NCBI GenBank assembly: GCA_016124895.1
Contig: WGMU01000123.1
Span: forward strand, 1-35,729
Source: a bacterium
GTDB taxonomy: Bacteria; Planctomycetota; Planctomycetia; Planctomycetales; Planctomycetaceae
Length of the DNA stretch: 35,729 bases
Reading direction: 5' to 3'
A program made the translations under genes and the position numbers. The notes beneath the pieces are model-generated. The model was not told the origin of the DNA and made no database searches. It was given only the letters and a program-made list of their open reading frames with translations. Every line of letters starts with the position of its first letter. The stretch's first letter is position 1. This document shows, piece after piece, positions 1-35,729 of the stretch.

Positions 1-36
1 CTCGAACAATCCTCGAAAGGTGTTACAAAGTTCCAT

Positions 37-101
37 GATCGACGTCCTTGTCGAGCGAAGGGTGAGTACTGTCTCCCTTCATTCTCGCAGGGACGTCGAT
101 C
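37..101. other. Nested inverted repeat upstream of rnr
   Basis: Positions 37-47 and 91-101 are perfect 11-base inverted repeats. Inside them 52-55 pairs with 84-87 and 57-62 pairs with 75-80, leaving a loop at 63-74. The whole can fold as one long interrupted hairpin. It lies about 130 bases before the rnr start codon, so it may be a structured 5' leader, the terminator of a gene lying left of the window, or a dispersed palindromic repeat. No run of T follows either arm. The rest of 1-230 shows no gene. Confidence 0.45.
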
Positions 102-230
102 TGTCTCCTCACCAATCCAAAAGTGACAAACTCGAACTTAGCGACGTCGCGTAAATGCGTCGCCGCGTTGAGGCTGGCCGTTGAGCAATGTCGATTCCTC
201 ATTCCCCGGTTCCCCGTTACAAGTTGGAGT

Positions 231-2552
231 ATGACCTCTATCAAAAAACTGATTCTCGATTATCTGCGGCGTCCCGGTTACGAACCGATGCGGCCGCGAC
301 AGCTTGCCAAGCGAATTGGCGTTAAGAAGAAAGAACGAGCCCGCTTTGACGACTCGGTGGCCACGCTGATCAATCGTGGCCGGGTCGAACGCACCGAAGA
401 CGGACGTCTGATCGCGACCACCAAGGATGGCGACACCGCCGGCCTGATCCCCGGCATTCTGCGTCGCACAATGAACGGTGCCTGGTTCATTCCCGACCCG
501 GCACCGACAGCGGGCACCGACGGCGACGAGGCTTCCGGCCCGCCTGCTCAGCCGCTCGAAGACGTCTTCATTTACTCAGAACACCTCGCCGACGCGCACA
601 CTGGCGACCGCGTTTTCATTCGCCTGAGCAATCGTCGCCATGCTGGCGGTCGCCGCACGGGACGCGTCGAACAGGTTATCGAACGCGCAACTCGCACGTT
701 CGTCGGCACGTATTTCGAGGAGTGGAATCAGGGCCGCGTCCGCATCGACGGCGGCGTGTTTGCCGACCCCGTCTCCGTCGGTGATCCCGGCGCGAAAGGC
801 GCCGTGCCCGGCGACAAAGTCGTCGTCGAAATGATCCGCTTCCCCTCGCAGCACCAGTCTGGCGAGGCCGTTCTCACGAAGATTCTCGGCGTTCGCGGCG
901 AGCCTGGCGTCGACCTGCTGGCGATCATTCACGAGTTCGGGCTGCCCGACGAGTTCCCCGAAGAAGTGCTCGCCGAGGCACGCGATCAGGCGGCGGCGTT
1001 CGACGAGACCGACCTCGGCGACCGGCTCGACCTGACCGGCGAGACCATCGTCACTATCGACCCGATCGACGCCCGCGACTTCGACGACGCGATCTCGCTG
1101 CAGAAAATCGAGAAAGGTCACTGGCTGCTGGGTGTGCATATCGCCGATGTGGCCCACTTCGTCCGCGAGGGTTCCAAACTCGACGACGAGGCAAAGAAAC
1201 GCGGCACCAGCGTCTACCTGCCCGGCCGCGTGCTGCCCATGCTGCCGGAAACGATTTCGAACGCACTGGCCAGCCTGCAGCAGGGCAAAGTCCGTTTCAC
1301 AAAGACGGTCTTTATCGAGTTCACACCGGAAGGCGTGCCGGTCCGCACCGAGTTTCACCGATCGGCGATCAAGGTCACGCGGCGGTTTGCGTACGAGCAG
1401 GTGCTGCCGGTCATTCAGCATCCGGACGAGTTTCGCGGCAAAGTCAGCGAGAAAGTCCGGCAGCTTCTGCACGACATGCACGCACTGGCAATGACGCTGC
1501 GCCGGCGGCGCTTTGAACACGGAGCCCTCGAACTCTACCTGCCCGAGGTCAAAGTCGAACTCGATAAAGACGGCCGCGTGTCCGGTGCGAAGGAAGTCGA
1601 GCACGACGAGAGTCACCAGATCATCGAAGAGTTCATGCTCGCGGCGAACTGCGCGATCGCGACGGAGATTCGCGAACGGAACATCACGTTCCTGCGTCGC
1701 GTTCACGGCAGCCCGGATCCGGTCAAACTGCAGACGTTCGCCCACTTTGTCGAAAGCCTCGGCCTGGCGCTGAGCAATCACAGCAGCCGCTTCGAGCTGC
1801 AGGATCTGCTCAACCAGGTGAAAGGGCAGTCGTTCGAGCAGGCCGTCAACTTTTCACTGCTGCGGAGCATGAAGCAGGCGGAGTACAGCCCGGCCAACGA
1901 CGGCCACTACGCTCTGGCGGTTGAGAATTACTGCCACTTCACCAGTCCGATCCGGCGTTACCCCGACCTGACCGTCCACCGGCTGATCGATCAGATTCTC
2001 GCGGGGAAAAAGCATGTCGGCCTTGATGGAATGACGACGTTGCGGCTGGCGACTCACTGCTCGCTGACTGAGCGCCGCGCCGCTCAGGCCGAGCGCGAGC
2101 TGACGCGGGTCAAACTGCTGAGCTTCATCGCCGAACGGCTCGACGAGGTCTTCGACGCGGTCATCACCGGCGTCGTCAAAGCCGGCATCTACTGCCGCTG
2201 CTCGAAGTACCCGGTCGACGGATTCATTCACGTCACCGCGCTGAGCGATCGTGAGTACCTGGAATTCGACCGGGCCACAATGACGATCACCGGTCGCACA
2301 ACCGGTTTTCAGTACCGGATGGGTGACAGGCTGCAGGTCCGCGTCGCCACGATTGATCCCGACGAACGCGCCCTGAACTGGGAGCTGGTCAAGGGCCCGC
2401 AGCAGTCCGGCCGCCACCGCTCGCAGAACAAATCTGCAGACCGCCACGAGGCAGACAAGACCGGGCGAGCCAACCGTAACCGCAGCGCCAGCAGTTCGCG
2501 CCGCAAAGCGAGTTCAAAGAAGAAGAGCACCCGCCGCAAGCGGTCTCGGTAG
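231..2552 (+). CDS. rnr: Ribonuclease R (RNB-family 3'-5' exoribonuclease)
   Basis: RNase R degrades structured RNA processively from the 3' end and takes part in rRNA and mRNA quality control in the cytoplasm. The 773-residue product has the full family layout: an N-terminal winged-helix domain (about residues 1-65), cold-shock OB domains, the RNB catalytic domain, an S1 domain (about 640-720) and a very basic Ser/Lys/Arg tail. The catalytic Asp cluster TIDPIDARDFDDA lies near residues 275-287, and HFTSPIRRYPDL marks the end of the RNB domain. The ATG at 231 was chosen because the winged-helix homology begins there. An in-frame GTG at 123 would add 36 residues unlike the family. A GGAG sits only one base before the ATG, too close for a normal Shine-Dalgarno. 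Its neighbour converges from the other strand, so it seems to be transcribed alone. Confidence 0.95.
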   Translation: MTSIKKLILDYLRRPGYEPMRPRQLAKRIGVKKKERARFDDSVATLINRGRVERTEDGRLIATTKDGDTAGLIPGILRRTMNGAWFIPDPAPTAGTDGDEASGPPAQPLEDVFIYSEHLADAHTGDRVFIRLSNRRHAGGRRTGRVEQVIERATRTFVGTYFEEWNQGRVRIDGGVFADPVSVGDPGAKGAVPGDKVVVEMIRFPSQHQSGEAVLTKILGVRGEPGVDLLAIIHEFGLPDEFPEEVLAEARDQAAAFDETDLGDRLDLTGETIVTIDPIDARDFDDAISLQKIEKGHWLLGVHIADVAHFVREGSKLDDEAKKRGTSVYLPGRVLPMLPETISNALASLQQGKVRFTKTVFIEFTPEGVPVRTEFHRSAIKVTRRFAYEQVLPVIQHPDEFRGKVSEKVRQLLHDMHALAMTLRRRRFEHGALELYLPEVKVELDKDGRVSGAKEVEHDESHQIIEEFMLAANCAIATEIRERNITFLRRVHGSPDPVKLQTFAHFVESLGLALSNHSSRFELQDLLNQVKGQSFEQAVNFSLLRSMKQAEYSPANDGHYALAVENYCHFTSPIRRYPDLTVHRLIDQILAGKKHVGLDGMTTLRLATHCSLTERRAAQAERELTRVKLLSFIAERLDEVFDAVITGVVKAGIYCRCSKYPVDGFIHVTALSDREYLEFDRATMTITGRTTGFQYRMGDRLQVRVATIDPDERALNWELVKGPQQSGRHRSQNKSADRHEADKTGRANRNRSASSSRRKASSKKKSTRRKRSR

Positions 2553-2616
2553 GCTGCGTCTCTGCCCCGACGCCCAGGAGACAATTGTCACGACGGAGGC
2601 CCTGCCTGCGACTTCT

Positions 2617-3447
2617 TTACCCGAACGAAATCGCTTTGAACTTCTGGACCTGCTCGGTCAGCGCGATTTCGACGGGCAGGCGTTCCATGGACGACGCTCC
2701 GTAAAAACCATGCACGTTCTGCGTGCGCTGCAGAATGTACTCGGCGTCGTCGGGCATCGCGATCGGCCCTCCGTGGCAGAGGACGATGACGTCGCCGCGG
2801 ACTCCGCGAGCAGCGTCGGCAATCGCCTGCACTTCTCGAACGGAATCGTCGAGCGTCTTTGCCGTCTGAGCGCCGATTGAGCCCTGCGTCGTCAGGCCCA
2901 TATGAGCGACAACGATGTCAGCTCCGGCAGCGGCCATCTGCTCGGCTTCGGTCGGATTGAATGCGTATGGTGTCGTCAGCAGATCCATCTCGTGAGCCAG
3001 TCGGATCAGCTCGACTTCGGTCCCGTAACCCATCCCGGTTTCTTCGAGATTCGCTCGAAAGTTACCGTCGATCAGTCCGACGGTCGGAAAGTTCTGCACA
3101 CCCGCAAAGCCGATGTCCTGCACCTGCCGCAGAAACCAGCTCATCTGACGGAACGGATCGCTGGCACACACTCCGGCGAGCACCGGTGTGTGCTCGACGA
3201 TCGTCAGCACTTCGCTGGCCATCTCCATGACGATCGCATTGGCGTCGCCGTACGGCATCATCCCGGACAACGAGCCTCGTCCCGCCATGCGGTAACGGCC
3301 CGAGTTGTAAATCACAATCAGATCGATGCCGCCGACCTCTTCAAACTTCGCACTGATCCCCGTACCAGCGCCGCCGCCGACAATCGGCTTTCCCTGGTCA
3401 ATGAGGTTTCGCAGTCGCGTGAGGATGTGCTGTCGAGATTCTGGCAT
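2617..3447 (-). CDS. Phosphoenolpyruvate hydrolase-family TIM-barrel protein
   Basis: The 276-residue protein matches the PEP-hydrolase / TIM-barrel signal-transduction family (the domain also found in the plant Tm-1 antiviral protein). Recognisable stretches are the N-terminal [18 protein letters not shown], the [16 protein letters not shown] segment, the central [13 protein letters not shown], and near the C-terminus [18 protein letters not shown] followed by [12 protein letters not shown]. The family is named for a proposed action on phosphoenolpyruvate, but the reaction is poorly established, so the role stays open. The gene lies 95 bases downstream of glgC on the same strand and may share its transcript. 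This version is a stand-alone barrel; I see no UPF0261-type partner in the window. Start is the ATG at 3447. Confidence 0.85.
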
Positions 3448-3542
3448 GATTCCATTCCGTGTCTGACCGAAACCACAGGCACCCGAGCAACTGTGAGCAG
3501 CAGGCCGGCCGCGAGTGTCTGCGGCTTCCAGTCCGGCGATCG

Positions 3543-4775
3543 TTATCCAAACTCAGTAAAGGCGTCCATTGGCACAGCGACGATGCCGGACTGCGTCACC
3601 GTGAAACCGCGGGCGCGATCTTTCTCGGGGTCGAATCCGATTTCGGCGCCTTCGGGCACACGCACGTTTTTGTCGATGATCGCGCGACGGATTTTGGCGT
3701 GCCGCCCGACCTGCACTCCATTAAACAGGATCGAGTCGCGGACCTCCGCCCAACTGTTGACACGAGAGTTAAAGCCGACGATCGAGTGCTCGACCAGTCC
3801 GCCGGAAATGATCGCGCCGGGGCAGAGCACGCTGTCAAGCGCCCGACCCGCGCGGGGACGATCGCCACTCACGTCGGCAAAGACAGTTTTCGGCGGGGGC
3901 AGCGGCGGGTGATAGGTATTGATCGTCCAGGACCGGTCGTACAGATCGAGTTCCGGCGCAACTTCGACCAGATCCATATTTGCTTCGTAATACGCGTCGA
4001 GCGTGCCGACGTCGCGCCAGTAGTTAGTCGCATTCGTGTTCCGGTCACGGAACGGATACGCCAGCACGTGATCGGTTTCGATCATCGACGGAATAATGTC
4101 TTTACCGAAGTCGTGCGAACTGTCGCGTTCGGTGGCGTCCGTGCAGAGTCGATCGAGCAGAAAGTCGCGATTGAAAATGTAGATGCCCATCGACGCAAGG
4201 AAGCGGTCCGGATCATCCGGCATCGGCTCAGCCAGCGGCGGCTTCTCCTGAAAACCGGTGACCCGCATGTCGCCGTCGCACTGGATCACTCCGAACTGAT
4301 CAGAGTACTTCAGTTCGACCGGCAGGCAGGCGATTGTCGCGACGGCGTTTGCATCGATGTGCTGCCGGAGCATGTTTGAGTAATCCATCTTGTAGATGTG
4401 ATCGCCCGACAGAATGACGATGTAGTCCGCCTCGTGCTGCTCGATGGTGTAGATATTCTGGTAGACGGCGTCCGCGGTGCCACGGTACCACTGCTCGTCG
4501 ATGCGCTGCTGCGGCGGCAGGATGTCGATGAACTCGTCGAGTTCGCGGTGCAGAAAGTTCCAGCCGAGCCGGACGTGACGGTCGAGACTCGCGGCCCGGT
4601 ACTGCGTCATGACCAGAATGCGGCGCAGGTCGGAGTTCAGGCAGTTCGACAAAGTAAAATCGATGATCCGGTACGCCCCGCCGAACGGCACGGCTGGCTT
4701 GGCCCGCTCGCGTGTCAGAGGTTCGAGCCGCGTCCCTTTGCCTCCGGCGAGGATCAGAGTCAGCACGTTCTTCAC
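3543..4775 (-). CDS. glgC: Glucose-1-phosphate adenylyltransferase (ADP-glucose pyrophosphorylase)
   Basis: GlgC makes ADP-glucose from ATP and glucose-1-phosphate, the committed step of bacterial glycogen synthesis. The product begins with the nucleotide-binding motif [15 protein letters not shown], followed by [19 protein letters not shown] and [19 protein letters not shown] is the sugar-nucleotide/metal site. The C-terminal part is the left-handed beta-helix built from hexapeptides ([31 protein letters not shown]). I chose the GTG at 4775, giving 410 residues, because the motif starts within a few residues and a GAGGGA sits about seven bases upstream. The frame stays open to 4913, but that extension has no family similarity. 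The Shine-Dalgarno and start codon are duplicated in tandem just upstream (see the separate entry). The PEP-hydrolase-like gene follows on the same strand. No other glycogen gene is in the window. Confidence 0.95.
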
Positions 4776-4812
4776 AGTTGTCCCTCGAATTTTTTCACAG
4801 TTGCGCCTCGAA
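4771..4812 (-). promoter_or_regulatory. Tandemly duplicated glgC start region with 8-codon upstream frame
   Basis: Two 19-base copies, at 4771-4789 and 4794-4812 (17 of 19 bases identical, period 23), each contain TTCGAGG, a short spacer and GTGAA when read on the minus strand. The downstream copy supplies the glgC Shine-Dalgarno and its GTG at 4775. The upstream copy supplies an equivalent GTG at 4798, which opens a frame of eight codons (VKKFEGQL) whose TGA overlaps the glgC start as GTGA. This layout could couple or throttle glgC translation. It may equally be a neutral slippage duplication. What is seen is the repeat and the overlap; regulation is inferred. Confidence 0.55.
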
Positions 4813-5201
4813 ACGGTTTCGCACTCAGGAAGTCCAGCCGGCGGGATTGTATCGGCACGAGTTGTCGACGACACGTTGACCAGACGTTCTTCAGAAGTCG
4901 CGGTGCGGCGCAAGCGGTCCGATGTCGCCGTGTCTGTCCCGCGGAAACGCGACGGCTTGTTCTGTGCCTCCGAGACAGCGAAGGCGTCGGGAGTCTTTTT
5001 CGGTCAACGGAATTGCCAGCGTGACGACCTGCCGCCGTAAAAGACGACCGGCCCCGTCCCGATCGACTACGGTAACTCGGGAAGCCGTTTTCGACAGATT
5101 CCAGAAACCCGGTCGGCTTTGACGCAGAGCCTGCGAGTGTCGAACTTGCGTCACGCGGTGAATCCGCCGCAAGCCGCGCGTCATCTCACGAAAGCAGCAA
5201 C
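4813..5201. other. Divergent intergenic region between glgC and glycosyltransferase gene
   Basis: The roughly 390 bases between the glgC leader and the glycosyltransferase start must hold both divergent promoters. I see no gene, no riboswitch-like structure and no convincing -35/-10 pair. Confidence 0.5.
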
Positions 5202-6881
5202 GTGCCGTCCGAAAGTTTTTCAGGTCAATCCGCAGACCGAGCGTCGAAACCGGTGCTGTCGTGGCTGCGTGCGCTGATCGGGCCGTCGATTGTCTCTATC
5301 ACCGCGCTGGTCGCTGTCGCGTTGACGCTGGATCCCGCCGATTGTCGACCATCGCTGCCGGAAGGTCCGGGTCTGACGCTCGACGAATCCTTCAATGTCC
5401 AGATGGGGGTTTACCTGGCGCGCAGCGTTGCCGATTACGGCGTCGGACTGCTGCATCCCGACAGCGCCGCTGAGGTCTTCGGAGTCCACGGCTACAACCC
5501 GGATCATCCGCCGCTTGGGCGACTGTGGCTGGGTCTCGCTCACGATCTGGTTGAGTCGTCCGCGCCGGCCAACCTTTCGACTTACGCCGATACGATGCCG
5601 GTTCGCTTTGTGATTGTCAGCGCGCGAGTCGGCTCGGCAGTCGCGTTCGCCCTGACCGTTCTGCTGATCGGAGCCTTTACGGCACGACGCTGGGGACGGC
5701 TTGCCGGAACGTCTGCGGCACTCTGTTTCGTGCTGATGCCGCGAGTTTTCGGACACGCGCATTTTGCGGCGCTGGAGACGGTCATGAATCTCTTCTGGAC
5801 GCTGGCCCTGCTGACGACTGCGTCGCTCTGGAGTAGGACTGATTCGGCATCCAGACCAACCAAGAAGGCCGCCGCGCTCAGTGGCCTGCTGCTCGGCCTC
5901 GCTCTGCTGACGAAGATCCAGGCCGTCATTCTGCCGCCGCTGATCGTCGTCTGGGCAGTCATGTTCTGGCGAGTTCGCTCGCTGCTCCCATTGTTGATCT
6001 GCGGTGTGACGGCGACGGTGACGTTCGGTGTCGGCTGGCCGTGGCTGTGGCTCGATGTACCTGGCAACCTGGTCGCCTACTTCGCGCGTACGACGGACCG
6101 CACCCTTTTGCATGTCTGGTACTTGGGCGAACGCTTCGTCGACCGCGACGTGCCCTGGCACTACCCGTGGGTCTGCTTCGTCGCGACCGTACCGATCGGC
6201 ATCCTGCTGGCCGGCCTGCTGGGCTGCGGCGAACTGCGACAGAGTGACCGGCGTCGTGAACTGCTGCTGATTGTCGGCTCGATCCTCACGCCGCTGGTCC
6301 TGTTCAGTCTGCCGGGAGTCGCGGTCTACGATGGGGTGCGACTGTTCCTCGTCGCGTTTCCCGGCTGGGCGATTCTCGCCGGCCTGGGCACACAGAAACT
6401 CCAAGTCTGGCTGTCTCGCCGAGTGAAAAAGCCGACCGTCTGGACCACCGCGTTTCTGGCCTCGAACGCTGTCGGCCTCATCTGGCTGCACCCGTTCCAT
6501 CTGAGCTACTACTCAGCCGTAGTCGGCGGCACGGCCGGAGCGGCACGACTTGGCTTTGAAGCCAACTACTGGGGCGACGCGATTTCGCGCTCACTGCTCG
6601 ACGAGATCGCCAACGAACTTCCGCCCGGATCCCTCGTCGAATTCGCCCCGCTGATGCACCCCTACCAGCTCACCGAGCTGTACCAGCTCCCCATCATCGA
6701 GCGCGCTCAGATCCACCTGAAACCCTACAACACCGCCCCACGAGGCCCCTGGCTCCTCGTCTTCCACCGCCTCGCGGATGTCCCCAGCGAAGAACGACTC
6801 AAATCCGAAAACTGGGCAATCGTCACCGACGTCCAGCGTCAGAGAGTGAGACTGGCGTCCTTGTGGCAGAAGCAGCGCTGA
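5202..6881 (+). CDS. Polytopic membrane glycosyltransferase (PMT/ArnT-like, GT-C fold)
   Basis: The 559-residue protein has about ten or eleven hydrophobic segments spread over its length. After the first one comes an extracytoplasmic loop with the acidic pair TLDESFN and then NPDHPPLGRLWLG. An Asp-Glu pair followed by a His-Pro-Pro motif is the hallmark of lipid-carrier-dependent glycosyltransferases related to protein mannosyltransferases and ArnT. Such enzymes move a sugar from a polyprenyl-phosphate donor to a protein or lipid on the outer face of the membrane; the substrate here cannot be told. The GTG at 5202 is the assumed start and lacks a clear Shine-Dalgarno. The last codons (RVRLASLWQKQR) recur in a diverged copy at 7561-7599, beyond the next gene. 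Confidence 0.8.
   Translation: MPSESFSGQSADRASKPVLSWLRALIGPSIVSITALVAVALTLDPADCRPSLPEGPGLTLDESFNVQMGVYLARSVADYGVGLLHPDSAAEVFGVHGYNPDHPPLGRLWLGLAHDLVESSAPANLSTYADTMPVRFVIVSARVGSAVAFALTVLLIGAFTARRWGRLAGTSAALCFVLMPRVFGHAHFAALETVMNLFWTLALLTTASLWSRTDSASRPTKKAAALSGLLLGLALLTKIQAVILPPLIVVWAVMFWRVRSLLPLLICGVTATVTFGVGWPWLWLDVPGNLVAYFARTTDRTLLHVWYLGERFVDRDVPWHYPWVCFVATVPIGILLAGLLGCGELRQSDRRRELLLIVGSILTPLVLFSLPGVAVYDGVRLFLVAFPGWAILAGLGTQKLQVWLSRRVKKPTVWTTAFLASNAVGLIWLHPFHLSYYSAVVGGTAGAARLGFEANYWGDAISRSLLDEIANELPPGSLVEFAPLMHPYQLTELYQLPIIERAQIHLKPYNTAPRGPWLLVFHRLADVPSEERLKSENWAIVTDVQRQRVRLASLWQKQR
6843..6881 (+). repeat. Left copy of duplicated glycosyltransferase 3' end
   Basis: These 39 bases are the last 12 codons and stop of the glycosyltransferase gene. 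They match 7561-7599 with the final 21 bases identical. The pair brackets the nucleotidyltransferase-fold gene. Confidence 0.75.
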
Positions 6882-6977
6882 AGAAGTATGAACCTCAGCA
6901 TAGAATTGGGTGGTTCCACAGGCTGGCAGTCGTGTCCGACGATTGACGCATTCACTCTGGCACAATTGAGGTCACGA

Positions 6978-7553
6978 ATGATTTCAGCGCAGCAGGCCTA
7001 CATCATGCTCGGAAACCAAACGCTCTGGGAAACCGCTGCGCTGTGCGATCGAGTTCTGGGCGAGGCCGAGCTGGAGTATTCCATTTGTGGCGGTGTTGCG
7101 GTCTGCCTGCATGGCTACCAGCGGAACACAGTGGACCTTGACCTGGTGATTCGCCGCGAAGATTCGGTTCGCGTTCGCGAACTCCTGGAGTCGGCGGGTT
7201 TGATCTGGGATGAATCGGCCGCCGAGTTTCGGACCCAGGGAGGGGTCGCCGTTCAGTTTCTCCTGGCGGGCGAATCCGCCGGACGCGGCACGGGGATACA
7301 GATTCCAGAACCCGCTGGCGAAGAAAACGTCGAAGTCATCGAGGGCCTGACAGTGCTCAGGCTCTCAAAGCTGATCGAAATGAAACTCGCCTGCGGATCG
7401 GCCAACCTGCGACGCACTCACAAGGACTACGCCGACGTCGTCGAACTCATCGTGATTCGTCAGCTCGACGGTTCCTTCGCGAGGTTTCTCGACAAGTCGC
7501 TGCGGAAGACGTTCCGGGAACTTGTGCAACGGGTCCAGAGCGACAGCCAGTAA
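6978..7553 (+). CDS. Nucleotidyltransferase-fold protein (AbiEii/MNT-like)
   Basis: The product has the minimal nucleotidyltransferase signature: CGGVAVCLHGYQRNTVDLDL, with the Gly-Gly at residues 38-39 and the metal-binding Asp-Leu-Asp at 53-55. A later helix, LIEMKLACGSANLRRTHKDYADVVELI, is typical of the AbiEii-like and related uncharacterised families. These proteins transfer nucleotides to small molecules, proteins or RNA; some are toxins of toxin-antitoxin pairs. No antitoxin-like partner gene is next to it, so a toxin role is not supported. The ATG at 6978 (191 residues) is preferred because GAGG lies six bases upstream; an ATG at 6888 in the same frame would add 30 residues without family similarity. 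The gene sits between two copies of the glycosyltransferase 3' end, which suggests that it arrived by insertion or survived a deletion at this spot. Confidence 0.7.
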   Translation: MISAQQAYIMLGNQTLWETAALCDRVLGEAELEYSICGGVAVCLHGYQRNTVDLDLVIRREDSVRVRELLESAGLIWDESAAEFRTQGGVAVQFLLAGESAGRGTGIQIPEPAGEENVEVIEGLTVLRLSKLIEMKLACGSANLRRTHKDYADVVELIVIRQLDGSFARFLDKSLRKTFRELVQRVQSDSQ

Positions 7554-7560
7554 CAGCTTC

Positions 7561-7599
7561 CGGCTGCGACTCGCGTCGTTGTGGCAGAAGCAGCGCTGA
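7561..7599 (+). repeat. Right copy of glycosyltransferase 3' end (relic)
   Basis: In frame this stretch reads RLRLASLWQKQR-stop, against RVRLASLWQKQR-stop at 6843-6881. Six bases differ, but only one residue changes (Val to Leu); the others are silent, for example aga/cga, ctg/ctc and tcc/tcg. That pattern means both copies were once under coding selection. The right copy now has an in-frame stop just upstream (7552-7554) and no start, so it is a gene relic. Confidence 0.7.
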
Positions 7600-7658
7600 G
7601 AGAAAGCATTGATTTCCCGACAACTCAATTGCGTCCCCGCGTTCTGGAGCTTCGTTTG

Positions 7659-8903
7659 ATGTTTCGCATTCTCCCGACTGTGGTTGCTCTCCTGCTTCCG
7701 CTGATAGCAAACGCCGCCGATGACTTTGCGTTGAAAGACGGAGACACGGTCGTTTTTCTCGGCGACAGCATCACCGCCGCGCGGACGTACGGGGAGATCA
7801 TTGAGAACTACACGCTGCTGCGGTTTCCGGAGCGGCGGGTGAATTTCTTCAACGCTGGCTGGGGTGGTGACACCGCGGCTGGCGGAGCGGCACGGCTTGA
7901 ACAGGACGTGTTTTCCCGTGGCGCGACGGTCGTCACAGTGGCGTTCGGGACAAACGATATCGGTTGGGGGGGACTCGCCGATGAAGCACATCAGCAGAAA
8001 TACTTCGACGGGATCCGCTCGATCGTGGCTCAGTGCCGCGAGCGAAACGTGCGCGTCTTTATCTGCTCGGCCGCGGTCACAGCCGCCGATCCGGACAAGT
8101 CGGAAACGGCGGTTCTGCAGACCATGTGTGACCGGGGCATGCAGATCGCCCGCGAACTCGGCGGGGACGCCATCGACGTGCAACGCGGGATGCGCGAGAT
8201 CCAGCGCCGCGTCATCGCTGAAAACGAACGGCTCAAGAAGGAAAACAAGCCGACGACGATGCACGCGGCCGACGGAGTTCATCTCAACGAACTCGGCCAG
8301 CTCGCGATGGCGTTTACTATCCTGAAAGGACTCGGCGCACCGCAGGACGTCTCGTCGGCAACGATTGACTTCGAGGCTGCTGCCGTCGTGGAAACGGCCG
8401 GCTGTCAGATCAGCGATGTCGAACAGACGGTAGACGGAGCCCTTGAATTCACACGGCTCGATGAAGGTCTGCCGATCAACTTCGGGTTGTTCGGGGCTCT
8501 CAACTTCCGCTTTGTCCCGTTCCATTCCGAGCTGAATCGATACCTGCTGGCCGTCCGCAGTCTGCCGGCGGGCAAGTACCTGCTGACGGTCGATGACCGC
8601 GAAGTCAGCAAATACTCAGACAGCCAACTGGCGAAAGGTGTCAACATTTCGTTTGCCACAACGAACGCCTGGCAACCCGGCGGACCGTGGGACGCACAAT
8701 CGACGTCGCTGCGTTCCCTCACAGAAGCCCGCAGCCGACTGGCGACGTCCGAGCTGATGTGGAACGTCAATCTGAATGGCAGCGAACGTCGGCCGAAGAT
8801 TGCCGATCAGGTCGAAGCGATCGATGCGCAGTTGCAATCGCTGCAGCGAACCGTCGCCCGACCGATACCGTACCGGTTTCGCCTGAGTCACGTGGAGCCG
8901 TGA
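7659..8903 (+). CDS. Secreted SGNH/GDSL-family hydrolase with C-terminal extension
   Basis: A short signal peptide ([19 protein letters not shown], cleavage near ANA-AD) sends this 414-residue protein out of the cytoplasm. The SGNH blocks are all present: FLGDSIT with Ser37, NAGWGGDT for the block-II Gly, GTND for the block-III Asn, and the catalytic pair DGVH with Asp205 and His208. Family members are esterases or acetyl-hydrolases acting on lipids or acylated polysaccharides. About 170 residues follow the catalytic domain and probably form a beta-rich accessory domain. The ATG at 7659 is supported by GGAG nine bases upstream and by the signal peptide. A sulfatase gene follows 139 bases downstream, which fits a role in using esterified or sulfated polysaccharides, but that pairing is inference. 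Confidence 0.88.
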
Positions 8904-9042
8904 GCGTCTGCGTCTCGTAAACAACTCACGCGCGGTGCTGCTGTTTGACCCGTTCAACGCTGCGTGTGATACTCGCGCGTCCGCTTCAACGATTGCCCCA
9001 TGTCGGGCTCACTTCTTCCGGGATTCGCCGCGGAGTCAGACA

Positions 9043-10500
9043 ATGTCTCATTTGTGTATTGCTCAATCCGTCCGTATCGCCGCAATCGTTGCCGGTTTGC
9101 TGGTTACGTCTCTGCAGACGCTGACGGTCTCAGCCGCCGACAAACCGAATATCATCTTCATCCTCGCCGACGATCTCGGTCACGGCGATCTCGGGTGCTA
9201 CGGACAGAAGTTGATTCAGACGCCGAATCTCGACCAGATGGCCGCCGAAGGGATGCGGTTTACTGACTTCTACGCGGGGAACACAGTCTGTGCTCCATCG
9301 CGAAGTGTGCTCATGACTGGTCAGCACATGGGGCATACTTACGTGCGAGGCAATGCCGGCGCGGACATCACCATTCAGTCGCTGCGGGATGAGGACGTCA
9401 CCGTCGCTGAAGTTCTGAAGCAGGCCGGGTACGCGACGGCGCTGTGCGGCAAGTGGGGACTCGGAGACGACACGCCGGGCAACACCGGACTGCCGAACGA
9501 TCAGGGTTTCGATCTGTTTTACGGCTACCTGAATCAGGTCCACGCTCACAATTACTACCCGGAGTTCCTGTGGTTTAACAAACAGAAGCTGCCACTGCGG
9601 AACAAGGTCGTCACGCTGCCGCGCAAATACGCTGGTTTTGCCGGCGGGTACGCGACCGAGCGGGTCGACTACAGCCACGATCTGATTCTCGACCGGGCGC
9701 TCGAGTTCGTCGACGCCCAGAAAGATGGACCGTTCTTCCTTTATCTGCCGCTGACAATTCCTCATGCCAACAACGAGGGAACGCGCGGGACGGGCAACGG
9801 TCAGGAAGTCCCCGATTACGGCATCTACAAAGATCGGCCGTGGGGCGAACCGGAAAAAGGCCAGGCCGCGATGATCACGCGCATGGACGCCGGCATCGGA
9901 CAACTGCTCGCACTGCTGAAGAAGCTGAAGATCGACGACAACACGCTGGTCATGTTCAGTAGCGACAACGGCCCGCATGACGAAGGCGGCCACGACACTG
10001 ATCTGTTCGATCCGAACGGCCCACTTCGCGGGATGAAACGCGATCTGTACGAAGGCGGCGTCCGCGTGCCAATGATCGCTCGCTGGCCGGGGAAGATCAC
10101 GGCCGGCACTGAGACCGCTCACATCGGTTACTTCGGCGACCTGATGGCAACCTGCGCCGAGCTGGCCGGCGTCGATCCGCCGCCGCATCTCGATTCAATC
10201 AGCTTTGTCTCGACGCTGACCGGAAAGGCAGACAAACAGAAAGAACACCAGTATCTGTACTGGGAGTTTTATGAGCAGGGTGGCAAGCAGGCCGTTCGGC
10301 ACGGCAAGTGGAAGGCGATTCGGATGCCGATGGTCACTGGGCCGACCGAACTGTACAACCTTGAGGCCGACCTCGGCGAAGTCACGAACATCGCCGCTGA
10401 CCACCCGGAGATTGTCAAACAGCTTGAGGCGATGATGGACGAGGCTCACGTGCCGCATCCCAACTGGCAGGTCCGCGGACAGCCAGCGGCTCGAAAATGA
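9043..10500 (+). CDS. Secreted Cys-type sulfatase (arylsulfatase-like)
   Basis: The 485-residue product has an N-terminal signal peptide (hydrophobic [20 protein letters not shown]) followed by [20 protein letters not shown], the metal-binding start of the alkaline-phosphatase-like sulfatase fold. The formylglycine site is VCAPSR with Cys83, so the enzyme needs a formylglycine-generating activity encoded elsewhere. [18 protein letters not shown] and [16 protein letters not shown] are further sulfatase signatures. It hydrolyses a sulfate ester, most likely on an algal or other marine polysaccharide; the exact substrate cannot be told. The ATG at 9043 is chosen because the signal peptide begins there. 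The stop codon overlaps the ATG of the NHL lipoprotein by four bases (ATGA), a sign of translational coupling. Confidence 0.92.
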
Positions 10501-11435
10501 CTGCCGATTTTGCGTCATCCCCGAAGCTTGCGTGGTGCGCCGCCTTGCTGCTGTCGAGCGTGCTGGTCGCTGGCTGCTCGTCCGAAGGCGACACGCCGAT
10601 ACTTGAATTCCGCGAAGTTCACGCGCTGTCGATGCCGCCCGAAGGGCCGAAGATTCCAGCGCCGCGCGGCGCAACGTTTGGCCCGGACGGCGAGCTGTAC
10701 GTGCTCGACGATGCCGGCCGCGTGCTCGTCTTCGATTCCCAGGGCAAGCTGATCCGCAAGTGGTTCATGCCTGAGTACAGCGTCGGCAAGCCCGAAGGCG
10801 TCTGGCGGTTTCTCGATGGCCGCATCGCCGTCGCTGATACACACTATCATCGAGTTGTCCTGTTCGACGCCGAGGGCAACGTGCTGAACATGCACGGCGA
10901 GCATGGAACCGGTCCCGGTCAGTTCGAGTATCCTGTCGCGATTACTCAGGATCCGCACGGCAACTATTACGTGTGTGAGTACGGCGGCGGCGACCGGATC
11001 CAGAAGTTCGACGTCGACGGGAACTGGCTGCTCGAATTCGGCGGCTTCGGCATCAACGACGGCGAGTTTCAGCGGCCGAGCGGGATTGTCTGGCGGGAAG
11101 GCTTTGTGTACGTCGCCGACGCGATCAATAACCGCGTGCAGGTGTTTCGGGACTCCGGCGAGTTTGTCCGGATTGCCGGTGCGCCTGACAAACGGCCCTC
11201 GGTACAGTATCCGTACGACCTGGCACAGGATGTCAGCGGCAATCTGTGGGTTGTCGAGTACGGTGGCAATCGCGTGACGAAGATGACGCCCGACGGGCAG
11301 ACGCTGGGAGTGTTCGGATCGTCGGGCGGTGGCAGTGGCCAGTTCTCGACGCCGTGGGGCATCGCAGTCGCTGCTGACGGTCGAGTCATCGTTTGCGACA
11401 CGGGAAATCGACGACTGGTGGAGCTGACTCCGTGA
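10497..11435 (+). CDS. NHL-repeat (six-bladed beta-propeller) lipoprotein
   Basis: The 312-residue protein carries a lipobox, SVLVAGC, after a hydrophobic stretch, so it should be lipid-anchored outside the cytoplasmic membrane. The rest is a run of NHL repeats with the pattern of Gly-x-(Leu/Ile)-Tyr-Val followed by Asp and Arg-(Val/Ile), for example [34 protein letters not shown] and [17 protein letters not shown]. This builds a six-bladed beta-propeller used for binding, rarely for catalysis. It overlaps the sulfatase stop by four bases upstream and the VWA gene start by four bases downstream, so the three genes look like one translation-coupled operon. Its ligand is unknown. Confidence 0.88.
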
Positions 11436-14419
11436 ACCTCAAGCGGCTGATCCGAACGCTGTTTCCGCAATCGCGACACGCGGTGAGCTGGCGTTCCGCA
11501 TTGCCGCTGATCCTGTTCCTGATCCTCTTCGCCGCGACGTGCCTCGGCCTCGAACGTGAGCACGTGCTGCTGTTTGAACGCCCGGCGGCATTCTGGCTGA
11601 CCATTCTGACCGGGTGGCTATGGTCGATTCATCTCGCTGGTCGAGCGGGGTTGTCTCACTTCCGCTCAAACGCCGCGCTGTTTGCCCGGCTGTTGTTTGC
11701 CGGAGCGTTGATCATGGTGCTGGCCGAGCCCCGAGCTGTGCGCACGCGTGACGTCGTCTCGGTCGTTTATGCACTCGACGTTTCGGATTCGATCGGGGAC
11801 GCCTCTGTCGAAACGGCTCTCGAATTTGTTGCGAAGCAGGTCTCTGAAAAACCGGAGAACGACGAAGCCGGACTGATTGTGTTCGGCGGGACGGCGGCCG
11901 TCGAACTCCCGCCGCGTAAGGTGTTTCCCTTTGAAGGCGTCGTCGCGTCGCAGGTCCAGCGCGATGCAACGAATATTGAACAGTCGCTGTCGCTGGCCGC
12001 CGCGATGCTGCCCGCTGAGAACCGCGGGAGGATCGTGCTGATCAGCGATGGCACGGCGACGGGTGGGAGCCTCAACCGGCAGCTCGACGAACTGAAGTCG
12101 CGCGGCATTGCCGTCGACGTGCTGCCGATCAAGTACCAGTACGACCGCGAGGTCTGGATTGAGCGTCTGGAGCTGCCGCAGTACGTGAAACTCGGTGAAG
12201 ACTACGAAGCGTCGGTCGTTGTGTCCGCACTGCAGGATGGCACGGGCACGCTGACGCTGCGCGAGAATGGACAGCTCATTCAGGAAGCTCCGGTCGAATA
12301 CAAGGCCGGGAAGAACCGCTTCTCCGTGCCGATCCGCGTCGGCGCGGCGGGCTATTACGAGTACCAGGCGACAATTGACGTCCCGCGCGGACAGGACAAT
12401 CTCCGCCAGAACAATACGGTGCTCAACTTTCTCTTTGTTGAGGGTGAAGGTCGCATTCTGGTCGTGACCGATCCGGCAGGATCAGATGAAGAATGGAAGC
12501 CGCTGGTCGACGCACTCGATGCGACGGAACGGGCGATCGAGGTTCGCAGTGCGTTCGAGTTTCCGCACGATCCGCTCTCTCTGCTGCCGTACGACTGTGT
12601 CATCTGGGTGAACACGCCGGCAGACGCGTTTGACGAAGCACAGCTCGAAGCGCTGCATGATTCCGTGCGTGATCTCGGCACTGGCTTTCTGATGGTCGGC
12701 GGCCCGAATTCGTTCGGCCCTGGTGGTTATCGACGGACGCCGATTGAAAAAGCTCTACCGGTTTCGATGGACGTCTCGCAGAAGAAAGTGCTGCCGAAGG
12801 GCGCGCTGGCCATCATTCTGCACACGTGCGAATTCCCCGAAGGCAATACGTGGGGCAAGCGGATCACCATTCAGGCCATCAAGGTGCTGTCCGAGCAGGA
12901 CGAAGTCGGCGTGCTGGTTTTTGATGGGGGGCTCGAAGAGTGGCTGTTCAAACTGACTCCGGTTTCTGAATTCGAGTGGATGGTGCCGAAGATCAACGCG
13001 GCTCAAATCGGTGACATGCCCAGCTTCGCGCCGACTATGGCGCAGGCTCTCGACGAACTGAAGGCCAGTGACGCCGCGGCGAAGCACGTCATCATCATTT
13101 CGGACGGCGATCCGACACCACCGGCTCCCGGCGTGCTGAAAGATTTTCGCGACAACAAGATCACCATCTCGACTGTGGCCATCTTCCCGCACGGTGGCGT
13201 CGAAGTCGGCCTGCTGCGGCAGATCGCGGAAGCGACCGGCGGACGGTACTACTTTCCCGACGATCCGAATCGCCTGCCTTCGATCTTCATCAAAGAGGCC
13301 AAAACGCTGAAGCGTGTGATGATTCAGGAAAAGGAAGTCGTGCCCGAACAGGGCATCCTGTCACCGATCCTGAAGGGCGTCGACGCGATGGCTCCGCTGC
13401 AGGGTTACGTGCTGACGTCCCTGAAGAACGGTGCCGAACCGGTTCTCCAGACGCCGCCTGGCAACGAGCCTGACGAAGATGAGAACGACCCGATCCTTGC
13501 GAAATGGCGATACGGCCTCGGAGCGACCGCCGCGTTCACGTCCGACTTTTCAACTCGCTGGGGCCGCGACTGGCTGAAGTGGACGCAGTATCGACCGCTG
13601 ATCAAGCAACTGGTCACGAACATCTCGCGCGTCCGCTCACCGAGCCAGTTGCGGCTGTGGACGTACGCGTCCGGCGGCGACGGAATGCTGATGGTTGAGG
13701 ATTTCAGTCCGAATGAATCTTTTCTCGAACTGGCCGCGATCGTCAGCGGGCCGGACGATCGCTCGGAAACGATCACGCTGCGGCAGGTCACGCCGCGGCG
13801 CTATCAGACGCGTCTGCCGCTGTGGGGGCAGGGCCGCTATCAGGTCATCGTCCGCGGTGCCGGCGATGGTCGCGACGAAACCGTCACCGGCGGCTTCATC
13901 GTGCCGTACTCGCCCGAGTACCTGCGCTTCCGCTCGAACCCGATCGTGCTCGACGAGATTCGCACACGCACCGATGGCGAACGGCTCGAACTGACAACGT
14001 CCGCCGACACGGTGTTCGGGCGCCGCGCTCCGAAAGAAAGCTCGAACCCGATCTTCGACTGGTTCCTCATCGGTCTGGCGATTCTTGTTCCGGTCGATGT
14101 CGCGATCCGCCGCATCCAGCTCGACCCGCGAGCCATCCTCGCTGCCCTGCGTCGCAAGCCCGAAGCCGGCCCGGCGACGCCCACCATGAGCACGCTGCTG
14201 CAGCGCAAGCAGGAAGTCACGTCGCGAATGGAAACCGCGAAACCCGAACGCCGCTCGCCGTCCCGCCTGCCTGCCGCAAGGGCGACAAGCGCCGCAGCAA
14301 CTGCCAAGCCACCCGTATCAGATAAACCTTCAACGCCGGCATCGCCGACAGCCGAAGGCAGCACGACATCGAAGTTACTGGAGCTGAAACGGAAACGGCA
14401 GGAAGAAGAGCAGAACTGA
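11432..14419 (+). CDS. Large VWA / glutamine-amidotransferase-like membrane protein
   Basis: This 995-residue protein begins with three hydrophobic segments in the first 100 residues, including ALPLILFLILFAATCLGL. A first von Willebrand A domain follows with a metal site DVSDS (about residue 115). Next comes a class-I amidotransferase-like domain (GTGFLMVGGPNSFGPGGY), then a second VWA-like domain that starts ALAIILHTCEFPEGN and so lacks the normal Asp-x-Ser-x-Ser. A last membrane segment lies near residue 880 (WFLIGLAILVPVDV), and a Pro/Ala/Ser-rich cytoplasmic tail ends in charged LELKRKRQEEEQ. Related planctomycete proteins are uncharacterised; linkage to a MoxR ATPase suggests a chaperone or complex-assembly role. 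The GTG at 11432 overlaps the preceding stop as GTGA and is preferred to an ATG at 11393 that lies inside the NHL gene. Confidence 0.8.
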   Translation: MNLKRLIRTLFPQSRHAVSWRSALPLILFLILFAATCLGLEREHVLLFERPAAFWLTILTGWLWSIHLAGRAGLSHFRSNAALFARLLFAGALIMVLAEPRAVRTRDVVSVVYALDVSDSIGDASVETALEFVAKQVSEKPENDEAGLIVFGGTAAVELPPRKVFPFEGVVASQVQRDATNIEQSLSLAAAMLPAENRGRIVLISDGTATGGSLNRQLDELKSRGIAVDVLPIKYQYDREVWIERLELPQYVKLGEDYEASVVVSALQDGTGTLTLRENGQLIQEAPVEYKAGKNRFSVPIRVGAAGYYEYQATIDVPRGQDNLRQNNTVLNFLFVEGEGRILVVTDPAGSDEEWKPLVDALDATERAIEVRSAFEFPHDPLSLLPYDCVIWVNTPADAFDEAQLEALHDSVRDLGTGFLMVGGPNSFGPGGYRRTPIEKALPVSMDVSQKKVLPKGALAIILHTCEFPEGNTWGKRITIQAIKVLSEQDEVGVLVFDGGLEEWLFKLTPVSEFEWMVPKINAAQIGDMPSFAPTMAQALDELKASDAAAKHVIIISDGDPTPPAPGVLKDFRDNKITISTVAIFPHGGVEVGLLRQIAEATGGRYYFPDDPNRLPSIFIKEAKTLKRVMIQEKEVVPEQGILSPILKGVDAMAPLQGYVLTSLKNGAEPVLQTPPGNEPDEDENDPILAKWRYGLGATAAFTSDFSTRWGRDWLKWTQYRPLIKQLVTNISRVRSPSQLRLWTYASGGDGMLMVEDFSPNESFLELAAIVSGPDDRSETITLRQVTPRRYQTRLPLWGQGRYQVIVRGAGDGRDETVTGGFIVPYSPEYLRFRSNPIVLDEIRTRTDGERLELTTSADTVFGRRAPKESSNPIFDWFLIGLAILVPVDVAIRRIQLDPRAILAALRRKPEAGPATPTMSTLLQRKQEVTSRMETAKPERRSPSRLPAARATSAAATAKPPVSDKPSTPASPTAEGSTTSKLLELKRKRQEEEQN

Positions 14420-14430
14420 CAATCACATCG

Positions 14431-14577
14431 TTCTCACACGAAGACACGAAGGCACAATAGAGATCTCTTGTTCCAGCGTACTGCGTTGGAACGCTGCTTC
14501 GGACGCTCCGCGTCCTCACGACAAATCGAATCGACGCAGAGCGTCGGAAGATGTGTTCCCATGGGGACCGCGGGAAC
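14431..14577. repeat. Cluster of short perfect hairpins in the VWA-moxR gap
   Basis: The 214-base gap holds four adjacent inverted repeats: 14471-14478 with 14484-14491 (one mismatch), 14501-14506 with 14510-14515, 14532-14537 with 14541-14546, and 14555-14560 with 14572-14577. The last three are perfect. At 14431-14455 there is also a low-complexity stretch of the acacgaagacacgaagg type that is common between genes in planctomycetes. The cluster looks like a dispersed repeat mosaic. It may also weaken read-through from the VWA operon into moxR. Confidence 0.6.
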
Positions 14578-14633
14578 GAAGTGAAGTCGGACAACCGACA
14601 CATCGACTGAAGAACTTCCAACAGGACTCACTC

Positions 14634-15650
<1,017 letters not shown>

Positions 15651-15656
15651 TGGGTA

Positions 15657-15739
15657 GTAGGCCGGACCGGGTGCAGCGAGTTCCGGCAGAGTGACGACAG
15701 GACGGGCTGCCGGAACTCGCTGCACTCGGTCCGGCCTAC
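15657..15739. repeat. Long inverted repeat between moxR and comF
   Basis: Arms 15657-15689 and 15707-15739 are each 33 bases, pair at 32 of 33 positions, and the one exception is a G-T pair; the loop is 17 bases. The fold is much longer than a usual terminator and has no T tract. It starts seven bases after the moxR stop, so it can end or protect that transcript. Its length and the sequence type (GTAGGCCGGACC...) also fit a dispersed palindromic element. Confidence 0.8.
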
Positions 15740-15763
15740 AGTTGCTGAACGATTTCCGGGGAT

Positions 15764-16579
15764 GTGAAGGTGATCGAATCGGGCCAGATGCCGACACGCC
15801 TTGCCTCTGAACTGCGCGCCGTCCGCAGTCTCGCCGGGCGCTTCGTCGATCCGTTAATCGATCTTGTTCTGCCACCCGTGTGTGCATTCTGTGGCGATCA
15901 GCACGTTGCGGCAGACTCAGCGGATACCTCTCACGCTTCGATTCGCCTCTGCGATGGCTGCATCGAAGCGTTTCTCAGGGACGATCGTGACGCCTGCCGC
16001 CGCTGCGGTCAGCCTGTCGGGCCGTACTCGTCGGACACGACAAAAGGCTGCGTGATCTGCCGGCCGAAACGGCAGCGATACAAAGAGGTCATCCGGCTGG
16101 GCACTTACGACGACGAACTCCGCGATGCCGTCATCCGCTGCAAGAACCGTGGCGTCGAACCGCTGGCGGGCGCACTCGGCGACCTGCTGTTCTACGAGCA
16201 GGCCGAGCGGCTACAGGCAATCCATGCAGACGTGATCGTCCCGGTGCCTCAGCACTGGCTGCACTGGTTCACGCGTCCGCATCACTCGGCTTTGACGATC
16301 GCGAGCCAGTTGTCAAAGCAACTGCGAGTTCCGTTGCGCGACCGGCTGGTGAGTAAAGTGCGTCGGACTCCCGACCAGTCGAGCCTGCATCGCAGCGAGC
16401 GTCTGAAGAACCTCGATCGCGCCTTCCGCGTCCGGGCGGCGAAACGCATCGCCGGTAAACGAGTGCTTGTCGTCGACGACATTCTCACGACAGGCTCGAC
16501 CGCCAGCGAAATGGCACGAGCCCTTCGAACAGCCGGCGCGAAGTATGTGGCCGTTGCTGTGATTGCTGTCGTGCGATGA
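15764..16579 (+). CDS. comF: ComF-family phosphoribosyltransferase-like protein
   Basis: The 271-residue product has the two parts of ComF/GntX proteins. The N-terminal zinc-ribbon region contains CAFC, CDGC, CRRCG and CVIC pairs. The C-terminal phosphoribosyltransferase domain contains DVIVPVPQHWLHWFTR and the PRPP-binding loop VLVVDDILTTGSTASEM. In transformable bacteria ComF takes part in DNA uptake or processing of incoming single strands; many non-competent bacteria carry it too, so competence is not shown by this gene alone. The GTG at 15764 follows GGGG and gives the longest frame; an in-frame ATG at 15788 is also possible. It follows moxR after a long palindrome and looks functionally separate. 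Confidence 0.9.
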   Translation: MKVIESGQMPTRLASELRAVRSLAGRFVDPLIDLVLPPVCAFCGDQHVAADSADTSHASIRLCDGCIEAFLRDDRDACRRCGQPVGPYSSDTTKGCVICRPKRQRYKEVIRLGTYDDELRDAVIRCKNRGVEPLAGALGDLLFYEQAERLQAIHADVIVPVPQHWLHWFTRPHHSALTIASQLSKQLRVPLRDRLVSKVRRTPDQSSLHRSERLKNLDRAFRVRAAKRIAGKRVLVVDDILTTGSTASEMARALRTAGAKYVAVAVIAVVR

Positions 16580-16611
16580 GCGAATGGCGATGAGAGCCGT
16601 TGAGCGTTCGC

Positions 16612-16758
16612 TTACTCGGTCTCAGTCTGAGTATTACGCGGTTCGAGATTGAACTGGAACGGCAGTCGGTTTCCGTTCATAAAGCCTCGCAGCAGTCGTT
16701 GTTCATCGGTTGCGTTGATGGATGCCTTCGGAGCTGAAGGTCTCGTGAAATCGACGCA
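16612..16758 (-). pseudogene. Possible 3' remnant of a protein gene
   Basis: On the minus strand an open stretch of 48 codons ends in TAA at 16612. It has the codon use of the surrounding genes and reads RLLRGFMNGNRLPFQFNL near its end, then a polar tail. An in-frame TAA just upstream (16759-16761) prevents a longer gene; an internal ATG at 16680 would leave only 22 residues. I do not recognise the family. It may be the truncated end of a lost gene or a chance open frame. Confidence 0.2.
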
Positions 16759-16929
16759 TTATCGTCGACTCAAGTGGCACGGAATCCGGCACGGGATTGC
16801 TGGAATGATGCGGGACATCGCATAAACTGCCTGCTGTTGGAGCAGGCCAGCACGGGTAACGCGAGGCCATAACTCGCCAGAAATCAGGCGATTACGGCAA
16901 GCGGCGGGCTGGTGATCTCCTGTCGAATT

Positions 16930-16975
16930 CTGCCCTTCGGAACCGGGGTTGGAGGTTCGAATCCTCTCGTGTGTG
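16930..16975 (+). pseudogene. tRNA-Arg-like 3' half (pseudo-tRNA)
   Basis: Positions 16951-16967 form a textbook T arm: five-base stem, loop TTCGAAT, five-base stem. Before it are a four-base variable region and a seven-base loop CTTCGGA at 16935-16941 that would give anticodon TCG (Arg), followed by ACCGG as the 3' side of the anticodon stem. The 5' side (CTGCC) pairs at only three of five positions. No D arm or matching 5' acceptor strand lies at the expected distance, and CCA is absent. So only the 3' half resembles a tRNA. Such halves are often left where elements integrate into tRNA genes. Confidence 0.4.
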
Positions 16976-17391
16976 TGTCCCCAGCTTCCATCGAACGCGT
17001 GACTCACTGATCTCCGCGGTCTGACAGCAGTCCTTCTGGTCGATTTGCATCGGACGGCGCGGCCTCTGTTGAGCGGAAGGGACATTGGTCGGTGCTCGCG
17101 AATGCCGAATTCTCCCCGCATTAAGACAGAGGCGCGGGTTCAGTTCCTGTCGATGTTCGGCGAGACGCCTCATATTGCCGCTGTCCCCGAGAATTCCGCC
17201 GTGGGCGTCCGGCTCAACGATGCTTTGATTGTGGAATCCGGCTCGATCATGAAACTGCCGATACTCCGGACAAGAACGCTCTGAAACGTCGGTCGCATCA
17301 GGAAAGCTCTGGATCGTCCGCCAGGTCACTTCTGAATTGGATCGCGGGATTCAGTCTCTGGACCGTCCCGCCAGGAAGGTCACCTGCCTTG

Positions 17392-18372
17392 ATGACTCGA
17401 AAGCGGACACTGCTGATCAGTGCCGGTCTGGCGACCGCGATGCTGGTTGTTGCGGGAGTGTACGTCGCAGCGACTTCCGCAAGTCGTCAACTGCCTCCCG
17501 AGTTTGCGCGTTCGATCGAGACACCGACGGAGTCACTGACTCTGGTCCGCTTCGGTCCGGAAGGAAAGTCGCTGCTGGCCGGGGGCGCGACGGGAGCGGT
17601 CGTCGCGGTAACGCTGGACACCGACCGCGTTCAGACACTTGCTCAGGCGAACGACGATCCGCTGACGTGCCTGGTGGAATTTCCCGACGGCCTGATCCTG
17701 GCCGGTGCGGCCAGCGGGCACTTGCGGGCGTGGACGCGTCCCGAACTGAAAAAGACGCCGGCCAGCAGCCCGAAGCTTGCGGTCACATGCGCGGCGTTCG
17801 GGATCGAACAGACCGGGCGGCGGCTCGTACTCGGCCTGAGTGACGGGCGGGTCGTCATCACAACTCCCGAAGGCGAGCAGATTCTTGCCACCAGGCACCG
17901 CGGCGTGAAATCTCTGCTGATCACGCCTGACGGAAAAACTCTGATCTCGTCGGGCTCTGAGGGCCTGGTCTTGTGGCTCGATGCGGACAGCGGCAGCCTG
18001 CTCGGCGAATTCAAGGGACACCGCACCGAGGTCTCCTCGCTGGTGCTTTCACCGGATGCGACGCGCATCGCATCGGGCGACTGGAACGGTGAGTTGCGCA
18101 TTCTCGATGTAAAGACACGGCGGGAAATGGTCACAACGCAGCAGCCGGAAGCTGTGAGTGGGCTTGCCTGGCGCGGTGAGCGACTGGTCTCCGCCAGTTG
18201 GGACGGCCGCATCCGCGTGTGGAACGTCGCGGCAAAGTCACTCGACCTTGCTTTTGAGATCGACACAGGCCGACCGATTCACGGCCTCTCAGTCAGCCCG
18301 GATGGCACGCTGGCCGCGACTGTCTGTGGCGAATCAACGATCGAATTGTGGCAGTTGCCTGATTCCAGATAG
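17392..18372 (+). CDS. Membrane-anchored WD40-type beta-propeller protein
   Basis: The 326-residue protein starts with a single membrane-spanning or signal segment (TLLISAGLATAMLVVAGVYVAA). The rest is a run of WD40-like repeats, for example GHRTEVSSLVLSPDATRIASGDWNGELRILD, here broken for brevity as GHRTEVSSLVLSPDA and SGDWNGELRILD, then SWDGRIRVWNV and CGESTIELWQL. This predicts a six- or seven-bladed propeller used as a binding scaffold outside the membrane. An AGGAAGG at 17373-17379 lies 12 bases before the ATG at 17392 and nine before a TTG at 17389, so either could start translation. A histidine kinase gene follows 139 bases downstream on the same strand; a functional link is possible but unproven. 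Confidence 0.8.
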   Translation: MTRKRTLLISAGLATAMLVVAGVYVAATSASRQLPPEFARSIETPTESLTLVRFGPEGKSLLAGGATGAVVAVTLDTDRVQTLAQANDDPLTCLVEFPDGLILAGAASGHLRAWTRPELKKTPASSPKLAVTCAAFGIEQTGRRLVLGLSDGRVVITTPEGEQILATRHRGVKSLLITPDGKTLISSGSEGLVLWLDADSGSLLGEFKGHRTEVSSLVLSPDATRIASGDWNGELRILDVKTRREMVTTQQPEAVSGLAWRGERLVSASWDGRIRVWNVAAKSLDLAFEIDTGRPIHGLSVSPDGTLAATVCGESTIELWQLPDSR

Positions 18373-18408
18373 CGATCTGCTGTCGAAGCGACGCTTTTCG
18401 ATTGGATG

Positions 18409-18451
18409 CCCTGATGGACAACGAGGCTAACAGATTTTCTGCTCATCAGGG
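18409..18451. terminator. Hairpin between WD40 gene and kinase gene
   Basis: Positions 18409-18416 (CCCTGATG) and 18444-18451 are perfect eight-base inverted repeats with a 27-base loop. It lies after the WD40 stop. The loop is long and no T run follows, so it is a weak terminator candidate. Confidence 0.25.
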
Positions 18452-18511
18452 ATTCCCTGAGGTTCCCGCGGACGATGCAAAGCAGCTCGTTAAACCTTCC
18501 TCGGCTCTCCG

Positions 18512-20755
18512 ATGTCGATAGACTTCGCGAGCCAACATCCGCCCCGAAATCAGTCCCTGATGCCTGCCGTCCTGCGCTGCGTCCTTCCGCTTTTGCTCAT
18601 CGCCTTTGCATGCCCCAATGCCGGCGTGGCGCAGAGTCGTGCGCCGCTCACCAGACTGAGCGAGGTTCTGTCGCTCAGCCGTGATCACGCCAATCAGCAA
18701 CGGCCGCTGCAGGTCAGCGGCGTTGTGACATTTGCGGAACCGAAGTGGCACAGTCTTTACATCCAGGATGGCGAGTCTGTTGCCTTCGTCGAAATCGCCG
18801 ACCCGACGATGCTGTCAGCCGACGTCAAATCTGGCGACGTGGTGGAAATCACAGGCACTACGCACGCCGGCAGTTTCACGCCGTTGATCAAGCTCGACGG
18901 AATTCGCCGGTTGCGTTCGGGTGAGTTGCCGGTTCCGGCTCGACTGCAGTCTGCCGAGGACTTCACAGCCAGAAACTGGAAACGCTTTGTCGAATTTGAA
19001 GGGACGGTTTACGACGTTTATTTCGACGAAGGCCACATGTATCTGCACCTGGCCGCGTCGGAACTGGCGGTGTATGCCGTGATCCGGGTCCGGCAGCAAC
19101 CGCCGGGTGACGCTGCCTGGCGAGGACAGGTGGTGAGAGTTCGCGGGGCTCTGGCTGTACCTCAGAACGAGGACGAGCCGCCAACCATCGTGACTGAGCA
19201 GTCACAGGTCGAGTTCCTCGTTCCGGAAGCTCAGCGCAAGGCTGCAGTTCCGTTTCAGGAAATCGCCTCACTTCGCTGGACAAAGTCGGCGCCGGAAGGC
19301 GAGGCGTCGTTGCGCGTCATCGCCCAGGCGATCTCCGACAGCCGATCGACAGACTTCCTGTTGCGGGACTCGACCGGGGCACTCCTGGTCGTCGCGCAAC
19401 CCTTGCCGGAAATCCACGTCGGCGACGTCGTCATCCTCAGCGGTTCGGTGACCGGCGAGCGGCATGGACTACTCACGCTTGACGGCGATGTCTCCCGTGT
19501 CAGTAGGGGAAAGCACATTGTTCCCGTCGATGTGCCTGCGGCCGAGGCGACGCAGCATCCCTACGAGTACGTAAGTGTGAGCGGCGAGTTTCGCGGCTTC
19601 GCACACCATGCGGGAAAAAGGTTCCCTGTTCTTCGAGAAGACGACGCGATCTTTAGCATCAGTGGCCCGCCTGACTCGCTGGCGGTGTTTGAAAAGCTGT
19701 CGGACAAGAGTCACATCCGGGTAACCGGTGTCTGCTGGCCGAAGCACGGGCAGAAATACGATTTCGAAATCCTGCTGAATCAGGCGGAGATCGTCTACGA
19801 GCCACCGCAGCCGCGGGTTGACGACTTCGTCGCCGGACCTCAGATCGGCATCCCGCCGGGGATTCATCCGCGCCGGAATGAGCACCCTCCTGGACCGGGA
19901 CCCATTGGTCCGTTCATTGTCGCGAGTGTTGCGTCGTTCCTGCTGCTGGTTCTGCTCGTTGCCTTTCTGGTTCTGCTGAGGCGGACGAAGGAGCAGCAGA
20001 AGTTCTACGGGGCGATTCATGAGCAGTTGAACGAAGTCTCGCACGTGTCGCGGCTCAACACGCTGGCCGAGATGGTCGGCGCGTTTGCACACGAGCTGAA
20101 TCAACCTCTGACCAGCGTGAGCAACTTCGCCGAGACGGCGCGCATTGTGAGTCAGCGGTGCGAAACTTCGACGCCCCAGCTCAACGACCTGCTCCAGCGA
20201 ATCTCGTCCGAGTCCCATCGCGCCGGTGAGATCATCCGTCGTCTGCGTTCGCTTGTGCAGAGAAAGACGCCGGGACGGGTGCTGACCTCAATCAATCAGG
20301 TTGTCAGTGACTCGCTCGACATGTTTCGGCTGCAGGAACTCGTGGCCAACGGCACGCTCGAAACGCATCTCGAAGAAAACCTGCCGAGGACCGAAGTTGA
20401 TCCGATTCAGCTTCAGCAGGTCATCCTGAATCTCCTGCTCAACGCCCGCGACACCACGATTGGACTGGAGGATCGGCTGCCGAAGATCGTCATCACAACA
20501 GCGCGCGACGGCGACCGACTGACGATCAGCGTTGAGGACAACGGCTCGGGTATCGCCAGCGGCAACCCAGCCACGATTTTCGAGCCGTACTTCACGACAA
20601 AGTCTGAAGGCATGGGTCTGGGTCTCGCGATCTGTCGCACGATTGTCGAGTCACATAATGGAACGATCCGCGCCTCGAACCTCGAACCCTGCGGCGCCCG
20701 TCTGACGGTCAGCCTGCCGATCGCCAGCCAGAACAGCGCGACCACTGTCCGCTGA
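18512..20755 (+). CDS. Sensor histidine kinase with four tandem extracytoplasmic OB-like modules
   Basis: The protein has a signal-type segment (VLRCVLPLLLIAFACPNAGVA), a large outside domain of about 420 residues, one membrane helix (residues about 464-490, FIVASVASFLLLVLLVAFLVLL) and a short-linker kinase core. The core has the H-box FAHELNQPLTSVSNF with His527, N-box QLQQVILNLLLNARD, VEDNGSGI and MGLGLAI, all intact, and resembles the DctB/FixL/NtrB group. The outside part can be divided into four units of about 80-90 residues that share a Val-x-Gly-x-Val start and a Gly-Asp-Val-Val-x-(Ile/Leu)-x-Gly end, as in OB-fold sensor modules. There is no PAS domain, and no response regulator gene is in the window. 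ATG 18512 gives 747 residues; ATG 18560 fits the signal peptide slightly better. Confidence 0.88.
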   Translation: MSIDFASQHPPRNQSLMPAVLRCVLPLLLIAFACPNAGVAQSRAPLTRLSEVLSLSRDHANQQRPLQVSGVVTFAEPKWHSLYIQDGESVAFVEIADPTMLSADVKSGDVVEITGTTHAGSFTPLIKLDGIRRLRSGELPVPARLQSAEDFTARNWKRFVEFEGTVYDVYFDEGHMYLHLAASELAVYAVIRVRQQPPGDAAWRGQVVRVRGALAVPQNEDEPPTIVTEQSQVEFLVPEAQRKAAVPFQEIASLRWTKSAPEGEASLRVIAQAISDSRSTDFLLRDSTGALLVVAQPLPEIHVGDVVILSGSVTGERHGLLTLDGDVSRVSRGKHIVPVDVPAAEATQHPYEYVSVSGEFRGFAHHAGKRFPVLREDDAIFSISGPPDSLAVFEKLSDKSHIRVTGVCWPKHGQKYDFEILLNQAEIVYEPPQPRVDDFVAGPQIGIPPGIHPRRNEHPPGPGPIGPFIVASVASFLLLVLLVAFLVLLRRTKEQQKFYGAIHEQLNEVSHVSRLNTLAEMVGAFAHELNQPLTSVSNFAETARIVSQRCETSTPQLNDLLQRISSESHRAGEIIRRLRSLVQRKTPGRVLTSINQVVSDSLDMFRLQELVANGTLETHLEENLPRTEVDPIQLQQVILNLLLNARDTTIGLEDRLPKIVITTARDGDRLTISVEDNGSGIASGNPATIFEPYFTTKSEGMGLGLAICRTIVESHNGTIRASNLEPCGARLTVSLPIASQNSATTVR

Positions 20756-21117
20756 GTCCGCGCGCCAGACATCTCTGCAGAACATGTCCTGCGACGACGT
20801 TCAAAGTCCCGTTCGAATCCGGCGTTTTTACGCCTGATCGGCTGGTTTGGCATTCAACCGGGTCTTTCATAAACTTCGTGTCCTGGCCAGGAAACGAGTC
20901 GCAGATCGCCGACGCAAGGGACTCGACGGCCGCACGCTGACGGCTTCTGCCTGTTCCGCCGCTGCGTCCGTCACATGTTCGGCTTGACGACGCGACGTCG
21001 ACGACAGCCCCCAGACGGACAGACGAACGGCAGCCAGGCTCACAAAGTTACGGCTCAACAGTGATCTCATCGCCGGCTGAGTACGCGCGGCAGAGCGCTG
21101 GCTCGATCGAGGTTTTC
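20756..21117. other. Intergenic region before the carotenoid-desaturase-like gene
   Basis: These 362 bases contain no supported gene. A small perfect hairpin with five-base arms and a four-base T loop lies at 20821-20834, too weak to call a terminator. I see no other structure. Confidence 0.4.
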
Positions 21118-22545
21118 ATGGCGAAAGATTTTCTCAAAGACACGCAGGACTATTACGACGTCGTTGTCATCGGCAGCGGTCTGGCCGGACTGACGTCGGC
21201 GAACATCCTCGCCCGCGCCGGCCACTCCGTCCTGCTGCTCGAGCATCACTACCAGCTCGGCGGCATGGCGACGTGGTTCAAACGCCGCAACGGACACATC
21301 TTCGATATCTCGCTGCACGGCTTTCCGGTCGGGATGATCAAGTCCTGCCGCAAGTACTGGACGCAGGAAATCGCGGACTCGATCGTCCAGCTCAAAGGCA
21401 TCCGCTTCGAGAACCCGCAGTTCTCGCTGCGCACGACGTTCGACCGCAAGGACTTCACGCGGCTGATCACTGAGCAGTTTGGCGTTCCGTATGAAACGGT
21501 CGACGAGTTCTTCAGCTTCGCGCGGCAGATGAATTTCTACGACGACCAGTCAATGACGGTCCGCGAGCTGTTCGAGAAGTTCTTCCCCGGCCGCGACGAC
21601 GTCGTGCGACTGCTGATGGAACCGATCACGTACGCTAACGGTTCGACGCTCGAAGACCCGGCGATCACGTACGGCATCGTCTTCTCGAACTTCATGAGCA
21701 AGGGTGTCTACACGTTCGAGGGCGGCACCGACAAGCTCGTCAACCAGATGAAGGCCGAAATGGAGAAGAACGGTGTCGACATCCGCATCCGCTCGCAGGT
21801 CGAGAAGATCGAGATCGGCCCGGACCGCCGCGTGACAGGCATCGTGGTTAACGGAAAACGGATCGGCTGCGGAGCGATCGTCTCAAACGCGAACCTCAAG
21901 CAGACGATTTTCGACCTCGCCGGCCGCGAGAATTTCGACAACGACTTCGCCGAAGCCGCCGACGCCGTGCGACTGAATACGTCGAGCTGTCAGGTCTACA
22001 TCGCGCTGAAACCGGGCGAAGAGTTTGAGAACTGCGGCGACCTGCTGTTCCACTCGGAGCACCGCGGCTTCGACATCGACGCGATGCTCAGCCGCGACGT
22101 CAGCAGCCGAACGTTCTCGTTCTATTACCCGTACACGCGGCCGGGACACGATCGCTACGTCATCGTCTCGTCGACGAATGCCCGCTTCGAGGACTGGGCC
22201 AATCTGTCAGAAGAAGATTATGCCGCCGCCAAGCTGGAACTCTCTGAGGGAACGCTCGACTGTCTGTCTCAGTACGTGCCGAACATTCGCGAGCAGGTCG
22301 ATCACGTCGAAGCCTCAACGCCGCGCACCTTCCAGCACTACACGAAGCACTGGCGTGGTTCATCCTTCGGCACGAAGTTCGAGGGACTCGATATCAGCAA
22401 GCGGCTGCCTGAGCAGGTCGGCGGCCTGTTCCACGCCGGCTCGGTCGGCATCATCATGTCCGGCTGGCTGGGCGCGGTGAATTACGGGGTGATCGTCTCG
22501 AACGATGTCGACAAGTACCTGACGCCCGCCGCCGCAACGGTCTGA
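21118..22545 (+). CDS. FAD-dependent phytoene desaturase / carotenoid isomerase-like oxidoreductase
   Basis: The 475-residue product begins with the dinucleotide-binding fold [20 protein letters not shown] and an Arg/Glu-rich second strand [11 protein letters not shown], as in the CrtI / CrtISO / retinol-saturase family. The C-terminal FAD motif is [20 protein letters not shown]. Members desaturate or isomerise carotenoids or related polyenes; some act on other lipids. No phytoene synthase or other carotenoid gene is nearby, so the substrate stays open. The ATG at 21118 follows GAGG by five bases and is preferred over a GTG at 21061. It is flanked by a long gap upstream and a convergent gene downstream, so it probably stands alone. 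Confidence 0.8.
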
Positions 22546-22574
22546 TCGGTGTTTTGCCGGCACATGTCTCTGGC

Positions 22575-22593
22575 TTGCAGGCGATCGCTGCAA
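22575..22593. terminator. Palindrome between convergent genes
   Basis: A 19-base near-palindrome (TTGCAG / CTGCAA arms around a GCGATCG centre) lies between the stop of the plus-strand oxidoreductase and the stop of the minus-strand lipoprotein gene. It may act as a two-way terminator, but no T tract is present. Confidence 0.3.
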
Positions 22594-22617
22594 CTCTGCT
22601 GGTTCTGGAAAACCCGC

Positions 22618-23457
22618 CTACGGCTGCATCACGGGCTCGTCACGTCCGACGATCGCGGTCGCCCGGTCCCAGGTGAGTACGTCGAGCGACTCACCGCCTG
22701 GTAATTCCTCAAACGGAACCCCTTCTTCTTCGAGCCGGTCGGTGATCGAGTCAAATGGATTTTCAGTGACCGAGGCGGGAAACAATGGCTCCAGTTGCTC
22801 CCAGTAGTTGAGCACGGCCCGGACGTTTTCCGTCGGCACTGCGGCGAGCCGTCTTGCTCTGTCGTAGCGAGTCAGCCAGGCGGCGCGGTGCAGCACTTCG
22901 TGCATCATGGCGGGCGAGAGTGAGTTGAACGGCACGTTGAGTTTGCGGAGTTCGTTCCGCGTGGCCTCGCCACGGGCGATGATCTCGTTGAGATCCTGAT
23001 CCGGCCGCACGGTACTGCGCGACAGTGCCGCAGCAATGACGAGCGTCATCCCGGCAAACTGCTCGCGGGTCATTCGCTTACGCAACAGCCAGCGATCGAA
23101 CTGCCGGGAATCCGGTAGCAGATGGACCAGCGGTTCGTAATCCCAGCGTTCGTCGAGCGCCAGCAACTCCGAATCGACAAGGTCACTGACCGGCAGTGTG
23201 CGCTCGGGGTTCCAGTCGGGCGGAGGCAGAAACAGCGGCGGCAGATTCGGCAGCCGCTTGCCCGGCATATTGCGAACAATCTCGACAAACGCGCGGACAT
23301 CGCCAGCCGATATCGGCTCGTCAGTCCGTTTAACCGTTTGATTCTTCAGCTCAATCTCACCACAGCCCGCCGCGCACGCCACAACCAGCAGCGTCAGCAC
23401 GGAACAGAGCTTCCGGACGCGATGCAGTGATGATGTCAGTGAGCGGCAACCCGGCAC
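22618..23457 (-). CDS. Hypothetical lipoprotein
   Basis: I do not recognise this 279-residue protein. It starts with a basic stretch and a hydrophobic segment (LTLLVVACAAGC) that ends in a possible but atypical lipobox with Ala at -3, so it is probably a lipoprotein. The mature part is helical and charged, with no repeats and no obvious catalytic motif. A hydrophobic patch, FAGMTLVIAAAL, lies in the middle. The GTG at 23457 gives the only start that includes the whole signal segment. It lies downstream of the giant propeller gene on the same strand, 249 bases away, and may be read from its transcript. Confidence 0.6.
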   Translation of the reverse strand: MPGCRSLTSSLHRVRKLCSVLTLLVVACAAGCGEIELKNQTVKRTDEPISAGDVRAFVEIVRNMPGKRLPNLPPLFLPPPDWNPERTLPVSDLVDSELLALDERWDYEPLVHLLPDSRQFDRWLLRKRMTREQFAGMTLVIAAALSRSTVRPDQDLNEIIARGEATRNELRKLNVPFNSLSPAMMHEVLHRAAWLTRYDRARRLAAVPTENVRAVLNYWEQLEPLFPASVTENPFDSITDRLEEEGVPFEELPGGESLDVLTWDRATAIVGRDEPVMQP

Positions 23458-23664
23458 GGGAACCTCGCAACCGTCGGTCGAATGTCAGGAACTTCAGAAC
23501 GCAGAAACTCTGCCTCAGGAGCGGACGGCGTGCGCTTCTGGAATCGGCGATTGCCGCGAGACAACTGCAGCGCGAACCTGCGTTGCTGCATCCTCCGACC
23601 TTCGATCCCTGAGCTGGAGGCGTTTCTCCGAAGGCGCACGGCGATCTCACCGCACTCGCACCAA

Positions 23665-23683
23665 CTGTCGCGCCACGCGACAG
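23665..23683 (-). terminator. Hairpin just after the beta-propeller gene
   Basis: CTGTCGCG and CGCGACAG form a perfect eight-base stem with a three-base loop, 23 bases past the stop of the minus-strand propeller gene. It is GC-rich and stable but has no T run after it, so intrinsic termination is possible rather than likely. The rest of the 249-base gap shows nothing. Confidence 0.4.
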
Positions 23684-23706
23684 GACAAACTCACTGACGC
23701 TGACGA

Positions 23707-26700
23707 CTACGGCCCCTCATAATCGATCCGCAGTGCTGAGCGGGAAAACCTGACAACGACGCGTTGCAGCGCGGCGTTCGGATCGAAGGCGAACGGAGTG
23801 AACTGTTCAGTCGACTTGCGGCGTGTCAGCGTCTGGCCGGTGCGGCGATCGACGATGCGCAGTGCATACCCAGCCTGCCCCTGCTGATCCGGACGCGAGG
23901 TCAATGTGAGCAGCGGCAGCGACTTCGGCTGATCGAGCGGGAAGCGTTCGCCGGCGATCGACTGCTGCCAGAGCAGACCGCCATTGTGCGCGTCGATCGC
24001 GATGAGCCGTCCGCTGATCAGCGGCGTACGAAACCCGAACCGCGGCTCACCGACTGCCTGGAAACCGGATTCTGTTTCCGTTGAGAGAGCAACGATGTGC
24101 GAGTGACTGTCGGAACTGCAATAAGCCGTCCGCAACTCCGCCGGCCGATCGACAACGTGGCGGACGATCGCCTGACCGTTCTGCAGATCGCGAATCGTAA
24201 GCTGTCCGTCGCGGTCCAGAACTCCGAACCAGGCGTTACCCACGGCAAAAACGACGGCAGCGTCGCCCAGCGCGATCGACCACTCAACCTCCTGCGACAG
24301 CAGATCAAGCTGCGTCAGCCGCCGATACGTCATGGCTGACGGGTTTTCGTCGGATAGACCGAGCAGCAGTCGCCGACCGTGCGCCGTCAACAGCCGCAGT
24401 GACGCACTGTTCCGGCCGGTTTTGGCTCCTTCAACATCCGCCAGCCGAAAGTGATTGACCTGAGCGCCGTCAGTCGCACGCAGATGCGTCACCTCGCCAG
24501 ACTGCTCGTCGATCAGCCAGATTGACTGTTCGTCGCCGACGCAACGCACTTCGGCGGGCAGTTCGGCGCGCGACCACAACTGCTGCCCGGTTTCCGGATC
24601 GAGGCAGATCAACTGCCCCCGATCGCGATAACACAGATAGCCGGCCTGGACCGGACCGACCTGCGCCATCGGTCGGTCGAAGCTGTCAAGCGGTGTGAGG
24701 TCCTCGGCGCCGAAACCCGGCACGGCACGGGCCAGTTGATGTGTGCTCAACCGGCTGCCGTCCGCCATATCCAGCGTCCAGCGAAGCTGAGCCCGCGGCT
24801 CACCGGTATCGGAATACGGCGTGATCCCATGCAGCTCGGTTCCGATGCGAAGAATCAGCAGCCGTCCGACGCCCCAGCCACGCGGCAGTGTGAACCAGGT
24901 ATGCAGGGCCGACTCGGACGCCGGCAGTTCCAGTTTCCAGTAACCGGCCTGACCGTCGCCGTAAAACTGCAGCGACGAACCAGATTTCCCGACAAGACGG
25001 ACAGCAACGTTCAGCCGTTCGAACAACGCTCCCTGCCGGCTCTCAACGGGAACCGCGAAATAGCGAACCTCTTCGTATCGATCAGGACGTTCGGCCAGTC
25101 GGGGAGCCGCCGCCTTCCAGTCCGACTGGCGACCTGCCGCGCTCAGTGAGGCGGTCTGTTCGTCAGACAGCAGCGGTTTGTGTGGAGCATTCAACGCCAG
25201 CGTCGAGCGGTCCCGCTCTTCCGCTTCGACAACGGATGCGGCGTCACGTCGATAACTGTGAGCGAGGTACAGCTCGACGAGCTGACGCCGCGCATCGCGA
25301 ACAAGCATCGGATCCGTTGACGATGCCAGCCGGTGCAGCGCGATTTCGTTCTGCAGGAAGCTGCGGCCCACGCGGCCGTCGGAATGGACCTCGGCGTTGG
25401 CGATCCCCGGTACGTCGCGCAGCCGCTCGATGAGCCGCGACAGCGCAAACGGATCGCGGCTGGTTCGCGCTGAACCGATCACCGTTGCGAAGCGAGCCTG
25501 CAATTCGACGGTGGCGGACGAATCACCCGGCATCGGCTTTCCCAGCAGCAGCAGTTCGGACAACTGCCCCTGAAGCCAGCGGCCGTAACGCACGATGCGA
25601 GCCGGACCGGCCTCGCGCAGGCTGATCGCCCCATTGGGATTTCTCGCCGACAATGCGACCAGCAGGTCGAACGCGAGCCTGTCAGCCTGCAGTTCTCTGG
25701 CCCGCTGAACCGCCGCTGCTGCGTGCATCGCTCCCGGCCGATCGAACGCTCCCGCGTCGCTGTCCGCAGCCGGTTTCTGCTGCGGCAGGTTCTGCTGAAG
25801 CGAACTCTGCACGTCTGCCAGTCCAGCCATTGTCACCAGATCACGCAGCGTGTCGGCCGAGTCAGCGCGCCGAATCGCAGTCAGGAGTGCGTCGTCACCT
25901 CCCGCTTCTGATCCGAATCCGGACGCCCATTGCAGCGTCGCGTTCTGGTCGAACGTCGGAGCGGGCAGTAACTGCAGATCCTCAAACGTCTGCTCGACGA
26001 CGCCCGCGTCCGACAGCGTCCAGGTGCGCGGCGTTCCCGCATCAATCGTTTGCCCGGCTGTGATCTGACCGTCACTCAACCGGACCTGCCGCGTCGTCCC
26101 GTCCAGCGCCGGAAACACGTAAAAGCTGCCGCGAAGATTCTCTCGCCGGTTTCCCTTGAGCGAGCGTGCTTTGAGCGGCAGAGCTTCAAGCGATCTCGTC
26201 ACCGAACAGAACCCGCGTCCGATCGGTTCAGGGATCGGCTGCGTCCACACGATCGTTCCATTGCCAGGATCAAACGCTGTCAGCGCATGTCGCGAGACGA
26301 TGGCTGCCAGTGGAGTCGGCTCGCGCGGCGACGTCAGCATCTCCAGAAACAGCGGCTGATCGGCGTCAACGTGTGCGACTTCGTGCCCGGTGCCCGGTTC
26401 CAGAATTCTCACGCCGCCAGCATCCGGACCGGCGTAGATCAGTGACGTACCGCCCTCCGCGTTCGATGCTTTCAGCAGCGTGATCTCACGCCAGCCGTTC
26501 CACCAGCGACGCGTCAGATGAGTCGCGGCGCCGGGCAATGGCGAACCAGCGGGCGGTTCGTCGGCACGCGAGTACCGTCGAGCCCAGACGACGCGGCGGA
26601 AGATCGGATCGACAGCCGCAATCAGACCGGCTCCGGTCGAACAGATCAGCAATCCATCCGCCGCGACGACCGGGCACGCGATCGACGTCCAGTCCGCATC

Positions 26701-28113
26701 TGCCGCCGCCGTCCCGCTTCGCTCGCCGATCTTCAGCATCCACTGCGGAACGCCGTCGTTGCGATTCAATGCGTAGATAAACAGAGCGGCGTCGTGCCGC
26801 AGCAGTCCAACGAGCCATTCACCGTACGTGCTCGGAACACCGAGAAAGTAAGCGGGCGCTGTTTCAAAACCGACTTCCTCGACTTCACTGACGACGAACG
26901 CCGACCTCGTCCAGACAACGCTGCCGTCCGTCACACGGCGCGCGACGAGCTGATTCCGCTGCTGAACTTCTGCAGCCGCTTCGACATTGAACGCAGAGGC
27001 TCCGCCTGGCGAACGCCCGAAACCGGAGACGTGTTCGAGACACAGCAGCCGTCCGACGTCAACGGACATGCGGGAAAACGTCGTGTCGAACTGAACCTGC
27101 CGCGCCATGCCAACAGCCGCCAGCGATTCCAGCGTCCCGGACAGAGCCGCCCGTGAGGGGCGTTGACTGCCGGTCGCTGCCGAATCCGCCTGCCAGCGCG
27201 GCCGTCCCGTCGCCACATCAAACGCGAACAGTCGATTCAGCGTGCGGCCGATCACGACTCCGTCCGCAATGACGGGAGTCAACCGCGGCAGAACCGGGAT
27301 CGCCTGCCGCCGGTGCTCATCGAGTGCCGGTTGAAACCAGCCGACCGAGCTGTCTTCAAACGCCGCCGCGGCCTGCCAGCCAGACGGTTCGCTGTGACTT
27401 GTCGCGCCGGCGTCTGTCAGGGCGACGGAATTCTGTTTGTCGGCGAGCGGCCCGGTATTTCGCGCGGCAGCTTCCAGTGTCTCGATGAGTTGCAGCCGGT
27501 CCGCCAAAGCCGGATCAGCGACGTTCGCGGATGCCAGCTCGCGCTGCAGATGCAGCAGAACAGCGCGAGCCTGCCAGAGCTGTTCGTGATCGAGAAACCG
27601 ACTCACGAGCAGCAGTGTCGCCTGACGAGCGGACTCTGTTCCAGGAAACCTGTCAGCGATCTCGCACAGTTCGCGATCGTCTGCATCATGAGTCAGTGCT
27701 TCCTGCAGTCGGAGTTTTGCGGCTGGCTCAGACTGTTGAACGAACAGCCGTCGTTCTTCGTCCGGCAACGAGGCCAGCAGTCGCCGCGCGGCGTCGACCA
27801 CCGATTGGTATCGTGCAGCCCCGAATTCAGAGGAGCCGACCAGAACAACGCCACGCGTCGCGGCCGAGTCAAACAGATTGCGGAGTTCCACTCTCGCCTG
27901 AGCAGACTCGCCCGCCCGAACCGCCTCCGTGATGCGCTGCAGCGACCGTTCCACCACCTCATTGGTGATCGGCCGCGCAGAGGACGCGAGGCTTCGAGAT
28001 TCAGCAGCCAGCTCCGCCGCGCAAACAGACCGCTGGGCGGTGACTGGAATTGCCGCAAGCAACAGCCTGATCAGGAACAGCAGCAGCCAGCGGTCAGATT
28101 TCCGGCTGCTCAT
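23707..28113 (-). CDS. Giant exported PQQ-type beta-propeller protein with helical N-terminus
   Basis: This protein of about 1468 residues has an N-terminal signal segment (WLLLFLIRLLLAAIPVTA). The first 250 residues are helical and TPR-like (QARVELRNLF, ARQATLLLVSRFLDHEQLW). The remainder is rich in PQQ-type propeller repeats of the form (Leu/Ile)-x-Ala-x-Asp-x-x-x-Gly-x-x-x-Trp: LFAFDVATGRPRW, LTAFDPGNGTIVW, LICLDPETGQQLW and LIAIDAHNGGLLW. The repeats seem to form two groups separated by a helical middle part, suggesting two propellers. No quinoprotein dehydrogenase active-site motif is apparent, so it is more likely a structural or binding protein like BamB-type propellers. ATG 28113 suits the signal peptide; a GTG at 28152 extends it by 13 residues. 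The redox membrane gene lies 157 bases upstream on the same strand. Confidence 0.8.
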   Translation of the reverse strand: MSSRKSDRWLLLFLIRLLLAAIPVTAQRSVCAAELAAESRSLASSARPITNEVVERSLQRITEAVRAGESAQARVELRNLFDSAATRGVVLVGSSEFGAARYQSVVDAARRLLASLPDEERRLFVQQSEPAAKLRLQEALTHDADDRELCEIADRFPGTESARQATLLLVSRFLDHEQLWQARAVLLHLQRELASANVADPALADRLQLIETLEAAARNTGPLADKQNSVALTDAGATSHSEPSGWQAAAAFEDSSVGWFQPALDEHRRQAIPVLPRLTPVIADGVVIGRTLNRLFAFDVATGRPRWQADSAATGSQRPSRAALSGTLESLAAVGMARQVQFDTTFSRMSVDVGRLLCLEHVSGFGRSPGGASAFNVEAAAEVQQRNQLVARRVTDGSVVWTRSAFVVSEVEEVGFETAPAYFLGVPSTYGEWLVGLLRHDAALFIYALNRNDGVPQWMLKIGERSGTAAADADWTSIACPVVAADGLLICSTGAGLIAAVDPIFRRVVWARRYSRADEPPAGSPLPGAATHLTRRWWNGWREITLLKASNAEGGTSLIYAGPDAGGVRILEPGTGHEVAHVDADQPLFLEMLTSPREPTPLAAIVSRHALTAFDPGNGTIVWTQPIPEPIGRGFCSVTRSLEALPLKARSLKGNRRENLRGSFYVFPALDGTTRQVRLSDGQITAGQTIDAGTPRTWTLSDAGVVEQTFEDLQLLPAPTFDQNATLQWASGFGSEAGGDDALLTAIRRADSADTLRDLVTMAGLADVQSSLQQNLPQQKPAADSDAGAFDRPGAMHAAAAVQRARELQADRLAFDLLVALSARNPNGAISLREAGPARIVRYGRWLQGQLSELLLLGKPMPGDSSATVELQARFATVIGSARTSRDPFALSRLIERLRDVPGIANAEVHSDGRVGRSFLQNEIALHRLASSTDPMLVRDARRQLVELYLAHSYRRDAASVVEAEERDRSTLALNAPHKPLLSDEQTASLSAAGRQSDWKAAAPRLAERPDRYEEVRYFAVPVESRQGALFERLNVAVRLVGKSGSSLQFYGDGQAGYWKLELPASESALHTWFTLPRGWGVGRLLILRIGTELHGITPYSDTGEPRAQLRWTLDMADGSRLSTHQLARAVPGFGAEDLTPLDSFDRPMAQVGPVQAGYLCYRDRGQLICLDPETGQQLWSRAELPAEVRCVGDEQSIWLIDEQSGEVTHLRATDGAQVNHFRLADVEGAKTGRNSASLRLLTAHGRRLLLGLSDENPSAMTYRRLTQLDLLSQEVEWSIALGDAAVVFAVGNAWFGVLDRDGQLTIRDLQNGQAIVRHVVDRPAELRTAYCSSDSHSHIVALSTETESGFQAVGEPRFGFRTPLISGRLIAIDAHNGGLLWQQSIAGERFPLDQPKSLPLLTLTSRPDQQGQAGYALRIVDRRTGQTLTRRKSTEQFTPFAFDPNAALQRVVVRFSRSALRIDYEGP

Positions 28114-28214
28114 GGACGGATCGCTCTTTCGTTCGGCAGGGATCGCCCGCACCAGCCAGCAGCCCGCTCAAACACGACGGACCTGGCCTGCAATGCGCGT
28201 AAATCACTCTACTG

Positions 28215-28229
28215 CCGTTCGTCGAACGG
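28215..28229. promoter_or_regulatory. Short perfect palindrome upstream of propeller gene
   Basis: CCGTTCG-T-CGAACGG is a 15-base perfect palindrome in the 157-base gap before the propeller gene start. Its shape suits a dimeric regulator's operator. I cannot place a promoter next to it. Confidence 0.25.
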
Positions 28230-28270
28230 AACCAGCCGGCAATCCGGATCGAGTAATTCCGGAAGCGGTC

Positions 28271-29017
28271 TCAGTCAGCCGAGCAGTCCGCATCGCTGCT
28301 TGATTTCCCCGTCCTGCACTTGCCGGATCGGCACTTGCCTGATCGACTCTTTCCGGAACCGCAGCCACCGGACTTCCTGTCATCGCATTTGCCGGACGAA
28401 CAACTGCCGGAGCCGCACGAACCAGAGCCACACGATCCCGATCCGCAACCGGAAACAGCTTTCGCGCCGCCGGGAGCAGTCCCCTCGATCAAGCGTCGCA
28501 GCAGCAGTTCGGAGATCCGCCCTCGGAAGCGAACCCGGCCGTCGATCTGCACGACGGGTACGCAGTTCGTGAACTGCTCGAACAACTCCGGATCCTCGTT
28601 AATGTCGACCTCGACCGAGGCCGGCAGCCAGCGCGAATAACTGCGCAAAACTGCTTTCGCGTCGTCGCACAGCGGACAGTTGTCGCGCGTATAAAGCACC
28701 AGCGTGTCAAAGCGGCGACCTCCGCGGGTCGGTGCCCAGTCGAGCAGCGGTTCGCGTTTCGCGAGGCCCATTCCCGCGCCGATGGCGACTATCGACAAGA
28801 ACGCCCAGATCATCTCGTTGCCGTACCAGATGTCCGGCATGGTGAACGGCAGGTGCGAGACGCCATCGATCACCGCCAGCGAGAAGACGCCAATGCCGCC
28901 GTACAGCCAGATCGAACCCAGCAGTTGCAGCCATTCGGTGCGTGATGACGTGTGAGATGTCATGTCCGCGTTCCAGCTCAGTTCCGTTGACAGTGACGAG
29001 GTCGAGACCTGTGACAT
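28271..29017 (-). CDS. Membrane protein with glutaredoxin-like domain and periodic Cys-rich tail
   Basis: The 248-residue protein has two hydrophobic helices (residues about 31-55 and 68-86), then a glutaredoxin/DUF836-like domain with LYTRDNCPLCDDAK (Cys114-x-x-Cys117) and the cis-Pro segment NCVPVVQIDG. The domain ends near residue 180. The tail is made almost only of Gly, Ser, Lys, Arg and Cys, with Cys at 191, 196, 201, 206 and 211 (exact spacing of five) and again at 219, 229, 234 and 245. Such a tail could bind metal ions or serve as a thiol store. Thioredoxin-fold domains of this kind reduce disulfides or mixed disulfides. ATG 29017 is supported by AAGGA eight bases upstream. The gene is followed by the propeller gene and is divergent from hemE. 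Confidence 0.8.
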   Translation of the reverse strand: MSQVSTSSLSTELSWNADMTSHTSSRTEWLQLLGSIWLYGGIGVFSLAVIDGVSHLPFTMPDIWYGNEMIWAFLSIVAIGAGMGLAKREPLLDWAPTRGGRRFDTLVLYTRDNCPLCDDAKAVLRSYSRWLPASVEVDINEDPELFEQFTNCVPVVQIDGRVRFRGRISELLLRRLIEGTAPGGAKAVSGCGSGSCGSGSCGSGSCSSGKCDDRKSGGCGSGKSRSGKCRSGKCRTGKSSSDADCSAD

Positions 29018-29123
29018 TGTGAGAATCCTTCTGCTGACGGCAAATCCGAGCGACTCAAGTTGTGATTCTGGTGGTTCAAATCAGTCGAAGGTGGCCGAGG
29101 TTAGAGCGAGGCATGAGCGCAAC

Positions 29124-29158
29124 CCGGGGCTTCCTTCGCTGGCTCAGTTCAGCCCCGG
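29124..29158. repeat. Inverted repeat in the thioredoxin-hemE divergent gap
   Basis: Positions 29124-29131 (CCGGGGCT) and 29151-29158 (AGCCCCGG) are perfect eight-base arms around a 19-base loop. The surrounding sequence, with GCGAGGCATGAGCGCAACC before it, has the look of a dispersed intergenic repeat common in planctomycetes. The rest of the 293-base divergent gap (29018-29310), which must hold both promoters, shows nothing clear. Confidence 0.5.
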
Positions 29159-29310
29159 ACACCCGTAGACGTTGTGCCGCCACCTGAGATTGAGCGAGTT
29201 GTCAGAAGCGGCCGCGATCACGACACTCCGTCGATCACTGACCGCCGCCGGCTGCGTGTGTTCAAGGCTTTCCGCACCCGCAGACAGACACTTTTTCGAT
29301 CGATTTCGCC

Positions 29311-30351
29311 ATGACGCCCGAACTTTACAATTGCCGTTTTCTGAAAGCGGCCCGCTGCGAACCCGTCGACACGACGCCCATCTGGATCATGCGGCAGGCG
29401 GGACGATACCTGCCCGAGTACATGGACGTCCGTAATCGCGTCACGTTTATCGAACTCTGCAAGACGCCGGAACTGGCCGCCGAAGTCACGCTGACCGCTC
29501 AGCGCGTGCTGAACGTCGATGCTGCGATTCTCTTTGCCGACCTGCTGCCGATCCTCGAACCAATGGGCCTCGACCTCGAATACCTCAAGGGCGAGGGGCC
29601 AGTCATCCATAATCCCATTCAATCGGCAGCCGAGGTCGATCGACTCAAGCGACTTGAGGACCTTTCGACGCTGCATTTCGTTTTTGACACCGTGAAACTT
29701 GTGCGCGAGAACCTGCCGGCCGACATCCCGCTGCTGGGGTTTGCGGGAGCGCCGTTCACGCTGGCGTCGTACGCGATCGAAGGCGGCGGCTCGCGGAACT
29801 ACATCCTGACCAAGCAGTTGATGTACCGCGATCCGGGAGCCTGGCACGCTCTGATGGAGACGCTGACGGCCAGCCTGATCCCTTATCTGCGGGCTCAGAT
29901 TGACGCAGGCTGCCAGGCCGTGCAGGTTTTCGATTCGTGGGGCGGCTGCCTCTCGCCGTCCGATTACCGGGAATTTGTCCTGCCACACACAAAAGCAGTC
30001 ATCGATGGGATGCCCGACGACGCACCCGTGATCAACTTCCTGACTGGCAATCCCGCACTGCTGCCGCTGCAGTCCGAAGCCGGTGGACAGATCGTCGGCG
30101 TCGACTGGCGGATCGACATGGCCGATGCCCGAAAGCAGCTCGGTCCTGACCGGGCAATTCAAGGCAATCTCGACCCGGTCTCTCTCATGGCTAACCTCGA
30201 CACGCTGAAGGCCCGCGCGAAAGCAGTCATCAATGGTGCCGGCCCGCGCGGTCACATCTTCAATCTGGGTCACGGCGTGTTTCCCGAAGTTCCGCCGGAC
30301 AACGTCAAGGCGCTCGTCGAGATCGTGCATGAATTCGGCGCGGCGAAGTAA
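29311..30351 (+). CDS. hemE: Uroporphyrinogen decarboxylase
   Basis: HemE removes four carboxyl groups from uroporphyrinogen III to give coproporphyrinogen III in heme synthesis. The 346-residue product has the family hallmark IWIMRQAGRYLPEY near residue 28, including the Arg residues that bind the substrate's acetates, and ILFADLLPILEPMG with a key Asp. QVFDSWGGCLSP and the C-terminal HIFNLGHGVFPEVPPDNV complete the match. Length is normal for the family. The ATG at 29311 begins shortly before the conserved core and has no clear Shine-Dalgarno. hemG follows 145 bases downstream on the same strand, so two steps of the pathway are adjacent. Confidence 0.96.
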   Translation: MTPELYNCRFLKAARCEPVDTTPIWIMRQAGRYLPEYMDVRNRVTFIELCKTPELAAEVTLTAQRVLNVDAAILFADLLPILEPMGLDLEYLKGEGPVIHNPIQSAAEVDRLKRLEDLSTLHFVFDTVKLVRENLPADIPLLGFAGAPFTLASYAIEGGGSRNYILTKQLMYRDPGAWHALMETLTASLIPYLRAQIDAGCQAVQVFDSWGGCLSPSDYREFVLPHTKAVIDGMPDDAPVINFLTGNPALLPLQSEAGGQIVGVDWRIDMADARKQLGPDRAIQGNLDPVSLMANLDTLKARAKAVINGAGPRGHIFNLGHGVFPEVPPDNVKALVEIVHEFGAAK

Positions 30352-30496
30352 CAACAATCCGTTGGCCTGCGAGTTTCCGCTGTCACCTGACAGGGTGATT
30401 CACCTGACAGAGTGATTCTCCTGGCAGGCGTTTCTACAATGCCGGTCCTTCCTTCGATTGCCCGTCCTGCCTCCGCCAGTCTGCCCGCGTGAACTC

Positions 30497-32026
30497 ATGG
30501 TCGAACCCTCCGCAGCCCGCCGCGTCGCCGTGATTGGCGGCGGCATCTCCGGACTGGCTGCCGCCCATCGATTGATCGAGCACTCGACGTCAGATTGCCC
30601 CGTCGACGTCACTCTGTTTGAAACGAGTGAGCGAGTCGGAGGCGTCTTCGGCACCGTGCGTATCGACGATTATCTCGTCGAAACCGGCGCCGACATGTTC
30701 ATCACGAATCAGCCGGCGGCAGTCAGACTGTGCGAGCGGCTGGGGATCGCCGACCAGCTCGTCCCGACCGATCCGACGTTTCGTGGATCGCTGGTTCTGC
30801 GAAACGGAAGGCCGGTGCCGATCCCGGAAGGCTTCATGCTGCTCAGCCCGGCGAAGGTTTGGCCAGTATTGACGTCGCCGATCTTCTCGCCACTCGGCAA
30901 ACTGCGGATGGGGCTCGAGTATTTCGTCCCACGAAAGCGCGGTAACAAAGAAGAGTCACTCGCTCAGTTCGTCCGCCGTCGCTTCGGCCGCGAAGCGTTT
31001 GACCGGCTGATTCAGCCACTCGTTGGAGGCATCTACACGGCGGATCCCGAGAAGCTCAGTCTGAAAGCGACGATGCCCCGGTTTCTCGACATGGAGCGTC
31101 AGTCTCGAAGTCTGATTCAAGCGTCGCGCAAACCGGCGACCGGTTCGGCAGGTGAAGGCGATTCCGGCAGTGCGGCCGAGACCGGGGGCAGCGGAGCGCG
31201 ATACGGGCTGTTTACCGCTCCGCGCGGCGGGATGTCGGTCCTGATTGACCGGTTGCGGGAAATCGTCGAATCGTCCGGAACCGTGCGCACACAGACGCGA
31301 GTCGAGTCGCTCGCTCGAACGCCCGACGGCCGGTTCACGCTGCGCGTTTGTCCGCAGAATGGTGAGGCCGCTGACGAAACATTCGACGCGGTCGTTGTCG
31401 CGCTGCGGACACATCATGCCGCGGATCTGCTCGACGGCGTCGCAAGCAACGGCGATGCGAGTGCTGACCGTCGCCGTTCAATTCCCAACGTCGAGCGTCT
31501 GACGGAACTGCTGCGTTCGATTGAGTACTCATCAGCCGCGATTGTTGTGAGCGGTCACCGGCTCGAAGACGTCAGGCACCCGCTCAACGCCTTCGGCCTC
31601 GTGATCCCTCACACCGAAGGGCGGCGGATCCTGGCGGTGTCGTTTACGAGTCGGAAATTCCCCGGCCGCGCTCCTGAAGGCCGCGTCCTGCTGCGAACGT
31701 TTATTGGCGGAGCCCTCCAGCCAGAGATGCTGCTGCACTCGGACGACGAACTGTTTCAGATCGTGCGCGAGGAGCTGGCGTCGATGCTCGGCGTCAGCGG
31801 CGAGCCCGAATTCGAGCGGATCGTTCGCTACAATAACGCGATGCCGCAGTACCACCTCGGCCATCTGGACCGCGTTTCAGCGATCGAAAGTCTGACGGCC
31901 GGAGTTCCAGGGCTCGAACTCGTCGGCAACGCCTACCGCGGCGTCGGCCTGCCCGACTGCATCCGCTACGCCGAAGCGAGCGTCGACCGGCTTCTGGATG
32001 TGCTGGCAGAACCGGCGACCGTCTGA
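30497..32026 (+). CDS. hemG: Protoporphyrinogen / coproporphyrinogen oxidase (HemY type)
   Basis: This 509-residue flavoprotein starts with the FAD-binding motif VAVIGGGISGLAAAHRLIE and then ETSERVGGVFGTV. FVRRRFGREAFDRLIQPLVGGIYTADPEKLS is split here as FVRRRFGREAFDRL and PLVGGIYTADPEKLS, both typical of the oxygen-dependent HemY/PPOX family, as is the C-terminal ELVGNAYRGVGLPDCI. It oxidises protoporphyrinogen IX, or coproporphyrinogen III if the cell uses the coproporphyrin branch; sequence alone does not decide. A Gly/Ser/Ala-rich stretch of about 25 residues near residue 215 (GSAGEGDSGSAAETGGSG) appears to be a flexible insert. The ATG at 30497 is preferred over a TTG at 30458. It follows hemE, a fitting neighbour. 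Confidence 0.9.
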   Translation: MVEPSAARRVAVIGGGISGLAAAHRLIEHSTSDCPVDVTLFETSERVGGVFGTVRIDDYLVETGADMFITNQPAAVRLCERLGIADQLVPTDPTFRGSLVLRNGRPVPIPEGFMLLSPAKVWPVLTSPIFSPLGKLRMGLEYFVPRKRGNKEESLAQFVRRRFGREAFDRLIQPLVGGIYTADPEKLSLKATMPRFLDMERQSRSLIQASRKPATGSAGEGDSGSAAETGGSGARYGLFTAPRGGMSVLIDRLREIVESSGTVRTQTRVESLARTPDGRFTLRVCPQNGEAADETFDAVVVALRTHHAADLLDGVASNGDASADRRRSIPNVERLTELLRSIEYSSAAIVVSGHRLEDVRHPLNAFGLVIPHTEGRRILAVSFTSRKFPGRAPEGRVLLRTFIGGALQPEMLLHSDDELFQIVREELASMLGVSGEPEFERIVRYNNAMPQYHLGHLDRVSAIESLTAGVPGLELVGNAYRGVGLPDCIRYAEASVDRLLDVLAEPATV

Positions 32027-32072
32027 TCGGCAGCCTCGGCAGCAGCTCTACTCATCATTCCGCCAGTTTTCT

Positions 32073-32100
32073 TTGTTGGCAGAATATTAAGTGGCAGAAT
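32073..32100 (+). promoter_or_regulatory. AT-rich segment with repeated TGGCAGAAT before the ABC genes
   Basis: Upstream of the ABC ATPase, TGGCAGAAT occurs at 32077-32085 and again at 32092-32100, a period of 15 bases, in an unusually AT-rich patch. TTGTTG at 32073 and CAGAAT at 32095 are loosely spaced like -35 and -10 boxes. This may be the operon's promoter or operator; the assignment is weak. No thiamine or other riboswitch pattern is visible in 32027-32167. Confidence 0.25.
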
Positions 32101-32167
32101 GATTTCAGATTCCAGCTTTTGAGCCGAGCAGCTTCCGTGACCAAAAGGAATTCGCGACGATGCTCGA

Positions 32168-32953
32168 ATGACTCACGACGCGGCATTCATTCACGCAGAG
32201 CAGACAGGACTGTCGTTCGACGGCCGTTCATTGAGCCTGCGCGAAGTCAGTTTCTCAATGTGCCGAGGCGAGTTCGTTTCGATCGTCGGGCCGTCTGGCT
32301 GCGGCAAGTCGACGCTGTTGCGATTGATCGCCGGACTGCGGAGTCCGTCGCAGGGAACGCTGACGGTCGACGGTCACGTTCCGGGCGGCGCTCAGACGCG
32401 AACGGCGTTCGTCTTTCAGGAGCCCAATCTGCTGCCGTGGCGAACTGTGCGCGGCAACGTCGGTCTGCCGCTCGAACTGGATCGGCGAACGGCAAACGCC
32501 GCCGCCGAGACCGACGCGAAGATCACGCAGGCAATACGGCTTGTCGGATTGAACGCGGACGACGATGGCAAACGGCCGAGACAGCTTTCGGGCGGGATGC
32601 GGATGCGCGTGTCACTCGCGCGGGCGCTGGTCATCGAACCCGAGATAATGCTGCTCGACGAACCCTTCGCGGCCCTCGACGACATTCTGCGGCAGCAGCT
32701 TAACGAGGAATTGCAGCGTATCTGGTGGCAGCGTCGCTGGACGGGGCTGTTCGTGACTCACAACGTGGCCGAGGCAGTGTTTCTGAGTCAGCGGGTGCTG
32801 ATCATGAGCCGCTCGCCCGGCACGCTGATCGGCGACGTGAGTGTCCCGTTCGCCTTTCCGCGCGAACCAGCTCTGCGAGCGTCGTCCGAGTTTGCGAAGC
32901 TCACTGGCGAGGTCAGTGCGTTGTTGCGTCGAGCTGCGGAGGACGCCGCATGA
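32168..32953 (+). CDS. ABC transporter ATP-binding protein (SsuB/TauB/nitrate family)
   Basis: The 261-residue ATPase has all nucleotide-binding motifs: Walker A GPSGCGKST (about residues 40-48), Q-loop FVFQEPNLLPW, signature LSGGMRMRVSLARAL, Walker B IMLLDEPFAALD and switch His in FVTHNVAEA. It belongs to the group that powers uptake of sulfonates, taurine, nitrate, bicarbonate or thiamine precursors. Its stop overlaps the permease start by four bases (ATGA), so the two are translated together and form one importer. The usual third gene, a periplasmic binding protein, is not adjacent, so the substrate cannot be assigned. Confidence 0.92.
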   Translation: MTHDAAFIHAEQTGLSFDGRSLSLREVSFSMCRGEFVSIVGPSGCGKSTLLRLIAGLRSPSQGTLTVDGHVPGGAQTRTAFVFQEPNLLPWRTVRGNVGLPLELDRRTANAAAETDAKITQAIRLVGLNADDDGKRPRQLSGGMRMRVSLARALVIEPEIMLLDEPFAALDDILRQQLNEELQRIWWQRRWTGLFVTHNVAEAVFLSQRVLIMSRSPGTLIGDVSVPFAFPREPALRASSEFAKLTGEVSALLRRAAEDAA

Positions 32954-33750
32954 CACCATCGGCGGGTCGACATCGGAAGAACCTGCGCGAGCTGCTGCTG
33001 CAGATCGCCGGTCCGCTGGTCGTGTTGCTGCTGATCGGCGGAGTCTGGCAGGGTTGCGTTGCTGCGTTTGATCTGAAGCCGTTTCTGTTGCCCAGGCCAC
33101 TGAAGGTCCTCGACGCGGCAACCGGCAACGCTGCGAAGATCGCCAGCGCGACAGGACGGACGGCGTTCGCGGCGGTTGGCGGTTTCCTGGCAAGCCTCGC
33201 GGCCGGCACGCTGATCGCCTGTGGCTTCAGTCAGTCGCGGCTGGTCCGGACAAGCTGCTATCCCTACGCGATCTTTCTGCAGACGGTCCCGATCGTCGCA
33301 ATCGCTCCGCTGATCATTACCTGGTTCGGCAGCGGCTTCCGCAGCGTGGTGATCGTCGCGTTTATCATCAGTCTGTTCCCGATCATCACCAACGCGACGG
33401 CCGGGATGCTGGCGATCGATCCCGATCTCAGCGACCTGTTCCGGCTGCATCGCGCGAGCCGTCTGCAGATCTGGCTGAAGCTGCGGCTGCCGAATTCAGT
33501 CCCGCACATTCTGACGGGGGCACGCACCAGCAGCGGTCTGGCGGTCATCGGCTCGATCGTCGGCGAGTTCTTCGCTGGGTACGGCACCGACAATTACGGA
33601 CTCGGCTACCTGATTCTGCAGACGTCGAATCAACTGCGCACGGCGGAACTGTTCGCCTGCGTGATCGCCTCGACGCTGCTGGGCATCGCGATCTTTGCCT
33701 CGATGAGCGTGATCAATGCCACGATTCTGCGTCGCTGGTATGATGCGTGA
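32950..33750 (+). CDS. ABC transporter permease (SsuC/TauC/nitrate family)
   Basis: The 266-residue membrane protein has about six hydrophobic helices, beginning GPLVVLLLIGGVWQGCV, and the binding-protein-dependent permease signature with the EAA-type loop LRLPNSVPHILTGARTSSG, which docks on the ATPase. The motif FLQTVPIVAIAPLIITWFG is typical of the family. The ATG at 32950 overlaps the ATPase stop; a GTG at 32725 in the same frame lies deep inside the ATPase gene and is not credible. It works with the preceding ATPase as an importer of unknown substrate. Confidence 0.92.
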   Translation: MTPSAGRHRKNLRELLLQIAGPLVVLLLIGGVWQGCVAAFDLKPFLLPRPLKVLDAATGNAAKIASATGRTAFAAVGGFLASLAAGTLIACGFSQSRLVRTSCYPYAIFLQTVPIVAIAPLIITWFGSGFRSVVIVAFIISLFPIITNATAGMLAIDPDLSDLFRLHRASRLQIWLKLRLPNSVPHILTGARTSSGLAVIGSIVGEFFAGYGTDNYGLGYLILQTSNQLRTAELFACVIASTLLGIAIFASMSVINATILRRWYDA

Positions 33751-34129
33751 GTTTTCACTGCTCAGAGAGAGTGAATCCTTTTCCCTGACCTGACGCAGAG
33801 CCGCAGAGATCACGCATAGAAAGCCCAGTCGCAGGCTTCGTCTCCTAATTGGACAGCGCCACTTTCGATCGCGGTACAAGCACGAAACGCAAGCGAGTGA
33901 ATCCGTTACGTCAAATACACTCGCTTGCGCGTCGTGCTTGTATTCTCGTCTCCGGCGTCAAAGTGGCGCTGTCCAACTAAGCAGAAATCTGAAATACGTC
34001 ACTGAGGCACCAATGGCATTTCAGGTGCCGGTTCTTGGTAAGCTCTTTGCGAACCTTTGCCACTTCGCGACTTTGCGTCAGACGAATGCCTCATTCTGAG
34101 CTGATCACCGACCACTAGAGACATTGCCG
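33751..34129. other. Repeat-filled gap between permease and symporter genes
   Basis: The 379 bases hold no gene. They contain the large nested palindrome at 33848-33977. On either side are low-complexity stretches of the tgacgcagagccgcagag type (33788-33810) and ttcgcgactttgcgtc type (around 34063-34080), familiar intergenic filler in planctomycete genomes. A symporter promoter must also lie here but I cannot place it. Confidence 0.55.
33848..33977. repeat. 130-base nested palindromic element
   Basis: Outer arms 33849-33865 and 33960-33976 are perfect 17-base inverted repeats. Inner arms 33876-33899 and 33918-33941 are 24 bases with 22 matches; the two differences sit together in the middle. 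An 18-base loop and short unequal spacers complete the structure. It has the size and shape of a MITE-like or REP-like element without coding capacity. The inner arm (ACAAGCACGA... / ...GCAAGCGAGTG) is of a type I recall from other planctomycete intergenic regions. Confidence 0.75.
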
Positions 34130-35704
34130 ATGCACCTGTTCGATACGAATTTCACGACCATCGACTGGGGCATCGTGGCGGCGTATCTCGCCATTTCGAT
34201 CGTCGTCGGCGTCTGGGCGAATCGCTACGTCGGCAATCTGTCCGGGTATCTGGTTGCCGGTCGGACGCTGCGGATCCGGCTGGCACTGGCGACGATGACC
34301 GGCACAGAGATCGGGCTGGTCACCGTGATGTACTCGGCCGAGCTGGGCTTTCTGCAGCAGTACGCGTCGCTGTATCTGGCCGTGTACGAGTTCATCATTC
34401 TGCTGGCGATCGGCCTGACGGGATTCGTCGTTTACCGTTTGCGGGAAACCGGTGTGCTGACGATTCCGGAGTTTTACGAGCAACGGTACTCGCGCGGTGT
34501 GCGCGTGCTCGGCGGCGTGATGATGGTCCTCTCTGGCGTGCTGAACATGGGCCTGTTTCTGAAAGCCGGATCTCTGTTTCTGGTCTCGATCACCGGTTTC
34601 CACGGCGAACTGGGCCTCAAGCTGATCATGACCTCGCTGCTGCTGCTGGTTCTGTTTTACACCGTGCTGGGCGGGATGATTTCCGTCGTGATCACCGACC
34701 TGATTCAGTTTGTCGTCCTGGGTACGGCGATGGTCATCGTGACGTATTTCGTCGTCGCGGATACTGGCATCGATGGCTTCCACAGCGTCGTGCATCACTT
34801 CAATGGGTACGTCGACCCGACACAGTCGATCAACCCAAGCCACCCGGATCCGGAACACGCCATCGGACCGCTGAGAATGCTGTCGATGGCCGTCATCCTG
34901 AGCGTCGCTCTGATGCTCTGGCCGGCCGGCGCGTCACGAACGCTGGCGGTCAAGTCCGCAAAAGTGGCGAAGCAACTGTATCTGTGGAGTGCAATTCCGT
35001 TTCTGTCGCGACGGACGCTGCCCGTACTGTGGGGAATCGGAGCGTTCGCCTTCCTGATGCTGAATCCGCCGCTGCGGGAAGAGTTCGTCCGACAGGAAGT
35101 GAGTTCGCAGGCTGCCATGCCGCTTTATCTGGCCAAGATTCTGCCGACAGGCTTAATCGGAATCGTCACGGCGGGAATGCTCGCAGCGTTCATGTCGACG
35201 CATGACAGTTACCTGCTGTGCTGGAGTGGCGTGGTGGCCCAGGACATCGTCGCTCCGCTTGTCAAACGCGATCTGTCTGAGCAGGAACGCGTCCGGATCA
35301 CGCGAGTCAGCATTGTCGTGATCGGAGCCTTACTGCTGTTCTGGGGACTGTGGTACGAAGTCTCCACCAACCTGTGGCAGTACATGGGCATCACAGGAAC
35401 GGTTTACCTGGCGGGTGTCTTTCCGGTCGTGATCGGCGGTCTGTACTGGAAGCGGTCGAGTTCCGCCGGTGCGTATGCAGCGCTGCTCAGTGGCCTGACT
35501 GCGATTCTGGCACTCGGCCCATGCGTCTCGTTCCTCAACCACCTGTTTGCCGAAGCGAACCTGTCGATTGTCCTGCGGAGCGATCATCTCATCATCGCCG
35601 CGTTTCTGACGTCGCTGCTCAGCTTTGCTGGTGCGTCGCTGCTGTATCCCGACGACAATTCCGGCAGTCAATCCGTGTCTGTCCGGGAGGCTGCCGCATC
35701 ATGA
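34130..35704 (+). CDS. Sodium:solute symporter (SSS family)
   Basis: The 524-residue protein has about thirteen hydrophobic segments and the SSS pattern at its start: IDWGIVAAYLAISIVVGVWA, then LSGYLVAGRTL and the ion-coupling region ATMTGTEIGLVTVMYSAELGF, followed by GVLTIPEFYEQRYSRGVRVLGG, given here as GVLTIPEFYEQRY. Members use the sodium gradient to import sugars, amino acids, carboxylates, pantothenate or sialic acid; the substrate here is open. The ATG at 34130 is preferred to a TTG at 34124. Its stop overlaps the ATG of another gene, so it is the first gene of a coupled pair. Confidence 0.9.
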   Translation: MHLFDTNFTTIDWGIVAAYLAISIVVGVWANRYVGNLSGYLVAGRTLRIRLALATMTGTEIGLVTVMYSAELGFLQQYASLYLAVYEFIILLAIGLTGFVVYRLRETGVLTIPEFYEQRYSRGVRVLGGVMMVLSGVLNMGLFLKAGSLFLVSITGFHGELGLKLIMTSLLLLVLFYTVLGGMISVVITDLIQFVVLGTAMVIVTYFVVADTGIDGFHSVVHHFNGYVDPTQSINPSHPDPEHAIGPLRMLSMAVILSVALMLWPAGASRTLAVKSAKVAKQLYLWSAIPFLSRRTLPVLWGIGAFAFLMLNPPLREEFVRQEVSSQAAMPLYLAKILPTGLIGIVTAGMLAAFMSTHDSYLLCWSGVVAQDIVAPLVKRDLSEQERVRITRVSIVVIGALLLFWGLWYEVSTNLWQYMGITGTVYLAGVFPVVIGGLYWKRSSSAGAYAALLSGLTAILALGPCVSFLNHLFAEANLSIVLRSDHLIIAAFLTSLLSFAGASLLYPDDNSGSQSVSVREAAAS

Positions 35705-35729
35705 GTCTGTGGATGTATCTCTGGATCAC
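35701..35729 (+). CDS. Start of a downstream gene, cut by the window edge
   Basis: An ATG at 35701 overlaps the symporter stop (ATGA) and the frame remains open for the nine visible codons (MSLWMYLWI), which are hydrophobic. Symporter genes of this kind are sometimes followed by a small membrane protein, so this may be one, but nothing more can be said from nine residues. Confidence 0.45.

Follow-up and report, generated by a model that had tools for sequence, protein, structure and literature searches.

Why does the 3' end of one glycosyltransferase gene in a planctomycete genome stand on both sides of a solitary nucleotidyltransferase-fold gene, and how did the gene in the middle come to lie there? 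The window examined here (the whole analysed stretch of 35,729 nucleotides from a Planctomycetaceae genome) holds this arrangement just upstream of an SGNH/GDSL hydrolase gene. A similar layout recurs at a few unrelated genes in related bacteria, so that ordinary DNA recombination, and not a dedicated mobile element, seems to have left this scar. We put at about one in two the probability that foreign DNA was joined within the 3' end of the gene through homology (homology-facilitated illegitimate recombination), one of the two tails being foreign. The features concerned are the following.

5202 to 6881, + strand: intact gene of 559 codons for a PMT-type glycosyltransferase (dolichyl-phosphate-mannose mannosyltransferase family; PF02366 and PF13231 above cut-off; 87% identical protein in the congener G001)
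6843 to 6881, + strand: left tail copy, the final 12 codons and stop of the glycosyltransferase gene
6882 to 6977, no strand: insert spacer of 96 bases, non-coding
6978 to 7553, + strand: solitary nucleotidyltransferase-fold gene of 191 codons, the cargo (family alignment; model with mean pLDDT 92.7; PDB neighbours MenT1, JHP933, ANT(2'') and LnuA)
7561 to 7599, + strand: right tail copy, outside any intact glycosyltransferase gene, running on into the native downstream sequence of G001
7659 to 8903, + strand: downstream SGNH/GDSL hydrolase gene (PF13472), which adjoins the glycosyltransferase gene in G001

The sequence-only reading had reported that the end of the glycosyltransferase gene (6843-6881) recurs at 7561-7599, with the last 21 bases identical and six upstream differences that change a single residue, and all of this was confirmed. 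The copies differ at 6/39 positions (33/39 shared), both keep the stop codon, and the peptides that they encode, each running to the stop, are RVRLASLWQKQR and RLRLASLWQKQR; five of the six left/right differences are synonymous. A repeat search returned the bracketing direct repeat as 35 nt at 91%. Across the whole genome (8.13 Mb in 195 contigs), a degenerate 30-mer of the tail, allowed at most three mismatches, was found at exactly two sites, both at this locus, while its reversed-pattern control gave 0 matches. The tail is therefore not a dispersed repeat, and the genome search for further copies that had been suggested from the sequence alone thus rules out a frequent dispersed repeat as the source of the pair. 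Direct repeats scoring at least 25 and spaced by 150-4000 bases numbered 85, as a raw count, in real sequence, as against 0 in first-order Markov surrogates (3 x 1.96 Mb) modelled on sampled stretches of the window's genome; the score of the window pair is 27.5.

The insert between the tails (6882-7560, about 0.7 kb) contains one gene only, and neither an integrase nor a transposase. The nucleotidyltransferase stop codon occupies 7551-7553 and is followed by 7 bases and then the right tail copy. The spacer at 6882-6977 had no homologue in 170 family genomes save three matches of 22-23 bases at E 0.002-0.01, and a scan of 6700-7800 gave no site resembling a promoter or terminator. The G+C content of the insert (55-61%) and that of the glycosyltransferase gene (60-65%) differ by a gap too small to use.

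An alignment of the locus with close relatives, as the sequence-only reading had suggested, points to insertion. In G001, which is the sole other genome of the genus compared and is 84% complete, the glycosyltransferase gene has one tail and the SGNH hydrolase gene comes next, no nucleotidyltransferase gene lying between the two. Aligned to G001, the window falls into an upstream and a downstream block whose counterparts in G001 (L003 1409-3161 and 3133-4463) overlap by 29 bases, which is the formal signature of an insert with a duplicated target; past the right tail copy, the window runs on as what in G001 is native downstream sequence. Because G001 has one tail and no nucleotidyltransferase gene, the middle gene was either inserted in the window lineage or precisely lost in G001, and comparison with this one congener supports gain rather than exact loss. 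The proposal that a segment was inserted at the 3' end, with a second tail keeping the gene intact, finds support in this empty site and in the same architecture at other genes described below.

The converse history would be that the arrangement is old in the genus and that G001 lost the gene via recombination between the tails, with one tail left behind. Direct repeats favour exact loss, and a single congener was compared; this history nevertheless seems rather improbable to us, given a patchy gene family whose loci lie beside many different genes. In the relatives from other genera that were compared, no SGNH gene adjoins the glycosyltransferase gene, so they supply no outgroup for gain versus loss in either direction. 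A search of 84,980 species genomes, which reaches close relatives only, returned 40 nucleotidyltransferase loci, 39 of them titled as planctomycete taxa and one from Bryobacteraceae at 35% identity. Within the taxonomic family, matches at E <= 0.001, many of them distant, were present in 79/170 genomes, and plasmid and phage records gave no match. As judged from these matches, the gene family is patchy and mostly planctomycete. Its neighbour genes differ from locus to locus, the nucleotidyltransferase gene lying at most 200 bases behind a co-directional ORF in 19/42 loci (3/42 had no called upstream ORF), and such varied neighbours would suit occasional solitary gain.

The alternative offered by the sequence-only reading, deletion of a second tandem glycosyltransferase gene of which only the tail was left, fared poorly; on this view the nucleotidyltransferase gene would have taken the place of the lost gene. 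Such a deletion would leave a diverged coding tail, and debris of this sort does occur: at L082 (2319-3045; Bryobacteraceae), a gene-start remnant, presumably leuB-like, lies upstream of the distant homologue (35%) and the intact gene lies downstream, with 34/41 bases shared. However, G001 carries one such glycosyltransferase gene, no tandem pair was seen among the matches listed from 150 family genomes, and no trace of a second gene was detected beyond the 39 bases, which together make a tandem deletion very unlikely.

Evolution of each copy as coding sequence is the favoured reading, short of proof: the simulated chance of one residue change or fewer is 0.003 if all six changes were neutral and 0.15 if three were. 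On this basis, divergence of the pair as coding sequence in two lineages is favoured over divergence after a duplication. The main rival explanation is an insertion with long target duplication, whereby about 39 target bases were copied, were identical at that time and have diverged since, with the left copy under coding constraint. The overlap of the flanks in the empty-site alignment agrees with this rival, as does the higher of the two simulated values, since with half of the changes in the left copy a mostly synonymous pattern is not unusual; the lower value, which applies if all six sites were neutral, weighs against it. Overall, we consider a long target duplication unlikely, although the parallel cases given below bear on it in both directions.

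Which of the two tails might be foreign is not settled by their distances from the congener. Left and right tails each show 10/39 differences from G001, so the foreign copy cannot be named from the window, and this equality counts against the foreign-tail explanation. In the last block of the glycosyltransferase gene, which starts at 6813 and is 69 bases long, identity to G001 is 81% as against 89-90% in the three preceding blocks; this carries little weight because block values over the gene as a whole span 70 to 90%, which includes that of the last one. A gapped comparison with G001 was tried as a means of naming the foreign copy and was rejected: the right copy would come nearer to G001 with a 6-base indel, which the aligner did not place. 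Among the C-termini of 28 relatives (27 besides G001), the ending LASLWQKQR is common only to the window and G001, in a rough comparison in which several of the 27 ends were extended by frame walk or cut by a contig, and this sharing points to a tail source within or near the genus. No donor with a glycosyltransferase gene beside a nucleotidyltransferase gene was found, the nucleotidyltransferase loci besides the window's having no glycosyltransferase match and no adjacent SGNH match, which also counts against a foreign tail.

If one tail is indeed foreign, the incoming DNA would have been about 0.7 kb long, would have carried a solitary nucleotidyltransferase gene and would have come from a related lineage, within or near the genus. 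It would have paired by homology with the 3' end of the glycosyltransferase gene, within the last 12 codons, and its far end would have been joined close by with little or no homology. The product would be the gene, the foreign tail, the cargo and the displaced tail in that order, with the glycosyltransferase gene staying whole, and presumably no dedicated enzyme would be needed. In the window, the left joint would lie within the glycosyltransferase gene and the right joint between the nucleotidyltransferase stop and the second tail. We infer the foreign origin of one tail and the recombination route; consistent with both are the empty site in G001, the occurrence of the tail only twice in the genome, the mostly synonymous differences, the C-terminal ending shared with G001 only, and the same layout at three further loci (L065, the RidA locus of G074, and L134).

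Other cargo is found in a similar layout at a few unrelated genes: behind a DUF1553 gene, behind a RidA gene, behind another SGNH gene and in a tail array of Planctomycetes bacterium CA13. Empty-site relatives exist for the DUF1553 and RidA cases. The DUF1553 case compares one locus between two genomes that belong to the same genus (L065 and L064), of which L064 is the empty site. In L065 (5305-5938), a 196-codon ORF with no Pfam match stands at the stop of a DUF1553/DUF1549 gene, with the start of the ORF overlapping the stop of the gene; after the ORF come a decayed second tail of the DUF1553 gene and then native downstream sequence. This right copy has an in-frame stop and has lost the terminal stop, a decay that would be expected of the non-coding duplicate in a long target duplication.

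The RidA case was seen in a comparison of G074 with G034, colinear over a 200 kb stretch in which aligned blocks are mostly 89-94% identical. One of the 12 indels of at least 200 bases had flanks that overlap by at least 20 bases (60 bases in this instance): in G074, a RidA-family gene (PF01042) is followed by 366 bases and then by a second copy of the RidA tail, and the insert is absent from G034 and from a third congener, G107. The right tail is nearer than the left to these relatives, with 2 versus 4 differences of 33 (G107) and 4 versus 5 of 39 (G034), which speaks against a long target duplication and agrees, on small numbers, with displacement of the native tail by a foreign version. A dispersed element that has many matches in G074, G107 and G034 makes up most of the insert; it is roughly 350 bases long and sits behind the RidA gene (L129, about 3902-4246, in G074).

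The second SGNH case (L134, on contig C2) lies in the window's own genome, where an SGNH hydrolase gene is followed by 234 bases, including a palindromic element that is dispersed in G001, and then by a second version of the tail. The right tail keeps its stop and conservative residues, again contrary to a long target duplication; the left tail is the nearer to G001 (6 versus 8 differences of 36), a polarity opposite to that of the RidA case and one that counts against a foreign tail. In CA13 (L045 4500-8010), one gene tail occurs three times (5677-5844, 6702-6746 and 7781-7948), with a G+C-rich hairpin that looks similar by eye behind each tail and different ORFs between them; one of the tails comes after the nucleotidyltransferase gene. 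Two of these copies are identical over 45 bases, which speaks for a target duplication. The part of L045 that was read contains no full copy of the gene from which the tail comes; we take the tail to resemble the end of a TROVE/Ro protein, and its 67-residue piece has no Pfam match. A tRNA-like sequence lies upstream of the tail array. Across the cases, both the targets and the cargo vary, the latter from a gene through an ORF of unknown kind to dispersed elements, and this argues for general recombination.

The tails are not a signature of the nucleotidyltransferase family. Translated flanks were compared at 41 loci with usable flanks (L061, which has no right flank, was dropped, and distant or partial homologues were left out), and 37/41 showed no bracketing repeat above control, which rules out this idea. 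The remaining four had scores of 83, 68, 67 and 54, as against a maximum of 52 in 160 mismatched-flank controls; the repeats of CA13 (L045) and the window are gene tails, and those at L062 and L081 look intergenic by eye. L049 is a counter-example to the foreign-tail explanation: an insert beside the nucleotidyltransferase gene shares no 8-mer with the end of the preceding gene and has no tail copy. In this stretch (L049 1230-1840), which is absent in L050 and L055, a small ORF precedes a further nucleotidyltransferase-like ORF, distinct from the nucleotidyltransferase gene itself. The two ORFs are possibly a toxin-antitoxin pair; the gene upstream of them is presumably metH-like, and the nucleotidyltransferase gene is on the other side.

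Phage attachment sites occur in the 3' ends of genes, where they show an identical block and leave the gene end restored. The identical block of 21 bases at one side of the repeat, together with the restored end of the glycosyltransferase gene, would accordingly fit a small non-autonomous integrating element that carries the end of its target gene, and the sequence-only reading had likened the arrangement to what integrating elements do. That likeness is not supported: the insert of about 0.7 kb is one gene with no integrase, the target varies from case to case (glycosyltransferase, DUF1553, RidA and SGNH genes), as do the neighbours of the nucleotidyltransferase gene, and the nucleotidyltransferase has no match in plasmid or phage records, so that we hold site-specific integration to be highly improbable. 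Just as doubtful is the idea that these are integrase-free single-gene cassettes that use gene 3' ends as attachment sites, each with a copy of the host tail, and that leave and re-enter by host recombination. The minimal mobile elements of Neisseria are single genes gained between conserved chromosomal neighbours with no mobility enzyme of their own, as in the window; unlike the arrangement there, they are exchanged via recombination in both flanking genes, and a duplicated tail is not required.

How often gene ends carry such a second copy was surveyed in 1.96 Mb of the window's genome, where 1,382 ORFs were called and the test could be run at 1,205 gene ends and at 1,167 gene starts. There were 37 raw matches, of which 25 were low-copy: 10 tail-downstream, 5 head-upstream, 4 tail-upstream, 3 head-downstream, and 2 and 1 in the inverted controls. 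By reading, two of the 10 tail matches (the window and L134) are proper gene tails, the others being domain, paralogue or antisense repeats or lying away from the stop; none of the head matches is genuine, that of the window being the same tail copy viewed from the SGNH side. Qualifying tail cases thus number about one per megabase with the window itself counted, and within this survey a preference for gene ends over gene starts has no statistical support. Mixed loci totalling 2.13 Mb yielded 233 repeats in another survey; 67 were low-copy and shorter than 300 bases, and among these the same cases were picked by eye. The cases were partly found by following the window, and only L134 and RidA come from stretches not chosen for the nucleotidyltransferase, the G034/G074 stretch being centred on it. 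A preferred entry point at gene ends, which the present sample is too small to establish, would suggest a general route of single-gene gain.

The layout has known counterparts. Homology-facilitated illegitimate recombination has been proposed for the displaced immunity genes and Rhs tips of Vibrio cholerae (PMC5361080), and in the T6SS immunity arrays and Rhs orphan tips of that organism the 5' part of a gene is likewise kept, with a new 3' end and further DNA, and the old 3' part lies downstream. In the window, by contrast, the two tails represent one stretch of 12 codons in different versions, the cargo has no relation to the target gene, and the case is known from sequence alone. Long target duplication in Helicobacter pylori (PMC1643837) also yields an insert of a few genes bracketed by the duplicated target, and there too a relative has the empty site. 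The Helicobacter cases have a link to restriction-modification genes, whereas the copies in the window are short, diverged and end at a stop codon. Merodiploids of Streptococcus pneumoniae formed by natural transformation are duplications made via recombination with incoming DNA, as proposed for the window, but they span about 100-900 kb and lie between long repeats (PMC3784515). The arrangement is a known and rare kind of scar, instructive but ordinary, and on present evidence there is no new mobile element. Its value is as a clean example of a solitary gene gained at a gene end with no mobility enzyme and with an empty site in a congener, accompanied by similar scars at several unrelated genes in Planctomycetota. 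A limited look at the literature on planctomycetes found no description of such scars in that phylum, which does not imply their absence.

The cargo probably starts at ATG 6978, giving 191 aa, because homology to relatives begins there, at residue 31 of the long ORF. The motif GGVAVCLHGYQRNT-x-D-x-D (GG...D-x-D) is kept in nearly all of 36 aligned members. The structures nearest to the predicted one are those of MenT1, JHP933, ANT(2'')-Ia and LnuA, the best PDB match being MenT1 (8an4; Foldseek E 4.3e-5, TM 0.58). The label AbiEii/MNT-like given by the sequence-only reading therefore holds for the fold only, a predicted fold common to MenT1/AbiEii-type nucleotidyltransferases: the window protein matched no PADLOC or NCBIfam model at E 0.01 and, in Pfam, one model below its cut-off. 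An AbiEii model of PADLOC was matched, weakly, by 12/36 members, and that of Pfam by 4/36, with the window member in neither set. Unlike MenT1/AbiEii systems, the insert has no antitoxin gene beside the nucleotidyltransferase gene, nor any second gene. The likeliest guess from the model is that the protein transfers nucleotidyl groups to RNA or to a small molecule. Its closest relative (L043 5028-6570) lies 41 bases behind a gene for an RlaP-type RNA-repair nucleotidyltransferase (PF10127).
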